Shown here: positions 1-64,000 of the stretch, piece after piece
How the letters are laid out: each line of letters opens with the position of its first letter
Numbering within the stretch: position 1 is the stretch's first letter
DNA from: Alphaproteobacteria bacterium
Lineage (GTDB): Bacteria; Pseudomonadota; Alphaproteobacteria; Sphingomonadales; Sphingomonadaceae
NCBI GenBank assembly: GCA_019232625.1
Contig: JAFANP010000047.1
Coordinates: 1-64,000, forward strand
DNA: 64,000 nucleotides
Direction: 5' to 3'
Made by a program: the position numbers and the translations under genes
The notes under the pieces: model-generated
The model's database searches: none
Seen by the model: the letters and a program-made list of their open reading frames with translations, nothing else
Told to the model about the DNA's origin: nothing

Positions 1-2408
1 CCCGCCGCCCCCGAGGCCGAAGCCGGGACGGTCTTCAAAGTGACGCGGTTGAGATTGTCGTACTGGTAGGTCAGCGTCGCCCCGTCGCGCTTGCGCAACG
101 ACGTGCGGTTGCCGACCGCGTCATAGCCATATTCCTCGTAATCGGCCGGGTTGGCGGAGCCCGGCGTGTTCGACGGGAAGATCCAGCGGCGCTGGCGGTC
201 GAGCCCGTCCCACGTCATCTCGGCGCGGTTGCCGTTGGCGTCGGTCACCGCCTTCTGCTTGCCGTTGGGGGTGTATTCGTAGCGGGCGTAGACCTGCTGG
301 AGCGCCGTCCCCACGCCTTTCTCGAGCGTGAGGAGCTGGCTCGCCGCGTCATAGCCGTTGCGGGCGATCCGGTCCGGGCCCTGGCTCCCCTGCGTCGTGA
401 AGGCGCAGGCGCCGGGCTGCTCGCCGAACGCCGCCGGGTTCATCCGCTGCGCCTGGCAGACCAGCCGGCCGCGATCGTCCCAGCTCTTGTCGAGAACCGA
501 CTGCACCGCGCCGGCGGCGCTCACCGTCTCGCGGACCGGGTTGCGGTGGCCGTCATAGGCGATGTCGGAGCGGGTGAGGATCGTCAGCGCGCTGCTCGAG
601 GCGTCGGGGAGAGTCCCCTCCTCCACCGCCACCGCCTTGTCGTCGGAATCGCGGTAGTAGAAATGCTTGGCCGCGCGGAGGCCGTTCGAGTCCCGGGCGC
701 CGATCTCCCAAATCTTGCGGCCGACGATGTCGTAGCGGAAATAGACGGCATCGTCGGTTCCGGCGAGCGGCCCGTCGACGGCGAGCGGCCGACCGGCCGG
801 GTCGTAGGCGTAGGTAGTGGTGAGGGTGATCCCGCGCGCCGCGTCGATTCGCCGCTCGACGCTCGGCAAATAGGTCGAGCCCCAATAATCATATTCGGTG
901 CGAAGCTCGTTCGGTGTGCCGCAGGTGGTGGTATCGCCGCAGATCCGCACCACGCTCCTGCGGCTGGGGGTGCCGGCATAGGCGATGTAGGTCTTGCGGC
1001 GCACGCCGGCGGCGTCGGGCGGGTCGGTCTGCTCGACGATCTGGCCGCCGGCATCGTAGACGAAGTCGGTCTGGCGGCCGAGCGCGTCGCGGACGTAGGT
1101 GGGCCGGTAGCAGGCGACGCCGGTGCAGGTATCCGCCGGGTAGGCGGCCGTCTCGGTCGTCGCGGCGAGGCCGCTGCCCGGCTTGGGCGAGGTCGTCTTC
1201 GCGATGATGTTGCCCCACTGGTCGTAGCCGACCTGGGCCGAATTGCCTTCCGGGGCGGCGACGCCGGTCGTGCGGCCGGCGGCGTCGGAGGTCACCGCGG
1301 TGGCACGGCCCAAGGGGTCGGTGATCTTCGCCAGGACGTTCTGATACTGGCGCTGGGCGATGTCGTAGACCTGGTGGTAGCCGTTGGGGCCGTCGACGGT
1401 CACCTTGTCGAACAGATAGCCCTGCGCCTGGCCGACGAAGCGCAAGTTGGTATAGCTGTAGCTGTAGGAGACGCCGTCGCGGATGACCGAGCCGATCACG
1501 TCCGGCACGGTGGGATGGCTCGCCGCCTGCAGCGCCGGCGCGCCCTCGCCCGGAAGCTGGAGCGAGCCCGAGCTGACCTCGACATTGGCGCCCAATGAGC
1601 TGCCGCAGCAGCTGTAGACGCGGCCGGCGAGGTCGGTGACGGTGCCTTCGCCGTAGGTGAGGCGGCCGAGCGGCGTCGCCGGGTCGGCGGCGGCGTAGAG
1701 GGTCGCCTCGGCGACCGCGTTCCAGCCCGGCTCGCCGAGCGCACCGGGCTTGTAGCCGATCGTGATGTAATAGCCGAGATTGCTGTCGATGCGGACCGGC
1801 CGGTAGAACAGCCGGCCGAACGTATCGCCGGGAAGCGTCGCCGTCTCGTAGCCGTAGCTCAGCGTCTCCCCGTTCGGATAGGCGATGCTGGAGACGTAGT
1901 GCAGGATCGAGCGGTCGGCGCTGCCATAGGTGTCGACGTGAACGAGATTGAAATAATAGACGGCGCCCGTCCCGGCCTCGCGATAGGTGATCGGGCCGTT
2001 GCGGGCCATGCCGATGCGCAGCGTCGAGCCGGACGCGGTGACGCTGCCGCAGTCGATCTCGACGCACTCGAAGGCCTCTGAGGCCCCCTTGCCGGTGTGG
2101 ACCGAGAAGCTGCTCGACGCGGTCGAGTCCGGCGCGTTCTTGAGCACCCGGCCCTTGACCAGCGGCGCGGCGTTCTGGACTCGGTCGAAGCGCAAATTGG
2201 GCGCGGCCGGCACCGACAGGACCGGCGTGTCGAGGGTCATCTTGCCGGTGGCGACGTTGACGCCGTTGGGATCGGCCTCGACCTTGAGCGGCGAGGGCAC
2301 GGCCTGGTAGCCCTGCGCGGCGGCGGCGCCGGCGAGGGCGCCGGAGAGGGCGAAGGCGGCGAGGACCGCGGCGGCTTTGGCGAGGGCGCTGAGCACGGCC
2401 TTTCTCAC
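1..2408 (-). CDS. RHS/YD-repeat cell-surface protein, C-terminus beyond window
   Basis: Read on the minus strand from a GTG at 2408-2406, the frame stays open for 802 codons to base 1, so the C-terminal part lies outside the window. The product starts with a hydrophobic secretion signal (Ala/Leu-rich, ending about AGAAAAQ near residue 30). Many tyrosine-aspartate-type repeats follow, such as YDQWGNI, YDAGGQIVE, YDPAGRPLA, YDGHRNP and YDAVGNR. RHS proteins form a hollow beta-cocoon shell that often encloses a variable C-terminal toxin or effector; that tip cannot be seen here. The start overlaps the stop of the upstream small YD-repeat gene in a GTGA arrangement, so the two are very probably cotranscribed and translationally coupled. 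Family call is confident; the specific role (interbacterial toxin, adhesion or wall assembly) is unknown. Confidence 0.88.
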   Translation of the reverse strand, partial: MRKAVLSALAKAAAVLAAFALSGALAGAAAAQGYQAVPSPLKVEADPNGVNVATGKMTLDTPVLSVPAAPNLRFDRVQNAAPLVKGRVLKNAPDSTASSSFSVHTGKGASEAFECVEIDCGSVTASGSTLRIGMARNGPITYREAGTGAVYYFNLVHVDTYGSADRSILHYVSSIAYPNGETLSYGYETATLPGDTFGRLFYRPVRIDSNLGYYITIGYKPGALGEPGWNAVAEATLYAAADPATPLGRLTYGEGTVTDLAGRVYSCCGSSLGANVEVSSGSLQLPGEGAPALQAASHPTVPDVIGSVIRDGVSYSYSYTNLRFVGQAQGYLFDKVTVDGPNGYHQVYDIAQRQYQNVLAKITDPLGRATAVTSDAAGRTTGVAAPEGNSAQVGYDQWGNIIAKTTSPKPGSGLAATTETAAYPADTCTGVACYRPTYVRDALGRQTDFVYDAGGQIVEQTDPPDAAGVRRKTYIAYAGTPSRRSVVRICGDTTTCGTPNELRTEYDYWGSTYLPSVERRIDAARGITLTTTYAYDPAGRPLAVDGPLAGTDDAVYFRYDIVGRKIWEIGARDSNGLRAAKHFYYRDSDDKAVAVEEGTLPDASSSALTILTRSDIAYDGHRNPVRETVSAAGAVQSVLDKSWDDRGRLVCQAQRMNPAAFGEQPGACAFTTQGSQGPDRIARNGYDAASQLLTLEKGVGTALQQVYARYEYTPNGKQKAVTDANGNRAEMTWDGLDRQRRWIFPSNTPGSANPADYEEYGYDAVGNRTSLRKRDGATLTYQYDNLNRVTLKTVPASASGAA

Positions 2409-2980
2409 GAGCAGGCGTTGACGGTGGTGACGGTGATGCTGCCCGACCCGGTCGCGGTCGCGCCGAGGCTGTCTCGCACCGTGTAGCCGAACGACTTGAG
2501 GCCCGAGGCGCCGACGCTGGTGATCGACAGGCGATTGGAGTCGAGCACTTCGACGACCAGCGCGGCCCCGGCCGTCGCCCCGGTCACCGCCAGCGGATAA
2601 TTGCCCTCCGGATCGGTGTCGTTGGCGGTGACGTTGACGATCGCCGTGCCGCATTTGGGAATGGACGGCGCGGTGTCGGGATTGGCGACGGGCGGCTGGT
2701 TGCCCGACGGAGGCGGCGATCCGCCTCCTCCCCCGCCTCCGCCGCCTCCGGAGGGCGGCGCGCCGCCGGCGCCGGTCACCGTGTAGGTCGAGCGGTTGCC
2801 GGCCGGATCGTAGCCGAGCTGCGTCGTCACCCCGTTATTGACCGTGCCGCTCGACGTCGTCGCGACCAGCCGGCCGAGGACGTCGTAGCTGTAGGTCACG
2901 GTTTCGGCCGCCTGAGCGGCGCTGGCCATCGCAAGCGCCAACGCCGCCAGGAAGAACCTGGCGCCCCCATTTTTTACCAC
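2405..2980 (-). CDS. small secreted YD-repeat protein with Gly-rich linker and Ig/cadherin-like domain
   Basis: 191 residues from a GTG start, preceded by AAGGGA about 9 nt upstream. Order of parts: signal peptide (residues 1-24, ending AAQAAE), one YD-repeat stretch (TYSYDVLGRLV and LGYDPAGNR, about 27-70), a linker of ten glycines flanked by prolines (about 74-95), and a C-terminal beta-rich module (about 96-191) with the NPDTAPSIPKCGTA and VTANDTDPEG signatures of cadherin/Ig-like domains. The stop overlaps the start of the large RHS gene downstream. The protein looks like a companion or assembly partner of the RHS protein, but no function has been shown. A divergent promoter region of 227 bp separates it from cobS. 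Confidence 0.75.
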   Translation of the reverse strand: MVKNGGARFFLAALALAMASAAQAAETVTYSYDVLGRLVATTSSGTVNNGVTTQLGYDPAGNRSTYTVTGAGGAPPSGGGGGGGGGGSPPPSGNQPPVANPDTAPSIPKCGTAIVNVTANDTDPEGNYPLAVTGATAGAALVVEVLDSNRLSITSVGASGLKSFGYTVRDSLGATATGSGSITVTTVNACS

Positions 2981-3207
2981 GTGAAATCAGTCCCTTGAGA
3001 ATCCGCCGCCCTTCCAGCACGGGGTCCCGGCCGGGGTCAATCGGCGGCGGAGCGGCTTTCGCGTCCGTTTCGGACCGAATCCGGTTCCTCGCCTAGCCGG
3101 GCCAAAAGGGAACTTTACCCCCCGCTCCTGAATGGGCATGGGGAAAGCCTGTCCCCGCGCCGCGCGCGCGGCCGTCCCCGAGAGAGCTTCGAAGAAGACC
3201 CAGCGCC

Positions 3208-4212
3208 ATGACCGACCTTCCCAACGCCAATCCCGCCAGCCGCGGCGCCGTCGTCATGGACACGCCCGACCGGATGGTGAAGGTGCGCGACCTGTTCGGC
3301 GTCGACAGCGACATGGAGATACCCGCTTTCTCCGAGGCCGACGAACGGGTGCCGGACCTCGACCCGACCTACGTCTTCGACCCCGACACCACCCTCGCCA
3401 TCTGCGCCGGCTTCGCCAAGAACCGCCGGGTGATGATCCAGGGCTATCACGGCACCGGCAAGTCGACCCATGTCGAGCAGGTGGCGGCGCGGCTCAACTG
3501 GCCGCTGATCCGCATCAACCTCGACGCCCACATCTCGCGCATCGACCTCATCGGCCGCGACGCCATCGTGCTCAAGGACGGGCGGCAGGTCACCGAGTTT
3601 CGCGAGGGCCTTCTGCCCTGGGCGCTCCAGACCCCGACCGCGCTCGTCTTCGACGAATATGACGCCGGCCGGCCGGACGTGATGTTCGTCATCCAGCGCG
3701 TGCTGGAGACCGAGGGCAAGCTCACCCTCCTCGACCAGAACAAGGTGATCCGGCCGCATCCCTATTTCCGTCTGTTCGCCACCACCAACACGGTCGGCCT
3801 CGGCGACACGACCGGGCTCTACCACGGCACCCAGCAGATCAATCAGGGCCAGATGGACCGCTGGAACGTCGTCGTGACGCTCAACTACCTGCCTTCCGCC
3901 ACGGAAGCGCGCATCGTCCTCGCCAAGAGCGGGGAGTACGACCATGAGGGCGGCCGCGCCGAGGTCGAGCGGATGATCAAGGTCGCCGACCTCACCCGCC
4001 AGGGCTTCATCGGCGGCGACATCTCGACGGTGATGAGCCCGAGGACGGTGATCAGCTGGGCCCAGAACGCCCTCATCTTCGGCGACGTCGGGTTCGCGTT
4101 CCGGGTGACTTTCCTCAACAAGTGCGACGAGGCGGAGCGCCCGCTGGTCGCCGAATATTACCAGCGAGTCTTCGGCAAGGACCTCCCCGAGAGCGTCGCC
4201 GGCAAGGCCTAG
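3208..4212 (+). CDS. cobS: cobaltochelatase subunit CobS (AAA ATPase)
   Basis: 334 residues, the usual CobS length. CobS is the AAA+ ATPase of the aerobic CobN-CobS-CobT complex that inserts Co(II) into hydrogenobyrinate a,c-diamide in cobalamin synthesis. Visible motifs: Walker [10 protein letters not shown] (about residue 83), Walker B LVFDEYD (about 148) and sensor-1 region [18 protein letters not shown] (about 190). The N-terminal segment [24 protein letters not shown] is typical of CobS. Its usual partner cobT is not downstream: the next gene is convergent and unrelated, and the two 3' ends overlap by 4 nt. No other cobalamin gene appears in this window. The start ATG lies 15 nt after a GAAGAAGAC stretch. 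Confidence 0.93.
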
Positions 4213-4940
4213 CCCGGCGGTGGGCCATTGCCTTGGGGGCCCGTTGCGCTCGCGCCGCCAAGGTCGTTCGGCGCCGCGACCTCGATCGGGGCGGCCTGGT
4301 CGGCCGCCGGGCCGAAGCGGCCGGAATGATCGGTCGGCGCGGCCGGCAGTCCCGCCTCGCGGAGGCTGGCGATCAGCTGGCGGGCGCCATCATAGCAATA
4401 GGATTCGAGGAACGTCTCGAACACGTCGCGGTCCAGATCCATACGTGCGACGAGATAGGCCAACGGGAAGCGGACATGCTTGAGTTGGAGGAGGTTCACC
4501 TCGATCTGGTTCTGGATACGCTCGAAGTGCCAGAACAGGTGATCGAAGGCGTCGCGCACATAGACCTCGGCATCGTCGAAGGCGTCGCCGCGCGTTCGTA
4601 GGGCGTGCAGGATGTCCCCGCGGGTCAGGAACCAGGTCTGGTCGCCCTTCCGGTAGCCCCGTGCATCCCAGTCGAGCATCAGCATCGCGTCGGCGGCCTC
4701 TTCGTCCTCCTCCAGCTTCTCGAGGCTGGTCTGCGCCGCGAGGGCCTGGCGCCATGCCAGCTCACGCGCCGCGACCGCATTGGCTTCCCGCCGCGCATCC
4801 AGCTCCTCCTCCCGCTGGCGGCGAAGCTTCTTGCGCTCCAAGCAGAAGCCGACGACCCCGATGATCGCGCTTGCCGCCGCGGCCGCCCACGAGGCGGTCT
4901 GAACGTAGGTCATCCACGACGGGGCATCCTGAGCAGGCAT
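4209..4940 (-). CDS. membrane-anchored protein of unknown function
   Basis: 243 residues. A single N-terminal transmembrane segment (about residues 13-33, [19 protein letters not shown]) is followed by a charged, probably coiled-coil stretch ([20 protein letters not shown], about 36-75) and a cytosolic alpha-helical domain with many acidic and aromatic residues (to about 200). The tail is Pro/Gly-rich and disordered. The layout resembles DUF4760-like membrane proteins with a long helix after one TM, but I cannot assign a family. It is convergent with cobS and overlaps its stop by 4 nt, and divergent from nusB. No function is proposed. Confidence 0.7.
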
Positions 4941-5039
4941 CGCCGTTCACCTCGCCGGCCTGTGGTCGCCGCATCATAGGCCAGTTTGCGCGCCTTGGCA
5001 CTTGGTGTCCCGCGCCTCGCCCGCTATGGCCGCCGTCCC

Positions 5040-5492
5040 ATGCCGCAAGCCGTACGATCCCGCTCCCGCTCCGCCGCGCGCCTCGCCGCCGTCCAGGCGC
5101 TCTATCAGCACGAGATGGAGAAGACCCCCATCCCGCAGCTGCTCCACGAATTCCACCACCACCGCCTCGGCGCCACCATCGAAGGCGTCGAATATGAGGA
5201 GGCGGAGGTCGATTTCTTCGACGACGTCGTCGCCGGGGTCCAGGCCCGGTCGGAGGAGCTGGACGGCCGCATCGCCGCCCGGCTGCCCGCCGACTGGCCG
5301 CTCCACCGGCTCGACCGGCCGATGCGCCAGATCCTGCGCGCCGGCGCCTACGAGCTCGCCGCACGCATCGACGTGCCGACCGGCAGCGTCATCTCCGAAT
5401 ATGTCGACGTCGCCAAGGCGTTCTACGGCAAGAAGGAATCGGCCTTCGTCAATGCCGTGCTGGACGCCGTGGCGAAGGACGTTCGCACCTGA
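5040..5492 (+). CDS. nusB: transcription antitermination factor NusB
   Basis: 150 residues from the ATG at 5040. An earlier in-frame start would add 18 non-conserved residues. The product carries the NusB core: SAARLAAVQALYQHEM near the N-terminus, PLHRLDRPMRQILRAGAYEL in the middle and the C-terminal NAVLDAVAKDV helix. NusB pairs with NusE (S10), binds boxA RNA and supports rRNA antitermination. The NusB-ThiL neighbourhood is common in alphaproteobacteria. Here about 350 bp separate the two genes, because a dehydrogenase remnant and a palindromic element sit in between. Confidence 0.93.
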   Translation: MPQAVRSRSRSAARLAAVQALYQHEMEKTPIPQLLHEFHHHRLGATIEGVEYEEAEVDFFDDVVAGVQARSEELDGRIAARLPADWPLHRLDRPMRQILRAGAYELAARIDVPTGSVISEYVDVAKAFYGKKESAFVNAVLDAVAKDVRT

Positions 5493-5507
5493 GAGGAGCG
5501 CCGCGCT

Positions 5508-5604
5508 GTCGGATCGAGGTTCCCGCAAGGTGGCGCTCGTCGTCGGCGGCAGCCGCGGCATCGGCGCCGCGATCAGCCGACGCCTCTCGACGGCGGGTGG
5601 AGCG
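5508..5604 (+). pseudogene. N-terminal remnant of a short-chain dehydrogenase
   Basis: Directly after nusB, a frame reads SRKVALVVGGSRGIGAAISR, the first beta strand and nucleotide-binding glycine motif (G-G-S-R-G-I-G) of a classical SDR Rossmann fold. The frame breaks about 10 codons later, exactly where the palindromic element begins at 5605. I do not find the remainder of an SDR on the far side of the element. This looks like a gene cut by the element followed by loss of the distal part. It is too short to be functional. The motif is clear but the stretch is short. Confidence 0.55.
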
Positions 5605-5736
5605 CCTAGACCATGATCGCTTCAGGCTGAATCAGCCTTAAGCGTGAATCATGGTCCAGACATATATCGAGAGCCTGATTCACGTCTCAGGTTGAAACGC
5701 CACCGGCGTTTCAACCTGAGACGATCAGGCTCTAGG
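5605..5736. repeat. 132-bp palindromic (MITE/REP-like) element
   Basis: The element is bounded by CCTAGA (5605-5610) and its inverse TCTAGG (5731-5736). It holds two nested hairpins. Left arm 5609-5656: GACCATGAT...ATCATGGTC enclosing CGCTTCAGGCTGAATCAGCC-type sequence, nearly symmetric about its centre. Right arm 5671-5732: GAGCCTGAT...ATCAGGCTC enclosing a perfect 18-bp inverted pair, GTCTCAGGTTGAAACGCC with an ACC loop. It has no coding capacity and is visibly less GC-rich than its surroundings. The form resembles short palindromic repeats scattered in alphaproteobacterial genomes. No clear target duplication could be seen. Confidence 0.8.
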
Positions 5737-5842
5737 AGGCGCGGCTGTTCCGAGGCGACTTGCGCCCCGCCGGAGGGCGGAAGCGACCCACCGCTCCAGG
5801 ATAAGAAGCGCGCAGCCCCCTTCGACCGGCTATAGGGCCGGG

Positions 5843-6793
5843 ATGAGCGCCGAATCCGAACTCATCCGCGCGCTCCGCGCGCTCGCCCCGAGCCCGGCGG
5901 CGCGGGGCCTTGCCGACGACGCGGCGGTGCTCGAGTTCGGCGGCCGAAGGCTCGTGCTCACCCACGACCTGCTTGTCGAGGGAGTCCACTTCCTGCCGGC
6001 GGACCCGCCGCAGGACGTGGCCTGGAAGCTGGTCGCGGTGAACCTGTCCGACCTCGCCGCGAAAGGCGCGCGGCCGCTCGGCGTGCTGCTCGGCTATCCC
6101 CTAGGCGGCGAGGAATGGGACCGCGCCTTCGTCGAAGGCCTTGCCGCGGCGCTCGCCGCCTTCCGCGTGGCGCTGCTGGGGGGCGACACGGTGGCGGCGC
6201 CGCGGGTGCTCGGGCTCACCGCAATCGGCGAGGCGAAAGGGCCCGTGCCCTCGCGGGGAGGCGCTCGCGCGGGCGACGACCTTTGGGTCAGCGGGACGAT
6301 CGGCGATGCCGGAGCGGGGCTGCGGGGATTGAAGGGCGAGCTGCCGCAGGACGGCGGGCTCGTCGAGCGCTACCGCCGCCCGGAGCCGCGGCTCGAGGCG
6401 GGCGAGGCGCTGGCGCCGCTCGTCTCCGCGATGATGGATGTGTCGGACGGCCTGCTCATCGACGCCTCACGCATCGCCGAGGCGAGCGGCATCGCCCTCG
6501 CTATCGAGCTAAGCGACCTGCCCCTGTCGGGTCGCTGCCGTCGCGCCGGGGGAGACGACGTGCCCGCCCGGCTCGCCGCGGCGTCGGCGGGGGACGATTA
6601 CGAGCTTCTCTTCACCGCCGCGCCCGAAAGGTCCGAGGCGATCGGGGCGGTGGCCGCTAGGCTGGACCTGCCGCTGACCCGGATCGGCCGCGCGACGGCC
6701 GGCGCGGGCCTCGCGCTGACGCAGGGCGGGGCTCCGGCAGCCCTGCCCGCCCGGCTCGGATGGGAGCACGGAGCGCGCCCCCACGGCAGTTGA
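5843..6793 (+). CDS. thiL: thiamine-monophosphate kinase
   Basis: 316 residues. ThiL phosphorylates thiamine monophosphate with ATP to the cofactor thiamine diphosphate. Family landmarks: ADDAAVLEF (about 24), LTHDLLVEGVHF (about 39), VNLSDLAAKGARPLG (about 67, Mg/ATP region), GGDTV (about 113), MDVSDGLLIDASRIA (about 200) and SAGDDYELLF (about 248). Length is normal. The gene lies between nusB and the membrane pyrophosphatase gene hppA, a frequent order in sphingomonads. No thiamine riboswitch is recognisable in the 106 bp between the palindromic element and the start. Confidence 0.93.
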   Translation: MSAESELIRALRALAPSPAARGLADDAAVLEFGGRRLVLTHDLLVEGVHFLPADPPQDVAWKLVAVNLSDLAAKGARPLGVLLGYPLGGEEWDRAFVEGLAAALAAFRVALLGGDTVAAPRVLGLTAIGEAKGPVPSRGGARAGDDLWVSGTIGDAGAGLRGLKGELPQDGGLVERYRRPEPRLEAGEALAPLVSAMMDVSDGLLIDASRIAEASGIALAIELSDLPLSGRCRRAGGDDVPARLAAASAGDDYELLFTAAPERSEAIGAVAARLDLPLTRIGRATAGAGLALTQGGAPAALPARLGWEHGARPHGS

Positions 6794-6896
6794 ATCCTTG
6801 CCGAAGGGCCCGTAAGAGGCGCCGCTTATCCGGGCGCGTTCGCCGCCGGGGCCGCTAGGCCTGCCCGGCTGAAAAGAACAGGGGAAGGAAGTTGGA

Positions 6897-9065
6897 ATGA
6901 CGGTCGTGCTCATCGCCATAGCCTGCGGAGTGGCCGCGGTGCTCTATGGCATCCTCACTTCGATGCAGGTGCTGAAATCGTCGCCCGGCAATGAGCGGAT
7001 GGTCGCCGTCGCCTCGGCGATCCAGGAAGGCGCCAAGGCCTATCTGTTCCGCCAGTACAGCACGATCGCCGTCGTCGGCCTGGTCGTCGCCGTCGCCGTC
7101 TTCTTCCTGCTCGGGCCGATCCAGGCGGGGGGCTTCGTGCTCGGCTCGCTGCTGTCCGGCGCGGCCGGCTTCATCGGCATGAACATCTCGGTGCGCGCCA
7201 ACGTCCGCACCGCCGAGGCCGCCCGCACCAGCCTCCAGCGCGGCCTCACCGTCGCCTTCCGCGCGGGCGCGATCACCGGCCTCCTCGTCGCCGGCCTGGC
7301 GCTGCTCGCCATCTCGGTCTTCTTCTACTTCCTGACCGACGTTCAGGGCCTCGCCCCGAACGACCGCGAAGTCGTCGACGCGCTCGTCGCCCTCGCCTTC
7401 GGCGCCTCCCTCATCTCGATCTTCGCGCGTCTCGGCGGCGGCATCTTCACCAAGGCCGCCGACGTCGGCGCCGACCTCGTCGGCAAGGTCGAGGCCGGGA
7501 TCCCCGAGGACGATCCCCGCAATCCGGCCGTCATCGCCGACAACGTCGGCGACAATGTCGGGGATTGCGCGGGCATGGCCGCCGACCTGTTCGAGACCTA
7601 TGTCGTCACCGTCGGCGCCACGATGGTCCTGATCGCGCTCCTGGTCAGCGCCGGCGCCGAGCAGATGCTGGCGCTGATGAGCCTGCCGCTGATCATCGGC
7701 GGGGTCTGCATCCTCACCTCGATCCTCGGCACCTACATGGTCCGCCTCGGCGCCAAGCAGTCGATCATGGGCGCCCTCTACAAGGGCTTCTGGACGACGG
7801 CGGCGCTGTCCGTCCCCGCCATCTTCTACGTGATGTGGCAGACGCTCGACAAGGACATGAACGCCACGATCGGCGGCGCCGCCGAGGCGGCCGGCACGGA
7901 CGTCGCCGGCTCGGTCGCGCGCGCGGCCGTGGGCGGCGGCTTCACCGGCATGGACCTGTTCTACTGCTCGCTCGTCGGGCTGGCGGTGACCGGGCTCCTC
8001 GTCTGGATCACCGAATATTATACCGGCACCAACTACCGGCCGGTCCGCTCGATCGCCAAGGCGTCCCAGACCGGCCACGGCACCAACGTCATCCAGGGCC
8101 TGGCGGTCAGCCTCGAATCGACCGCCCTGCCGACCCTGGTGATCTGCGCCGGCATCATCGTCGCCTACCAGCTTGCCGGCCTGATCGGAATCGCCTTCGC
8201 GGCGACGTCGATGCTCGCGCTCGCCGGGATGGTCGTGGCGCTCGACGCCTACGGCCCGGTCACCGACAATGCCGGCGGCATCGCCGAGATGGCGGGCATG
8301 GAGGAGGACGTGCGCACCCGCACCGACGCCCTGGACGCGGTCGGCAACACCACCAAGGCCGTCACCAAGGGCTATGCGATCGGCTCTGCGGCGCTCGGCG
8401 CGCTGGTGCTGTTCGGCGCCTACACGACCGATCTCAAACATTATGCCGCGGACCTCGGCATCGGCGGGGGCGGCATCGATTTCTCGCTGTCCAACCCCTA
8501 TGTCGTCGTCGGCCTGCTGCTCGGCGCGCTCCTGCCCTACCTGTTCGGGGCGATGGGCATGACCGCCGTCGGCCGCGCGGCCGGCGACGTCGTCATCGAC
8601 GTGCGCGACCAGTTCCGTTCCAACAGCGGCATCATGGACGGCACCTCGCGGCCCAATTACGCACGCACGGTCGACCTCGTCACCAAGGCGGCGATCAAGG
8701 AGATGATCGTCCCCTCGCTGCTGCCGGTGCTGACGCCGATCGTCGTCTACTTCGTCATCGCCTGGATCGCCGGGCGCGAGCAGGGCTTCGCGGCGCTCGG
8801 CGCGCTGCTCCTCGGCGTGATCGTCTCCGGCCTGTTCGTCGCCATCTCGATGACGTCGGGCGGCGGCGCCTGGGACAATGCCAAGAAGTATATCGAGGAC
8901 GGCAATTACGGCGGCAAGGGCTCGGAAGCCCACAAGGCCGCGGTGACGGGCGACACGGTCGGCGATCCCTACAAGGACACGGCCGGCCCGGCGGTGAACC
9001 CGATGATCAAGATCACCAACATCGTCGCCCTCCTCCTGCTCGCGGCGCTGGCCGCGCACGGCTGA
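6897..9065 (+). CDS. hppA: proton-translocating membrane pyrophosphatase, K+-independent type
   Basis: 722 residues, about 16 predicted transmembrane helices. It couples pyrophosphate hydrolysis to proton pumping across the inner membrane. The catalytic loops are intact: [22 protein letters not shown] (about 193-215), [19 protein letters not shown] (about 217-236) and the C-terminal [18 protein letters not shown]. The segment GNTTKA (about residue 487) has Lys where K+-dependent enzymes have Ala (GNTTAA), so it should belong to the K+-independent, H+-pumping class. A strong purine-rich RBS (GGGGAAGGAAG) precedes the ATG. A good intrinsic terminator follows at 9090. Confidence 0.97.
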
Positions 9066-9089
9066 CGCCGAGCCTCTTCGGCACACGCG

Positions 9090-9126
9090 AAGACCCCGTC
9101 CGGCGCCGCGCCGGGCGGGGTCTTTC
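9090..9126 (+). terminator. intrinsic terminator of hppA
   Basis: Hairpin AAGACCCCG...CGGGGTCTT with an internal CCGG/CCGG pair and a GC-rich loop, 24 bp after the hppA stop. The T-run is short (TCTTTCG) but position and stem strength support termination before the peptidase gene. Confidence 0.75.
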
Positions 9127-9182
9127 GTTGCGCCTTGCATCGCCGGGGGCCGCCGTTATCCTTTCGGTCCAAGGGATTGGGG

Positions 9183-11408
9183 GTGCTCGCCTTGCCGATA
9201 CGGCCTCTTGCAGCTTTGCTCCTGCTCGGCGCTTCGCCGCCCGTGGCGGCGCCCGAGCCCGTGCCGATCGAGGCTCTGGCGCAGATCCCGTTCATCTCCG
9301 AGCCTGAGCTCTCGCCCGACGGGCGACACCTCGTCGCCCGGATCAATGCCAACGGCATCCAGAAGCTGGCCGTCTACGACGTCGACCTGCCGCGCGACGC
9401 GCCCCCGAAGCTGATCGACTCCGGCGGTGGCGCGGCCTGGTATTCCTGGGCGGGGAACGCCCGATTGATCCTGGGAGGCGCCTTCTTCGCGATCGCCGCC
9501 GCGACCAAGTCGATCAAGCTCACCAGCCTGGAAAGCTACGACCTCGAGACCGGCAAGACCTCGCCGATCCAGCCGGCGGAGGGAATGCTGGCGAACCAGG
9601 TCGCCTTCATCGATCCCGCGGGACGCTATGTCCTGGTGTCGAGCTACAAGAGCGGCGGCGACTCCCCGTCGCTCTGGCGGGTGGATCTCGGCACGGGCGC
9701 CGCGGTCGAAGTCCAGCGCGGCAAGTCCGGCATATCGAACTGGTTCGTCGACGACGCCGGCAACGTGCGGGGCGGCGTCGCCTACAGCACGACCGGCTGG
9801 ACCATCTACCGCCAGGACGCCTCCGGGCAGCTGCGCCGTGCCTCGGAAGGCAAGTTCCCCAAAGGCGCGGAGACCGCGATCGACGCGATCGGGATCCTCG
9901 GCGGCGGCGACACGGGGGTCATCGTCACCAACGCCCGGACCGGGCGGTTCGGAGTCTACCGCTACGACCTCAACGCACAGACGATCGGCGAGCCGATCTT
10001 CGAGCACCCGCAGGTCGACGTCACCAAGCCCCAGATCTCGGCGGACGGCCGTACCGTGGAGGCGGTCTATTATGACGAGGACGTTCCGCGAGTGGCCTGG
10101 CTCACCCCGGAGCTGAAGGCGCTCCAGGCGCAGGTCGACCGCGCCATGCCCGGCAAGGTGAACCGGATCCTCAACTTCAGCCGCGACCGGAACCGGGCGC
10201 TGATCTGGTCCGGAAGCGCCGACGATCCCGGTCTCTATTACGTGTTCGACCGCAAGGCGCGGCGCCTAGACGCCTTCGCCGCCCCCTATGACGATCTGGT
10301 CGAGCGGCGGCTCTCGCCGGTGAAGCCGGTCCGCTACGCCGCGCGGGACGGCCTTTCGATACCGGGCTACCTCACCCTGCCCTCCGGCCGCGACGCGAAG
10401 AACCTTCCGCTCATCGTCATGCCGCACGGCGGCCCGTTCGTGCGCGACACCTTCGCCTTCGACCCCCTGGTCCAGCTCCTCGCCAGCCGCGGCTATGCCG
10501 TGCTCCAGCCCAATTATCGCGGATCGACCGGCTTCGGGCGCGACTATGTCGAGCGCGGCTACGGCCAGTGGGGCCTCAAGATGCAGGACGACCTCGACGA
10601 CGGCGTCTCCTGGCTGGCCGGCCAGGGGATCGTCGACCGGCGGCGGGTCTGCATCGTCGGCGCCTCTTATGGCGGCTATGCCGCGCTGTGGGGAGCCATC
10701 CGCAACCCGGAAATCTACCGCTGCGCGGTGAGCCTGGCGGGGGTCACCGACCTCAAGGCCATGCTCAAATACGATTCGCAGCTGCTCAGCGCACCCCGCT
10801 ATTCCAAGCTTTGGCGCCAGAAGGTCGAGGGCGAGGAGAAGCGCGACCTGGCGGCCGTCTCGCCGCTCCAACAGGCGTCGCGCCTCAACGTCCCGGTGCT
10901 CGTGGCGCATGGCGAGCGGGACAGCACCGTCCCGGTCGACCAGAGCCGCCGGCTCGTCGCCGCGCTGAAAAGCCGCGGCGCCCGCGTGATCTCCGTCTTC
11001 TACCCGCGCACCGGCCACGGCTTCTCGAGCAGCGAGGAGTCGATCGACTATATGAGACGCGTCGAAGCCTTCCTCGAGCTCAACAACCCGCCGGACGGCA
11101 TGCCCGCCGCCAAGGCGCGGGAGGCGCGGATCGTCGCCGGCGGGCCGTCGGCCGCGCGACTGCTCCTGGCGAACTCCAGGAAGCCGAAGAGCAAGGCCAT
11201 GGAAATCGCCTTCACCGTCACCGACTACGGCGCGGTCAGGGGCTGCCGGGTCACGGCGACGAGCGGCAACGACGATATCGACAAGAAGGCCTGCGCGATT
11301 GCGGAGGAGCAGGTCCAGTATAGCCCCGCGATCGGCGCGGACGGGCGCCCGGTGGAAAGCGAGGCCCGGTACCGTATCGCGCTGGAGGCCGGCAAGCGGG
11401 CCGACTAG
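9183..11408 (+). CDS. secreted S9-family (prolyl oligopeptidase-like) peptidase with C-terminal TonB-like domain
   Basis: 741 residues from GTG 9183, chosen because a signal peptide (LPIRPLAALLLLGASPPVAA) follows at once; TTG 9192 is an alternative. A seven-bladed beta-propeller region (about 30-390, with the opening ALAQIPFISEPELSPDG) precedes an alpha/beta-hydrolase domain: HGGP (about 418), nucleophile GASYGGYA (Ser about 495), catalytic Asp near HGERDSTVP (about 580) and GHGF (His about 611). Residues about 665-735 then read FTVTDYGAVRGCRVTATSG...Y SPAIGADGRPV, which looks like the beta-beta-alpha-beta fold of TonB C-termini. Hydrolase activity on peptides in the periplasm is likely. The tail suggests recruitment to the cell envelope, but that is inference. 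Confidence 0.88.
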   Translation: MLALPIRPLAALLLLGASPPVAAPEPVPIEALAQIPFISEPELSPDGRHLVARINANGIQKLAVYDVDLPRDAPPKLIDSGGGAAWYSWAGNARLILGGAFFAIAAATKSIKLTSLESYDLETGKTSPIQPAEGMLANQVAFIDPAGRYVLVSSYKSGGDSPSLWRVDLGTGAAVEVQRGKSGISNWFVDDAGNVRGGVAYSTTGWTIYRQDASGQLRRASEGKFPKGAETAIDAIGILGGGDTGVIVTNARTGRFGVYRYDLNAQTIGEPIFEHPQVDVTKPQISADGRTVEAVYYDEDVPRVAWLTPELKALQAQVDRAMPGKVNRILNFSRDRNRALIWSGSADDPGLYYVFDRKARRLDAFAAPYDDLVERRLSPVKPVRYAARDGLSIPGYLTLPSGRDAKNLPLIVMPHGGPFVRDTFAFDPLVQLLASRGYAVLQPNYRGSTGFGRDYVERGYGQWGLKMQDDLDDGVSWLAGQGIVDRRRVCIVGASYGGYAALWGAIRNPEIYRCAVSLAGVTDLKAMLKYDSQLLSAPRYSKLWRQKVEGEEKRDLAAVSPLQQASRLNVPVLVAHGERDSTVPVDQSRRLVAALKSRGARVISVFYPRTGHGFSSSEESIDYMRRVEAFLELNNPPDGMPAAKAREARIVAGGPSAARLLLANSRKPKSKAMEIAFTVTDYGAVRGCRVTATSGNDDIDKKACAIAEEQVQYSPAIGADGRPVESEARYRIALEAGKRAD

Positions 11409-11453
11409 GCCAACCTCGCTCGTCCCGGGATGTTCTCCGGCGCGCCGACCGCC

Positions 11454-13133
11454 CTAGAAAAAGGCCAGCCGCATGCGTTCGCGCTCGCCGCCGTTGAAGT
11501 AGGATTTCGTCCAGCCGTCGGTCTCGTCGAGATAGGCGGCCTTCGGATCGGCGATCTCCTGTGCCTTCAGCATCTTCACATGGTCCCGATAATAATAATG
11601 GTCGAACATCCGCATGAACTCGCCGAGGTAGACGTCGGCGACCTCCGGCTCGTCGAAGATGAACAGCTGGTTCTCGTCGTTGTTGCGGGAGGAGTTGTTG
11701 CTGAAGTTGGCCGATCCGGTGACGATGCGGGGATGGTCGGAAAGCGGATCCACCAGGATGATCTTGGTGTGGATGAACACTCCGCTGTGGTGGAGCGATT
11801 CCGCCCGGAGGCGATCGAGCATCCGCTCCTGCCACGCCTCGAGGATCGAGCTCTGGTTGAACGCGGTGGCGGCGGCGAGGCTGGTATTGGGCGCGTTGGA
11901 GAGCTCGGGCCCGACCACGCCGCGCCGGTTGAGCAGCCCGAAGACCTGGGCCGGCGACTCAGCCAGCGCATTCTCGATGTCGTCGTGGAGCGGGAAGGGG
12001 GCGGTGAAGCACACCATCTTCTCCGAGGCCGCGATCAGGGCGGCGCACAGCTCCACCGCCTCGATCGTCCCGCGCGGACTGAACACAACGCTGGTCCCGG
12101 TCGGCGACTTGGCGAGATCGGGCACGGAGGTCGCCTGGCACGTCTGGAGGCGGGAGTTGGCGCAGGTCATCGCCGGGTCGTTCCATACCAGCTGATGCCA
12201 CTTCAGGTAGGTCGAGGCCGGCTCCTTCCCGGTGATGGCGTGGCCGACATTGGACTGGGCGTAGACGCCGGCGTCGGTGAAGTTCGTCGAGCCGGTCCAC
12301 ACCGCCTTGGCCTCGCCGTCCGTCCCGGTCAGCACCACGAACTTGTTGTGCGAGATGGCGAGGCCGTCCGGTGCCCGTCCCTTCGCGACGTCGGTGAGGC
12401 CATATTCCTCCAGCAGCGGCCCACTCTCGTTGAGCGGCCCCTTGCCCTTCTTGTCGAGAATGGCGTCGTGCAGGATCTGGAGCGTGACGCCGCGCTCCCG
12501 CGCAGCCTTGAGGGCGGCGGCATATTCGGGCTTGGCGAATTCGTAGACGAACAGGTGCAGGCCCTCGCCATCCTGCGCCTGGTCGATGAAGGCGGTCAGC
12601 GATTCCTGGAGGCCGCGCGACAGCCAGGCGCGGGCGGCGGGATCCTCCACCTCCCCTGCCGGGAGGTCGGGAAAGCGCCTGGCGAAGGCCTGGCTCGACG
12701 CCGCGCTTCGGTTGAAGTGGACGGCGTGGCCGTTATTTCCCACGCCCTCGGGCTTCTCGCAGGTGACGGTGACGGCGACCCTGTCGGCATCGACCAGCGC
12801 CTCCTTCGTCCCCCGCATCGCGTGGACTTCATACGTATAGGTCGTCCCCGCCCGCGCCGTGTAATCGCCCCAGTGGAACTTCTGGATCGGGTGGCGGTGG
12901 GTGGTGGCCTCCTTGTCCTGCTCGCCGGGAATGTCGAACTTCTTGAGACCGGGGAGCCAGCGCGTCTCGTTGGAGCCGACCTCGGTGCGCTTGATGGCGA
13001 AGCCGAGCAGCCCGTTGCAATAAACTTCGTCGCAATCCCAGGCGATCAGCACCACGTAGGTCCCGGCAATCGCGCGCACCGTCAGTCCCTCGGCGCTCGG
13101 CCCCGCTGTCTTCCGCATCGTCTGATCCCCCAT
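11454..13133 (-). CDS. phospholipase D-like (HKD) protein with N-terminal fibronectin-III-like region
   Basis: 559 residues from ATG 13133 (MGDQTMRKTAG). An upstream in-frame start would add 29 basic, low-complexity residues. The N-terminal third (about 15-130) looks like a fibronectin-III fold (VLIAWDCDEVYCNGLLGFAIKRTE; TYTYEVHAMRG). The rest contains two PLD half-sites. The second is canonical (HTKIILVD followed by GSANFSNN, about 470-495). The first is not (HNKFVVLTGTD followed by GSTNF, about 265-290): Thr stands where the motif Asp normally is, with Asp three residues later. No clear signal peptide. PLD-superfamily proteins hydrolyse phosphodiesters in lipids or nucleic acids; the substrate is not predictable here. 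Convergent with the S9 peptidase gene and divergent from infA. Confidence 0.82.
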   Translation of the reverse strand: MGDQTMRKTAGPSAEGLTVRAIAGTYVVLIAWDCDEVYCNGLLGFAIKRTEVGSNETRWLPGLKKFDIPGEQDKEATTHRHPIQKFHWGDYTARAGTTYTYEVHAMRGTKEALVDADRVAVTVTCEKPEGVGNNGHAVHFNRSAASSQAFARRFPDLPAGEVEDPAARAWLSRGLQESLTAFIDQAQDGEGLHLFVYEFAKPEYAAALKAARERGVTLQILHDAILDKKGKGPLNESGPLLEEYGLTDVAKGRAPDGLAISHNKFVVLTGTDGEAKAVWTGSTNFTDAGVYAQSNVGHAITGKEPASTYLKWHQLVWNDPAMTCANSRLQTCQATSVPDLAKSPTGTSVVFSPRGTIEAVELCAALIAASEKMVCFTAPFPLHDDIENALAESPAQVFGLLNRRGVVGPELSNAPNTSLAAATAFNQSSILEAWQERMLDRLRAESLHHSGVFIHTKIILVDPLSDHPRIVTGSANFSNNSSRNNDENQLFIFDEPEVADVYLGEFMRMFDHYYYRDHVKMLKAQEIADPKAAYLDETDGWTKSYFNGGERERMRLAFF

Positions 13134-13271
13134 CGGCTTCGCACCCGCTTCGACTCGCCGGCGCGGACGCAGCCTATCACCCGCCCGCCCGCCTGTCCCG
13201 GACCGGCGCGGGGTTTTCATTTTCCCGGCGAGCCGCTAAGGCCTGCCGCGTTCTTTTGACCGGGAATTTGA

Positions 13272-13490
13272 ATGGCGAAGGAAGAATTGCTCGAGATGCG
13301 CGGCCAGGTGGTCGAGCTGCTGCCCAACGCGATGTTCCGCGTCCGTCTCGAGAACAATCACGAGATACTCGGCCACACCGCGGGCAAGATGCGCAAGAAC
13401 CGGATTCGCGTGCTGGTCGGCGACGAGGTGCTCGTCGAGCTGACTCCGTACGATCTCACCAAGGGCCGGATCACCTATCGCTTCAAGTGA
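13272..13490 (+). CDS. infA: translation initiation factor IF-1
   Basis: 72 residues, exactly the canonical length. It has the S1/OB-fold signature throughout ([46 protein letters not shown]). IF-1 occupies the ribosomal A site during initiation. First gene of an infA-maf-rng-yacG string followed by tRNA-Phe, an arrangement typical of sphingomonads. The upstream 138 bp is shared with the divergent PLD-like gene. Confidence 0.98.
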
Positions 13491-13572
13491 CGAAGGCGGA
13501 CGCCGCGGGCCGCGGCTCGTCCTGGCGTCCGCCTCGCCGCGGCGGCTGGAGCTGCTGGCGCGGCTCGGCGTC

Positions 13573-14076
13573 GTGCCCGACGCCGTCTGCCCCGCCGACA
13601 TAGACGAGACGCCGCGCCCCGGCGAGCTGCCCCGCGTCTACGCCCTGCGCATGGCGGCGGAAAAGGCGGCGGCGGCCGCCGCGCCCGGCAGCTTCGTCCT
13701 CGCCGCCGACACGGTGGTCGCCGCCGGCCGCAGGATATTGCCCAAGACCGACGACGAGGGAGAGGCGCGGGCGATGCTGGCGCTGCTCTCCGGCCGCCGC
13801 CACCGCGTGCTGAGCGCCGTCACCCTCCTCGACGCCGCGGGTCAGGCCCGCCACCGCCTCTCGGTCAGCATCGTCGCCTTCAAGCGGCTCGCGGAGGACG
13901 AGCTCGCCGCCTATCTCGAGACGGGGGAATGGCGCGGCAAGGCCGGCGCCTATGCCATACAGGGACGCGCCGAAGCGCTCGTCCGCTCGCTCTCGGGGAG
14001 CCATTCGGGGGTGATGGGCCTCCCCCTCTACGAAACGCGCGCCCTGCTCCGCGCCGGCGGCTATGCGCTCGGCTGA
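13573..14076 (+). CDS. maf: Maf-family nucleoside triphosphate pyrophosphatase, start anomalous
   Basis: The frame encodes a Maf/HAM1-like pyrophosphatase that hydrolyses non-canonical or surplus nucleotides. Landmarks: AADTVVA (about residue 38 of this frame), PKTDDEGEARAML, YLETGEWRGKAGAYAIQG and SHSGVMGLP near the end. The invariant N-terminal motif SASPRR is present in the same frame but upstream, at about 13528-13545 within LVLASASPRRLELLARLG. No ATG, GTG or TTG precedes it in frame. The first canonical start (GTG 13573) would cut the motif off. A GTG at 13487 overlapping the infA stop would fit, but it is one base out of frame. So either the gene carries a single-base frameshift near 13490-13512 (real or a sequencing error), or a non-standard start is used. 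The 3' end overlaps the RNase gene by 14 nt. Confidence 0.82.
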   Translation: MPDAVCPADIDETPRPGELPRVYALRMAAEKAAAAAAPGSFVLAADTVVAAGRRILPKTDDEGEARAMLALLSGRRHRVLSAVTLLDAAGQARHRLSVSIVAFKRLAEDELAAYLETGEWRGKAGAYAIQGRAEALVRSLSGSHSGVMGLPLYETRALLRAGGYALG

Positions 14077-15046
14077 GTGGCTCTACGAGGAGGGGATAGG
14101 CGAGAATCGCGCCATCCTCGTCGAGGACGACGAGATCCTCGTCGCCGCGATCGAGCTCCCCGGGGAGATGCGCTGCGGCGCCGTCCTCGCCGGCCGGTTA
14201 GTCGACATCCCCATTGCGGGCCGCCGCGGCATCGTCGCCACGGCGCAGGGCGAGGTGATGGTGGAGCCTCTGCCGGGCGGCGTCACCCAAGGCCGCCGGG
14301 TGCGGGTGGAGATCGTGCGCGAGCCGATCGCCGAACCCGGCAAGCCGAAATATGCCAGGGGCCGGATCACCGACGCGGAGGAGCGCGAAGGGCCGAGCCT
14401 CGCCCAGAGCATCGGCGCCGCGGCGAGGCCCGCCCCGCCCGGTCCGGACCGCTTCGAGGAGGCGGGATGGTCCGAGTTGATAGACGAGGCCATATCGGGG
14501 GAGATCGACTTTCCCGGCGGCGCGCTGAGGATGAGCCTGACGCCGGCCATGACCCTGTTCGACGTCGACGGCTTCCTTCCTCCCGCCGAGCTCGCCGTGG
14601 CGGGCGCCGAGGCCGCGGCGCTCGCCATCCGCCGGCTCGGCATCGGCGGCTCGATCGGAATCGACCTGCCGACGATCCCGTCGCGGGCGGACCGCCTGCG
14701 CGCCGTCGCGGCGCTCGACTCGGCGCTGCCCCGCCCGTTCGAACGGACCGCCGTGAACGGCTTCGGCTTCCTCCAGGTGGTGCGGCGCCGCGAGCGCCGG
14801 TCCCTGCCGGAGCTGCTGCAATGGGATCCCGTCGGCGGAGCGGCCCGCGACCTGCTCCGGCGGGCGGAGTGGGAGGCGGGCTTGGGCCCGAGGGAGATCG
14901 TCGCGGCGCCCGCCGTCGTCGCGCGGCTCCGGGCCAACCCCGCCTGGATCGAGACGCTGGCCCAGCGCGTCGGCGGGGCGGTCGCCTTGCGGGAGGAGCC
15001 GGCCTTCACCACATGGGGCGGCCATGTCCACGCGCGCCTCTCCTGA
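14063..15046 (+). CDS. ribonuclease E/G-family protein (short form)
   Basis: 327 residues, matching the short RNase E/G-like proteins seen between maf and yacG in sphingomonads; full RNase E or G proteins are longer. Recognisable are the S1-like N-terminal part (EDDEILVAAIELPGE, about 20-75) and the catalytic-core region with LTPAMTLFDVDGF (about 160-172), where the Asp residues correspond to the metal-binding site, and GIGGSIGIDLPTI (about 192). Zn-link cysteines of RNase E are absent. Likely an RNA-processing endonuclease, but activity is inferred from family. The start overlaps maf, and the end overlaps yacG by 23 nt. Confidence 0.85.
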   Translation: MRSAEWLYEEGIGENRAILVEDDEILVAAIELPGEMRCGAVLAGRLVDIPIAGRRGIVATAQGEVMVEPLPGGVTQGRRVRVEIVREPIAEPGKPKYARGRITDAEEREGPSLAQSIGAAARPAPPGPDRFEEAGWSELIDEAISGEIDFPGGALRMSLTPAMTLFDVDGFLPPAELAVAGAEAAALAIRRLGIGGSIGIDLPTIPSRADRLRAVAALDSALPRPFERTAVNGFGFLQVVRRRERRSLPELLQWDPVGGAARDLLRRAEWEAGLGPREIVAAPAVVARLRANPAWIETLAQRVGGAVALREEPAFTTWGGHVHARLS

Positions 15047-15221
15047 CCACCGCGGCAAGGGCTGCCCGCTGTGCGGCGCCCCGGCGAGCGGCCGCCACGG
15101 CCCCTTTTGCGGCCAGGGCTGCCGCGACCGCGACCTGCTCAACTGGCTGGGCGAAGGCTATCGCGCGGCCGGGCCGCCGGTGGCCGATATTCCGGAAAGC
15201 GGGCTGGACAGCGAGGCTTGA
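15024..15221 (+). CDS. yacG: YacG-like zinc protein, DNA gyrase inhibitor family
   Basis: 65 residues. Four cysteines in the order CPLC (residues 14-17) and CGQGC (about 29-33) bind one zinc, as in YacG. The conserved RDLLNWLGEGY segment follows. In E. coli YacG binds GyrB and inhibits gyrase. It overlaps the end of the RNase gene in another frame, so it is probably translationally coupled to it. Confidence 0.92.
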   Translation: MSTRASPDHRGKGCPLCGAPASGRHGPFCGQGCRDRDLLNWLGEGYRAAGPPVADIPESGLDSEA

Positions 15222-15259
15222 GCGCCTTTATAGGCCCGCTCTTCCGCACCGCCGGATAC

Positions 15260-15335
15260 GCCCAGGTAGCTCAGTTGGTAGAGCACGTGACTGAAAATCA
15301 CGGTGTCGGTGGTTCGATTCCGCCCCTGGGCACCA
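15260..15335 (+). tRNA. tRNA-Phe (anticodon GAA)
   Basis: A 76-nt cloverleaf. Acceptor GCCCAGG (15260-15266) pairs with CCTGGGC (15325-15331), then discriminator A and an encoded CCA (15333-15335). The D-loop is AGCTCAGTTGGTAGAGC, the anticodon stem CGTGA/TCACG with loop CTGAAAA giving anticodon GAA at 15293-15295, and the T-arm contains GGTTCGATTCC. The 3' 20 nt recur in degenerate form at 24192-24211, which suggests use as an integration site. Confidence 0.98.
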
Positions 15336-15485
15336 TCCTTCCGCGTCTACCCGGACGTGAGCCATGCTTCACCTCAGAGATTTCGGTTGCCGCGCGGCCG
15401 CAGCGGGACGCTGCCGCCCCGGGAGCAGTGCCGGTCGGCGATGCAGGTCCGAAGGGGTCGCAGCCCGGCGGCGCGAAAGGACGGG

Positions 15486-17351
15486 TCAGTCTCCCTGGAC
15501 GGGCTCAAATTCGGCGTCGACCACCTCCTCGCCACCGGCGGGGCGGTCGGATTCGGGCCGGCGCGTCGAGGCCTTGGCCAATGCCTCCGCCAGGCGGCGG
15601 GACGTCGCCTCCAACGCCGTTGGCGAGTCTCCCTGCACCGCGGCGCGGACGTCGGAGATCGCCTGCTCGATCGCCGCTCGATCCGCCGGCGCAATGGCTT
15701 CGCCGCTGGCGGCGAGCATTCGCTCGGCCTCGGCGATCCTCGCTTCCGCAGCGTTGCGGGCTTCGGTCAGTGCGCGCCGTTTCCTGTCCTCCTCCGCATG
15801 GGCTTCCGCGTCCCGGATCATCCGCTCGACATCGCTCTTGCTGAGCCCGCCCGACGCCTGGATCCGGATCTGCTGCTCCTTGCCCGTCTGCTCGTCCCTC
15901 GCCGAGACGTTGACGATCCCGTTGGCGTCGATGTCGAAGGTGACCTCGATCTGAGGCACGCCGCGCGGCGCGGGCGGGATTCCGACCAGGTCGAACTGGC
16001 CGAGCAATTTGTTGTCCGCCGCCATCTCCCGCTCGCCTTGGAAGACGCGGATCGTCACCGCATTCTGATTGTCCTCGGCGGTCGAATAGGTCTGCGACTT
16101 CTTGGTCGGGATCGTCGTGTTGCGGTCGATCATCCGGGTGAACACGCCGCCCAGAGTCTCGAGACCGAGCGAGAGCGGCGTGACGTCGAGCAGCACCACG
16201 TCCTCGACCTCGCCCTGCAATATGCCGCCCTGGATCGCTGCGCCGAGCGCGACCACCTCGTCCGGATTGACGCCCTTGCTCGGCTCCCTGCCGAAGATCT
16301 CCTTCACCTTCTCCTGGACCTTGGGCATGCGGGTCTGGCCCCCGACGAGCAGCGCTTCGTCGATATCGCCCGTTGCCATGCCCGCATCCTGAAGCGCGGC
16401 CCGGCACGGCGGCTCGGTCCGCTGCACGAGGTCGTCGACCAGCTCCTCCAGCTTGGCCCGCCGCAACCTCAGCTCGAGATGTTTCGGGCCGTTCTGGTCG
16501 GCGGTGATAAAGGGCAGATTGATCGTCGTCTCGAGCGCGTGGGAGAGCTCCACCTTCGTCTTCTCGGCCGCCTCGCGCAGACGCTGCAACGCCAGTCGGT
16601 CGCTGCGAAGATCGATCCCTTCCTTCTTGCGGAATTCCTCGGCGATCCAGTCGAGCACCCTCTTGTCGAAATCCTCGCCGCCGAGGAAGGTGTCGCCGTT
16701 GGTCGCCTTCACGTCGAACACGCCGTCGCCGATCTCGAGGATCGAGATGTCGAAGGTGCCGCCGCCAAGATCGTAAACCGCGATCTGGCCTTCGCCCCGT
16801 TTGTCGACGCCGTAGGCGAGCGCCGCCGCGGTGGGCTCGTTGACCAGGCGCTGCACGTCGAGGCCGGCGATCGTGCCCGCATCCTTCGTCGCCTGCCGCT
16901 GGCCGTCGTTGAAATAGGCGGGCACGGTGATCACCGCCTGCTCGACCTTTTCGCCAAGATAGCTCTCGGCGGTCTCCTTCATCTTGGCGAGGATCATCGC
17001 GGAGATCTGGCTGGGGCTGTATTGCTTGCCCCGCGCCTCGATCCAGGCATCGCCGTTCGGGCCCTCGACGATCTTGTACGGGACCAAGGCCTTCTCCTTA
17101 GCCACCGTCGGATCCGAATAGCGGCGGCCGATCAGCCGCTTGATCGCATAGACCGTGTTCTCCGGGTTCGTGATCGCCTGCCGCTTGGCGGCCTGGCCGA
17201 CCAGGATCTCGCCGTCGGCGGCGAAGGCGACATAGGAGGGAGTCGTACGCGCCCCTTCCTCATTCTCGATGACCTTCGCGTTGCCGCCTTCCATCACGGC
17301 GACGCAGCTGTTCGTGGTGCCGAGATCGATGCCGATAATCCTTGCTGCCAC
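15486..17351 (-). CDS. dnaK: Hsp70 chaperone DnaK (probable second copy)
   Basis: 621 residues from GTG 17351 with a strong RBS (AAGGAGA, 9 nt upstream). A complete Hsp70: phosphate-1 loop [14 protein letters not shown] (residues 5-18), [11 protein letters not shown] (about 168), phosphate-2 [12 protein letters not shown] (about 190), [10 protein letters not shown] (about 338), and the substrate-binding domain with [14 protein letters not shown] (about 388). The C-terminal lid is short and ends [10 protein letters not shown]. No dnaJ or grpE is nearby; the neighbours are stress proteins, so this is probably an accessory copy (inference). A TTGAC-N4-GTCAA palindrome lies 56 bp upstream of the start, suggesting control by the Crp/Fnr regulator at 19478. 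Confidence 0.95.
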
Positions 17352-17407
17352 GGCGAAGTCTCCTTGTCTGTCGGCGCGGAGGAAAGACGAGGCGGAGCGG
17401 ACAAACC

Positions 17408-17421
17408 TTGACGTTCGTCAA
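17408..17421. promoter_or_regulatory. Fnr/FixK-type box upstream of dnaK
   Basis: TTGACGTTCGTCAA is a perfect 14-bp palindrome apart from the two central bases. It lies 56 bp upstream of the dnaK start. It matches the boxes at 17981, 19331 and 22420 and the general Fnr/FixK layout TTGAN-N4-NTCAA. Confidence 0.7.
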
Positions 17422-17607
17422 TTTGGGCCATTCCCTCGCATTGGGCCTCGGCGGCAATCCCGACGCGCCGGCGGAGCGGCTGGATCGTTCGTCGTCGCAA
17501 GGCATCGCGCGGCCGCGCTCGGACGCCGGTCCGTCCCGGCTCTGCCGCCCGCGGCAGCGCGAACCCCGCCGAAGCGGTGCTGCCCGCCGCGGGCGGCACC
17601 GCCCCCT

Positions 17608-17907
17608 TCAGCGATACCGGAATTCCGGAAGGCGCTTGAGCTCCTCCTTAGAGGCATCGGGAAGGACGACCGAATCGCGATCGATCTGCAGATCGTCGAA
17701 CGAGATGGCAACCAGCTTCGAATCCAGGGCGAGAAAGCCGCCGACGGAGAGGATCGCGAAGTCCACGCTGTCCCCGACCAGCATCAGATCGTCGATCGTT
17801 CCGATCTTCTCCTCGGCGTCGTTCTCGACGGTCGCGCCGATCAGCTTGCTCGCCCGGGCCGCTTGCGCGACGATGGCGACGTCGACTTCCACCAGGGTCA
17901 CTTCCAT
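17608..17907 (-). CDS. PRC-barrel domain protein
   Basis: 99 residues from ATG 17907, chosen because GAGGAGACAG stands 5-14 nt upstream; a longer upstream frame has no RBS and a basic, non-conserved extension. The PRC-barrel core is visible: AARASKLIGATVENDAEEKIGTIDDLMLVGDSVDFAILSVGGFLALDSKLVAISFDDL. PRC-barrels bind RNA (RimM) or photosynthetic reaction centres (PuhA). Free-standing bacterial versions are common in stress and envelope settings without defined function. The gene lies between dnaK and the TMEM175-type gene on the same strand, with a box-like palindrome 73 bp upstream. Confidence 0.85.
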   Translation of the reverse strand: MEVTLVEVDVAIVAQAARASKLIGATVENDAEEKIGTIDDLMLVGDSVDFAILSVGGFLALDSKLVAISFDDLQIDRDSVVLPDASKEELKRLPEFRYR

Positions 17908-17980
17908 AACCTGTCTCCTCGTCCAGCCGGCGTGAGCGCCGCCTCGGCGCTCCCGGATATGGCGGCGTCGGGACCGCGCC

Positions 17981-17994
17981 TTGACGGCCGTCAT
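17981..17994. promoter_or_regulatory. Fnr/FixK-type box upstream of the PRC-barrel gene
   Basis: TTGACGGCCGTCAT, one mismatch (last base) from the perfect palindrome found upstream of dnaK and the DUF5335 gene. It is 73 bp before the PRC-barrel start codon, about 18 bp further than at the other genes. Confidence 0.55.
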
Positions 17995-18087
17995 CTTTCC
18001 GCGGGGCCGAGCGTCCGATGGAAGGCCCCGATATCCGGGAGCGCTGCGCCGCGACCCGACCGGCCGCCGGCAGGGCGTCGCGCGGTG

Positions 18088-18693
18088 CTAGGGCGGCGCC
18101 GCGTTCGCATCGGATTGCTGCAGGCTGTGCCACCGCTCGAAGCGCCGGTCCGGGATCAGCCAGACGCAGGAAACGCCGATGTAGAGCACAATGGCGATCC
18201 ATGGGGAGAAGAAGGCCGCCGGCACGCCGAGACCGTAGAGGGCGAAACTGACCCATTCCTTCCTGCGTGAGCCGACCACCGCCCGAATGCGCGATTCCGT
18301 GCCTTCCGCGAGGATCAACTCGCGCTCCAGCCAGATGTAGCCCGACGCCGCCAGAACCGTGACGACCCCATAAGCGGCGACCGGTTGCGAAGTGACTCCG
18401 GCAAGGCCGATCCAGCGGATGACGAAGGGCATCAGGGTCAGCCAGAAGAGGAGGAACAGATTGGCCCAGAGCGCCCGTCCGTTCACCCGGTTGGCCGTCG
18501 CGAGCATATGGTGGTGGTTGGTCCAGAAGATGCCGATGTTGATGTAGGCGAGGCCGTAGGCGGCCAGTAGCGGTATCGCGGGACGGATGGCCTGCCAGTC
18601 GCGGCTGGCGGGCACGCGCAGATCGAGAACCATGATGGTGATGGCGATCGCAAGGACCCCGTCGGTGAGCGCCATCAGCCGATCCGTCTTCAT
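18088..18693 (-). CDS. TMEM175/DUF1211-family membrane protein, putative potassium channel
   Basis: 201 residues from ATG 18693; GTG 18702 would add three. The first helix carries LTDGVLAIAITIMVLDLRVP (about residues 8-27), the family form of the F-S-D-G-V-x-A-I motif that lines the TMEM175 pore. About six hydrophobic segments follow, with a conserved histidine cluster FWTNHHHML (about 58). Bacterial TMEM175 proteins form tetrameric K+-selective channels. Minus strand, downstream of the DUF5335 gene with a 216-bp gap, and upstream of the PRC-barrel gene. No box-like palindrome was found directly ahead of it. Confidence 0.88.
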   Translation of the reverse strand: MKTDRLMALTDGVLAIAITIMVLDLRVPASRDWQAIRPAIPLLAAYGLAYINIGIFWTNHHHMLATANRVNGRALWANLFLLFWLTLMPFVIRWIGLAGVTSQPVAAYGVVTVLAASGYIWLERELILAEGTESRIRAVVGSRRKEWVSFALYGLGVPAAFFSPWIAIVLYIGVSCVWLIPDRRFERWHSLQQSDANAAPP

Positions 18694-18909
18694 GGCCGGC
18701 ACCGGCGGGAAATCGACGGACGCGGATCGGCGAGACGCGGTCTCGGCGAGTCGCTGCCACGGCCGTTCTCGAACTTCAGCGCCACAGGGGAGCCGGCTGA
18801 CGGCCTTTCTCCGGACGCTCCGCGGCGGCGGTGCCGGACGGCACCTCCGGTCGCTCGATTTGCGAAGGAGCGAAGCCAGGTCCGGTCGAAATTCCCGGAA
18901 GAACCGGGA

Positions 18910-19275
18910 TCATCGGGTACCCGCCGGCGATTCGGCCGCGGCCGGCGCCGGGAGCGGGAGGGAATCCTTGAGCCTGACGATATGCCGCCGTCCCTCGGCA
19001 TCGTCGATCGCGATCGCAACGATGCCCCCCACGTCATGATCGACGAAGATCGCGCCGGGGGATCGTATCCGATGATCGAGCGGGTCGAGCGCGATCTCGA
19101 TGAGATCGTTCCTCTTCTCGTAGGCGATGCCGATCAGCGGAGCCCATTGCGAGGCGATCTGGTCACCCAGATCGAGCGCAGCGACCTCGATTTCGGCCCG
19201 CTTTCCGATCAAATTCCGAGTGAGACCATCGAAGAAGGCACCCCATTGCGCCGGCTCGATCCGTTCCGCGGCCAT
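18910..19275 (-). CDS. DUF5335-family protein
   Basis: 121 residues. The sequence WGAFFDGLTRNLIGKRAEIEVAALDLGDQIASQWAPLIGIAYEKRNDLIEIAL fits the DUF5335 family, small soluble proteins of unknown function often found beside stress genes. The C-terminal 15 residues are Ala/Pro-rich. An RBS-like AAAGGAT lies 6-12 nt upstream of the ATG. A perfect TTGACGCCCGTCAA palindrome lies 55 bp upstream, between this gene and the divergent Crp/Fnr gene. No enzymatic motif is visible. Confidence 0.72.
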   Translation of the reverse strand: MAAERIEPAQWGAFFDGLTRNLIGKRAEIEVAALDLGDQIASQWAPLIGIAYEKRNDLIEIALDPLDHRIRSPGAIFVDHDVGGIVAIAIDDAEGRRHIVRLKDSLPLPAPAAAESPAGTR

Positions 19276-19330
19276 CGATCATCCTTTCGCACCTGATGCA
19301 CGAATGTGGCCGTTCGCACCGCGGCGCGCA

Positions 19331-19344
19331 TTGACGCCCGTCAA
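19331..19344. promoter_or_regulatory. Fnr/FixK-type box between the DUF5335 and Crp/Fnr genes
   Basis: TTGACGCCCGTCAA lies 55 bp upstream of the DUF5335 start and 133 bp upstream of the Crp/Fnr start. It could serve the divergent regulator too (autoregulation), but the spacing matches the DUF5335 side. Confidence 0.68.
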
Positions 19345-19477
19345 CGGGAGCGGGCCTCCCAAAGCTGGGGGCGAAATGTCGCGGATTGCCACATTCCCTA
19401 TAGTGCAGGCCCCGACTGGTCCCGGTGTCGGCGCGCGGGCAAGGCGACCCCCGAGGGAGGGTGGTTGAGGAGCCGTC

Positions 19478-20158
19478 ATGCGAGAGACTCCCGAGTGCGT
19501 CGAGCTGTTCGGACGCCTTCTCACTCGCGAAATTCCCTATGACGAAGCCGAGGCCCGGACGGCCATGATCGCGGCCGCGCGCGAGACACGCTGGCGCCGG
19601 AACCAGCCATGCGACGCGGTCGTCGCGCGAAGCAGCGTGGCCTGCGTCGTCGCCGGGGCCGTCCGCAAATTCGCCCTTCGGCCCAGCGGCCGAAGACAGA
19701 TCGTGGACCTGATCGTCCCTGGCGACTTTCTCGGATTTGGGCGGCCCGATCCGGCTTTCCTGCTAGAAGCCGTTTCCAACGATACGCGGGTCGCCTGCTT
19801 CACACGCGATCGAATCGAGCGGCTGACGGCGCGTTTCCCGCCAGTTTCCACGCTCATGCAGAGCTGCGCCGCCGACGCGATCCGGCGGCTCGAGCATCAC
19901 CTGCTCGTGCAAAGCCGGATCACGGCGAGGGAGAAGGTCCGGGCCTATCTCGCGGAAATGACCCGCCGCATGAAACCCGGCCGCGCCGAAACGGTCACGC
20001 TCCCCATCACGCGCTACGATATCGCGGATCATCTCGGCATCGCGGTCGAGACGGTGAGCCGCGCCATGACCGTGCTTCGCCGCCGCGGATCGATCGCGCT
20101 CAGGACTCCGCGGGACATCGAAATCCGCGACCCGTCGATGCTCGCCGAGGGTCGATGA
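19478..20158 (+). CDS. Crp/Fnr-family transcriptional regulator (FixK/NnrR-like)
   Basis: 226 residues. An N-terminal cyclic-nucleotide-binding-like beta-roll (about 20-120, with GRRQIVDLIVPGDFLGFG), a long dimerisation helix (about 122-155) and a winged helix (about 170-215). The recognition helix reads ETVSR (191-195); the E-x-x-S-R pattern of FNR and FixK contacts TTGA half-sites. The N-terminal iron-sulphur cysteine cluster of true Fnr is absent; single cysteines lie at 7, 45, 56, 107 and 130. Oxygen sensing by an Fe-S cluster is therefore unlikely. It sits in the middle of a gene group with four matching palindromes, so it is the natural candidate regulator of the group. The effector is unknown. 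Confidence 0.9.
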   Translation: MRETPECVELFGRLLTREIPYDEAEARTAMIAAARETRWRRNQPCDAVVARSSVACVVAGAVRKFALRPSGRRQIVDLIVPGDFLGFGRPDPAFLLEAVSNDTRVACFTRDRIERLTARFPPVSTLMQSCAADAIRRLEHHLLVQSRITAREKVRAYLAEMTRRMKPGRAETVTLPITRYDIADHLGIAVETVSRAMTVLRRRGSIALRTPRDIEIRDPSMLAEGR

Positions 20159-20173
20159 TCGGCCGCCCGGCGC

Positions 20174-22210
20174 TCACGGGGCGGCAAGCTCAGCGAGCAC
20201 GGCAAGTCGGATCGCCTCGGCGAGGTGCGGCGTGCCGAGGCGGTGGAGCATCCGGGTGCGATGGAGTTCGACGGTCCGAACGCTGATGCCGAGCCGGCGC
20301 GCGATCTTCTTATGGGGTTCGCCCGCGAGGAGCCCGTCGAGCACCTCCCGCTCGCGAGGAGAAAGGTCGGCAATCTTCCGCGCGGCCTCGGCGAACCTTC
20401 GGTTCGTTCCCGCAGAAGATCCCTTCTGCCGGTTCTCGAGCGCTGCGAACAGGCCGCGGGACAGTTCGGCCTGGAGAAGCTCGAGCCGCTCGCTGACGCG
20501 CTCATGCGCCTTCGTCTCGGCCTCGCGGGTCGCGCTTGCCTCCTGCAGCTCGCTGTTGCGCATCTCGACGACGAGCCTGAGACCTTGCTCGATCATCTTC
20601 CGCTCGGTGACGTCGAGCGCGACGCCTAGGAAGGATACCGGCCGTCCGTTCCGGAAGCGGGTCTCGCCGCGCGTCGCGAGCCAGCGTTCGACTCCGTCGG
20701 CGCCGAGCACGCGATACTCCGCCTCGTACACCCCGTCGCCCGCGGGATCATAGGCGCGCGCGACCGCTGCCTCGACCCGATCCCGGTCCTCAGGGTGGAT
20801 GCCGTCGAGCCAGACCTGGAGCGTGACCTTCGCACGGTCCGACAGTCCCCACATCATCCGGACCCGGTCGTCCCACTCCAGGCGACTCGTGCCGCCTTCG
20901 ATCTCGATCGAATAGAGACCGAGACCGGCGAGCCCGACGGCCGACTTCAGCCTCTCCTCGCTCTGCCGAAGGCGCTCCTCGGAGCGCTTCTCCCTGTCGA
21001 CATTCTCGATATAGGCGACCGCTCCGGCAACCTCCCGGTCGCGGCGGAAAGGCGCTGCGCTGACCCGGAACCAGCGGGTCTCGCCGCGATCGTCCGTGTG
21101 GAGGAAATCGAGCCCGGGGGCGACGACGTCCCCCCGAAGGGCCCTTTGACCCGGATAGTCGGAGGTCGCGATAGGCCGGCCGTCGGCGTAGTAGCCCTGC
21201 CACGATTCTCCCGCGGCCGGGTCGGCCGAAGGCATCATGTCGCCCCACAGCTTGCCGAGCGGCCCGCCTCGGAGCAGCAGCCTGCCGTCGCCGTCGAACA
21301 GCCCCACGCCGCCCGGAACCTGGTCGAGGATCGCCGCCAGGAACTGCTGGTTCTCGCGCAGCGACCTTTCCCGCGCATTGCGCTCGGTGACGTCGTAGCT
21401 GACGCCGACGATGCTGTCGGATCCGTCGTGATGGCGGCGCCCGCGAACCGCGATCCAGCGCCATTCTCCGTTGAGAAGGCGGACGGGGAATTCGAGCTGG
21501 ATATCCTCGCCCTGGTCCAGCGCCTCCCCGGCGCTCCCGTTGCCCGCGCCTTCCGCTTCGGGATCCATCGGCCGCCAATAGGCCTCGGCGGGCATCGGGC
21601 GCTCCTGAGGGCCCATTCCGAACAGCGCCTGATGCACCGCATCGGCCGTGATGAGACGCGTCTCGAAGTCCCATTCCCAGGTGCCGAGCCCCCCGGCCTC
21701 GAGCGCGAACCGGAAGAATTCCTCGGTCTCGCGCAGCGCCCGCTGCGCACGCCGGGAGCTCACGAGATCGGCTGCCTGATCGGCGAAGAGATCGGACAAT
21801 CGCAGCTGCGCCGCGTCCGGCCGGTACGGCTCCCGGAAAAGGGTGGTCAGCATGCCCAGCGGGCGCCCGGTCCCGCGCTCCTTCACGGCCGTGCAGCTCA
21901 GCCCGCGATAGCCGGTCTTCGCCGCGACCGAGCGGTGCGGCGCATAAGGCGCATAGGCCTCGACGTCCTCGACGATGACACGCTGCCCGCCGCGCGCGGC
22001 GTCGCGGCAGGCGGAGGGATCGGTCCCGTCGATGCAGCCGAAACGGTCGAGGAACTCCTGGCCGACCCCCCGGTGGGCGACGATGCGAAGCGTGCGCTGG
22101 TCGGAGTCGTAGAGCGCGATGTCGCCGAAGTCGGCGCGCTGCATGCTGATCGCGGCTTCGAGCAGCGGCTCGAGCAGGGGAGCGAGGTCGGCATCGTCCA
22201 CAGATCGCAT
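20174..22210 (-). CDS. GAF-PAS-PAS-PAS sensor fused to a LuxR-type DNA-binding domain
   Basis: 678 residues from ATG 22210 (MRSVDDADLAPL). A longer frame to 22402 adds low-complexity sequence. Domains: GAF (about 10-155, with CIDGTDPSACRDAARGGQRV), then three PAS/PAC units (about 165-285, 290-415, 430-555). The PAC ends read IVGVSYDVTERN and FLGVALDVTERK. A coiled-coil helix (about 555-610) precedes a LuxR/NarL HTH (about 615-672: LSPREREVLDGLLAGEPHKKIARRLGISVRTVELHRTRML). No transmembrane segment, kinase or receiver domain is visible, so signal and DNA binding would be in one cytosolic polypeptide. It ends 15 bp from the convergent Crp/Fnr gene. Ligands are unknown. Confidence 0.9.
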   Translation of the reverse strand: MRSVDDADLAPLLEPLLEAAISMQRADFGDIALYDSDQRTLRIVAHRGVGQEFLDRFGCIDGTDPSACRDAARGGQRVIVEDVEAYAPYAPHRSVAAKTGYRGLSCTAVKERGTGRPLGMLTTLFREPYRPDAAQLRLSDLFADQAADLVSSRRAQRALRETEEFFRFALEAGGLGTWEWDFETRLITADAVHQALFGMGPQERPMPAEAYWRPMDPEAEGAGNGSAGEALDQGEDIQLEFPVRLLNGEWRWIAVRGRRHHDGSDSIVGVSYDVTERNARERSLRENQQFLAAILDQVPGGVGLFDGDGRLLLRGGPLGKLWGDMMPSADPAAGESWQGYYADGRPIATSDYPGQRALRGDVVAPGLDFLHTDDRGETRWFRVSAAPFRRDREVAGAVAYIENVDREKRSEERLRQSEERLKSAVGLAGLGLYSIEIEGGTSRLEWDDRVRMMWGLSDRAKVTLQVWLDGIHPEDRDRVEAAVARAYDPAGDGVYEAEYRVLGADGVERWLATRGETRFRNGRPVSFLGVALDVTERKMIEQGLRLVVEMRNSELQEASATREAETKAHERVSERLELLQAELSRGLFAALENRQKGSSAGTNRRFAEAARKIADLSPREREVLDGLLAGEPHKKIARRLGISVRTVELHRTRMLHRLGTPHLAEAIRLAVLAELAAP

Positions 22211-22419
22211 ATGTGCACCTCGTCGTGGGTGCGACCATGAAGCTCCGCGCCGCCGCCGGCGACCACGTTCGGAAAAACGCCTCCAACAGGATCGGATTCC
22301 TGCAATGCGGCGGGTGCGCGAGTTGTTCCGCCCTTGGGACGCCGACGCCGGGCCCAGGCCCAGGGGGGCGGCGCTCTCTCTCCCGGGGCGTGGCCATTTC
22401 AACCCCGAACCTTCGGAAA

Positions 22420-22433
22420 TTGACGGCCATCAA
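22420..22433. promoter_or_regulatory. Fnr/FixK-type box upstream of hdeD-prx-dsbA
   Basis: TTGACGGCCATCAA, one mismatch in the right half-site. It lies 55 bp before the HdeD start, the same spacing as at DUF5335 and (within 1 bp) dnaK. It is also 210 bp upstream of the divergent GAF-PAS-LuxR gene. Confidence 0.65.
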
Positions 22434-22488
22434 CGAGCCGCGGCCGGCGACATGAGAGGCGGCGGCCACAATCTCCGGGAGACAGGGC

Positions 22489-23133
22489 ATGGCAACGACA
22501 TTCGACCGCGGCAACGTGCACGGGCGAGCGAGACAGGCGCTCCTGGCAAGCAATTGGTGGGCGGCGGCGCTGCGCGGCGTCTGCGCGATCCTGCTCGGAT
22601 CCATTGCCATCTTCGCGCCGGCTGTGACTCTCGTCGCGTTGGCGATGGTCTTCGCCGCCTATTCGCTCGTCGACGGCGTCTTCGCGATCGTCCTCGCGAT
22701 CCGCGGCGCTCGCCGGCACGAGCGATGGGGCTGGCTCGCCCTGAACGGCATCGGCTCGATCGCCGCGGCGGCGATCGCGCTCTTCTATCCCGCACTCACC
22801 GCGTTGGCCTTCGGCATCCTGTTCGCCGCCTGGGCACTCGTTTCCGGAGTGACCTCCATCGTCGCGGCCCTCTCGCTCGGCGACGATCACGGTCGCTGGT
22901 GGCTGCTGATCACGGGCCTCATCGCACTGATCTTCGGCCTCTGGGCGATGTGGGACATCAGTGTCGGGATGCTGGCTTTGTCCTATCTCGTCGGCTTCCA
23001 GGCCCTCCTCGCCGGGTTCGCCTTGCTCGCGCTCGCGTACCGGCTGCGGACGCGCCATGCCGAGAGCGGCGCTACGGCGGCGCCGGCCGCCCCATTTTCG
23101 GGAGCCCGGACGCAGGAGGCGCATCATGGGTGA
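22489..23133 (+). CDS. HdeD-family (DUF308) membrane protein
   Basis: 214 residues with six hydrophobic helices arranged in three pairs, the DUF308 pattern (NWWAAALRGVCAILLGSIAIF; WGWLALNGIGSIAAAAIALFYP; LLITGLIALIFGLWAMWD). In E. coli HdeD contributes to acid resistance at high cell density; the mechanism is not known. The C-terminus is a soluble tail (about 188-214). The ATG follows GGGAGACAGG. The gene overlaps the peroxiredoxin start by 8 nt, forming a three-gene operon with it and the DsbA-like gene. Confidence 0.88.
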   Translation: MATTFDRGNVHGRARQALLASNWWAAALRGVCAILLGSIAIFAPAVTLVALAMVFAAYSLVDGVFAIVLAIRGARRHERWGWLALNGIGSIAAAAIALFYPALTALAFGILFAAWALVSGVTSIVAALSLGDDHGRWWLLITGLIALIFGLWAMWDISVGMLALSYLVGFQALLAGFALLALAYRLRTRHAESGATAAPAAPFSGARTQEAHHG

Positions 23134-23611
23134 GATCCTGCGACCCGGCGCCAAGGCTCCGGACTTCGATGCGCCGGTCACTCCGGACCAGAAGCTGGCG
23201 CTCAGCGAGTTCAGGGGTCGTCGCGTGATCCTCGCTTTCTACCCCGCCGACTGGAGTCCGGTCTGCGGCGATCAGATGAGCCTCTACAACCTGGTCCTTC
23301 CCGAGTTTCGCAAGTACGGCGCGGAACTGCTCGGCATCTCCGCCGACGGGGCCTGGTGCCACCAGGCTTATGCCAAGGCGAACCAGCTGCACTTCCCGCT
23401 GATCGCCGACTTCCATCCGAAGGGGGAGATCGCCAGGTCCTACGGGGCCTATCGCGACAGTGACGGCGTGGCGGAGCGCGCCTTGTTCATCGTCGACGAG
23501 AGCGGTCACATCGCCTGGAGCCATCTTTCGCCGATCGCCGTCAATCCCGGCGCCGACGGGATCCTGGACGCGCTCGAGCGCATGCCGAGACTGGAGGCCG
23601 TCAATGCCTGA
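23126..23611 (+). CDS. peroxiredoxin (AhpC/TSA family)
   Basis: 161 residues, thioredoxin fold. The N-terminal motif APDFDAPVT (about 12) and the peroxidatic region YPADWSPVCGDQMSLY have the peroxidatic Cys at about residue 49 in P-V-C; Trp-Ser replaces the more common Phe-Thr before it. Another cysteine (GAWCHQ, about 87) could act as a resolving residue. It reduces H2O2 or organic peroxides using a thiol donor. The start overlaps hdeD by 8 nt and the end overlaps the DsbA-like gene by 8 nt, which implies coupled translation. The next gene could supply or regenerate thiols, though that is inference. Confidence 0.9.
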   Translation: MGEILRPGAKAPDFDAPVTPDQKLALSEFRGRRVILAFYPADWSPVCGDQMSLYNLVLPEFRKYGAELLGISADGAWCHQAYAKANQLHFPLIADFHPKGEIARSYGAYRDSDGVAERALFIVDESGHIAWSHLSPIAVNPGADGILDALERMPRLEAVNA

Positions 23612-24164
23612 GCTGCGATTTCCAATCACCGGGCAGGACCATGTGATCGGGTCCGCCGACGCCCCCGTGACGCTCGTGGAATATGGCGACTATCAGTGCC
23701 CGCATTGCCAGGCGGCGTGGCCCGAGGTGGAGGCGGTCCTTCGTCGTTTCGGGCGAAACCTACGCTATGCCTACCGGCATTTCCCCATCGCCACGGTCCA
23801 TCCGCTGGCCAAGCCGGCGGCGGAAACCGCGGAATTCGCCGGGGCGCACGGGCTGTTCTGGGAAATGCATTCGGCGATCTACGCCAATGGGCACCAATTG
23901 TCGGGCCCCACCCTGGCCGCGCTCGCAAGCGGGCTCGGGCTCGACGTCGCCGCGCTCGGTGACGCGCTCGAGCGGGGCAGCTATGCCGCCAAGGTCGACT
24001 CCGATCTCCTTGGCGGGATCCGCAGCGGCGTGAACGGCACGCCCTGCTTCTTCGTCAACGGCCGGCGGCACGACGGTCCTTACGAGGCGGCAGCCCTGTC
24101 CGCCGCCATCGAAGCGGCGCGAACCGACGCTGAGTCCCGAGTCGTGGGGATCGTCAGCGAATGA
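23604..24164 (+). CDS. DsbA-like thiol oxidoreductase
   Basis: 186 residues. N-terminal TLVEYGDYQCPHCQAAWPEVEAVLRRFG gives the active-site CPHC (about residues 33-36), and the cis-Pro loop is GVNGTPCFFVNGRR (about 150). The helical insertion typical of DsbA lies between. There is no signal peptide, so the protein is likely cytoplasmic, resembling FrnE/DSBA-type oxidoreductases rather than periplasmic DsbA. Last gene of hdeD-prx-dsbA. The island boundary (degenerate tRNA end) begins 27 bp downstream. Confidence 0.9.
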   Translation: MPELRFPITGQDHVIGSADAPVTLVEYGDYQCPHCQAAWPEVEAVLRRFGRNLRYAYRHFPIATVHPLAKPAAETAEFAGAHGLFWEMHSAIYANGHQLSGPTLAALASGLGLDVAALGDALERGSYAAKVDSDLLGGIRSGVNGTPCFFVNGRRHDGPYEAAALSAAIEAARTDAESRVVGIVSE

Positions 24165-24191
24165 CCCTGCGGGCTGCCTATTCATTTGTTT

Positions 24192-24211
24192 GATTCCGCC
24201 CTCGGGCACTA
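24192..24211 (+). repeat. degenerate copy of the tRNA-Phe 3' end (possible att remnant)
   Basis: GATTCCGCCCTCGGGCACTA matches the 3' 20 nt of tRNA-Phe (15316-15335) at 17 of 20 positions, in the same orientation. Bases immediately upstream (TTTGTTT) do not continue the T-arm. It may be the far attachment-site remnant of an island integrated at tRNA-Phe. No integrase gene remains between the copies, and three mismatches in 20 leave room for coincidence. Confidence 0.4.
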
Positions 24212-24220
24212 TCCCCCTCC

Positions 24221-24400
24221 TCAGGGGATGCGCAGCACGCGATCGAGCGAGATGCGCCCGCCGCGGAAGGCGAGGAGGGCGAGGAACGTCGCCGCCCAGC
24301 CGAGACGGGCCGGCCAGGCCCCGGGATAGACGAAGACCTCGATCGCGGCGGCCACCCGAAGGAGAACGACCGCCGCGCCGCGGGCGAAATGATCGCCGGC
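24221..24400 (-). pseudogene. C-terminal fragment of a DoxX-family membrane protein
   Basis: The minus-strand frame ending at the TGA at 24223-24221 reads GAGDHFARGAAVVLLRVAAA...FVYPGAWPARLGWAATFLALL...GGRISLDRVL. It resembles the last two helices of DoxX-family proteins, in which YPGAWP and ISLDRL are familiar. No start codon with preceding DoxX sequence is found upstream; the frame becomes Arg/Gln-rich beyond about 24400. The fragment lies just past the presumed island boundary, so the gene may have been truncated at that junction. The 160 bp from 24401 to 24561 shows nothing else recognisable. Confidence 0.5.
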
Positions 24401-24561
24401 GCCAGTATGGCGTTGTCGGGTTCGTTGCCTTTGGGGATCGAAATCGGGCGGGGATGGAACCTGCCTCAGCTTTCGTTCATCTAACAGGCGGTTGAATCCA
24501 CGCCGTTTCGAACCCGGAGCCGTTTACGCGAACCGCCCATATCAATGCGATCGGCACCGCC

Positions 24562-25593
24562 GTGCCGGGCCACGACGTCCACGAGGCGTTCATCGCCTGG
24601 GCGGAGGGGCGCATCCCCGATCCCCGGCGGCGGGCGCTGTTCCGGCGCATGGCCGACCGGTCCGGAATCCGTCACCGCTGGTCCGTGCTCCCCGCCGGCC
24701 GCGACGGCGGCTCGCCGGTCGAGCCGGGCGGCTTCTACCATGACGGCCTGCCGGGCACCGGCCTCAGGATGAAGGTCTATGCCGACGCGGCGCCGAAGCT
24801 CGCGCTCGCGGCGATCCGCGCGCTGGAGGCGACCGAGCCGCTCGGCGCCGTCTCCCACCTGGTCGTCGCCAGCTGCACCGGCTTCGTCGCCCCCGGCGTC
24901 GACCAGATCATCGCCGCCGAGCTCGGCCTCTCCTCCGAGGTCGAGCGGACGCTGATCGGGTTCATGGGCTGCTATGCCGCGGTCGCCGCGCTCCGCCTCG
25001 CCCAGCATGTCGTCCGATCGGAGCCTGGGGCGCGGGTGCTCGTGGTGACGGTCGAGCTCTCCACCCTCCACCTCCAGGACGAGACGGAGGTGGAGCCGCT
25101 CCTCGCCATGCTGCAGTTCGCCGACGGAGCGACGGCGAGCCTCGTCACCGCCGAGCCTGCGGGCTTCGCCATGGCCGACCGCTTCGCCGCCACCCTTCCC
25201 GATTCCGCCGAGCTGATCCGCTGGAATATCGGCGACCACGGCTTCGCCATGCACCTCTCCGGCGCGGTGCCGGGCCGGATCGCCGAGGCGCTGCGCGACC
25301 CGCGGCTGCGCGAGCGGATATTGGCCGGGAGGGAGCCGGAGGAGATCGACGCCTGGGCCGTCCATGCCGGCGGCCGCTCGGTGCTCGACGCGGTCGAGCA
25401 CGGCCTCTCCCTCCCCCAGGGCGCGCTCGCCGAATCGCGCGACGTCCTCGCACGCTTCGGCAACATGTCGTCCTCGACCCTGCCCTTCGTCCTGGCCGAG
25501 CTGCTGGCCCGCGGTGAGCGCAGCCGCGGCGTCGCCCTCGCCTTCGGGCCCGGGCTCGCCGCGGAGGGATTCCACTTCCGGCGCGCGGCATGA
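24562..25593 (+). CDS. type III polyketide synthase (chalcone/stilbene synthase family)
   Basis: 343 residues from GTG 24562. Catalytic triad: Cys in VVASCTGFVAPG (about 115), His in WAVHAGG (about 271) and Asn in GNMSSST (about 305). Such homodimeric enzymes extend acyl starters with malonyl-CoA; in sphingomonads they are thought to make alkylresorcinol/alkylpyrone-type lipids. Conserved N-terminal sequence (HINAIGTAVPGHD) is encoded in frame before the GTG, back to a stop near 24493, without a standard start codon. The true N-terminus is therefore uncertain. The FAD-dependent oxidoreductase downstream is the usual tailoring partner. Confidence 0.92.
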   Translation: MPGHDVHEAFIAWAEGRIPDPRRRALFRRMADRSGIRHRWSVLPAGRDGGSPVEPGGFYHDGLPGTGLRMKVYADAAPKLALAAIRALEATEPLGAVSHLVVASCTGFVAPGVDQIIAAELGLSSEVERTLIGFMGCYAAVAALRLAQHVVRSEPGARVLVVTVELSTLHLQDETEVEPLLAMLQFADGATASLVTAEPAGFAMADRFAATLPDSAELIRWNIGDHGFAMHLSGAVPGRIAEALRDPRLRERILAGREPEEIDAWAVHAGGRSVLDAVEHGLSLPQGALAESRDVLARFGNMSSSTLPFVLAELLARGERSRGVALAFGPGLAAEGFHFRRAA

Positions 25594-25706
25594 CCGCCCG
25601 CGCCGTCCGAGACCGGTGGGACGACCCGGACCCGGACAAGGCGCGACGAGGCGGGCTCCGCGCCCGCCCACCCCTCCCCAGCCTGTGCGCCGCACCCCGG
25701 CGCTGA
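25590..25706 (+). pseudogene. possible vestige of a tailoring gene between the PKS and flavoprotein genes
   Basis: An ATG overlapping the PKS stop (ATGA) opens a 38-codon frame starting MTARAVRDRWDDPD, which then runs into the flavoprotein gene. Related loci often carry a short methyltransferase gene at this position. The frame is far too short for that and shows no methyltransferase motif, so this may be a deletion scar or just chance. Confidence 0.2.
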
Positions 25707-26764
25707 TCGTCGGCGGCGGGCCGGCCGGCACGGCCGCCGCCATCGCGCTGGCCCGCGCCGGCGACCCGCCGCGCCTGATCGAGCGCACCACCGAGCCGCA
25801 CGAGGTGGTCTGCGGCGCGTTCCTCGGCTGGGACGCCCTTGCAGCCCTGCGCCGCCTGGACCTCGACCCCGCCCGCCTCGGCGCGCGCCCGATCCACCGC
25901 CTCCGCCTGGTCGCCGACGTCGGGCAGGTGGAGACTCGCCTTCCGCGCGCCGCCGCCGGCCTCTCCCGCCGCTGCCTCGACGAGGCGCTGATCGACGCCG
26001 CGCGCGCCGCCGGAGCGACCGTCGAGCGGGGGCGCTCGGTCCGCGCCGCCGAGCCGTCGCGCCGCGCGGTGCGGCTGGACGACGGCAACGAGATCCTGGC
26101 CGACGCCCTGTTCCTCGCCACCGGCAAGCACGAGTTGCGCGGCGCCGTCCGTCCGCGCGACACCAGCCGCGACCCCGTCGGGCTTCGCACCGCCCTTTCC
26201 CCCTCGCCGCGGCTCGACCGGGAGCTGGAGGGCGTGATCGAGCTGCACCTGTTCGACGGCGGCTATGCCGGGCTGCTGCTCCAGGAGGACGGCTGCGCGA
26301 ATCTCTGCCTCTCCGTCGCCCGGCGGCGGATCAAGCGGGCGGGCGGCATTCCCAACCTCATCCGCCGGCTCAGCGACGAGCTGCCGGCGCTGAAGGCGCG
26401 CCTGGCCGAGGCCGATCCGGTCGGCTGGAGCGCCGTCTCCGGCGTTCCCTACGGCTGGTGGGCGCGCGGCACCGAGCCGGGGCTGTTCCGCCTCGGCGAC
26501 CAGGGCGCCGTCATCGCCTCGCTGGCCGGAGACGGCATCGCCATCGCGCTCGAGAGCGGACTTCAGGCGGCGGCTATGCGCGAGGCGGGCGCCGAGGCCT
26601 TCCAGCACCGGCTGGGGGAACGCGCGGCCTTTCCCCTTTTGGTCGCCGAGGGCCTGCGCCGCTGCGCCGAGCACCGGCTGCCGCGCCACGTCCTGATGCG
26701 CCTGGTGCAGCTGTTCCCGCCGCTACCGCGCCTCGCCGCCCGCCTCACCCGCATCGCCCCCTGA
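25685..26764 (+). CDS. FAD-dependent oxidoreductase of the type III PKS locus
   Basis: 359 residues from GTG 25685, the last start before the Rossmann motif LIVGGGPAGTAAAIALARAG (about 7-26). Further FAD-binding signatures are ALFLATGKHELRG (about 145) and GLFRLGDQGAVIASLAGDGIAIALESG (about 275), as in geranylgeranyl-reductase/monooxygenase-like flavoproteins. Beside a type III PKS it probably oxidises or reduces the resorcinol or pyrone product, but the reaction is not predictable from sequence alone. Its 3' end overlaps the convergent small membrane-protein gene by 42 nt. Confidence 0.87.
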   Translation: MRRTPALIVGGGPAGTAAAIALARAGDPPRLIERTTEPHEVVCGAFLGWDALAALRRLDLDPARLGARPIHRLRLVADVGQVETRLPRAAAGLSRRCLDEALIDAARAAGATVERGRSVRAAEPSRRAVRLDDGNEILADALFLATGKHELRGAVRPRDTSRDPVGLRTALSPSPRLDRELEGVIELHLFDGGYAGLLLQEDGCANLCLSVARRRIKRAGGIPNLIRRLSDELPALKARLAEADPVGWSAVSGVPYGWWARGTEPGLFRLGDQGAVIASLAGDGIAIALESGLQAAAMREAGAEAFQHRLGERAAFPLLVAEGLRRCAEHRLPRHVLMRLVQLFPPLPRLAARLTRIAP

Positions 26765-27091
26765 GGGCGCCGCGGGGCGACCGGCGAAGGCCGCCGGCGC
26801 CCAGCGGGCGAGGACGAAGAGCAAGGTCGGTATGAGCATCGTGTTCCACATGTCGCGGACGCTCTCCGCCCACTGGTCGCCGCGATTGGGCCAGATCTCG
26901 TAGGCGAGGTCGTAATATTCGTTGATCCCCTCGGCGAGGAGCACGGCGAGCCAGGGCAGGGGACTGCGCAGCGGGCGGCGAAGCGCGAGCGCGGCGACGA
27001 GCTGGAGCACCACGCCGGCATGGACGTGGAGCGCGTCCATGTTGAGACCGCTCGCCGTCTCGAGCCACGCCTTGAGCTGATGCCAATCCAT
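26723..27091 (-). CDS. small membrane protein of unknown function
   Basis: 122 residues with two or three hydrophobic helices (LHVHAGVVLQLVAALAL, LPWLAVLLAEGINEYYDLAYEI, MLIPTLLFVLARW) and a soluble Gly/Ala/Pro-rich tail. It lies 30 bp downstream of tamB on the same strand, so it may be the last gene of the tam operon. Its 3' end overlaps the FAD oxidoreductase gene. I do not recognise a family with certainty; the His and acidic residues in the first two helices might bind something, but this is speculation. Confidence 0.7.
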   Translation of the reverse strand: MDWHQLKAWLETASGLNMDALHVHAGVVLQLVAALALRRPLRSPLPWLAVLLAEGINEYYDLAYEIWPNRGDQWAESVRDMWNTMLIPTLLFVLARWAPAAFAGRPAAPSGGDAGEAGGEAR

Positions 27092-27121
27092 GCGCCCGCC
27101 TAGGGTAGCCGGAGGCGGGGC

Positions 27122-30100
27122 TCAATACTGCTTGCGGTAGCGCAGGCTGACGTTGTTGCCCCCGCCCGACGGGCTGAACGAGGAGAGGGCGCTCAGCGCC
27201 TTCGAAAGCGCGATCTCGAGCTGGGTGGCGGTGTAGCCGCGAGCGTCGGTGATCACCTCCATGTAGATGTTCTTGCCGATGTAGAAGCCGGCAGCCACGG
27301 CGGTGCCGCGGCCGGTCGTCTCGTCGGCGCCGAGGACGCGCAGGCGCGACAGGCCGGTCGCCGAACGCAGCTTGCCGAGCGGGTTCAATCCGCCGCCGCC
27401 GCCGCGCAGCGCGTTGAGCGAGGAGGCGAGCTGGACCGCCTGCAGCGCCGAAATCTCGCTCACCGAGCCGCCGAACAGGATTCGCGCCATGATCTCGTCC
27501 TGCGGCAGGGCCGGCGAGGAGGTGAAGGCGATCTGCGGATTGGTAGCGCTGCCGCCGATGTTGATCGAGACGTCCACGTCCTTGATGTTGGCGGTCGCGA
27601 CGAGATCGATGCGCGGGTTGGGCGGCCGCTGGCCGGTGAACTGGACATGGCCTCGGGTGACGTCGAAGCGCTGGCCGCTGAAGCTGTAGGTGCCGCGGAT
27701 GAGGTCCGCCTCGCCGATCAGCTGCGGGGTGGCGGTGGTCCCCTGGACGCGCAGGTCAGCCGACCATTCCGATTCGAGCCCCATGCCGGCGACGAACACC
27801 TGGTTCTGGGCGCGCAGGCGCAGGTCCAGCTTCCAGATGCTCGGCGTGCCCTGCGCCTCGGCCTGCTGGGCGGCGGCCGGGTCGGGCAGCGGCTCGCCCT
27901 TGCGGCGCACGCCGACCAGCTCGACGATCTGGGCCGCGCCCTGGCGGATGATCTGGTAGCGCACGTTGGGAAGCTGGAGATCGCCTGCGATCAGCGCGCC
28001 GTTGGCGCGGCTGTTGGTGACGGCGAGTTCGCCGGTCAGAGTCGCTCCGAGATTGTCGCTGCGCGCGAGCTGCGCGTCGTTCAGGGTAAGCCGGATGTCC
28101 ATCGGGAAGCCCGAAGCCGCGGCGAAGCCCACGGTGCCGTGGCCACTGATCGTACCGCGACCGGCTTTCCCGGAAAGCTGGGTGATCTCAAGAGTGGAGC
28201 GGGTGAAGCGGCCCTGCAAGGCGAGGTTGGTGATTCGCGTGCCGTAACTCTCGTTCGTGTAGGTGAGGTTGTTGGCGCGGATGACCCCGGTCAGCTGCGG
28301 GTTGTCGACCCGGCCCGAAAAGTCCGCCGCGACTCCGATCGGGCCGGAGAGATGCTGGTCGGCGATGCCGCTGAACGACCACAGCACGTCGGCGGGGCCG
28401 TTATAGCGGATGCCGCCGGCGAGGGGCGCGCTCATCAGCCGCGCCACCCAGCCGTCGCCGCCGCCAAGCGGCTGCAGCCGCAGCTGCGCCCGGCCGATGA
28501 GGGCGCCCTGGCGCCGGATCACCGCGTTGAGCGCGCCGCCTTCGCCGCCGAGCGTGCCGAGCAGGGCGAGGTCGACCGGCGGGGACCGGACGGCGATGCC
28601 GGTGCGGCTGAAGCCGGCGACGGTGAGGCGCGCCTCGGCGCGGGGAATCGCGGCGCCGCTCGCCTGGGCGAAGTCGATGCTTCCATTGGCGCGGCCGGAA
28701 AGGCCGAGCCCCGGCGAGAAGACGTTGAGGATCGAGATGTCCAGGTTCTCGAGGCGCGCCTGGACCTCCATGCCGTTGCCGTAGCGGCCGGCGACGAGGA
28801 TCCCGCCCTGCGGCAGGACGAGCTTGGTCGGCGCGAGCTGCCAGGCGCCGGCCACCTTGCGGAGGTCGGCCGGCCGCGAGAGCCGGAACGGGATGCGGTT
28901 GACGATCCCCTGGGCGGCGGCGCGGATGTGGTCCGGCTCCATCGCCGCGTTGATGCCGACGCGGAACGGGACGCCGCTCGTGCCTTCCGCGAAGAGCTGG
29001 GCGGTGCCGCGGCCGCCCTGGTAGTTCACCCGCGCCCGCGCCTGGCCGAGGAAGAAGTTGCTGGCGCGCACCCCGGCGACCTGAACGTCGCCGACGACCT
29101 GCGGCGCGCCGGGATAGAGGATCGCCGTCGCCTCGATGATTCCCCGCTGGATGAGGATCGGCGAGGGGCCCGGAACGGTGGCGCCGCTGGCGCGGGCGCT
29201 GACCTGGACCTGCTGGTAGCGGCCGGCGGCGGCGAGGTGGATCACCCCGTTCAGGCCCTGGCCCGACATGCTGAGGGTGCCGGCGAAGGGCCCGGCCGCG
29301 GTCTGTACGACCCGGCCCGCGAAGGTCATTCCGGCGAAGGTCAGCCGGCGTATGTCGATCGCCATCGGTCCCCGGCCGGCGAGGATGGTGACGTCGGCGG
29401 CGAACGGGCCGTAATCCGACTGGCCGGTGGCGGAGATGACGTAGCCCGCGGCGGTCGCCCGCACCGTCGCGCTGATGTCGCGCAGGCCGATGCCGAAGCC
29501 GGGACGAGCGGCGCGCAGCTGGACCTGGGGCCGCGTCGCCGTCCCGGTGAGCACGACCGCGAGCGGACCATAGGCGCGGGACACGCCGGCGAGGCGGAAA
29601 TGTATTCGCCCGTCCGGCCAGTAGGTACCGTCGCCTGAGGTGATCCTGAGGCCGGGCGAGCTCAGGCGGACGTTGCTGAGCCGGATGACGCCCGAGGGAT
29701 CCATGACCACGTTCGCGGCGGCGGTGGCATTGCCCTGGAGGAAGCCCGCGGCCGACGCATTGTCGATCCGCCGCGTTTTCACCGCCACGCGCCCCTTGAG
29801 GCCGAAGCCCTTGGCGGTGGCGACGACGTCCATGTGGGTGTTGATGTCGAGCAGGCCGACGCCCTGGAGATGGTAGCCGTTGACGGTGCCCTGGATGCCG
29901 GCGCGGTACTGGCCGCGGGCGAGGTCGGCGACGATCACCGTCGTCGCGTTGAGCCGGTCCGAGCGGATGCGCAGGTCGTCGGAGAGGATGGTCGTGCCGC
30001 TGACGTTGAGCGTGCCGTCCACGGCGACGTGGGTGAGCAGCCCGCCGAGCGACGGGTCGAGGCCGCTGATCCGGGTCGCGCGGGCGGAGACGGGGATGGT

Positions 30101-31363
30101 GAAATGGTCGGAGTCCACCTTGGCGCGGCCGCGGGCGCGCAGCCCCTCGACCGTGGTGCCGTTGAAGCCCAGCGCGGCGGCGCTCAGATCGTAGGCGACG
30201 AACGGCGTCTTGAACGGTCCGTTGAGGACCGCGGCGAGCTGGAGGTTGCGGGCGGCGAGATTGGGCGCGATTGCGCCCGGCTGCGCGAGCCGCGCCGCCA
30301 CCCTGACGTTGCCGAACTCGCTCCGGCCGAGGTCGATCAGCCCGTCGAGCGCCATCGACATGGCGGGCGAGCTGAGCCGCAGCCTCGTATCGGCGCGGCG
30401 CTGGGCGAGGGTGGTGACGAGATCGACCTGGACGCCCGGCTCAACCAGCCGCCGGGCCGGGCCGTCCGCGAGCAGCAGGCCGGGGCTGACCGGCCCGCGC
30501 ACGGTGAAGGTGCCGTTCTTCGCGTTGACGCCGAGATCGAGGAAATCCTTGCCGCCGAGCCGGGCGATCGCCCGCCCGTTCCAATCGTCCCAGCCGCCGC
30601 GGCCGTTCACCCGCGCCGAGAGCGGCTGGGAGAGGCCGGAGAGGCTGGCGACGAAGCCGTTGGCGGGCGCGTCGACCTGCAGGCCCATGTCGAGCCGGTT
30701 GCGGTCCGGCACGGCGTCGAGCCGCAGCACCAGCTTGTCGCCGCCGGGAAGGCCGGCACCGGCAATGGCCTTGGCGGCGAGGCCGACCTGCGCGCGTCGG
30801 CTGGCGATCTTCACGGTTCCGTCGAGGTTGAGGAGGTGGCGGTAGCCGGTCACCGCCGGGTCGACATAGATCCGCCCGACGCTGAAATGGCCGATGTCGG
30901 CATTGATGTCCGGAAGCATCGGCGCGTTGGGATCGCCCGGCTTCAGCTCCGGCAGGCGCCACAGCCTCGCCTGCGGGATGTCGAGGGAGCGTATGTCGAT
31001 ATGGTTGCTGAAATAGGCCAGCGGCCGCCAGTCCATTTTAGCCTCGGGCGCGGCGAAGAAGCGGCCCTTGGGGTCGGCGAGGGTGAGGTTGCGGATGGTG
31101 AGCTCGCCGAACAGCGAACCCTCGATGCTGCCGACCTGGATGTTGAGGCCGGACGCCATCTCAAGGCCGTTGATCTGCTTGACGACGAAGCGGCGGCCGA
31201 AATCGCTGTTCAGCCACACCCAGAAGAGGAGGAGGAGGGCGATCAGTCCGGCGAGCACGATCCCGGTCCACTTGAGCGCGGCGCGGGCGCGGCGGCGGCC
31301 GGCCGGCACGGTGTCGATCACCGTCACGTCGCCCGGCGGCGGGTCGTCGGGCCCGGTCGCCAT
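27122..31363 (-). CDS. tamB: translocation and assembly module protein TamB
   Basis: 1413 residues. An N-terminal cytoplasmic stub and one TM anchor (ALKWTGIVLAGLIALLLLFWVWL, about 29-51), a very long beta-taco/AsmA-like repeat region crossing the periplasm, and the conserved C-terminal DUF490 domain (GTYSFSGQRFDVTRGHVQF; NPQIAFTSSPALPQDEIMARILFG; SGGGNNVSLRYRKQY). TamB works with TamA in outer-membrane protein insertion and, as a bridge-like protein, in phospholipid transport to the outer membrane. It directly follows tamA, with the start and stop sharing one base. Confidence 0.95.
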   Translation of the reverse strand: MATGPDDPPPGDVTVIDTVPAGRRRARAALKWTGIVLAGLIALLLLFWVWLNSDFGRRFVVKQINGLEMASGLNIQVGSIEGSLFGELTIRNLTLADPKGRFFAAPEAKMDWRPLAYFSNHIDIRSLDIPQARLWRLPELKPGDPNAPMLPDINADIGHFSVGRIYVDPAVTGYRHLLNLDGTVKIASRRAQVGLAAKAIAGAGLPGGDKLVLRLDAVPDRNRLDMGLQVDAPANGFVASLSGLSQPLSARVNGRGGWDDWNGRAIARLGGKDFLDLGVNAKNGTFTVRGPVSPGLLLADGPARRLVEPGVQVDLVTTLAQRRADTRLRLSSPAMSMALDGLIDLGRSEFGNVRVAARLAQPGAIAPNLAARNLQLAAVLNGPFKTPFVAYDLSAAALGFNGTTVEGLRARGRAKVDSDHFTIPVSARATRISGLDPSLGGLLTHVAVDGTLNVSGTTILSDDLRIRSDRLNATTVIVADLARGQYRAGIQGTVNGYHLQGVGLLDINTHMDVVATAKGFGLKGRVAVKTRRIDNASAAGFLQGNATAAANVVMDPSGVIRLSNVRLSSPGLRITSGDGTYWPDGRIHFRLAGVSRAYGPLAVVLTGTATRPQVQLRAARPGFGIGLRDISATVRATAAGYVISATGQSDYGPFAADVTILAGRGPMAIDIRRLTFAGMTFAGRVVQTAAGPFAGTLSMSGQGLNGVIHLAAAGRYQQVQVSARASGATVPGPSPILIQRGIIEATAILYPGAPQVVGDVQVAGVRASNFFLGQARARVNYQGGRGTAQLFAEGTSGVPFRVGINAAMEPDHIRAAAQGIVNRIPFRLSRPADLRKVAGAWQLAPTKLVLPQGGILVAGRYGNGMEVQARLENLDISILNVFSPGLGLSGRANGSIDFAQASGAAIPRAEARLTVAGFSRTGIAVRSPPVDLALLGTLGGEGGALNAVIRRQGALIGRAQLRLQPLGGGDGWVARLMSAPLAGGIRYNGPADVLWSFSGIADQHLSGPIGVAADFSGRVDNPQLTGVIRANNLTYTNESYGTRITNLALQGRFTRSTLEITQLSGKAGRGTISGHGTVGFAAASGFPMDIRLTLNDAQLARSDNLGATLTGELAVTNSRANGALIAGDLQLPNVRYQIIRQGAAQIVELVGVRRKGEPLPDPAAAQQAEAQGTPSIWKLDLRLRAQNQVFVAGMGLESEWSADLRVQGTTATPQLIGEADLIRGTYSFSGQRFDVTRGHVQFTGQRPPNPRIDLVATANIKDVDVSINIGGSATNPQIAFTSSPALPQDEIMARILFGGSVSEISALQAVQLASSLNALRGGGGGLNPLGKLRSATGLSRLRVLGADETTGRGTAVAAGFYIGKNIYMEVITDARGYTATQLEIALSKALSALSSFSPSGGGNNVSLRYRKQY

Positions 31364-33591
31364 CAGAAGGCCTGCCCGATCGAGACGTAGACGGCGAAGC
31401 GCGCTTCGCCCTTGCGCCGCCCGATCGGCATGGCGATGTCCGCCCGCATCGGACCGAAATTGGTGTAGAGGCGTCCGCCGACGCCGACTCCGAAGCGCAT
31501 GTCGGAGAGGCGCGGCGACTGGCTCTGGTAGACCTGGCCGGCGTCGACGAAGCCGACGATCCCGTAATTGCCGAAGCGGTAGCGGCCCTCGAGCGCGAAC
31601 TCGACCTGGCTGCGCCCGCCGGTCGGGACGAGGATCGTCGGCGGATCCTTCTCCTTGGGGTCGGTCGGATCGAACTTCGGGTTCGCGACCTCGATCTTCG
31701 GCCCCAACTCCTGGAAGCCGAAGCCGCGGACCGAGCCGCCTCCGCCGCCGTAGAGCCGCCGCGACGGGGCGAGCTCGTTCAGCCGCGCGCCGTAGATCGA
31801 GCCCACCCGGGCTCGGCCGGCGATCACGAGGCTGTCGCCGACCGGATAATAAGCGCTGCCGTCGAGGATGCCGCGGACATAAGGCTGGCCCGGCTCGCGC
31901 AGCGACGTCTCGGGGTTGACGAGGCCCCTCAGCCGGAAGCCCTTGGTCGGGTCGAGCAGGCTGTTCGAGGCGTCGTAGCCGAGCTGGCCGGTGACCCCGG
32001 CGAGGAAGAAGGCGTCCTTCACCGAGAGCTTCGGGAAACCGGTCTGCGCCTCATTGGTGGCGATCAGCTCGGCGCCGAGGGCGTAGGTCCACTTCTTCTG
32101 CCAGATCGGCGTCGATTCGCGGGCGACCTGGGCCCGCAGTCGCGTCGTGTAGCCCTTGAACGCGGGCAGGTCGCGGCGCCCCGCCTCGGCCTCCAGGAGC
32201 AGGCTGCGGTCGCGCTTGTTCCAATTGTTGCGGTGAAAGGCGACGCGCAGCGACTGCTCCTGGGTCCCGGCGATGGCGTTCACCCGGAGCGCGCCCTCGG
32301 GCGGGAAGAGGTTGCGATGCTCCCAGGTCGCCTCCAGCCGGGCGCCCTCGCCGGTCGAATAGCCGGCGCTGCCCGAGAGCGAGCGCGGCGGGCCGGCGTC
32401 CTGGCGGACGCGGATGTTGACATATTCGGTGCCGTCCGGCGCCTTCTCCCCGGTCCGCACCGGCTCGGCGGCGACGGTGGTGAAGAGGTTGGTGGCGATC
32501 ATCGCCTCCCTGAGGTCGTCGACCTTGCGGCTGTCGTAGAGCTCGCCCCGCTTGAAACGGGCGAGCACGCCGACATGCTTGGCGTCAAACGCCATGTCGC
32601 CCTCGGTGGTGAAGCCGGCGAAGCGCGACTTGGGCCCCGCCTCGAGCGGCAGAGTGTAGTCGCCGCGAAGCGAGTCCGGATCGAGCAATATGTCGCGCAG
32701 GCCGAGGTCGGCGAAGGGATAGCCCTGCTGCGGAAGCCGGAGGCGGACATTGGCCTCCGCCGCCTCCACCTCGGCGGCGACGATGGGGCTGCCGGACTTG
32801 AGCGGAAGCGCCTCGCTGGCGAGCGCCGTCGGCTCCGGCTCGGCGTGGCTGATGACGATGTCGCCGAAATCGTAGCGCGGACCGGGCACGGCGGTGACCA
32901 CGACGCGCAGGCGCCCGGGCGTCTCCGGCAGCTGCTCGACCGAGGAAAGGGCGGTGGCGTCGTAATAGCCTTCGGAGCGGAGGAGGCGGACGGCGAGCAG
33001 CTCGTCCTCGCGGGCGCGGGCGGTGACCATCGCGCCGTTGGTCGCCTTGCCGTCGGCATCCTCGAGCGCGGAAAGATCGCGGAAGCGGCCTTCGAGGCCG
33101 ACCTCCTTCAGCCCCTCGACGGCGAGCGTGTAGCGGACGCTGTCGGCCTTGCCCTCGTCGGCGTCGGCCTGGCCCGCGACGGGCTGGGGGGTGGCGACGT
33201 CGAAGCTGCCGATCGGCGTCAGGGGCTCGGCGAGCGCCGGGTCGGCGGGCGCGGCGGCGGGCGGAATCGTGCCCGCGGCGGTGAGCGGCGGCGTCGCGGC
33301 CGGCGCCGCCGCGGGCGGACTGCCCGGGGGAGTCGCCGCCTTGTCGTCGACGTCGAAGGTGGCGAGCGGCTCGAGCGGCTTGGTGAGGTCGGGGTCGAGC
33401 GGCGGCAGCTCCTTCTGGAAGGCGCTGTCCGGAACGATCGGCGCGTCGGGATCGCCGGCCGGCGCGGCGGGGGGCGGGACGGTCGACGCCGCCGCGGCGG
33501 GAGGCGCGGCAGGGTTCTGGGCGCGGGCCGCGCCCGCACATGCGACGGCGCCGCCGGCAACCGCTGCCATCAACAAGCCGGCCTTCTTCAA
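31363..33591 (-). CDS. tamA: outer-membrane TamA (BamA/Omp85 family) with long Pro/Ala-rich N-terminal linker
   Basis: 742 residues from TTG 33591 (TTG AAG AAG GCC). Signal peptide (1-24, ending AARAQ), then about 120 residues rich in Pro and Ala with repeats of the type PLDPDL.KPLEPLATFDV and EPLTPIGSFDV. POTRA domains follow (about 145-370), then the Omp85 16-strand barrel with SLSGSAGYSTGEGARLEATW, the lid-lock-like RLYGGGGGSVRGFGF (about 600) and a final strand ending in Phe. It partners with TamB. The linker is much longer than in E. coli TamA, and its proline repeats are unusual. Confidence 0.94.
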   Translation of the reverse strand: MKKAGLLMAAVAGGAVACAGAARAQNPAAPPAAAASTVPPPAAPAGDPDAPIVPDSAFQKELPPLDPDLTKPLEPLATFDVDDKAATPPGSPPAAAPAATPPLTAAGTIPPAAAPADPALAEPLTPIGSFDVATPQPVAGQADADEGKADSVRYTLAVEGLKEVGLEGRFRDLSALEDADGKATNGAMVTARAREDELLAVRLLRSEGYYDATALSSVEQLPETPGRLRVVVTAVPGPRYDFGDIVISHAEPEPTALASEALPLKSGSPIVAAEVEAAEANVRLRLPQQGYPFADLGLRDILLDPDSLRGDYTLPLEAGPKSRFAGFTTEGDMAFDAKHVGVLARFKRGELYDSRKVDDLREAMIATNLFTTVAAEPVRTGEKAPDGTEYVNIRVRQDAGPPRSLSGSAGYSTGEGARLEATWEHRNLFPPEGALRVNAIAGTQEQSLRVAFHRNNWNKRDRSLLLEAEAGRRDLPAFKGYTTRLRAQVARESTPIWQKKWTYALGAELIATNEAQTGFPKLSVKDAFFLAGVTGQLGYDASNSLLDPTKGFRLRGLVNPETSLREPGQPYVRGILDGSAYYPVGDSLVIAGRARVGSIYGARLNELAPSRRLYGGGGGSVRGFGFQELGPKIEVANPKFDPTDPKEKDPPTILVPTGGRSQVEFALEGRYRFGNYGIVGFVDAGQVYQSQSPRLSDMRFGVGVGGRLYTNFGPMRADIAMPIGRRKGEARFAVYVSIGQAF

Positions 33592-33787
33592 CTCGCCGTC
33601 GCCTCCCCACGGCCCGATCGCCGAAAGCCGTTAAAGCGCAAAAGCTTGGCTTTTGTTCCGGACGCGAAAAGGATTGACCCCATGGCGTCGGACGGCGACA
33701 ATTCCCGATTCGCCGGGCCTTGCGAATCACCTATTTAGCGGCCCGCCCAAATCCTTTTGCATAACGAGATCAAGTTCGGCACGGGCC

Positions 33788-35203
33788 ATGGCCGTGATCA
33801 ACCTTCCCTCCGCCGCCTTGCTCGGCGCGCTCGCCGATCGCCTCGGGCCGCGCGGGCTGACCCGCGACCCGGTCGAGATGGCGCCGTGGCTCACCGACTG
33901 GCGGGGGCGCTATCACGGGCGGGCGGCGGCGCTCGTCTCCCCGGCTTCGACGGACGAGGTGAGGGCGGTGGTCTCGCTTTGCGCCGCGCAAGGCGTGGCG
34001 ATCGTCCCGCAGGGGGGCAACACCTCGATGGTCGGCGGCGCCACCCCCGGCGCGGACGGGGACGCCATCCTGCTTTCGCTGCGGCGGATGGACCGAATCC
34101 GCAGCGTCTCTCCCGACGACGACATCCTCGTTGCCGAGGCGGGCGCGATCCTCGCCCACGTCCATGAGGCCGCCGCCGCCGCGGGCCGGCGCTTTCCGCT
34201 CACGCTCGGAGCCAAAGGCTCGGCGACGGTGGGCGGGCTGGTCTCGACCAATGCCGGCGGCACCCAGGTGCTGCGCTTCGGACCGATGCGGGCGCTGGTC
34301 GCGGGGCTGGAGGCGGTGCTGCCGGACGGCTCGCTCTACCAGGGCCTGTCGGCGCTGAGGAAGGACAATCGCGGCTACGACCTGAAGCAATTGCTGATCG
34401 GCGCCGAAGGCACGCTCGGAGTCGTCACCGCCGCGAGCCTGCGCCTGTTCCCCGCCGTCGGCGCCCGCGCCGTGGCCTGGTGCGGGATCGCGACGCCCGG
34501 CCGGGCGCTTGCGCTGCTGCGCTTCCTCGAGGCGCGCATCGGCCAGGCCGTGGAGAGCCTCGAGCTGGTGCCGCGAGTCGCGCTCGACCTGGTGCTCGCC
34601 CACGTCCCGGGCACGCGGCCGCCGCTCGCCGCGCCGGCGGCGTGGAACGTGCTGGTCGAGGCGGCGGACGCCGATCTCGAGGGGGCGCTCGGCGCCGCGC
34701 TGGAGGCCGGCCTCGTCGACGACGCGGCGCTGGCGGCGAGCGAGGCGCAGGCGGCCGCCTTCTGGCGGCTTCGGGACAGCATCTCGGAGGCGGAGCGCCA
34801 CGCCGGCCCGGCGCTCAAGCACGACATCTCCGTGCCCGTCGCGGCGATGCCGGCCTTCGTCGAGGAGGCGGCGGCGGCGCTCGAGGCGCGCCACCCGGGT
34901 GCCCGCGTCATCGCCTTCGGCCACCTCGGCGACGGCAACGTCCATTTCAACGTGCAGCCGCCGCCGGGCCCCGGCGCCGCCGCCTGGCTGGAGCAGCGGG
35001 GCGAGGCGGTGAGCGGCTTCGTCTACGACCTCGTCACCGCCCAGGGCGGCTCGATCTCCGCCGAGCACGGCATCGGCCAGATGAAGGTCGCGGCGCTGGC
35101 GAGGACCGCTCCCGCCCCCCATCTGGAAGCGCAGCGGCGGATCAAGCGGGCGCTGGACCCTGCCGGGATCATGAACCCCGGCAAGCTTTTGCCCTTGACT
35201 TGA
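33788..35203 (+). CDS. FAD-linked oxidase (D-lactate / D-2-hydroxyglutarate dehydrogenase type)
   Basis: 471 residues from ATG 33788. A PCMH-type FAD domain (about 35-215) with VSLCAAQGVAIVPQGGNTSMVGGA and KGSATVGGLVSTNAGGTQVLRFG, then a catalytic domain with HDISVPVAAMPAF, GHLGDGNVHFNV (metal/substrate His residues, about 378) and EHGIGQMKV (about 430), ending DPAGIMNPGKLLP. This layout belongs to the D-2-hydroxyglutarate and D-lactate dehydrogenases (GlcD-like). The exact 2-hydroxyacid cannot be fixed. Divergent from tamA across 196 bp. Confidence 0.92.
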   Translation: MAVINLPSAALLGALADRLGPRGLTRDPVEMAPWLTDWRGRYHGRAAALVSPASTDEVRAVVSLCAAQGVAIVPQGGNTSMVGGATPGADGDAILLSLRRMDRIRSVSPDDDILVAEAGAILAHVHEAAAAAGRRFPLTLGAKGSATVGGLVSTNAGGTQVLRFGPMRALVAGLEAVLPDGSLYQGLSALRKDNRGYDLKQLLIGAEGTLGVVTAASLRLFPAVGARAVAWCGIATPGRALALLRFLEARIGQAVESLELVPRVALDLVLAHVPGTRPPLAAPAAWNVLVEAADADLEGALGAALEAGLVDDAALAASEAQAAAFWRLRDSISEAERHAGPALKHDISVPVAAMPAFVEEAAAALEARHPGARVIAFGHLGDGNVHFNVQPPPGPGAAAWLEQRGEAVSGFVYDLVTAQGGSISAEHGIGQMKVAALARTAPAPHLEAQRRIKRALDPAGIMNPGKLLPLT

Positions 35204-35282
35204 GCAAGCCGGCGGTGGAGCGGCCAGCGGCCGTAGCGCAAGGCGGACGGCTCCGCCCGGCAAGTGGGACAAGAGCGGCTCG

Positions 35283-36101
35283 ATGGGATTCCTGAACAAG
35301 CTGACGCGCGGCCTGGTCGGACGGGAGGCGCGTGCCCGCGGCAAGGAAGGCGCCCGCGCCTACGGCATCGGCGACATCCACGGCCGCCTCGACCTGCTCG
35401 AGACGCTGCTGGCGCGGATCGAGGCCGACATCGCCTCGCGCCCGCGGCGGCGCACCTACATCGTCTTCCTCGGCGACCTCATCGACCGCGGTCCGGATTC
35501 GTCCGGAGTGATCGAGCGCCTGCGCCAGTGGCGGCCGCGCCATGCCCGGCCGATCTTCCTCGGCGGCAATCACGAGGAGGTGCTGCTCCGCGTCGTCGTC
35601 GGCGGCGACGCCAGGGTGCTCGCCGACTGGCTGAAGTTCGGCGGCGCCGAGTGCCTCCAGAGCTACGGCCTCGACCCGGATGCGCTCCGCCGCATGGAGG
35701 ACGAAGCGGCGATCGCCGCCGTGCGCGCCGCCGTGCCCCGCGCCCATGTGGAGTTCCTCGAAGGCTTCGCCGACACCTTCCGCTTCGGCGACTATCTGTT
35801 CGTCCACGCCGGCATCCGCCCGGGAGTCGCCGTCGAGGAGCAGGAGCGGCAGGACCTGCGGTGGATTCGCGAGCCCTTCCTCAGCGACGCCAAGGAGCAC
35901 GGCATGGTGGTCGTTCACGGCCACACCATCGTCGACGCGGTGGAGGAGCGCGCCAACCGCATCGCCATCGACACCGGCGCCTATCGTACCGGCATCCTGA
36001 CCGCGATCGGGCTCGAGGAGGAGCAGCGCTGGTTCCTCTCGACCGCCCCGGGCGCCTCCCATCCCGCTTCGGCGGCGAGCGTGAACGCCGCCCTCCGTTG
36101 A
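35283..36101 (+). CDS. PPP-family metallophosphatase (serine/threonine phosphatase or ApaH-like)
   Basis: 272 residues. Signature blocks: GDIHGR (about residue 29), GDLIDRG (about 64), GGNHEE (about 96), HAGIRPG (about 176) and HGHT (about 216). These are the dinuclear metal ligands of the PPP superfamily. Bacterial members of this size dephosphorylate Ser/Thr/Tyr proteins or cleave dinucleoside tetraphosphates. The position 135 bp upstream of the exopolysaccharide genes might suggest a role in that pathway, but nothing in the sequence shows it. No signal peptide; cytosolic. Confidence 0.9.
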   Translation: MGFLNKLTRGLVGREARARGKEGARAYGIGDIHGRLDLLETLLARIEADIASRPRRRTYIVFLGDLIDRGPDSSGVIERLRQWRPRHARPIFLGGNHEEVLLRVVVGGDARVLADWLKFGGAECLQSYGLDPDALRRMEDEAAIAAVRAAVPRAHVEFLEGFADTFRFGDYLFVHAGIRPGVAVEEQERQDLRWIREPFLSDAKEHGMVVVHGHTIVDAVEERANRIAIDTGAYRTGILTAIGLEEEQRWFLSTAPGASHPASAASVNAALR

Positions 36102-36236
36102 CGTCGTGGCCCCTATGTGCCTGTTTCATAACGTAAATTAGCCGATGGCCGGCGCCCTGCACGGGAATTTGACTTGACCCGCTAAGCGGATTCGCTAAAG
36201 TCCCGCGCGATAGTTTCCCAGAATTTAGGACTGTCC

Positions 36237-36998
36237 GTGCCATTATCTTCCGAAAACAGGCAGGCGGCCTGCGGGCCGTTCCTGAGCGCTGCCATGCCCC
36301 GCGCCGCCCGCCGGACCCATCGCCTCGCCTGCGCGGTGGCCGCGCTGGCGCTGCTCGGCGGCTGCGCGGGCACGCGCGGCGGCAAGATCCCCTACAACGT
36401 CCAGAACTTCAGCGCGCCCGACGCGCCCGCCGTCGCGCAGCTGGAGGAGGATTACCACATCGCCCCGCTGGACAAGGTCAAGGTCTCCGTCTTCCAGGTG
36501 CCCGACCTCTCCGGCGAGTTCGAGGTCGACCTGATGGGCAATCTGGCGCTGCCGCTGGTCGGGACGGTCAAGGCCGTCGACCTCACCACCGCCCAGCTCG
36601 ACCAGAAGCTGACCCAGCTTCTCGCCCAGAAGTATCTTCAGAATCCGGACGTCAACGTCAGCGTCAGCGGCTCCAGCACGCGCGTCGTCACGGTCGACGG
36701 AGCGGTCTCGGCCCCGGGCGTGTTCCCGGTGATGGGCCGTCTGACCCTGATCCAGGTCATCGCGATGGCGCACGGCACGAACGACAGCGCCAATCCGCAC
36801 CGGGTCGCGGTGTTCCGGCAGATCCAGGGGCAGCGCATGGCCGCGGCCTTCGACCTGATGAGCATCCGCCGCGGCGAGGCCGAGGATCCTCGCATCTACA
36901 GCGGCGACATCGTCGTGGTCGACGGATCGAACATCAAGAGCATCTACAGCACGGTGCTGTCGAGCCTTCCGCTCCTCACCCTCTTCCGACCCTTCTGA
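36237..36998 (+). CDS. polysaccharide export lipoprotein (Wza/GumB-like)
   Basis: 253 residues from GTG 36237, which has AGGA six bases upstream. An internal ATG at 36294 would give a more typical lipoprotein signal; the lipobox LLGGC has Cys at residue 43 (24 from the ATG). The poly-export domain (about 73-155: HIAPLDKVKVSVFQVPDLSGEFEVDLMGNLALPLVGTVKA) and an SLBB domain (about 160-235: VTVDGAVSAPGVFPVMGRLTL) define the outer-membrane secretin-like channel family. It probably exports the polymer assembled by the genes that follow. The 68-bp gap to the next gene suggests an operon with the Wzc-like gene. Confidence 0.93.
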   Translation: MPLSSENRQAACGPFLSAAMPRAARRTHRLACAVAALALLGGCAGTRGGKIPYNVQNFSAPDAPAVAQLEEDYHIAPLDKVKVSVFQVPDLSGEFEVDLMGNLALPLVGTVKAVDLTTAQLDQKLTQLLAQKYLQNPDVNVSVSGSSTRVVTVDGAVSAPGVFPVMGRLTLIQVIAMAHGTNDSANPHRVAVFRQIQGQRMAAAFDLMSIRRGEAEDPRIYSGDIVVVDGSNIKSIYSTVLSSLPLLTLFRPF

Positions 36999-37066
36999 CC
37001 AGAACGGAATGCCTGCTCCAGGAGGGGGCGTTCCGCCAAGCCACCTGAAAGGCAGTTCCGCTTCCC

Positions 37067-39295
37067 ATGAGCAAGAACGACATCGAGCCCGCGGGCGCGC
37101 AACCGATCTGGCCGCTGGCGCCGCAACATGGAGGCGCGCTGGCGCTGCCGCAGGAATGGGGGCCGCGTCCCACCGGCTCGGCCATGCCGGACCTCAACCT
37201 GGCGACGTTGTGGAGGATCGTCTCCGAGTGGCGCTGGCTGATCCTCGGCGCGGTCGCCGTCGGAGTCGCCGGCGCGATCGTGATCACCTTCCTGACGCCG
37301 CCGCTCTACCGGGCGAGCGCGACGCTGGAGATGAACCCGCCGACGGTCGAGGTGATGGACCCGACCAAGGGGACGCGGGCGATGGTCGGCAGCAACGACC
37401 GCGACTTTCTCGCCACCCAATACGGCCTCCTCGCCAGCCGCAGCCTGGCCCAGCGTGTGGCGCAGGACCTGAACCTGGCGTCGAACCGCGACCTCGTCTC
37501 GCCCGAGCTCGACCGCGGCACGCGGCTCAAGGTCGCCACCGGGATCGTCGCCGGCAATTTCACCGTGAAGCCGATCGAGGGCAGCCGCCTGGTCAAGATC
37601 TCGTTCGTCTCGACCTCGCCGACGCTCGCGGCGCAGATCACCAACAGCTACGCCGACAACTTCATCAACTCGAACCTCGAGCGCCGCTACGAGGCGTCCG
37701 CTTATGCGCGCCAGTTCCTCGAGCGCCAGATCGCCAAGATGAAGCAGGAGCTGGAGAATAGCGAGCGCGCGCTCAACGCCTACGCGCAGAGCCAGCAGAT
37801 CATCCGCACGGCGAGCGGCGACGAGAGCCGCGGCAACGATGCCGCCTCGCTCGAAGGCGCCTCGCTGGTCTCGCTCAACGCCGCCCTCGCCCAGGCGCAG
37901 TCGCGCCGCATCGACGCGGAGCAGAAATATCGCAACGAGGCGCGGGTCGCGACCAGCGACGTCACCGGCAGCACCGCGGGGATGCGGGCGCAGCTCGCCA
38001 CCCTGGAGGCGGAATATCAGGAGAAGCTGACCACCTTCCGGCCCGAATATCCCGACATGATCCGCCTCAAGAGCCGCATCACCGCGCTCCAGGGCGAGAT
38101 CCGGCGCGAGGCGGGCACCGTCTCGGGAAGCCGCGCGGCCACCCTCCTGGCCGAATATCAGGCGGCGGCCGCCGCCGAGCGGATGCTTCAGGGGCGCGTC
38201 GCCACCCTCAAGAGCCAGGTGCTCGGCCAGCGCGGCAAGAGCATCCAGTACAACATCCTGCAGCGCGAGGCGGATACCAATCGCAGCCTCTACGACGCCC
38301 TGCTCCAGCGCTACAAGGAGATCGGCATCGCCGGCGGCGTCGGCACCAACACCGTCTCGGTCGTGGACCGCGCCGAGGTGCCGGGCGGTCCGTACAAGCC
38401 CAACCTGATGCTCAACCTGCTGATCGGCCTCGGCCTCGGCCTGATCGGCGGGATCGGCGCGGCGCTGGCGCTGGAGTTCCTCAACGACACGATCAAGACG
38501 CCGGAGGACGTGCGCGACAAGCTGCAGCTCCCGTCGCTCGGCGTCATCCCCAAGAAGAAGGGCAACGACGCCCTGTCGGAGGAGCTCAAGGACCAGTCCT
38601 CGCCCATCTCGGAGGCCTACTACTCTTTGCGCACCTCGCTCCAGTTCACCACCGAGACCGGTGCGCCCAAGAGCCTGCTCATCACCTCCACCCGCGCGGC
38701 GGAAGGCAAGTCGAGCACCACGCTGGCGCTGGCGCAGAATTTCGCGCGCCTCGGCAACAGCGTGCTTCTGATCGACGGCGACCTTCGCAAGCCCGCCTTC
38801 GTGACCGGGGTCGAGCCCGACGAGGGCCTGTCGAAGCTGCTCACCAACGTCGAGCCGCTGGCCAAGCACGTCCTCAAGACGCAGTTCGAGAACCTGTCGC
38901 TTCTGCCCTGCGGGCCGCTTCCGCCCAACCCGGCCGAGCTGCTCGCCTCCACCCGGTTGAAGGCGATCCTCGCCGAGGCGATGCAGCAGTTCGACATGGT
39001 GATCGTCGACGGCCCGCCCGTGCTCGGCCTCGCCGACGCGCCGCTGCTCGCCGGCGTCTGCCGCGCCTCGCTGCTGGTCGTCGAGAGCGGCAAGACCCGC
39101 ACCCGCGCGGCGACCGACGCGATCGGCCGCCTCAAGGCCTCCGGCGGCAACATCGTCGGCGCGGTGCTCACCAAGTTCCACCAGCGCGCCCACGGCTACG
39201 GCTATGGCTACGGCTACGGCTACGAGCCCTATCGCTACGGCGGCGTCGGCAGCCGGGACCGCGAAATCAAGCTCATCGCCCAGCGTGAGGCGTAG
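37067..39295 (+). CDS. polysaccharide co-polymerase / bacterial tyrosine kinase (Wzc-like)
   Basis: 742 residues. Two TM helices (about 65-87 and 445-467) flank a large periplasmic region of Wzz type with extended coiled coil (about 200-400), followed by the cytosolic BY-kinase: Walker A TRAAEGKSSTTLAL (about 545), Walker A' VLLIDGDLRKP (about 565) and Walker B MVIVDGPP (about 645). The C-terminus holds the tyrosine cluster, here a run of Gly-Tyr pairs (about 710-722) followed by EPYRY. Autophosphorylation of that cluster controls polymer length and export. Acts with the Wza-like lipoprotein. The next gene starts inside its last codons. Confidence 0.95.
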   Translation: MSKNDIEPAGAQPIWPLAPQHGGALALPQEWGPRPTGSAMPDLNLATLWRIVSEWRWLILGAVAVGVAGAIVITFLTPPLYRASATLEMNPPTVEVMDPTKGTRAMVGSNDRDFLATQYGLLASRSLAQRVAQDLNLASNRDLVSPELDRGTRLKVATGIVAGNFTVKPIEGSRLVKISFVSTSPTLAAQITNSYADNFINSNLERRYEASAYARQFLERQIAKMKQELENSERALNAYAQSQQIIRTASGDESRGNDAASLEGASLVSLNAALAQAQSRRIDAEQKYRNEARVATSDVTGSTAGMRAQLATLEAEYQEKLTTFRPEYPDMIRLKSRITALQGEIRREAGTVSGSRAATLLAEYQAAAAAERMLQGRVATLKSQVLGQRGKSIQYNILQREADTNRSLYDALLQRYKEIGIAGGVGTNTVSVVDRAEVPGGPYKPNLMLNLLIGLGLGLIGGIGAALALEFLNDTIKTPEDVRDKLQLPSLGVIPKKKGNDALSEELKDQSSPISEAYYSLRTSLQFTTETGAPKSLLITSTRAAEGKSSTTLALAQNFARLGNSVLLIDGDLRKPAFVTGVEPDEGLSKLLTNVEPLAKHVLKTQFENLSLLPCGPLPPNPAELLASTRLKAILAEAMQQFDMVIVDGPPVLGLADAPLLAGVCRASLLVVESGKTRTRAATDAIGRLKASGGNIVGAVLTKFHQRAHGYGYGYGYGYEPYRYGGVGSRDREIKLIAQREA

Positions 39296-40514
39296 AGGGT
39301 CAGGCCGGCGGCGCCCGAGCGGCGGGCGGATCGTCCGCCTGCTCCTCTGCGCCGCCGCCACCCTGTTCGTCGGCTGGTGGGCGGTGCGAATGGCGACGGT
39401 CGACGCCGTCGTGCGCCAGAATCCGTTCCTCGCCGCCGCCGCCGCGCCCGAGCATCCCCAGGTCAGGATGGCGCTGGCCATCACCGAGTTCACGCTGCGC
39501 AACGGCCGAGTCGGCGAAGCGACGCGCGCCGCGGCCACCGACGCCCTGCGCAAGTCCGCGCTCGCCGAGCAGCCCTTCCTTCTCGCCGGCGTTCAGGCGA
39601 TCGCCGACGGCGATCCGGCGCGGGGGCAGCGGCTGCTCGAGGAATCGCGGCGCCGCAACCCCCGCTCCCGGCTCACCCGGCTGCTCCTCCTCGACCGCTA
39701 CCTCCGCCAGAACCGGGTCGAGGCGGCGGGGGTGGAGATTTCCGCGCTCACCCGGCTCATCCCGCAGGCGGGGGCGGTGCTCGCGCCCGAGCTCGCCCGC
39801 ATGGCGCGCGATCCGAAGATGGCGGCGCCCGTCGGCGACATGCTGGCGCGCAACCCCGAGCTGCGCGGCGCGGTCCTCGCCCAGCTGGCGGGATCGGGCG
39901 CGCCGACCGAGCTCATCCTCGGCATCGCCCGCGGCGGCGGCGGGACGGCGGGGGCGGAATGGCAAGGCGTGCTGATGAACCGGCTGATCGGCCAGGGCGA
40001 CGTCGCCGGCGCCTATCGATTGTGGTCGCGGTTCGCCGGCCTGCCCCCGGCTAGCGGCGCCAAGGGCCTTTACGACCCCCGCTTCGCCGGCGCGCAGGGC
40101 GGGCCGCCGTTCAACTGGGAGCTGACCGCCGGCGCCGAAGGCGTGGCCGAGCGGGTGGCGGGGCCGGCGCTCCAGGTGGATTATTACGGCCGGGTGCCCG
40201 TCACCCTCGCACGGCAGCTGCTCATGCTCGGCCCGGGCGCCTACAGCCTTCGCTTCCGCGCGGAGGGCGATGCCAAGGGTGAGGCGAGCCGCCTCGCCTG
40301 GGTGGTCTCGTGCAGCGGCAGCAAGGCGCGCCTGGCGGACGTCGCGCTGACCGGCATCAACGCCTCTCCCAGGACCCTTGCCGGCCGCTTCACCGTCCCG
40401 CCTTCGGGCTGCGCGGCGCAATGGCTGTCCCTCGAAGGCACCGCCGGCGACGTGCCGTCCGACGAAGCCGCGACGATAAGCGGGCTTCAGCTGACCGCGG
40501 GCGGCGGCCGATGA
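39285..40514 (+). CDS. membrane-anchored protein of the exopolysaccharide locus, function unknown
   Basis: 409 residues from GTG 39285, overlapping the Wzc-like gene by 11 nt. One N-terminal TM (IVRLLLCAAATLFVGWWAV, about 15-33), then helical repeats that look TPR-like (about 50-225: PEHPQVRMALAITEFTLRNGR, ARGQRLLEESRRRNPRSRLTRLLLLDRYLRQN), then a C-terminal beta-rich domain (about 265-405) that resembles a carbohydrate-binding jelly roll. I recognise no named family. Tight overlap with the Wzc-like gene before it and the polymerase-like gene after it (ATGA) makes a role in polymer assembly likely. Confidence 0.75.
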   Translation: MRRRGSGRRRPSGGRIVRLLLCAAATLFVGWWAVRMATVDAVVRQNPFLAAAAAPEHPQVRMALAITEFTLRNGRVGEATRAAATDALRKSALAEQPFLLAGVQAIADGDPARGQRLLEESRRRNPRSRLTRLLLLDRYLRQNRVEAAGVEISALTRLIPQAGAVLAPELARMARDPKMAAPVGDMLARNPELRGAVLAQLAGSGAPTELILGIARGGGGTAGAEWQGVLMNRLIGQGDVAGAYRLWSRFAGLPPASGAKGLYDPRFAGAQGGPPFNWELTAGAEGVAERVAGPALQVDYYGRVPVTLARQLLMLGPGAYSLRFRAEGDAKGEASRLAWVVSCSGSKARLADVALTGINASPRTLAGRFTVPPSGCAAQWLSLEGTAGDVPSDEAATISGLQLTAGGGR

Positions 40515-41884
40515 CCCATATCGTGCGCCTCGGCCTGGTGCCGGCCTATCTGCTGCTCTGCCTGGTCCTCGGCGGGGCCAGCGCCGCGGGATTCTGGAGC
40601 AACCTCGTCCTCCAGCTCGTCGCCCTCGCCCTCATCTTCTGGTCGCTGGTCGCCGAGCGGAGCACGCCGCTGTCGACCTCGTCGCGGCAGGCCGGCGCGA
40701 TCCTGCTCCTGACGCTCCTGCTCATCGCCCTGCAGCTCGTGCCGCTGCCGCCCGCCTTGTGGACGGCGCTGCCCGGCCGGGCGCCGGTGGCCGAGGGCTA
40801 TGCGCTGCTCGGACGGCCGCTGCCCTGGCTGCCGCTCTCGCTGGAGCCCTATCGCACGATCGATTCCGCCCTGTGGCTGCTCCCCGCCGTCGCCGTTTTC
40901 CTCGGCATCGCCCGGCTCGGCGCGTTCAAGGCGTCCTGGATGGGGTGGATCCTCGCCGGCACCACCCTCGTGTCGGTGGCGATCGGCGCGCTGCAGGTGG
41001 CGGGCGGCACGGAATCGCGCTGGTATTTCTACAAGATCACCAATTACGACGCGATGACCGGCTTCTTCTCCAACGCCAACCATCTCGCCACCCTGCTGGT
41101 GGCGACCATCCCCTTCCTCACCGCACTCTATCTCAGCGCGGTGCGCCGAGGCCGCTCGGTCCAGAAATCCTCGGCGCTGCTGGTGATCCTGATCGGCACG
41201 CTCGTCGTCGTGTTCGTCGGCATCCTCGTCAACCGCTCCATCGCCGGCATCGGCCTCTCCGTGCCCGTCCTCGCCGCGAGCGGGCTGCTGCTCTTGTCGC
41301 GCAAGCGGCGGCTGCCGGTCTGGGCGGCGCCGCTCATGGGCGTTCTCCTCGTCGGCTCGGTGGCGGCGGCGTTCAGCACGCCGTTCAACAACAACCTGAC
41401 CGGCGACCAGTCGCGCACGGCCGAGGATTCGCGCCGCATCAGCTTCGCGCGGACCGCGGCGGCGGCGGCCGACTTCGCGCCGCTGGGCAGCGGCATCGGC
41501 ACCTTCCAGCAGGTCTATCGCGAGCGCGAGGATCCGGCCCAGGTCGGCCGCTTCTTCATGAACCACGCCCATGGCGACTATCTGGAGCTGGCGCTCGAGA
41601 CCGGCCTTCCGGGGCTCCTCGTCCTCCTCCTCTTCCTCGCCTGGTGGACGCGGCGGACGATCGCCTTGTGGCGGGCCGAGGAGGCCGATTATTTCGCCCG
41701 CGCCGCGACCATCGCCTCGGCGGCGATCCTCGCCCACAGCGTCGTCGACTATCCGCTGCGCACCGCGGCGATCGGCGCCGTCTTCGCCATGTGCTGCGCG
41801 CTGATGGCCGAGCCGCGCGCCAAGGTCCGCCGCGCCCAGGCCCAGCCCGCCGACAAGCAGGCCCGCCATCTCTCCGCCGACTAG
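40511..41884 (+). CDS. O-antigen ligase / Wzy-polymerase-like membrane protein
   Basis: 457 residues from ATG 40511, overlapping the previous stop (ATGA). About ten to twelve TM helices with a large periplasmic loop carrying the Wzy_C/WaaL signature: GSGIGTFQQVYRERE (about 325-340) and NHAHGDYLELALETGLPGLL (about 352-371), where conserved His and Glu residues are expected to act on undecaprenyl-linked glycan. It probably polymerises the repeat unit exported by the upstream genes. Ends 18 bp before a perfect 28-nt palindrome. Confidence 0.9.
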   Translation: MTHIVRLGLVPAYLLLCLVLGGASAAGFWSNLVLQLVALALIFWSLVAERSTPLSTSSRQAGAILLLTLLLIALQLVPLPPALWTALPGRAPVAEGYALLGRPLPWLPLSLEPYRTIDSALWLLPAVAVFLGIARLGAFKASWMGWILAGTTLVSVAIGALQVAGGTESRWYFYKITNYDAMTGFFSNANHLATLLVATIPFLTALYLSAVRRGRSVQKSSALLVILIGTLVVVFVGILVNRSIAGIGLSVPVLAASGLLLLSRKRRLPVWAAPLMGVLLVGSVAAAFSTPFNNNLTGDQSRTAEDSRRISFARTAAAAADFAPLGSGIGTFQQVYREREDPAQVGRFFMNHAHGDYLELALETGLPGLLVLLLFLAWWTRRTIALWRAEEADYFARAATIASAAILAHSVVDYPLRTAAIGAVFAMCCALMAEPRAKVRRAQAQPADKQARHLSAD

Positions 41885-41939
41885 GGACAGTCTAGGGACA
41901 GTCTGGTGACAGTCACGTGACTGTCACCAGAGTGTCCCC
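41883..41939. repeat. REP-like palindrome with tandem GGGACAGTCT units
   Basis: Two direct copies of AGGGACAGTCT (41883-41893, 41894-41904) lead into a perfect 28-nt palindrome CTGGTGACAGTCAC/GTGACTGTCACCAG (41903-41930) and a partial inverse GTGTCCCC (41933-41940). It lies between two convergent genes and could form a strong hairpin serving as a bidirectional terminator. The sequence style is that of REP elements mobilised by tyrosine-type (RAYT) transposases. No transposase gene is nearby. Confidence 0.7.
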
Positions 41940-41970
41940 CAACGCCGCGGGGATCGAGGAGGACCCTAAT

Positions 41971-43086
41971 CTAGGCCCGAGCGATCGCCTCCAGGTAGAG
42001 CGCGGCCACCCGCCGCTCGTCGAACTCGGCCTCGACCCGCGCCCGCCCGGCCGCGCCCCAGGCGGCGCGCCGCTCCGGCCCGGCCGCGATCATCTCCAGC
42101 ATCGCGTCGGCGAGCGCGCCGGCATCGCGCACGGCGCAGAGCAGCCCGTTCACCCCCGCCTCGACGGCGTGGCGGCAGCCCGGCACGTCGGTGGCGATGA
42201 GCGGCCTCGCCATCGCCGCCGCCTCGATGAGGGTGCGCGGCAGCCCTTCGCGATAGGAGGGGAGGACGACGCAGTCGGCCTCGGCGATGGCCGGGCGGAC
42301 GTCGTCGGCATGGCCGAGATAGTCGATCAGCCCTTCCGCCGCCCAGGCCTCCACCTCCCGCCGCGGCACGGCGGTGCGGTTCTCGACGTCGAGGAAGCCG
42401 AGCAGCCGGAAGCGCGTCCCGGGCGCCCGGGCCCTGACCCGCCGCGCCGCCTCGACATATTCGCCGACCCCCTTGTCCCAAAGCAGCCGGCCGACCAGCA
42501 GGAAGGTGAACGGCCTCCCCTCCGCAGCGGGGAGCGGCGCCGGGGCGAAGCGCGCCGTGTCGACTCCCGAGCCGGGCAGGAGCCGCGCCTTCTCCGCCGG
42601 GACGATGCGTTGCGCCACGAACAGGTCGCGATCCTCGCCGTTCTGGAAGAAGACGGTGGAGGCGCCGCGAAAGGCGAGGCGATAGAGCGACGAGACGATC
42701 CGGCTGAGCAGCCCGCCCCGGATGAACGCGGTGCCGAGGCCGGAGACGTTGCTGACGACGGCGATGCCCAGCATCCGCGCGGCCAGCGAGCCGTAGACGT
42801 TGGGCTTGGCGGTATAGCCCAGGAACACGTCGGGGCGGATCGCCCGCAGCGCCCTCACGTAGCGCAGCAGCAAAGCCAGGTCGCGCGCCGGGGACAGGCC
42901 CTGCTTGTCCATGGCGATGGCGCGATACTCGATGCCGAGCGCCTCGAGCCTCTCGCTATAGGCGTCGCGCGGCGCCAGGGCGACGACCCGGTGGCCGGCC
43001 GCCTGGAGGGCGCGGATCAGGCCGAGCCGGAAGTTGAGGATGTTCCACGAGGCGTTGATCGAGATGACGATGGTCTTGGGCTGCAT
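41971..43086 (-). CDS. glycosyltransferase family 4
   Basis: 371 residues from ATG 43086 (MQPKTIVISINASWN); a longer upstream frame has poor coding character. GT-B fold: the acceptor-side N-terminus has SWNILNFRLGLIRALQAAGHRV, and the donor side has FTFLLVGRLLWDKGVGEYVEAARRV (about 195-220) and the E-x7-E motif in SYREGLPRTLIEAAAMARPLIATDVPGCRHAV (about 272-303). Retaining transfer of a nucleotide-sugar residue during repeat-unit synthesis is likely; the sugar is unknown. Encoded against the other polysaccharide genes and divergent from the EpsG-like gene across 122 bp. Confidence 0.93.
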   Translation of the reverse strand: MQPKTIVISINASWNILNFRLGLIRALQAAGHRVVALAPRDAYSERLEALGIEYRAIAMDKQGLSPARDLALLLRYVRALRAIRPDVFLGYTAKPNVYGSLAARMLGIAVVSNVSGLGTAFIRGGLLSRIVSSLYRLAFRGASTVFFQNGEDRDLFVAQRIVPAEKARLLPGSGVDTARFAPAPLPAAEGRPFTFLLVGRLLWDKGVGEYVEAARRVRARAPGTRFRLLGFLDVENRTAVPRREVEAWAAEGLIDYLGHADDVRPAIAEADCVVLPSYREGLPRTLIEAAAMARPLIATDVPGCRHAVEAGVNGLLCAVRDAGALADAMLEMIAAGPERRAAWGAAGRARVEAEFDERRVAALYLEAIARA

Positions 43087-43208
43087 GCCAATCTTCGCAC
43101 TGAGGAGCCGGGGCAAGGGGGCGCCCGGCCCCGCCGCTCTGGACGGGAGGTGGGCCCCGTCTCTATAGCGCCTCGCGGCCATGTGTCGCCCCCCGCGGGA
43201 GTCTTCGA

Positions 43209-44279
43209 TTGTTTCCCTATTGGCTCGTCTTCGCGCTCTTTGCCGCGGGATCGCTCAACTACCAGACCGACTATCGCCGCCCCATCCAGGGCGGGCCCTA
43301 TTTCATCGCCATGGGCCTGGTGGTCGCGCTCCTGGTGGGCCTGCGCAACGAGGTGGGCGGCGACTGGCTGAACTATATCGACATCCTCGACCATGCCGGC
43401 TCCCTGAGCCTCTCCGAGGCGCTGGCCGCCGCCGGCTCAGATCCCGGCTACGCGACGATGAACTGGCTGGCGGCGCAGGCCGGCCTCGGCATCTGGAGCG
43501 TAAACCTCGGCTGCGCCCTCATCTTCACCTGGGGCCTGGTGAAGTTCGCCCGGCGCCAGCCCAATCCGTGGCTCGTCGTGCTGGTGGCGGTGCCCTACCT
43601 GATCATCGTCGTGGCGATGGGCTATACCCGCCAGGGCGTGGCGATCGGCTTCATCCTCGCCGGCCTCTCGGTGATCGACCGCGGCGTGCTCCGCTTCGCC
43701 GTCTACATCGTCGGCGCCGCCGCCTTCCACAAGTCGGCGGTGGTGGTGCTGCCGCTGGTGGCGCTGGCGGCGACGCAGCGCCGGATCGTCACGATCGGCA
43801 TCATGGGCGCCTCGGCGGTGCTGCTCTACTGGGTGTTCGTGCAGGCGGCCGTCGACCGGCTGGTCACCAACTATGTCGAGGCGGGCTACGCCTCGCAGGG
43901 CGCCGGCATCCGCGTGGCGATGAACATCCCGCCCGCCATCCTCTTCATCTTCTTCCGCCGCCGCTTCGTCGCGACCGAGCAGGCGCTCAAGCTTTGGCGC
44001 AACTTCTCGATCGCCGCCTTCGCCGCCCTCGCCATGCTGCTCTTCACCTCGGCGACGACGGCGGTCGACCGCCTCGCCCTCTATCTGATCCCGCTCCAGA
44101 TGTTCATCCTCGGCCGCCTGCCGACGGCCTTCCCGGACAAGAAGCGCAGCAACGTCCTCCTGACGATCGTCGTCGTCGTCTATTCGGCGGCGATCCAGTT
44201 CGTCTGGCTGAACTATGCCGACAATGCCGACTTCTGGGTGCCCTACAAGTTCATGCCGCTGACCTACGAGAGCGACTGA
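43209..44279 (+). CDS. EpsG-family membrane protein (polysaccharide polymerase-like)
   Basis: 356 residues from TTG 43209, about nine TM helices. The EpsG hallmark is present: GLRNEVGGDWLNYIDILDHA (about 40-60), then GYTRQGVAIGFILAGL (about 138) and AAFHKSAVVVLPL (about 175). EpsG proteins are thought to polymerise exopolysaccharide repeat units. A second polymerase-like protein beside the Wzy/WaaL-like one at 40511 is noteworthy; one of them may act as a ligase or make a different polymer. Divergent from the GT4 gene and convergent with the HerA-like gene. Confidence 0.9.
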   Translation: MFPYWLVFALFAAGSLNYQTDYRRPIQGGPYFIAMGLVVALLVGLRNEVGGDWLNYIDILDHAGSLSLSEALAAAGSDPGYATMNWLAAQAGLGIWSVNLGCALIFTWGLVKFARRQPNPWLVVLVAVPYLIIVVAMGYTRQGVAIGFILAGLSVIDRGVLRFAVYIVGAAAFHKSAVVVLPLVALAATQRRIVTIGIMGASAVLLYWVFVQAAVDRLVTNYVEAGYASQGAGIRVAMNIPPAILFIFFRRRFVATEQALKLWRNFSIAAFAALAMLLFTSATTAVDRLALYLIPLQMFILGRLPTAFPDKKRSNVLLTIVVVVYSAAIQFVWLNYADNADFWVPYKFMPLTYESD

Positions 44280-44303
44280 GCGTCGGGCGAACGGGCCGCC
44301 GGG

Positions 44304-45995
44304 TCAGCGTCCCTGGCTGCGCCAGCGGCGCACGACCCGGCTCACCATCGCCTCCTCGTCGCCGGTCTGCCGCCACAGCTCGGAGAAGAGCGGATCGGAC
44401 GAGGCCGGGCGGCGGCCGATCTCCAGATCGTCGAACGAGACCCGGATCGGGATCGACACGCCCTCGCCGCAGACGATGCACTCGCGATTCCTCAGCGCCG
44501 GGATGACGTCGAGGAAGCCGCGCGCGCCTTCCGGCATGGCCGACTTCACGAAGGCTTGGTCGCGCTCGTTGTTGAGGCGCATCGCGATGATCGTGCCGCA
44601 CTGCGAGAGGACGCCTTCGGCAAGGTCGGACGGACGCTGGGTGATGAGGCCCAGGGAGACTCCGTATTTGCGGCCCTCCTTGGCGATCCGCTCGAGCACC
44701 TTGCGGACCGCCTGGCCGGCGCCGGTCTTGTCCGAGGGGATGTAGCGGTGCGCTTCCTCGCAGACGAGGAGGACGGGGCGCGGCACCTCGTTCCTCGACC
44801 AGATCGCATAGTCGAAGACGAGGCGCGACAGCACCGCGACCACGACCGAGACGATGTCCGAGGGCACGCCCGACACGTCGACGATCGAGATCGGCTTGCC
44901 CTTCGCCGGCAGCCGGAAGATCTTCGAGACGAACTGGGTCATGCTGTCGGCGACGAGCATGCCCGAGAACATGAAGTGGTAGCGCGGATCGGCCTTCAGC
45001 TCGTCGATCTTGGTCTTGAGCCGCATGTAGGGCGCGGTGTCCGTGGCCTTGTTGAGCAGGCCCATCTCGGTCGTGATCGCGCTCGACAGGTCGGAAAGCG
45101 CGTAGGGGATGGGCGAATCGACGGTGAGCTTGGTCATGCCCTCGGCCGCGCGATTCTTGGAGCGGGCGAGGAGCAGGCACTTGGCGAGGATGTCCTGGTC
45201 GCGCTGGCGCTCGGAGCCCGACGAGGTGACGAACACCTCGCAATGCTCCTCGAAGTTCATCAGCCAATAGGGCATGGCGAGGTTCTCGACGTTGAACAGC
45301 TCGCCGACGCTCTTGAAGGCGGCGGAATATTCGCCGTGCGGGTCGATCATGACGATATGACCCTCCGGCGAGAGGTCGCAGATGCGGTGCATGATCAGCG
45401 CCGCGGAGGTCGACTTGCCGGTGCCGGTCGAGCCGAGCAGGGCGAAATGCTTGCCGAGCAGCGCGTCGACGTAGAGGGCGCCGCGCACGTCCTTCGTCGG
45501 GTAGACGGTGCCGATCTCGATATTGGCGCGCTCGTCGGCGGCGAACATCTGCTTCATGTCGTCGCCCGAGACCGGGAACACCCGGGCCCCGGGGGTCGGA
45601 TAGCCGGTGATGCCGCGGCGGAAGTTGATCAGCTTGCCCGTCTGCTCGTGCTCCTCGCCTTCGCCGAGGAAGTCGATCTGCGCGACGACGGTGTCGCCCT
45701 CGCCTTCGTGCATCTTGAGGGTGCGGACGTTGGCGAGCAGCCAGCGCTGCCCCACCTCCAGCTTGACGTGGCCGCCGACCTGGCCGGACAAGGCGACGCT
45801 CGGGTCCGGATCGCGCGAGATCTCGCTCAGCCGGGACGCGGCGAGCTCGATCCGCGCCGTGCCGCCGCCTATCTCGACCACCCGGCCGATCGACCCGTGG
45901 CGCGGCGCCGGCATCAGCACGGGACGGATCGTGGGGGCGAGTTCCTCGGCCTCCTCGGTCCTCGGGAGGCTCTGGAAATTCATCATGTCCGTCAT
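44304..45995 (-). CDS. HerA-like ATPase (DUF87 / HAS-barrel)
   Basis: 563 residues. The N-terminal HAS-barrel (about 25-130, GSIGRVVEIGGGTARIEL; LEVGQRWLLANVRTLKM) precedes a FtsK/HerA-type ATPase: Walker A LLGSTGTGKSTSAAL (about 188), Walker B HIVMIDPHGEY (about 215), sensor VLLVCEEAHRYIPSD (about 408) and arginine-finger region LITQRPSDLAEGVLSQCGTIIAMRLNNERDQ (about 448). HerA forms hexameric rings that pump DNA in repair or anti-phage systems. The nuclease partner NurA, or any other defence gene, is not adjacent. The actual substrate is unknown. Confidence 0.9.
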   Translation of the reverse strand: MTDMMNFQSLPRTEEAEELAPTIRPVLMPAPRHGSIGRVVEIGGGTARIELAASRLSEISRDPDPSVALSGQVGGHVKLEVGQRWLLANVRTLKMHEGEGDTVVAQIDFLGEGEEHEQTGKLINFRRGITGYPTPGARVFPVSGDDMKQMFAADERANIEIGTVYPTKDVRGALYVDALLGKHFALLGSTGTGKSTSAALIMHRICDLSPEGHIVMIDPHGEYSAAFKSVGELFNVENLAMPYWLMNFEEHCEVFVTSSGSERQRDQDILAKCLLLARSKNRAAEGMTKLTVDSPIPYALSDLSSAITTEMGLLNKATDTAPYMRLKTKIDELKADPRYHFMFSGMLVADSMTQFVSKIFRLPAKGKPISIVDVSGVPSDIVSVVVAVLSRLVFDYAIWSRNEVPRPVLLVCEEAHRYIPSDKTGAGQAVRKVLERIAKEGRKYGVSLGLITQRPSDLAEGVLSQCGTIIAMRLNNERDQAFVKSAMPEGARGFLDVIPALRNRECIVCGEGVSIPIRVSFDDLEIGRRPASSDPLFSELWRQTGDEEAMVSRVVRRWRSQGR

Positions 45996-46074
45996 GGCGG
46001 CGCCGTTTTCCTGTTGCTTCGAATGCCGCTCTTTAAGGCAATCCGGTAAACAACGGGTTTTCGGCCACTTTCCG

Positions 46075-46839
46075 TCAGCGGCGCTGGAAGAAGGCGCCCG
46101 CCGCCCAGCCGAGGAAGAGCGAGAGGCCGACCGCCACCAGGCCGTAGGCGAGCGACCACCGGTCCGCCGCCCGCGCCACGAACCGCTCGAAGCCCAGCTT
46201 CTCGACTCGCACGTCGCGCACCGCGCCCGCCAGCACCCGGCCGTCCTTGATGAGGAAGGTCTCGGCCGTGTAATTCCCCACCGGCACGCGCGCGGGGATG
46301 CGGATCCGGGCCCGGTAGAGGACGCCGCCGGTGATCTGCACCCCGGTCGGGTTCTCCGAATAAAGCTGCTTGCGCTGCATGAGCTCGATCAGCCCGGTCT
46401 CGAAGCGGCGCTGGACCTCCGGGGCCAGGCCGCTGCCGGGCGAGAGCTGGAGGTTCTGGACGCCGAGCTCGTAGATCGCCGCCATGCGCTCGTCGACCAG
46501 CTTGGCGAGCGGCCGGGAGGAGGCGACGGCATAGAAAGCGGGCGCCGAGCGGAAGCGGGCGCTATCGACGTTCATCCAGATGCCCGCCACCTTCTGCTTC
46601 TCGCGTATCACCAGCGGCTGGACGGGGCCCTTCACCACCACGGCGATGTCGGCCGCCTCGTCGGGCACCCGCCCGCCGGGATAGAGGATCGCGCCGAACA
46701 GCAGCAGCTCGGCTCCGGTGAAGCTATATTGGATCTCGATGCGGCTCTGCGACACGTCCGGAACCAGCCGGGGCTTCGCCGCCCCGAGGGTGAAGGGGAC
46801 CGCGGCGAGCAGCAGCAGCGCCCGGGCCGCGCGGTTCAC
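46075..46839 (-). CDS. TIGR02186-family membrane-anchored protein
   Basis: 254 residues: signal peptide (1-20, ending TLGAA), a periplasmic beta-rich domain (IEIQYSFTGAELLLFGAILYPGG, about 34-56; VPVGNYTAETFLIKDGRV, about 195) and a C-terminal TM anchor (SLAYGLVAVGLSLFLGWAAGAFF, about 228-250). This matches TIGR02186, a protein of unknown function that alphaproteobacteria encode next to a TauE/SafE transporter. That is exactly the case here, with a 4-nt overlap. Function in sulphur compound or anion transport is inferred only from that link. Confidence 0.88.
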   Translation of the reverse strand: MNRAARALLLLAAVPFTLGAAKPRLVPDVSQSRIEIQYSFTGAELLLFGAILYPGGRVPDEAADIAVVVKGPVQPLVIREKQKVAGIWMNVDSARFRSAPAFYAVASSRPLAKLVDERMAAIYELGVQNLQLSPGSGLAPEVQRRFETGLIELMQRKQLYSENPTGVQITGGVLYRARIRIPARVPVGNYTAETFLIKDGRVLAGAVRDVRVEKLGFERFVARAADRWSLAYGLVAVGLSLFLGWAAGAFFQRR

Positions 46840-47753
46840 AGCAGCTGCACCGTGTAGATGTCGTCGGGACGCCAGCCGAGGCCGATCGCCATCCTCAGCG
46901 CCACGGCGAGGATGATGATGGCGAGGAACATGCGCAGCAGCTCCGGCTTCGCCTTCTGCGCCAGCCGAGCGCCGAACTGCGCGCCGATCACCGAGCCGAG
47001 CAGAAGCAGCCCGGCGAGCACCACGTCGACGGACTTAGTGGTGGTGGCGTGGATGAGCGTGGTCGCGGCGGTGACGAACAGGATCTGGAGCAGCGAGGTG
47101 CCGACCACCACCTGCGCCGACATGCCGAGCAGGTAGATCATCGCCGGCACCATGATGAAGCCGCCGCCGACGCCGAGCAGCACCGTCAGCATGCCGCCGA
47201 CGAAGCCGAGCAGCAGCGGCGCGAGCGGCGAGATGTAGAGGCCCGACTGGTAGAAGCGCCACCGCATCGGCAGCGACGCGATGATCGGGTTGTGCCGCCT
47301 CGGCTTCCTCGCCGCGGCGCCGTCCCTGGGCTTGATGATGTCGAGCGCCGTCGCCGCCTCCTTGCCCATCAGCAGGCCGATCGCGCCGAGCAGGACGACG
47401 TAGAGCAGGGCGATCGCGGTATCGATCTGGCCCGTCTCCTGGAGCAGGCGGAACAGGCCGCCCCCGGCGAGGGCGCCGACCAGCCCGCCGGCGATGATCA
47501 CCGATCCCATCCGATAGTCGACGCCCCGGCGGCGGCGGTGGGCGAGCACGCCGGAGACGCTGGTGCCGGTGATCTGCGTCGTCGCCGAGGCCACCGCCAC
47601 CGCCGGCGGGATTCCGTAGAAGATGAGGATCGGCGTCGTCAGGAAGCCGCCGCCGACGCCGATCATCCCTGTGAGCAGCCCGACCACGCCCCCCAGCGCG
47701 ATGATCACCAGCGCGTTGACCGAGATCCCGGCAATGGGGAGATAGACGTCCAC
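46836..47753 (-). CDS. TauE/SafE-family sulphite/organosulphonate exporter
   Basis: 305 residues from GTG 47753. Eight or so TM helices in two homologous halves. Each half opens with the family signature: GGVVGLLTGMIGVGGGFLTTPILIFYGIPPAVAVASA (about 18-54) and GFVGGMLTVLLGVGGGFIMVPAMIYLLGM (about 175-203). TauE/SafE proteins move sulphite, sulphoacetate or other small anions across the inner membrane. Cotranscribed with the TIGR02186 gene (overlap of 4 nt), which suggests a joint system. Confidence 0.93.
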   Translation of the reverse strand: MDVYLPIAGISVNALVIIALGGVVGLLTGMIGVGGGFLTTPILIFYGIPPAVAVASATTQITGTSVSGVLAHRRRRGVDYRMGSVIIAGGLVGALAGGGLFRLLQETGQIDTAIALLYVVLLGAIGLLMGKEAATALDIIKPRDGAAARKPRRHNPIIASLPMRWRFYQSGLYISPLAPLLLGFVGGMLTVLLGVGGGFIMVPAMIYLLGMSAQVVVGTSLLQILFVTAATTLIHATTTKSVDVVLAGLLLLGSVIGAQFGARLAQKAKPELLRMFLAIIILAVALRMAIGLGWRPDDIYTVQLL

Positions 47754-47796
47754 ACGCCCTTGCCTAGCCGCTCCCGCGCCGACGCGGAAGGGCGGC

Positions 47797-49308
47797 TCAG
47801 CCCGCCGGGGCGGAGGCGGAGGCGGCGGTCGCGGTGCGCGCCGCTCCGACCGGCAGCGCCAGCAGCGACTTGAGGCGCTTGCGGAAGGCGGCGAGGCCGG
47901 GGCCGGAGATCTGCGCGCGTACGGCGAAGCGGATGCCGGCGGGATCGACCGGGGTGCCGTTGCGATAGACTTCGTAATGGAGGTGGGGGCCGGTCGACAG
48001 GCCGGTCGAGCCGACATAGCCGATCACCTCGCCCTGGCGCACGGCGTGGCCAGGCGCGACGGCGATCCGGCTCATATGGCTGTAGGAGGTGACGAGGCCG
48101 CCGCCATGGTCGAGCCTCACCTGGTTGCCGTAGCCGCCCGCCCAACCCGCCGCCGCGACCCGGCCGTCGGTCACGGCGAGGATCGGCGTCCCGTAGGTGG
48201 CGTGGAAGTCCATGCCCCGGTGCATTCGGAAATAATGGAGGATCGGGTGGAAGCGCATGCCGAAGCTCGACGAGACGCCGCCGGGGACCGGCTGGATCAG
48301 GCCGCCGCGTTCCTTGCCGACGCCGCTCGCCTCAAACCATTGGGTGCGCCCGCTCTCGCTCCACGGCATGAGCTGGAGATCCTTCCCCTCCTGGCGGGCG
48401 AGGCCTGCATAGAGGAGCCGGCCGCTCTCGGTCTCACCGGTGGCGGCGCGGCGATGCTCGAGGACGATGTCGAAGCGGTCGCCTGCGGCGAGCCCGTCCA
48501 GCCCGTCCTGGGTGGCGATCGCGCGGATATAGGCCTCCACCGCCTTGGCCGGGACGCCGGCGGCGCGGGCGGAGCGATAGAGGCTGTCGCCGACCAGGCC
48601 CTGGATGCGCAGCGGCGTCTCGTCGACGGCGACCGCGGTGCGCTCGGCGGCAAGTCCGCCCGCCGTCCGCCGCACCGCCAAAGCGAGGTCAAGCCGCGCC
48701 CGGAAGGCGAGGCTCTCGAGAGGCCGCGGCGCGTCGGGCGCCGGGCGCCGCCCGAGCTTCAGCGCGAGCGCCGTCCCGGCCGGGATCCGCTCGAGCGGGA
48801 CGGATGCGGCGACGAGGCGCGCCGCCGCCTCTGCGTCGGCGGCGGCCGTGCCGGCCCGCTCCAACGCGCGCAGGAAGCCGTCGCCGGCGCCGATCGTGGC
48901 GACGAGCTCGAGAGTCGGCCGCTCCGGGCTGTCGAGCAGCGGCTCGACCGCGGCGGTCCGCGCCATTCGCCGGCCGGTGTCCGCGCCGAGCGCAAGCGGC
49001 GCGATGGCCAGCGCCGCCCTCTCGCGCGCCTCCGCCGCGTCCAGCGGCGCCGCGGACGCGACGGGGATCGGCGCGAGGCCGGGCGCCGCGGCCCAGGCGC
49101 CGCAGCAGAGCGCAAGGAGGGTGGCGAGCCCGCGCAGCCAGCGCGCCGAGCCGACGCCGGAGCCGAGGTCGGTGGCGTAGCGCGGCCGCGGCGAGTGGGC
49201 CGGCGCGGCCCGCGCGCCGAAGCCGCGGGCGATGCGCGGCCGCCCCGGAAGCGGCTGCAGGGCTGCCGAGGCGATGGGATCGGCCGTCAGCGGTTCGAAC
49301 TGGTACAA
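47797..49308 (-). CDS. M23-family metallopeptidase (cell-wall endopeptidase)
   Basis: 503 residues. A cytosolic N-terminal stretch of about 55 residues, one TM anchor (WLRGLATLLALCCGAWAAA, about 57-75), an intermediate domain (about 90-330, with LysM/OapA-like QGLVGDSLYRSARAAGVPAKAVEAYI), then a complete LytM/M23 domain. Zn ligands are in GMRFHP and HRGMDFHA (about 355-375) and the catalytic HLHYEV (about 440). Such proteins cut peptidoglycan cross-links or activate amidases during division. It lies 44 bp upstream of the TauE gene on the same strand but seems unrelated in function. Confidence 0.9.
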   Translation of the reverse strand: MYQFEPLTADPIASAALQPLPGRPRIARGFGARAAPAHSPRPRYATDLGSGVGSARWLRGLATLLALCCGAWAAAPGLAPIPVASAAPLDAAEARERAALAIAPLALGADTGRRMARTAAVEPLLDSPERPTLELVATIGAGDGFLRALERAGTAAADAEAAARLVAASVPLERIPAGTALALKLGRRPAPDAPRPLESLAFRARLDLALAVRRTAGGLAAERTAVAVDETPLRIQGLVGDSLYRSARAAGVPAKAVEAYIRAIATQDGLDGLAAGDRFDIVLEHRRAATGETESGRLLYAGLARQEGKDLQLMPWSESGRTQWFEASGVGKERGGLIQPVPGGVSSSFGMRFHPILHYFRMHRGMDFHATYGTPILAVTDGRVAAAGWAGGYGNQVRLDHGGGLVTSYSHMSRIAVAPGHAVRQGEVIGYVGSTGLSTGPHLHYEVYRNGTPVDPAGIRFAVRAQISGPGLAAFRKRLKSLLALPVGAARTATAASASAPAG

Positions 49309-49460
49309 GAAAGGCTCCGGCGCTTCGTCCGGGCAACCCTGCCGAAACAGGGTTAAGAGCGGCTTAAAGGGGGCCTCTTGCGGTCCTGGCGCGGGCCGCG
49401 CGCCTCGGGAAGCTGACTCAGGTCATTGCGCATTAAGGCGGCAGGCGCGATCTAGTCGCC

Positions 49461-51977
49461 ATGAGCGACTTCGCCCGGGCGCCCCTCACCGCCATCCTCG
49501 GGCCGACCAACACGGGCAAGACCTACCTCGCCGTCGAGCGCATGGCCGCCCATTCCTCGGGGATGATCGGCTTCCCGCTGCGCCTGCTCGCCCGCGAGGT
49601 CTACGACCGCGTGGTGAGGATGAAGGGCGAGGGGCGGGTCGCCCTCCTCACCGGCGAGGAGAAGATCGTCCCGCGCGATGCGCGCTGGTTCCTGTGCACG
49701 GCCGAATCGATGCCGATGGAGCGGGACCTCGCCTTCGTCGCGCTCGACGAGGCCCAGCTCGGCGCCGACCCGGAGCGCGGCCACGTCTTCACCGACCGGA
49801 TGCTCCACGCGCGCGGCCGAGAGGAGACGATGATCCTCGGCTCCGAGACGCTCGCGCCAATGGTGCGCGCGCTCCTTCCCAAGGCGGAGATCATCGGGCG
49901 GCCGCGCTTCTCCACCCTCTCCTACGCCGGGCCGTCCAAGCTCTCGCGCCTGCCGCCGCGCTCGGCGATCGTCGCCTTCTCGGCCGAGCAGGTCTACGCG
50001 GTGGCCGAGATGCTGCGGCGGATGCGCGGCGGCGCGGCGGTGGTGATGGGCGCGCTCAGCCCCCGCACCCGAAACGCCCAGGTGGCGATGTACCAGGCCG
50101 GGGAGGTGGACTATCTCGTCGCCACCGACGCCGTCGGAATGGGCCTCAACATGGACGTCAGCCACGTCGCCTTCGCCGGCCTCTCCAAGTTCGACGGGCA
50201 CAGGCGACGGCGCCTGACGCCGGCGGAGATGGCGCAGATCGCCGGCCGCGCCGGACGGCACCAGCGCGACGGCACGTTCGGCGTGCTGACGCTGGAGGGC
50301 GAGCTCTCCGCCGAGTTCCGGCCGGAGGAGATAGCGGCGATCGAGGAGCATCGCTTCGCGCCCCTCGACCATCTCTACTGGCGGGAGGGCGATCCCGATT
50401 TCCGAAGCGTGGAGGCGCTGGTCCGCTCGCTGGAGCGGAGGCCCGACCGCGCCGGCCTGCGCGCCGCGCCCGAGGCCGTCGACCTCGCCGTTCTGAAGCG
50501 CCTCGCCGAGGATTCCGAGGTGCGCGCGCGGGCAAAGGGCGGCGAGCGGGTGCGCCGCCTGTGGGCCGCCTGCGGCCTGCCCGATTTCCGCAAGACCGGC
50601 GCCGAGCACCACGCCCGGCTCGTCGCCCGAATCTTCCTCCACCTCACCGAGGGGGACGGGCGCATCCCCCATCCCTGGTACGCGGCGCAGGTGGCGCAGC
50701 TCGACAACGTCCAGGGCGACATCGACACCCTCGCCGATCGCATCGCGGGCGTCAGGACCTGGGCCTATATCGCCCACCGCGCCGACTGGCTGGCGGACCC
50801 CGTTGTGATGGCGGACATGACGCGCGAGGTGGAGGAGAAGCTCTCCGACGCGCTGCACGAGCGGCTCACCCAGCGTTTCGTCGACCGCCGCACGTCCGTG
50901 CTGCTGCGCGACATCGGCCGCAAGGGCGCCGGCGAGTTCCCGGTGATCGTCGACGAGCAGGGCGAGGTGACGGTCGGCTCCTTTCCGATCGGGCGGATGG
51001 AGGGCTTCGCGTTCGAGGTCGATCCCGCCGCCCGCCACGCCGACCGCAAGATGCTCCTCGCCACCGCGGAGCGCCGGCTTGGCGGCGAATATGAGAAGCG
51101 CGCCGCCGCCCTCGTCGCCGACGCCGACGCGAATTTCAGCCTGCGCAGCGAGGCCGGGCTGCCGGTCGCCTTGCTCTGGCGCGGGCACGAGGTGGCGCGG
51201 CTGGCGGCGGGCAAGAACCTCCTGTCGCCGCGGGTGATCGCCGACCGGCGGCTCGAGCGGCTGTCCCAGCGCGGACGCGACGCGGTCGTCGACCGCCTCG
51301 ACCTCTGGCTGCGCCGCCAGGTGGAGCGGTTCCTGGGTCCGCTGCGGCAGGCGGGGAATGCGGCGCGCGACGCCGACTCGCCGCCGGCGATACGCTCCAT
51401 CCTCGCCTTGCTGGTGGACGAAGGCGGCATCGTCGCCCGCGCGGCGGTGGCGGCGGCGCTGGCCGGAGTCGGGCGCGACCAGCGCCGGCTTATCACCCGG
51501 CTGAAGGTGAAGATCGGGGCGCTCGACCTGTTCATGCCCGACGTCCTGAAGCCCGAGGCGCGGCGGTGGCGGACGGCCTTGCGCGCCGCCGCGGCCGGGG
51601 AGCCGATGCCGCCGCTGCCGCCGGAAGGGGTCACCGTCCTCCCCTGCCCGGCCAATGGCGAGCGCCTCCTCCTCCAGCGGCTCGGCTTCCGAGCCCTCGG
51701 GCCGCAGATGCTGCGGGTGGACCTGGTCGAACGCCTCGCCCGCCATGCCCACGACGCGCGGACCGGCGCGGGCGGTGCGGTGGTCGACCAGGCCCTCGCC
51801 ACCTCGCTCGGCCTGGAGCCGCAGGCGGTGGCGAAGCTGATGCGCGACCTCGGCTTCCGTCCCAGCGAGAGCGAGGCCGGCTGGGTGTTCCGCGGCGCCG
51901 GACGGCGCCGGCGCGAGGCGCGGCAGGTCGATCCCTCCCATGCCTTCGCGGCGCTGGCGGAGCTGAAGCGTGGCTGA
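49461..51977 (+). CDS. Suv3-like superfamily-2 RNA/DNA helicase
   Basis: 838 residues. Motif I GPTNTGKT (14-21), motif II DEAQ (about 97-100), motif III-like GSETLAPM (about 134), motif V DYLVATDAVGMGLNMDV (about 217) and motif VI QIAGRAGRHQRDG (about 258) form a full helicase core. It is closest to mitochondrial SUV3-type helicases kept by alphaproteobacteria. A long C-terminal domain (about 340-838) ends in an Arg-rich segment. Probably remodels RNA for degradation (inference). The stop overlaps the S4-domain gene by 8 nt. Confidence 0.9.
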   Translation: MSDFARAPLTAILGPTNTGKTYLAVERMAAHSSGMIGFPLRLLAREVYDRVVRMKGEGRVALLTGEEKIVPRDARWFLCTAESMPMERDLAFVALDEAQLGADPERGHVFTDRMLHARGREETMILGSETLAPMVRALLPKAEIIGRPRFSTLSYAGPSKLSRLPPRSAIVAFSAEQVYAVAEMLRRMRGGAAVVMGALSPRTRNAQVAMYQAGEVDYLVATDAVGMGLNMDVSHVAFAGLSKFDGHRRRRLTPAEMAQIAGRAGRHQRDGTFGVLTLEGELSAEFRPEEIAAIEEHRFAPLDHLYWREGDPDFRSVEALVRSLERRPDRAGLRAAPEAVDLAVLKRLAEDSEVRARAKGGERVRRLWAACGLPDFRKTGAEHHARLVARIFLHLTEGDGRIPHPWYAAQVAQLDNVQGDIDTLADRIAGVRTWAYIAHRADWLADPVVMADMTREVEEKLSDALHERLTQRFVDRRTSVLLRDIGRKGAGEFPVIVDEQGEVTVGSFPIGRMEGFAFEVDPAARHADRKMLLATAERRLGGEYEKRAAALVADADANFSLRSEAGLPVALLWRGHEVARLAAGKNLLSPRVIADRRLERLSQRGRDAVVDRLDLWLRRQVERFLGPLRQAGNAARDADSPPAIRSILALLVDEGGIVARAAVAAALAGVGRDQRRLITRLKVKIGALDLFMPDVLKPEARRWRTALRAAAAGEPMPPLPPEGVTVLPCPANGERLLLQRLGFRALGPQMLRVDLVERLARHAHDARTGAGGAVVDQALATSLGLEPQAVAKLMRDLGFRPSESEAGWVFRGAGRRRREARQVDPSHAFAALAELKRG

Positions 51978-52263
51978 GAGCCTGAGGCTCGACAAGTTCC
52001 TGTGGTTCGCCCGCATCGTCAAGACCCGCGCCCTCGCCCAGCAGCTCTCGGAAGAGGGGCGGATCCGCATCGCGGGGCGGGTGGTGGACCGCGCCCACGC
52101 CCCGGTGCGGGTGGGCGACGTCCTGAGCTTCGCGCAGCGCGGCACGGTGCGGGTTCTGCGGATAGAGGCGCTCCCCGCCCGTCGCGGGCCGCCGGCGGAA
52201 GCGAGGACGCTGTACAGCGAGCTTCCCGAAGGCCCGTTGACGAGCGAAGGGGGCGACGACTAG
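51970..52263 (+). CDS. S4-domain RNA-binding protein (Hsp15/HslR-like)
   Basis: 97 residues with the S4 fold (RLDKFLWFARIVKTRALAQQLSEEGRIRIAGRVV, about 6-40; VRVGDVLSFAQRG, about 47). Hsp15 binds stalled 50S subunits carrying nascent chains; this short version has the same N-terminal core. Coupled to the helicase gene by an 8-nt overlap, so a shared RNA role is likely. Confidence 0.9.
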   Translation: MAESLRLDKFLWFARIVKTRALAQQLSEEGRIRIAGRVVDRAHAPVRVGDVLSFAQRGTVRVLRIEALPARRGPPAEARTLYSELPEGPLTSEGGDD

Positions 52264-52290
52264 GGATTCACCTTCAGGGAGAAGCTTCAC

Positions 52291-52629
52291 ATGACCTACG
52301 TCGTCACCGATGCCTGCATACGCTGCAAGTACATGGACTGCGTGGAAGTGTGCCCGGTCGACTGCTTCTACGAGGGCGAGAACATGCTCGTCATCAACCC
52401 CAACGAATGCATCGACTGCGGCGTCTGCGAGCCGGAATGCCCGGCCGAGGCGATCGTCCCGGACACCGAGACCGGGCTCGAGAAGTGGCTGGAGGTCAAC
52501 GCCACCTATTCGGGCGAATGGCCCAACATCACCCGCAAGCGCGAATCCCCCGCCGACGCCGACGAGCACAAGGGCGAGGAAGGCAAGTTCGATAAATATT
52601 TCTCCTCGGAGCCCGGCCAGGGCGATTGA
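52291..52629 (+). CDS. fdxA: seven-iron ferredoxin FdxA
   Basis: 112 residues. [17 protein letters not shown] (residues 9-25) and [12 protein letters not shown] (about 40-51) supply the cysteines for one [3Fe-4S] and one [4Fe-4S] cluster, the FdxA pattern, followed by the typical C-terminal extension with [17 protein letters not shown] low-potential electron carrier; its partner is not known. It lies 27 bp after the S4-domain gene, with GGGAGAAG before the ATG. Confidence 0.95.
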
Positions 52630-52890
52630 GGGCCTGCGGCGCGCGACGCGGGCCGCCATATCGGGACGACGACGGGCGCCCGCTGGGCGGCCCGCGCCCC
52701 TGTCGCTCCAAAAGGGTAGCTTTTCCGGACCTTTTAGGGTATAAGCCCGCCATCGAAGCGGATGCGTAAGGGCATCGCGCATCAGGTGGTCTAGAAGAAT
52801 CGCCGCACAGCGAAGACCGGCAGCGCCGTACCGGGGCGGATGCGGTCAGGCGCGTTGGGCGGCCCATTTCCAATGGGAAGGCGAGAATAA

Positions 52891-53424
52891 ATGGCAGCGA
52901 AAGCGTTGAGCTTCGACGTTGGCGATTATGTTGTGTACCCCAAGCACGGCGTCGGCCGGGTGATCGAGCTGCAGAGCACGGACATCGCCGGCATGCAGCT
53001 GGAGCTTTACGTGCTCCGGTTCGAGAAGGAAAAGATGACGCTCCGCGTTCCGACCAACAAGGCGGAGAGCGTCGGAATGCGCAAGCTGTCCTCCGACAAG
53101 ACCATGCAGGAGGCGCTCGCCACGCTGAAGGGCAAGCCGAAGGTCAAGCGCACCATGTGGTCGCGCCGCGCCCAGGAATATGAGGCGAAGATCAACTCGG
53201 GCGACCTGGTGTCGATCGCCGAGGTGACCCGCGACCTGTTCCGGGCCGACGACCAGCCCGAGCAGAGCTATTCCGAGCGGCAGATCTTCGAGGCCGCCTC
53301 CAGCCGCCTCGCCCGCGAGCTCGCGGCGATGGAGGAGGTGGACGAGCCCACCGCCCTCCAGAAGATCCTCGAGATCCTCAACAAGGCGGCCGCGGTCTAC
53401 AACAAGGAAAAGGCCGCGGTCTGA
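52891..53424 (+). CDS. carD: CarD-family transcriptional regulator
   Basis: 177 residues. The N-terminal RNA-polymerase interaction domain (DVGDYVVYPKHGVGRVIELQ, about 9-28; ELYVLRFEKEKMTLRVPTNKAESVGMRKL) and the C-terminal helical domain (about 70-165, with TMWSRRAQEYEAKINSGDLVSIAEVTRDLF). CarD binds the RNA polymerase beta subunit and stabilises open complexes at ribosomal and stress promoters. The 261-bp upstream gap is the only long spacer in this part and presumably holds the promoter; no clear operator is visible. Followed by a strong terminator. Confidence 0.95.
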   Translation: MAAKALSFDVGDYVVYPKHGVGRVIELQSTDIAGMQLELYVLRFEKEKMTLRVPTNKAESVGMRKLSSDKTMQEALATLKGKPKVKRTMWSRRAQEYEAKINSGDLVSIAEVTRDLFRADDQPEQSYSERQIFEAASSRLARELAAMEEVDEPTALQKILEILNKAAAVYNKEKAAV

Positions 53425-53442
53425 TCCGCGCCTCGGCGAACG

Positions 53443-53479
53443 AAAAAGGGGCGGTCCGCCGGTCGGGCCGCCCCTTTTT
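53443..53479 (+). terminator. intrinsic terminator of carD
   Basis: AAAAAGGGGCGG...CCGCCCCTTTTT: a 12-bp perfect stem flanked by A and T runs, 18 bp after the carD stop. It is symmetric, so it could work from both sides. Confidence 0.92.
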
Positions 53480-53539
53480 CGTGCTTGCGCCTCTTCCGGG
53501 GCAGGTGTATTATAAGTCCAATACACTTGGGAGGGTGAG

Positions 53540-54277
53540 ATGAAAGCAGCCTTGATCCTGGCTTCCGCAGCGCTTCTCGGCGGGTGCAACATGGCCGGCG
53601 GCCACGACCGCGCGGACAGCGGCAACCATCGTTTCGAGAAGCGAGACGTCCAGGTGGGGGGCGGCTTCGACCGCATTTCCCTCGGCGGGTCCCAGAACGT
53701 CGTCGTCGCGGTGGGCGGCGCGCCCTCGGTGCGCGTCGAGGGGGATTCCGACCTCCTCGACCGGCTGGACATCGCCGTCCGCGGCAACGAGCTTCACATC
53801 GGCTACAAGAGGGATCGCAGCTGGTCGTTCGGATTCAGCCACGACCGCAAGCCGGTCACCGTCTACGTCACCGCGCCGTCGCTCGCCGGCGCCTCGATCG
53901 GCGGATCGGGCGACATGAAGATCGACAAGGTCGAGGGCGGCGCGTTCAACGGCTCCATCGGCGGATCGGGCGACATGGAGATCGGCACGATGAAGGTCGG
54001 CGCGGCCGACTTCTCGATCGCCGGGTCGGGCGGGATCCGCGCCGCAGGCACGGCCGAGCGGACCAGCCTCGCCGTGGCGGGCTCCGGCGACATCGACGTC
54101 AGCGGACTCCAGAGCCGCAGCGCCAAGGTCTCGGTCGTCGGCTCCGGCGACGTGCGGGCTCGAGCGTCGGAGTCGGCCGACGTGTCGGTGATGGGCTCGG
54201 GCGACGTGGAGCTTGGCGGCGGCGCCAAGTGCAGCGTCCACAAGATGGGCTCGGGCGACGTGCGCTGCGGCGCCTGA
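53540..54277 (+). CDS. GIN-domain (DUF2807) lipoprotein
   Basis: 245 residues. Lipoprotein signal with lipobox LLGGC (Cys16). The mature part (about 30-245) is a beta-helical GIN domain with a repeating GSGD motif: GGSGDMKIDKV, GGSGDMEIGTM, AGSGGIRAAG, AGSGDIDVSGL, VGSGDVRARA, MGSGDVELGG and MGSGDVRCGA. GIN/auto-transporter-adhesin-like domains are common in Bacteroidetes and sphingomonads; their function is unknown. Forms a tandem pair with the next gene. An RBS (GGGAGGGTGAG) precedes the ATG. Confidence 0.88.
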   Translation: MKAALILASAALLGGCNMAGGHDRADSGNHRFEKRDVQVGGGFDRISLGGSQNVVVAVGGAPSVRVEGDSDLLDRLDIAVRGNELHIGYKRDRSWSFGFSHDRKPVTVYVTAPSLAGASIGGSGDMKIDKVEGGAFNGSIGGSGDMEIGTMKVGAADFSIAGSGGIRAAGTAERTSLAVAGSGDIDVSGLQSRSAKVSVVGSGDVRARASESADVSVMGSGDVELGGGAKCSVHKMGSGDVRCGA

Positions 54278-54312
54278 CGGCCGCTTAGCGCGGCGTTAAC
54301 GATCGGCCGGGC

Positions 54313-55020
54313 ATGGTCCGATCCATGATCCGGACATGGCTCGCTCCGTCCTGCCTGCTGCTTCTCGCCGTCCCCGCGGAGGCGGCGGAGCGGAGCTATT
54401 CGGTGACCGACTTCGACCGGGTGCAGGTCGACGGGCCGTTCCAGGTGACCCTCGTCACCGGGCGCGCCTCGGGCGCCCGGGCTTCGGGGAGCGCTGCCGC
54501 GATCGACCGGCTCAGCCTCGAGGTGCAGGGCCGCACCCTGCACGTCCGCGTGAACCGCTCGGCCTGGGGCGGCTATCCGGGCGACGATCCCGGGCCCGTC
54601 CGCATCGAAGCGACGACCCAGGACCTCCGCGCCGGAACGGTGATCGGATCCGGCAGCCTTGCCGTGGACCGGGCGCGCGGCCTGCGGATCGATCTCTCCG
54701 TGTCCGGCAGCGGCCGGGTCAGCGTGGGCAAGGTCGAGGCGGACAATCTCAGCCTCGCTCTGGCCGGCTCGGGCCGCCTCTCCATCGCCGGCAGCGCACG
54801 CCAGCTCAAGGCGAACATCGCCGGAAGCGGCGACCTCGACGCGCCCGGTCTCAAGGCGGACGACGCCATCGTCGTCGCCGACACCGCCGGCACCGTCTCT
54901 TTCGCGGCGGCGCGCTCCGCCGACGTCCGGGCGACGGGCTCCGGCGACGTGATCGTCGGGGGCGCGCCGGCGTGCAAGGTGCAGGCGCTCGGCTCGGGCC
55001 GCGTCCGCTGCGGCGGCTAG
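54313..55020 (+). CDS. GIN-domain (DUF2807) secreted protein
   Basis: 235 residues from ATG 54313; an internal ATG at 54325 gives a signal peptide of more usual length (cleavage near AEAAE). The mature protein has the same GIN architecture as its upstream paralogue: starts YSVTDFDRVQVDGPFQVTL and carries GSGSLAVDRARG, SGSGRVSVGKV, AGSGRLSIAG, AGSGDLDAPG, TGSGDVIVGG and LGSGRVRCGG. Unlike the paralogue it has no lipobox Cys, so it is likely periplasmic or released. The two genes are 35 bp apart and probably arose by duplication. Confidence 0.87.
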   Translation: MVRSMIRTWLAPSCLLLLAVPAEAAERSYSVTDFDRVQVDGPFQVTLVTGRASGARASGSAAAIDRLSLEVQGRTLHVRVNRSAWGGYPGDDPGPVRIEATTQDLRAGTVIGSGSLAVDRARGLRIDLSVSGSGRVSVGKVEADNLSLALAGSGRLSIAGSARQLKANIAGSGDLDAPGLKADDAIVVADTAGTVSFAAARSADVRATGSGDVIVGGAPACKVQALGSGRVRCGG

Positions 55021-55026
55021 GAGCCG

Positions 55027-55452
55027 CTAGATCAGCAGAAGCGCGGCGAGCTTCGCCGTCAGGCGGGCGGGAAGCTCCGCCAGGCCGCTGTCGTCGCCGT
55101 CGAGATCGGCCGGCGCCTCCGACGCCGGGAGGTAGCGCCAGCCCTGGTGCGCCCGCCGCGCCAGGGTTTTGACCGGCACCAGCTCGGGCGACAGCCGAAT
55201 CACCGTCTTGCGGTCCTCCTCGCGCTGGGCGAAGCCGAGGATCGTCTGGCGCGCGGTGATCCGGTGCTTCACGATCCAGAAGACGGAGCCGCCGACCAGC
55301 TCGTCGGCCCTTTTGGGACGAAAGCGGGTGACGAGCGGCACCTCGCCGTCGGCGACGCGCAGCGCCTGGCGGCGCCGGAGCGCCTCCACGCTTGCGCAGC
55401 CGACCGCGACCTTGGAGATGTGGAGCGGCTGTGACTCGTCCTTTTCACGCAT
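55027..55452 (-). CDS. DUF1489-family protein
   Basis: 141 residues. It matches the alphaproteobacterial DUF1489 family: LHISKVAVGCASVEALRRRQ at the N-terminus, TRFRPKRADELVGGSVFWIVKHRITARQTILGF (about 42-74) and PELVPVKTLARRAHQGWRYL (about 88-107). Soluble, basic, with no known activity; conserved widely enough in the class to suggest a core role. Same strand as mgtE upstream, 48 bp away. Confidence 0.88.
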   Translation of the reverse strand: MREKDESQPLHISKVAVGCASVEALRRRQALRVADGEVPLVTRFRPKRADELVGGSVFWIVKHRITARQTILGFAQREEDRKTVIRLSPELVPVKTLARRAHQGWRYLPASEAPADLDGDDSGLAELPARLTAKLAALLLI

Positions 55453-55500
55453 GATCGCGGACGCTTAGCGGCGCCGGGCGAAAAAGGTAACCGGCTCTTC

Positions 55501-56919
55501 CTAGCCGACCACGCCGACGGCGACGGCAATGCCGAGGAAGAGCAGGAACCCCATCGAATCGGTCGTCATCGTGACGAAGATGGACGAGGCGACGGCGGGG
55601 TCGGCGCCCCAGCGCTCGAGCGTCAGCGGGACGAGCGCGCCGGCGAGCCCGGCGACGACGATGTTGGTCAGCATCGCCGCGGCGATCACGCCGCCGAGCA
55701 GCGGGTTGAGGAACCACAAGCCGACGGCGAGGCCGATGACTGAGGCGACGCTGAGGCCGTTGAGCAGCGCCACCCTGATCTCGCGCCCGACCGCGCGCCA
55801 GCGGTTCGAAAGGGTGAGCTGGTTGGTGGCGAGGGCGCGGACGGTGACGGCGAGGGTCTGCGTCCCGGCGTTGCCGCCGACGCCGGCGACGATCGGCATC
55901 AGGGCGGCGAGCACCACCATCTTCTCGATCGCGCCGCCGAACAGGCTGATCACCGTCGCCGGGACGAGAGCGGTCGCCAGGTTGACGACCAGCCACCGCA
56001 CCCTCGCCTTGTAGCTGTCGAGGATCGGCTGGTTGATGTCGCCCTCGTCGCCCGCGCCGGACATGAGGAGGACGTCCTCGCTCGCTTCCTCCTGGATGAT
56101 GTGGACGATGTCGTCGACGGTGATCATTCCGACCAGGCGGCCGGACTGGTCGACGACGGCGGCAGAGATGAGCGCGTATTTCTGGAAGCGCAGCGCCACT
56201 TCCTCCTGGTCCATCTCGACCGGGATCAAGGTCTGCTCGCGCTTCATGAGATCGGCCATCGCCACCTCGCGCTTGGCGCGCAGCACCCAGGAGAGCAGGC
56301 AGGTGCCGATCGGGTGGTGCTGGGGATCGACGACGAAGATTTCCCAGAAGTCGGTGGTGAGGCCGTCGCCGGCGCGCAGATAGTCGATCACCTGGCCCAC
56401 CGTCCAATGCTCCGGCACCGCGATCAGGTCGCGCTGCATCAGCCGGCCGGCGGATTCCTCGGGATAGGTGAGCGCCTCCTCGATCGCCGCGCGGTCGTCC
56501 GGATCGAGCTCGCGCAGGATCGCGCGCTGCTCGTCCTCCTCGAGGTCCTCGATCATGGCGACGGCGTCGTCCGTCTCCATCTCGCCGGCGATGTCGGCCA
56601 CCTGCCGCGGGTCGAGCGCGTCGATCAGCGCTTCGCGGACATGCTCGTTCATCTCCGCGATGACGTCGGCATCGAGCACGTCGGCCAGCGCCACGGCGAG
56701 CTTGCCGCGGTCGTCGGGATCGACCAGCTCGAACAGGTCGGCGATATCGGCGGGGTGGAGCGGCTCGACCAGGGCCCGCGCCGTCTCCGTTTCTCCCGCC
56801 TCCACATGGTCGATCACTTCGCGGACGAATTCCGGCTTCAGCCGGTCGTCCTTGTCGAGCCGCGTGTCGGGAACGCCGGGCGCGGCGAGGGGAGGCGCTT
56901 CGGGATCGCTCTCGCTCAT
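55501..56919 (-). CDS. mgtE: magnesium transporter MgtE
   Basis: 472 residues, the full MgtE layout: N-terminal helical superhelix (about 20-150, HPADIADLFELVDPDDRGKLAV), two CBS domains (about 155-275, LIAVPEHWTVGQVIDYLRAGD; LVGMITVDDIVHIIQEEASED) and five TM helices (about 300-472) with VVLAALMPIVAGVGGNAGTQTLAV (about 333), the ion-path GGNAGTQ. The N and CBS domains sense cytosolic Mg2+ and close the channel when Mg2+ is plentiful. Confidence 0.96.
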   Translation of the reverse strand: MSESDPEAPPLAAPGVPDTRLDKDDRLKPEFVREVIDHVEAGETETARALVEPLHPADIADLFELVDPDDRGKLAVALADVLDADVIAEMNEHVREALIDALDPRQVADIAGEMETDDAVAMIEDLEEDEQRAILRELDPDDRAAIEEALTYPEESAGRLMQRDLIAVPEHWTVGQVIDYLRAGDGLTTDFWEIFVVDPQHHPIGTCLLSWVLRAKREVAMADLMKREQTLIPVEMDQEEVALRFQKYALISAAVVDQSGRLVGMITVDDIVHIIQEEASEDVLLMSGAGDEGDINQPILDSYKARVRWLVVNLATALVPATVISLFGGAIEKMVVLAALMPIVAGVGGNAGTQTLAVTVRALATNQLTLSNRWRAVGREIRVALLNGLSVASVIGLAVGLWFLNPLLGGVIAAAMLTNIVVAGLAGALVPLTLERWGADPAVASSIFVTMTTDSMGFLLFLGIAVAVGVVG

Positions 56920-57053
56920 CGCCCTCTCCTGCCGGTGCCCTGGGTGGTTCGACCGCTTCCTAGGCCGGGCGGGGCCTCCGTGTCGAGGGCACGAAGGTGC
57001 TGGCGCAGTCCCGCTCGCGAGGTCTAAAGCCCGCCCATATCAGGAGATCGCCC

Positions 57054-57515
57054 ATGGCCAACGAACTCAATACCCTCGTCCTCAACCTCGACACCGGCGG
57101 CGACGTCGTCATCCGCCTCCGGCCCGATCTGGCCCCGGGCCACGTGGCGCGGATCCGGGAGCTGGTGAACGAGGGCTTCTACGACGGGATCGTCTTCCAT
57201 CGCGTCATCCCGGGCTTCATGGCCCAGGGCGGCGACCCGACCGGCACCGGCCGCGGCGGCTCGGACAAGTCCAACCTCAAAGCGGAATTCTCCAGTGCGC
57301 CCCACGGCCGCGGCGCGGTCTCCATGGCGCGCACCCCGGATCCCGACAGCGCGAACAGCCAGTTCTTCATCTGCACCGACGATGCCCGCTTCCTCGACGG
57401 CCAATACACGGTCTGGGGCGAGGTGACCGAGGGGATGGAGCATGTCGACGCCCTCCCCCAGGGCGAGCCGCCGCGCAATCCCGGCAAGATCGTCAAGGCC
57501 AGCCTCCGGCCATGA
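57054..57515 (+). CDS. cyclophilin-type peptidyl-prolyl isomerase
   Basis: 153 residues from ATG 57054 (RBS CAGGAGA). Cyclophilin motifs: FHRVIPGFMAQGGDPTGTGRGG (about 47-68, with the catalytic Arg), SMARTPDPDSANSQFFIC (about 90-107) and LDGQYTVWGEVTEGMEHVD. No signal peptide, so it is a cytosolic PpiB-like folding helper. The following SDR gene starts 5 bp after the stop. Confidence 0.94.
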   Translation: MANELNTLVLNLDTGGDVVIRLRPDLAPGHVARIRELVNEGFYDGIVFHRVIPGFMAQGGDPTGTGRGGSDKSNLKAEFSSAPHGRGAVSMARTPDPDSANSQFFICTDDARFLDGQYTVWGEVTEGMEHVDALPQGEPPRNPGKIVKASLRP

Positions 57516-57519
57516 CGCG

Positions 57520-58275
57520 GTGACCCGCCCCGCGACGCTCGTCACCGGCGCCTCGGCCGGCCTCGGCGCCGAGTTCGCGCGCCAGTGCCGGGCGCGGGGC
57601 GGCGAGCTCGTGCTCGTCGCGCGGCGGCGCGAACGCCTCGAGGCGCTCGCCGCCGAGCTCGGCGGCGCCCATGCCGTCGCCGCCGACCTTGCGGCGCCCG
57701 GGGCTGCGGCGCGGCTGCTCGATCAGGTGGCCGGGCTCGGCCTCCACGTCGAGACCCTCGTCAACAATGCCGGCTTCGGCGCCTCGGGCCGCTTCTCCGC
57801 GGCGCCGGCCCAGCGCCTGCTGGAGATGATAGACCTCAACGTCCGGGCGCTGACCGAGCTCTGCCGCCTCGCCTTGCCGGCGATGCTGGAGCGCCGGCGC
57901 GGGTTCATCCTCAACGTGGCCTCGACCGCGGCCTTCCAGGCGGGGCCGAACAGCGCCGTCTATTATGCCGGCAAGGCCTATGTCCTGTCGCTGACGGAGG
58001 CGCTGCACCAGGAGGTGAAGGGCGAGGGCGTCCACGTCACCGCCCTGTGTCCCGGGCCGACGGCCACCGAGTTCTTCGAGGTCGCGGGCAATGCCGGCAG
58101 CCGACTCGCGAAAGCCGCCACCGATCCCCGGGCGGTGGTTCGCGCCGGGCTGGAGGGGCTGGCCCGGAACCGCGCCATCGTCGTCCCCGGGCTCATGAAC
58201 AAGGTCACCGCCCAGTCGAACCGGCTGCTGCCGCGGGCGGCGATGCGGCGCATCGTCGCGGCGATGAAGGCGTGA
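57520..58275 (+). CDS. short-chain dehydrogenase/reductase
   Basis: 251 residues from GTG 57520, the only start close before the Rossmann motif LVTGASAGLGAEFARQC (residues 7-22). Complete SDR: NNAGFG (about 86), the catalytic Ser in LNVASTAAF (about 138) and Tyr-x-x-x-Lys in YYAGKAY (about 152). The C-terminal region has CPGPTATEF (about 182) and MRRIVAAMKA. NADP preference is suggested by basic residues after beta-2 (ARRRERLEAL). Substrate unknown; it resembles the DltE/YqjQ group. Confidence 0.92.
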   Translation: MTRPATLVTGASAGLGAEFARQCRARGGELVLVARRRERLEALAAELGGAHAVAADLAAPGAAARLLDQVAGLGLHVETLVNNAGFGASGRFSAAPAQRLLEMIDLNVRALTELCRLALPAMLERRRGFILNVASTAAFQAGPNSAVYYAGKAYVLSLTEALHQEVKGEGVHVTALCPGPTATEFFEVAGNAGSRLAKAATDPRAVVRAGLEGLARNRAIVVPGLMNKVTAQSNRLLPRAAMRRIVAAMKA

Positions 58276-58319
58276 GCGGTTCAGCTTCCAGCCATGCCGG
58301 CGGCGGCAGCGGCGCACCC

Positions 58320-59765
58320 ATGGACACGCAGCGCAGATCCCTCCTCGCCGGCGCCGCGGCGGCGGCCGGCGCGGTCCTTGCCGGACCCGGCGGCCGCGCC
58401 GTCGCCCAGACGGCCTCCTTCACACCGGAACGCTTCGGCGCCAAGGGGGACGGCGTCACCAACGACAGCCGCGCCTTCAATCTCCTCGCCAAGGCGGTGA
58501 ACGCGGCCGGCGGCGGAACGATCGACCTGCGCAAGACGACCTATGTGGTCGGCGCTCAGGTGCCGACGATAAGGCCGGACAGCCTCTATTATTTCTCGCC
58601 CGCCGACCTGCTGGTCCTCACGGGCTGCACGAAGCCGGTCGTGATCCGCGGCAACGGCGCCCGCCTCAAGTGCCAGGACGGGCTGCGTTACGGCATCTTC
58701 GACACGCAGGGGCGCCCCGCGCGGCATCCGATGCCCTATCTCGGCCCCGGCGTCGCCACGCCCTACAATTCGATGGTGCGGGCGGAGAATTGCTCGGGCG
58801 GCGTCGAGATCGCCGACCTGGAGCTCGACGGCAACATCGCCCGGCTGTCGATCGGCGGGGAATATGGCGACCATGGCCGGCAGATCCCGTTCAACGGCAT
58901 CTCCCTGGTCAACAACAGCGGCCCGGAGGTGATCCGCAACGTCTACACCCACCATCACGGCCTCGACGGCCTGATCGTCGACGGAATCGACAAGGCCGCG
59001 CCCACCCTCCCCAAGCGGCTGATCAGCGGCCTTCGCTCCGAATTTAACGGCCGCCAGGGGGCCAGCCTCATCGGCGGCCGCGGCTATGCGTTCGAGCGGT
59101 GCAAGTTCAACCATACCGGCCGCGGCCCGGTGATGAGCGCGCCCGGCGCCGGAGTGGACATCGAGGCCGAGGACGGCAAGCTCAACCGCGACTACAGCTT
59201 CACCGACTGCGAGTTCGTCGACAATGCGGGGTGCGGCATGGTCGCGGACAGCGGGCCGAGCGAGGGCGCGGTCTTCACCCGCTGCACCTTCGTCGGCACC
59301 ACCGCCTGGTCGGCCTGGCCGTTCAAGCCGCGCTTCCGCTTCAACGATTGCCGCTTCGTCGGCGCCGTGGTGCGCACCAAGGGGGACGACGACCGGTCCC
59401 GCGCCTGCCAGTTCACCGACTGCACGTTCCTCGACGATCCCAAGCTGTCGCCCACGGGCAAGGTGTTCGTCGGCGATCGCGGCTGGGGCCCGATCTGCGA
59501 CGTCTCCAACGAACGCAACGTCACCTTCCGCCGCTGCACCTTCCGCCTCACGGCGAAGGGCATGCTGCCGTGGAGCTGGTACGCCTTCTACGAGGATTGC
59601 CGGATGGACCAGGCGTTCAAGGAAAAGGCGTTCCCGAAGGGGAAATATTACGGCCACAACGTTCTGAACGGCGCCGTCGACCTCTACGGCACCCGAATCG
59701 CCGGCGTGCTCGTCGCCAATGGCGAGCGGCTGGAGAACCGGGTGATCGGCGACATCACCTGGTGA
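58320..59765 (+). CDS. Tat-exported right-handed beta-helix protein (pectate-lyase superfamily)
   Basis: 481 residues from ATG 58320. A twin-arginine signal (RRSLLAGAAAAAGAVLAG, about residues 5-22) precedes the Pectate_lyase_3 start motif FTPERFGAKGDGVTNDSRAFNLLAKAVNAAGGGTIDL (about 34-70), and then parallel beta-helix coils to the end. Phage tail-spike and polysaccharide lyase/epimerase families share this fold. Asp, Glu and Arg residues line the coils but no catalytic set can be assigned. It may act on the cell's own or a foreign polysaccharide. The end overlaps the convergent LysR gene by 11 nt. Confidence 0.85.
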   Translation: MDTQRRSLLAGAAAAAGAVLAGPGGRAVAQTASFTPERFGAKGDGVTNDSRAFNLLAKAVNAAGGGTIDLRKTTYVVGAQVPTIRPDSLYYFSPADLLVLTGCTKPVVIRGNGARLKCQDGLRYGIFDTQGRPARHPMPYLGPGVATPYNSMVRAENCSGGVEIADLELDGNIARLSIGGEYGDHGRQIPFNGISLVNNSGPEVIRNVYTHHHGLDGLIVDGIDKAAPTLPKRLISGLRSEFNGRQGASLIGGRGYAFERCKFNHTGRGPVMSAPGAGVDIEAEDGKLNRDYSFTDCEFVDNAGCGMVADSGPSEGAVFTRCTFVGTTAWSAWPFKPRFRFNDCRFVGAVVRTKGDDDRSRACQFTDCTFLDDPKLSPTGKVFVGDRGWGPICDVSNERNVTFRRCTFRLTAKGMLPWSWYAFYEDCRMDQAFKEKAFPKGKYYGHNVLNGAVDLYGTRIAGVLVANGERLENRVIGDITW

Positions 59766-60657
59766 CGGCGCCGGCGTAGCCTGCTCCGCCGGCGAACAGC
59801 CAGTCGTGGAAGATCCTGACCGGCCGGCGCTTCAGCGCCGAGCGGCGGCAGGCGAACCAATAGCTGTACGGGCTCTCCACCTTGATGTCGAAGAGCTGGA
59901 CCAGCCGCTCGTCGTGCGAGGCGCGCAGGTGGCTCTCAAGCATGAAGGCGACGCCGAGGCCCTGGGCGGCGGCGTCGAGGATGAGCTGGCCCGAATCGAA
60001 CTGGTCGATCGCCGCCGGCTGAAGCTCGGGGAGCCCCGCCGCATCGCGCCAATAGTCGAAGGTCGCGGGCATGTCGCGGTGCAGGAAGATGGTGGTGCGG
60101 GCGAGGTCGGCGGGCGTCCGGATGGCCTCCGGGCCGTCGCGCAGCTGCCGCGAGGCGATGGCGATGGCGCAATTGCTGTCGATCCGCCGCGCATAGAGCG
60201 CCGGATCGACCTCCGTGGTGATGGCGATGGCGGCGTCGAGACCCTCGTCCAACCGGGCGAGGCGGTTCGCGCCCGTGTCGATATCGATGTGCAGGTCCGG
60301 ATATTGGGCGCGCAGGGTCGGCAGGTTGGGCATCAGCCTCTGCGAGGCGAAGAGCGAGGGGACTGCAAGGCGAAGGCGCATCATCTCGGCATTGCCGGCG
60401 GCACGCTCCATCGCCACGGCGAGCGCGTCCACGGCCGGCCCGATCTCGGCCAGCAGCCGCTCGCCGTCGGGGTTGAGGTGGACCGCCTGGTGGCGGCGCT
60501 CGAAGAGGGGATGGCCGACGAAGCGCTCGAGGGCCTGGATGCGCCGGGTCAGCGCCGGAGAGGACAGAGCGAGCGCCTCGGCGGCGGCCTTGAGGGAGCC
60601 CTGTCGAGCCACCTGGACGAAGGCCTCGATCGCGGTGAGCGGCGGCAGTCTGCGCAT
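59755..60657 (-). CDS. LysR-family transcriptional regulator
   Basis: 300 residues from ATG 60657. N-terminal winged helix (PPLTAIEAFVQVARQGSLKAAAEALALSSPALTRRIQALERFVGHPLFER, 5-54) and a C-terminal periplasmic-binding-like effector domain (about 90-290). The sequence resembles GcvA-type LysR proteins (DIDTGANRLARLDEGLDAAI; GLGVAFMLESHL). The likely targets are itself and the divergent AAA-ATPase gene or its convergent beta-helix neighbour. The 278-bp upstream spacer holds an inverted repeat and a terminator-like hairpin. Confidence 0.93.
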   Translation of the reverse strand: MRRLPPLTAIEAFVQVARQGSLKAAAEALALSSPALTRRIQALERFVGHPLFERRHQAVHLNPDGERLLAEIGPAVDALAVAMERAAGNAEMMRLRLAVPSLFASQRLMPNLPTLRAQYPDLHIDIDTGANRLARLDEGLDAAIAITTEVDPALYARRIDSNCAIAIASRQLRDGPEAIRTPADLARTTIFLHRDMPATFDYWRDAAGLPELQPAAIDQFDSGQLILDAAAQGLGVAFMLESHLRASHDERLVQLFDIKVESPYSYWFACRRSALKRRPVRIFHDWLFAGGAGYAGAVTR

Positions 60658-60727
60658 CGGGGGCGCCTCCGATTGTGCACCGCAACCCGAGCATCTGCCG
60701 CAACGAACCTGTCGAATCCGGCAAAAC

Positions 60728-60771
60728 GCAAGTGCAGTACACGCATCCGTAGCATAGTTCTTCGCACTTGC
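60728..60771. promoter_or_regulatory. inverted repeat in the LysR / AAA-ATPase divergent region
   Basis: GCAAGTGC (60728-60735) and GCACTTGC (60764-60771) are perfect inverse copies 28 bp apart, 70-115 bp upstream of the LysR start. They might be half-sites for a regulator or a long-range stem. There is no independent evidence for binding. Confidence 0.35.
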
Positions 60772-60834
60772 ACAATAAGCCGGCCGGGCAGAGAAAGACC
60801 CTGCCTTTTCAGGCATCCTCTCCTAACAAACTTC

Positions 60835-60865
60835 GGGCCGGCCCTTCGGGACCGGCCCTTTTTTT
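60835..60865 (+). terminator. intrinsic terminator-like hairpin in the AAA-ATPase leader
   Basis: GGGCCGG (60835-60841) pairs with CCGGCCC (60852-60858), with an inner CCC-TTC-GGG, followed by seven T. It points in the plus direction and stands 70 bp before the AAA-ATPase start, with no gene ending upstream on this strand. It could attenuate transcription entering the gene or end a short leader RNA. Confidence 0.75.
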
Positions 60866-60935
60866 GGACCTCCTGGGTGGCAGCTCCGTTCTCGTCTCCT
60901 ATCTGCCACCTCGGCAGCGACGGAGACAGAGCGAG

Positions 60936-63233
60936 ATGGCCGACGAGGAAAGGCAGCCGACGCGGCTGCAGGTCGCGACGATGCGGCCCGAGGACAGCGG
61001 CCGCGGCCTTGCCCGGCTCCCCCGCCGGCTGATGAGCCAGCTCGAGCTCGCCGAGGGCGACGTCATCGAGATAGCGGGCAAGCGGGTCACTCCGGCCCGC
61101 GCCGTCGGCCCCTATACCGAGGACGAGGGCCTCGACATCGTCCGGCTCGACGGCTTGCAGCGCGCCAATGCCGAGATCGGCTCGGGCGACTTCGTCACGG
61201 TGCGCAAGGCCGAGTCGAAGCCGGCGCAGCGGGTCGTGTTCGCGCCGGCGCAGAAGAACCTGCGGCTGCACGGCTCGGCGCAGGCGCTGAAGCGTAGCTT
61301 CGGCATGAAGCCGCTCACCGCGGGCGACATCGTCGCCACCACCGGCCAGCAGCAGGTGCAGCGCGGCGACATACCGCCCGAGCTGCGCCAGATGCTCTAT
61401 GCCCCGGCCTACGCGCTTCAGGAGATACGACTCACCGTCATCTCCACCGCGCCCAAGGGCATCGTCCACATCGACGCCAATACCGAGGTGGAGCTTCGCC
61501 CCGAATATACCGAGGCGGCGGACCAGCGCCGGGCCGACGTCACCTACGACGATCTCGGCGGCATCGGCGCGACCATCGACCAGCTGCGCGAGATGGTGGA
61601 GCTGCCGCTGCGCTACCCGGAGATTTTCGAGCGCCTCGGCGTCGATCCGCCCAAGGGCGTGCTGCTCTACGGGCCTCCGGGGACGGGCAAGACCCGCCTC
61701 GCCCGCGCCGTCGCCAACGAGAGCGACGCCACCTTTTTCCACATCGCCGGGCCCGAGATCATGGGCTCCGCTTATGGAGAGAGCGAGCGGCGGCTGCGCG
61801 AGGTGTTCGAGGAGGCGGCCAAGGCGGCCCCGTCGATCATCTTCATCGACGAGATCGATTCGATCGCGCCCAAGCGCGGACAGGTTCAGGGGGAAACGGA
61901 GAAGCGCCTCGTCGCGCAGCTCCTCACCCTGCTCGACGGCCTCGAGCCGCGCCAGAACCTGATCGTCATCGCCGCCACCAACCGGCCCGAAGCGATCGAC
62001 GAGGCGCTGCGCCGGCCCGGCCGCTTCGACCGCGAGATCGTCATCGGCGTGCCGGACGAGCGCGGCCGGCGGGAGATTCTCGCCATCCACACCCGCGGCA
62101 TGCCGCTCGACGGAGGGGTCAACCTCCCCGAGCTGGCGCGGCGCACCTACGGCTTCGTCGGCGCCGACCTCGCCGCTTTGGTCCGCGAGGCCGCGATCGA
62201 GGCGGTCCGGCGCATCATGCCGAGGATCAACCTGGAGGAAGGGACGATCCCGCCTGAGGTGCTCGACACGCTCGCCGTGCACGGCGCCGACTTCGAGGAG
62301 GCGCTGAAGCGGGTCCAGCCCTCTGCCATGCGCGAGGTGATGGTCCAGGCGCCGAACGTCGGCTGGGCCGACATCGGCGGGGTCGACGCCGCGCGCGAGC
62401 GGCTGCGCGAAGGCGTCGAGCTGCCGCTGAAGCATCCCGACGCGTTCAAGCGCATGGGCATACGCCCCGCCAAGGGCTTCCTCCTCTACGGCCCTCCCGG
62501 CACCGGCAAGACCCTGCTCGCCAAGGCGACGGCGCGGGAGGCGGAGGCGAACTTCATCGCCACCAAGTCCTCCGACCTCCTCTCCAAATGGTATGGCGAG
62601 AGCGAGCAGCAGATCGCCCGGCTGTTCGCCCGCGCGCGCCAGGTTGCGCCGACCGTCATCTTCATCGACGAGCTGGACAGCCTCGTCCCGGCGCGCGGCG
62701 GCGGCCTTGGCGAGCCGCAGGTGACCGAGCGGGTGGTCAACACCATCCTCGCCGAGATGGACGGGCTGGAGGAGCTGGGCTCGGTGGTGGTGATCGGCGC
62801 CACCAACCGGCCGAACCTCGTTGACCCCGCCCTGCTCCGCCCGGGTCGCTTCGACGAGCTGATCTACGTCGCCGTTCCCGACGAGGAGGGCCGCCGCCAC
62901 ATCCTCGGCATCCACACGGCGAAGATGCCGCTCGCGGGCGACGTCGACATCGACAGCCTCGCCCGTCGCACCCCCCGCTTCACCGGCGCGGACCTCGAGG
63001 ACCTCGTCCGCCGCGCCGGCCTGTTCGCGCTGAGGAGCTCGATGGAGGCGAAGGAGGTCGGCATGGCCGACTTCGAGCGCGCCCTCGAGGAGACCCGTGC
63101 CTCCGTCACCGAGGAGGTGGAGCGCGACTACGAGCAGATCCAGGCGCGGCTGAAGCAGGACGCGATGAGCGCCGGCGCCGGCATCGGCTTCATCGCCCCC
63201 GGCATGCTCACCCCGCGCGGTCCGAAGGGCTAG
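60936..63233 (+). CDS. CDC48/p97-like double AAA+ ATPase
   Basis: 765 residues from ATG 60936 (MADEERQPTRL). N-domain of the double-psi-barrel type (about 10-180, RLPRRLMSQLELAEGDVIEIAG). Two complete AAA modules follow: D1 with GPPGTGKT (about 246), IIFIDEIDS (about 303) and sensor ATNRPEAID (about 349); D2 with GPPGTGKT (about 520), VIFIDELDS (about 577) and GATNRPNLVD (about 624). Archaeal VAT and eukaryotic p97 share this plan, using ATP to unfold or extract proteins. In bacteria the substrates are largely unknown. It carries the D1-D2 arginine fingers (RRPGRFDRE; RPGRFDE). Confidence 0.94.
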   Translation: MADEERQPTRLQVATMRPEDSGRGLARLPRRLMSQLELAEGDVIEIAGKRVTPARAVGPYTEDEGLDIVRLDGLQRANAEIGSGDFVTVRKAESKPAQRVVFAPAQKNLRLHGSAQALKRSFGMKPLTAGDIVATTGQQQVQRGDIPPELRQMLYAPAYALQEIRLTVISTAPKGIVHIDANTEVELRPEYTEAADQRRADVTYDDLGGIGATIDQLREMVELPLRYPEIFERLGVDPPKGVLLYGPPGTGKTRLARAVANESDATFFHIAGPEIMGSAYGESERRLREVFEEAAKAAPSIIFIDEIDSIAPKRGQVQGETEKRLVAQLLTLLDGLEPRQNLIVIAATNRPEAIDEALRRPGRFDREIVIGVPDERGRREILAIHTRGMPLDGGVNLPELARRTYGFVGADLAALVREAAIEAVRRIMPRINLEEGTIPPEVLDTLAVHGADFEEALKRVQPSAMREVMVQAPNVGWADIGGVDAARERLREGVELPLKHPDAFKRMGIRPAKGFLLYGPPGTGKTLLAKATAREAEANFIATKSSDLLSKWYGESEQQIARLFARARQVAPTVIFIDELDSLVPARGGGLGEPQVTERVVNTILAEMDGLEELGSVVVIGATNRPNLVDPALLRPGRFDELIYVAVPDEEGRRHILGIHTAKMPLAGDVDIDSLARRTPRFTGADLEDLVRRAGLFALRSSMEAKEVGMADFERALEETRASVTEEVERDYEQIQARLKQDAMSAGAGIGFIAPGMLTPRGPKG

Positions 63234-63288
63234 GCTGGCGTTGAGTTCCTGCGGAGGCGCGGCTAAGATCGGCACAAGGAGCGAGCAG

Positions 63289-63447
63289 ATGCTTTCCAGC
63301 CGTCCCCCGGCCACGGCACGGTCAGTCCCCGCGGAGACACGGCCCGCCTCTTCAGGCACCAAGCGCTCGCTCGTAGCGATCCGTTGGATCGCGGCTGTCG
63401 CCGCCATCGTTCAGGTCGCGGTTTCCCTGGTGATCACCCTGACCTGA
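63289..63447 (+). CDS. small single-TM protein
   Basis: 52 residues from ATG 63289, with a clear AAGGAG RBS at 63276-63281 (7-nt spacing). The N-terminal half is polar and Pro/Ser/Arg-rich. The C-terminal half is a single TM helix (AIRWIAAVAAIVQVAVSLVITL) that ends the protein. It lies 55 bp after the AAA-ATPase gene, and its last 14 bases overlap the convergent channel gene. Its size, a real RBS and a TM segment support a genuine small gene; function unknown. Confidence 0.55.
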   Translation: MLSSRPPATARSVPAETRPASSGTKRSLVAIRWIAAVAAIVQVAVSLVITLT

Positions 63448-63889
63448 TGGCCGCGGCGCTCAGGAAGCTGACGATGAGGCCGAAGCAGAGATAGCCTAGC
63501 ATCGCCTCCGCGGCCGCGACGAGGTGAAAGGGCGGGAGGATCGTGAAGTCGCCGTAACCCAATGTGGTCCACGTCACGATCGAGAAATAGAAGCTGTCGG
63601 CCCAGCTCGGGTGGCCGTTCTGGACGAAGCCCGCGTCATGATAGATGCTCGCGAAGGTGGTGATGGCCGACACGGTCTGCACGCCCAAGGTCGCCAATGC
63701 TCCGCCGGCTCCGAGGTCGTGGACGAGAAACCCCGCCGTCACGACGAGGATCATTACCGCCACCAGCCCCGTGAGGAGGGCGGCACCGAGCGGTGAAAGG
63801 ACCTTCCCCGAAGACGCCACGAGCAGACCGGCCTCGGCGACCGCTCCGGCGGAAGGCAGGATGCTCAGAAATATCGTTCCCGGTTGCAT
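63434..63889 (-). CDS. two-TM potassium channel (KcsA-like Ion_trans_2)
   Basis: 151 residues from ATG 63889; GTG 63901 would add four. Three or four hydrophobic segments; the last two flank a pore helix and the K+ selectivity filter TTLGYGD (about residues 108-114) in the typical arrangement WADSFYFSIVTWTTLGYGDFTIL. No cytoplasmic RCK or cNMP domain follows. The N-terminal half contains two extra hydrophobic segments (about 20-70). Likely forms a tetrameric K+ channel. Beyond 63902 to the window end no further gene is visible. Confidence 0.85.
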   Translation of the reverse strand: MQPGTIFLSILPSAGAVAEAGLLVASSGKVLSPLGAALLTGLVAVMILVVTAGFLVHDLGAGGALATLGVQTVSAITTFASIYHDAGFVQNGHPSWADSFYFSIVTWTTLGYGDFTILPPFHLVAAAEAMLGYLCFGLIVSFLSAAAIRSG

Positions 63890-64000
63890 GGTGCGCGCCA
63901 CCCGCGAGCAGGCTGCGGCAGAATGAGAGGCTCCGCAAGCCCTCCCCGCGGCTTCGCGGCGCGTTTCAAGGGCTAGTCGAGCCAGAGGTGCGCACCCAGA

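Follow-up and report, generated by a model that had tools for sequence, protein, structure and literature searches.

The window, i.e. the whole 64,000-nucleotide stretch of sphingomonad DNA analysed here, carries between positions 15336 and 24211 a block of nine genes that appears to be a stress islet moved in beside a tRNA-Phe gene. The block, its presumed borders and four palindromes that are putative operators are arranged as follows:

15260..15335, + strand: tRNA-Phe (gaa) found by ARAGORN, left border and likely integration site
15486..17351, - strand: dnaK (Hsp70), GTG start (Pfam HSP70, E 4.8e-268)
17408..17421, palindrome: operator 1, TTGACGTTCGTCAA, 56 bp ahead of dnaK
17608..17907, - strand: PRC-barrel protein (Pfam PRC, E 8.2e-10)
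17981..17994, palindrome: operator 2, TTGACGGCCGTCAT, 73 bp upstream of the PRC-barrel gene
18088..18702, - strand: TMEM175-family K+ channel (Pfam TMEM175, E 4.4e-26)
18910..19275, - strand: DUF5335 protein (Pfam, E 4.1e-33)
19331..19344, palindrome: operator 3, TTGACGCCCGTCAA, 55 bp upstream of the DUF5335 gene; the divergent regulator gene starts 133 bp away on the other side
19478..20158, + strand: FixK-like Crp/Fnr regulator, recognition helix V-E-T-V-S-R, without FNR-type cysteine cluster
20174..22213, - strand: GAF-PAS-LuxR one-component regulator (Pfam), at least two PAS stretches, output domain FixJ-like by its FixJ matches
22420..22433, palindrome: operator 4, TTGACGGCCATCAA, 55 bp upstream of hdeD; the divergent GAF-PAS-LuxR gene starts 206 bp away on the other side
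22489..23133, + strand: HdeD-like membrane protein (DUF308), NCBIfam HdeD match below its cut-off
23126..23611, + strand: peroxiredoxin (AhpC/TSA), 81% identical to its orthologue in the relative G385
23604..24164, + strand: DsbA-like thioredoxin-fold protein (domain match)
24192..24211, + strand: imperfect 20-bp direct repeat of the tRNA-Phe 3' end (3 mismatches), likely right border

Genes were called by a simple codon-usage script that sometimes places starts too late. As hdeD and prx, and likewise prx and dsbA, overlap by 8 bases, these three genes are read as one operon. The block displays several features of islands inserted in tRNA genes: a tRNA border, a repeat of the tRNA 3' end (mean of 0.00 chance matches in 100 shuffles) and a deviating composition, GC3 being 0.84 in the islet vs 0.92 across the window's other 43 called genes (p 7e-6). 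The integrase that also belongs to the description of such islands was not detected by Pfam among the nine islet genes. Mobility is suggested by the borders and the composition. The tRNA-bounded islet and the FixJ-type output domain encoded beside the regulator are additions to the preliminary description of this DNA.

All four TTGACG-NN-CGTCAA palindromes reported in that description are present as written, at the distances from start codons that it gave. It had also gathered the genes around them, including the K+ channel gene, into one set. Indeed, dnaK, the PRC-barrel gene, the DUF5335 gene and hdeD-prx-dsbA are each preceded by a site, whereas the TMEM175 gene has none of its own (in the 300 bp scanned upstream of it in the window, the best site has 4 mismatches); it is perhaps read together with the DUF5335 gene. 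At up to 2 mismatches, the window contains 5 matches vs 1.48 expected, a number reached in 2 of 100 shuffles, and the exact pattern TTGANNNNNNTCAA occurs 3 times vs 0.10 expected, which none of 100 shuffles equalled. The organism's own genome (G000, 3.6 Mb) contains only two exact copies of TTGACGNNCGTCAA, both in the islet, and 7 sites at up to one mismatch, 4 of them in the islet, vs 1 for a backwards-pattern control. The remaining 3 all lie within called coding sequence, and one of these additionally precedes, by 136 bp, the gene that comes next in its operon. Four sites in 5.03 kb, set against the background rate of the other three, give a Poisson p of about 1e-11. The genome-wide scan called for by the preliminary description thus puts the palindromes above background frequency.

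Relatives were also compared. G385 encodes a regulator orthologue (64% identical) and, 450 kb from it, rearranged orthologues of dnaK, DUF5335, TMEM175 and prx, each led by a palindrome that is exact or has one mismatch; operators lie 60 bp ahead of dnaK, 56 bp ahead of TMEM175 (an exact site), 58 bp ahead of DUF5335 and 59 bp ahead of a BON protein gene. Its 4 exact sites are the highest number among the 396 genomes of the order that were sampled. In G024, the corresponding distances are 56 bp for dnaK, 58 bp for yfdX, 58 bp for DUF5335 and 55 bp for DUF1931. The palindromes are therefore kept ahead of orthologues in both genomes despite a changed gene order, as the proposed regulon predicted. 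Sites taken singly are less telling: lone exact sites are near background (pattern in 59 of the 396 genomes, backwards control in about 40, the latter never more than once per genome), and one-mismatch sites are not rare, TTGACN4GTCAA at up to one mismatch being found in 51 places in G385 vs 15 for the control. The other exact sites, in 11 fetched loci, mostly have no start at 50–60 bp or are intragenic, G024 being the clear exception. Genome-wide counts, cross-genome conservation and spacing together rule out chance palindromes.

The distribution of the genes parallels that of the sites. The regulator (E<=1e-26), the peroxiredoxin (E<=1e-45) and a site-led DUF5335 gene share one distribution among the 396 genomes, each having been found in G000 and G385 only, i.e. 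one intact regulator orthologue besides the islet's own was found in the order sample; further orthologues may have been missed because these searches scored at most 7 and about 11 first-look candidates per genome. No regulator orthologue was found in the G024 assembly (86% complete, 420 contigs, with the operator contig starting inside the PRC gene), and V-E-T-V-S-R is absent from all 6 of its HTH_Crp_2 proteins above the cut-off, the helix of locus L098 included. Two scans of genome contigs for the regulator, with 6 and 2 peptide patterns, turned up no relative. In two genomes that serve as controls without the regulator (G063 and G088), the palindrome is absent from the fetched 3.3 kb around DUF5335, whose neighbour is a rhomboid-type gene. 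A tRNA-Ser gene lies beyond the prx-dsbA genes of G385, and no copy of its last 20 bases was found at up to 5 mismatches in that locus (L039).

Among 17 site-gene pairs (16 distinct sites), G6 is present in 17/17 and C9 in 16/17, although positions 1–14 of this set are biased because the collection filter favoured G6/C9 or TTGAY-RTCAA. A dyad count gives an unbiased check on the G6/C9 pair: TGACG-N2-CGTCA occurs in 18 of 31 islet upstream regions, which include divergent pairs with one common site, whereas any 5-base dyad reaches at most 4 in 50 shuffles (first-order Markov draws). The preliminary description had taken the extra G and C as a possible signature of the islet regulator. They are real, but exclusivity is ruled out because three genomes without a regulator orthologue (G030, G067 and G073) have the same box 51–61 bp ahead of hsp20, GlgB-like and PRPP-synthetase genes. 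The usual consensuses of the HspR (HAIR) and HrcA (CIRCE) elements differ from this 14-bp palindrome.

The spacing is 55–60 bp in 11/17 pairs; the exceptions include the PRC site of the window, 73 bp away, and three sites in G385 with distances of 47, about 68 and 71 bp. Setting the operator centre at -41.5 places an A at -11 in 11/17 pairs (binomial p 1.1e-5 before correction for the 96 columns examined); this A is absent in the other 6, including dnaK and PRC of the window. It is also found in 5/5 sites tested from the three genomes without the regulator, sites that are not independent because those of G067 and G073 are partly orthologous copies. Spacing and the -11 A point to class II FNR geometry. 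Plain sigma-70 -35 elements (TTGACG) are ruled out, since both half-sites are conserved and the enriched A sits at -11 for a -41.5 activator site. The same geometry bears on whether the regulator could instead be a repressor that blocks polymerase at -35. The sites would overlap the -35 region, and the consulted part of the Pseudomonas aeruginosa literature puts the centre of a putative Anr box of katA at -29. However, -41.5 is the class II activation position of most mapped Sphingopyxis Fnr boxes in the published account available to us, and strong -10 elements are missing by eye, as expected of activated promoters (at window hdeD, no good -10 hexamer was seen by eye). Repression thus appears unlikely.

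The regulator that would activate from these sites has cysteines at positions 7, 45, 56, 107 and 130 and lacks the N-terminal C-x2-C that, with a central Cys, provides the four ligands of FNR and that FnrN-type relatives retrieved by the same search do carry. These positions agree with the earlier view of a protein without an Fe-S cluster. Its best curated matches are FnrL (1.2e-27) and FixK (2.5e-26), neither of which comes close to its equivalog cut-off, and its best solved relative is FixK2 (E 5.6e-23). The FixK subgroup has been defined, in the part of PMC2908626 consulted, as near FNR/FixK but without one or more Fe-S cysteines. Relationship and missing cluster, together with an E-x-x-S-R helix and an FNR-like 14-bp predicted target (TTGACGNNCGTCAA), place the islet protein there; it is classed as FixK-like because it lacks the cysteine cluster of FNR.

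The sites could nevertheless be ordinary FNR/FixK boxes served by a host oxygen sensor of the FnrN type, the local regulator being incidental. The core TTGA-N6-TCAA fits the Fnr box TTGAc/t-N4-g/aTCAA, mostly near -41.5, given for Sphingopyxis granuli TFA in the material available; the FNR, FixK and DNR groups are reported, in the text consulted, to have nearly identical targets; and other genomes of the order do encode FnrN-type relatives that have N-terminal cysteines. When 118 relatives were searched for the regulator (E<=1e-20), 12 genomes gave a match, 11 of them only at 33–39% identity, through proteins mostly FnrN-type by their cysteines. However, the HTH_Crp_2 proteins above the cut-off, 8 in G000 and 7 in G385, include no FnrN-type protein. 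Among these proteins V-E-T-V-S-R belongs, in each genome, to the local regulator alone, the other helices being H-V-N-R, H-I-N-R, T-V-S-A, R-E-T-A-S-R or others. Furthermore, G6/C9 is missing from the 6 further TTGAYN4RTCAA sites in G000, and no typical FNR operon was recognised behind them; one of them precedes by 12 bp a Crp/Fnr gene whose helix is not of the FNR type. In the box lists accessible to us, G6 joined with C9 is found in 0/18 published FnrL boxes and 1/16 FixK2 boxes. A host sensor is therefore an improbable reader of these sites. The proposal that one local Crp/Fnr protein governs the gene set is supported by site frequency, conservation ahead of orthologues and the lone helix, all of them properties of the sequence.

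Binding of the operators by the FixJ-like GAF-PAS-LuxR protein, encoded beside the regulator just as a MEDS-LuxR-type protein adjoins the G385 regulator, is very improbable, since both the 14-bp TTGA-N6-TCAA layout and the placement at -41.5 are of the FNR/FixK type and the kind of sensor differs between G000 and G385 whereas operator and Crp/Fnr helix do not.

A mobile stress islet at tRNA-Phe, with its own FixK-type activator and a G6/C9-extended operator, is thus with high probability the best explanation of this stretch. A FixK-like dimer would bind TTGACG-NN-CGTCAA operators centred about 41.5 bp before the transcription start and would act as a class II activator of dnaK, the PRC-barrel gene, hdeD-prx-dsbA and DUF5335, the last perhaps together with TMEM175. 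Auto- or cross-regulation of the regulator and GAF-PAS-LuxR genes is possible, since two of the operators sit between divergent genes and so also precede these two. The GAF-PAS-LuxR sensor probably raises regulator levels on a redox, oxygen or related signal, which would make it a compressed FixJ-to-FixK cascade. The islet may serve dormancy or low-oxygen conditions, as the preliminary description suggested.

Known systems offer partial parallels, according to the parts consulted of PMC1274295, PMC2908626, PMC9104804, PMC4974557, PMC8290217 and PMC7713065. FixLJ-FixK2 of Bradyrhizobium diazoefficiens is alike in its FixK-type regulator (the best solved-structure match), FNR-like 14-bp box and FixK2-box genes, among them groEL5, hspC2, dnaJ and the gene of a universal stress protein. 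However, 13/16 FixK2 boxes have C6, 7 of them with G9, and the islet has a one-protein sensor instead of FixL and FixJ and a regulon seen as one small islet. FixK2 is under redox control through C183. Expression under FixLJ is a trait of the FixK subgroup, and a FixJ-like output domain is encoded next to the islet regulator. FnrN/FixK of S. granuli TFA, from the same order, share the box type and count uspA among their targets, but both proteins carry four Fe-S cysteines and the regulon is tied to anaerobic growth on nitrate. The tLST (locus of heat resistance), a mobile island, resembles the islet in its chaperone, HdeD, thioredoxin-type and K+ transport functions, and in YfdX, which has counterparts in G385 and G024; ClpK/ClpG, FtsH, KefB, a small Hsp and DegP are absent among the nine islet genes, which include dnaK instead, and tLST has a Mer-like orf1 and is described as constitutively expressed whereas most islet units have a predicted FixK-type operator. 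HcpR of two cyanobacteria has the predicted operator TTGACnnnnGTCAA, no other such genome sites and a regulator divergent from its target, but belongs to another branch and is associated with nitrogen-oxide genes (hcp, norB). The plain TTGAC-N4-GTCAA form is also reported in other organisms. Literature searches found no description of this system among the papers listed and no paper on DUF5335.

The block is probably a self-contained, transferable stress programme because it carries its own regulator and near-identical predicted sites ahead of its genes and in no other intergenic gap in the scan. Whether the circuit is moreover insulated, i.e. a FixK-type activator with a repeated G6/C9 operator ahead of most units in hosts that yielded no second FNR-type protein, seems to us evenly balanced. 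On a Sphingobium plasmid (TomTYG65) the regulator is broken and nothing near to an intact operator was observed beside the remnant, which fits a prediction of this insulation. If insulated, uptake of the islet would give a whole stress programme at once, with host regulation neither used nor disturbed. More largely, the islet would be a clear natural example of a regulon that is transferable and self-contained: a single activator with a few almost identical operators and, as its defined cargo, genes for chaperone, membrane and thiol-protection functions. DUF5335, the bacterial TMEM175 channel and the PRC-barrel protein could be tested in this setting, which would also provide a route to asking how inner operator bases separate FNR-like regulons.

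The four TTGACG-NN-CGTCAA palindromes, putative operators of the islet of stress genes, lie exactly where the preliminary description located them, 56 bp from the start codon of dnaK (GTG), 73 bp from that of the PRC-barrel gene and 55 bp from those of the DUF5335 gene and hdeD. Exact TTGANNNNNNTCAA is found three times in the window vs 0.10 expected, and none of 100 shuffles reached three or more. In the genome to which the window belongs (3.6 Mb, 66 contigs scanned), the two exact occurrences of TTGACGNNCGTCAA are both at the islet, as are four of the seven places within one mismatch of it, the pattern read backwards giving a single place. The remaining three are within called coding sequence; one of them lies 136 bp ahead of the next gene of its operon, which we take to be of ribosomal-protein type. 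Against the background rate given by these three places, four sites in 5.03 kb correspond to a Poisson p of about 1e-11, and the proposal that the palindromes stand above genomic background is thus borne out. The main features of the islet are the following.

15335: 3' boundary of tRNA-Phe, border of the islet
15336-24211: islet of nine stress genes
19478-20158, forward strand: FixK-like Crp/Fnr regulator
20174-22213, reverse strand: GAF-PAS-LuxR gene
24192-24211: 20-bp copy of the tRNA-Phe 3' end (three mismatches), just beyond the dsbA stop

The repeat of the tRNA-Phe end has no match in 100 shuffles, and the GC3 of the nine islet genes is 0.84 vs 0.92 for the 43 other called genes; none of the nine encodes an integrase. 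Elsewhere, the window carries a short fragment with RHS repeat and bacterial Ig near the contig start (2405-2929) and a gene for a CDC48-type AAA+ ATPase with a CDC48_N domain, here in a sphingomonad (60936-63233).

The regulator is a Crp/Fnr protein whose best solved relative is FixK2 and whose best curated families are FnrL and FixK, both scoring far under their cut-offs. Its five cysteines (7, 45, 56, 107 and 130) do not make the N-terminal cluster of FNR, in agreement with the earlier view of a factor devoid of Fe-S cluster. The islet also encodes a second regulator, the GAF-PAS-LuxR protein, with a FixJ-like output domain.

Among 396 genomes of the order, a search at E<=1e-26, in which at most seven first-look candidates per genome were scored, gave one other match to the regulator, in genome G385 (64% identity, C1:1.868 Mb), where cysteines 7, 45, 56 and 130 are conserved and a MEDS-LuxR protein occupies the position of the GAF-PAS-LuxR one. 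A second locus, about 450 kb off, encodes DUF5335, HdeD-like (DUF308) and BON-domain proteins, DnaK (75%), YfdX, TMEM175 (81%) and a peroxiredoxin (81%) followed by a frame that looks dsbA-like by eye. All four exact TTGACN4GTCAA of G385 have the inner G and C (G6/C9) and fall either at the regulator locus or at this second one; with one mismatch allowed, the genome has 51 such places vs 15 for the control. Exact or one-mismatch sites precede DUF5335 (58 bp), BON (59 bp), dnaK (60 bp) and TMEM175 (56 bp), and another lies 90 bp from prx and 53 bp from a short upstream frame. This 13-codon frame (within L039, 15006-15110), whose stop overlaps the prx start, begins with residues resembling the start of the window hdeD and is perhaps a remnant of it. 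Near the regulator, sites are found 71 bp upstream of an aldo/keto reductase gene (two mismatches), upstream of an alcohol dehydrogenase gene whose start is uncertain, and 47 bp upstream of a gene (L037, 14297-16045) encoding a fusion of cyclic-nucleotide-binding and pyridine-nucleotide-disulphide (thioredoxin-reductase-like) domains.

G024, from the same genus as the window and outside the 396-genome sample, carries on a single contig what looks by eye like part of a PRC gene, together with dnaK (84%), DUF2267, yfdX, thioredoxin, Usp, DUF5335 (54%) and DUF1931 genes, with sites upstream of dnaK (56 bp, assuming a GTG start as in the window), yfdX and DUF5335 (58 bp each) and DUF1931 (55 bp). 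The palindromes are therefore conserved ahead of orthologues in both G385 and G024. A search of G024 (assembly 86% complete) gave no orthologue of the regulator, and none of its six above-cut-off HTH_Crp_2 proteins has an FNR-type helix; the contig start falls within the PRC gene, at the end facing the regulator if the window order holds.

An unlikely alternative is that a host FNR serves the islet sites. The V-E-T-V-S-R helix belongs to the regulator alone among the eight above-cut-off HTH_Crp_2 proteins of its genome, and to the orthologue alone among the seven of G385; therefore, within the reach of this one family model, no such host FNR was found in either. One further protein of the window's genome carries R-E-T-A-S-R, a type of helix whose arginine is reported to go with CRP-type targets.

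Compiling 16 distinct sites, one being common to divergent genes, as 17 site-gene pairs gave G6 in all 17 pairs and C9 in 16, with a collecting pattern that favoured both. The dyad count was therefore repeated without that choice: TGACG-N2-CGTCA occurs in 18 of 31 islet upstream regions, any 5-base dyad reaching at most four in 50 shuffles. The start codon lies 55-60 bp from the site in 11 of the 17 pairs, and the palindrome is followed by G at +2 in 15 and C at +3 in 13. Outside the palindrome, and thus unselected, an A occupies position 38 in 11 pairs (binomial p 1.1e-5, uncorrected), i.e. -11 if the palindrome centre is at -41.5; it is absent in six, including window dnaK and PRC. In Sphingopyxis granuli TFA, the majority of mapped Fnr boxes have their centre close to -41.5. 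Judging from the sequence, the regulator likely acts at the islet promoters by class II activation.

The suggestion that the inner G and C are a signature of this regulator does not hold, the same box being found in G030, G067 and G073. In G030 (L040, C4, 3202-13319), it lies 51 bp upstream of hsp20, near Usp, phosphotransacetylase, histidine kinase and FixJ-type response regulator genes, and this locus is a parallel, low-oxygen-like cluster; it also holds a Crp/Fnr gene whose helix reads E-T-V-C-R and, by eye, a gene resembling acetate kinase. In G067 and G073, two genomes of another family, boxes (L041, 13850 and 7151; L042, 7154 and 13862) lie upstream of a GlgB-like gene (52 bp) and of a PRPP synthetase gene (about 61 bp). 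At least one exact site is present in 59 of the 396 genomes, vs about 40 for the backwards control, counted by hand; at least two are present in eight, including both regulator-bearing genomes (hypergeometric p 3.6e-4). Among the printed boxes compared, G6 is joined with C9 in none of 18 for FnrL and in one of 16 for FixK2.

A decayed relative is carried by the Sphingobium plasmid pTomTYG65a (AP027331). There (L035, AP027331.1, 18484-20393), a regulator fragment adjoins a PAS-LuxR stretch (76% identity over 223 residues), both broken, the PAS-LuxR frame being cut within the output domain and ending in a DnaK-like tail (by eye); therefore, the same locus probably once stood on this plasmid. Over 40 kb of it, TTGAYN4RTCAA at one mismatch occurs five times vs 2.65 expected, and the sole one-mismatch TTGACGNNCGTCAA match lies some 15 kb away from the remnant. 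groL adjoins the decayed pair.

No published description of this regulon was found, in a search thin on subscription journals. Globally, the preliminary interpretation is supported in part: it stands for the regulon, which is genuine to the extent that sequence can establish it, whereas neither the private G/C signature nor the low-oxygen role is borne out. The locus is best described as a stress islet bounded by a tRNA and endowed with its own FixK-like activator. Because of the FixK relation of the regulator and its FixJ-like neighbour, a reasoned guess is that the islet would respond to an oxygen or redox signal.
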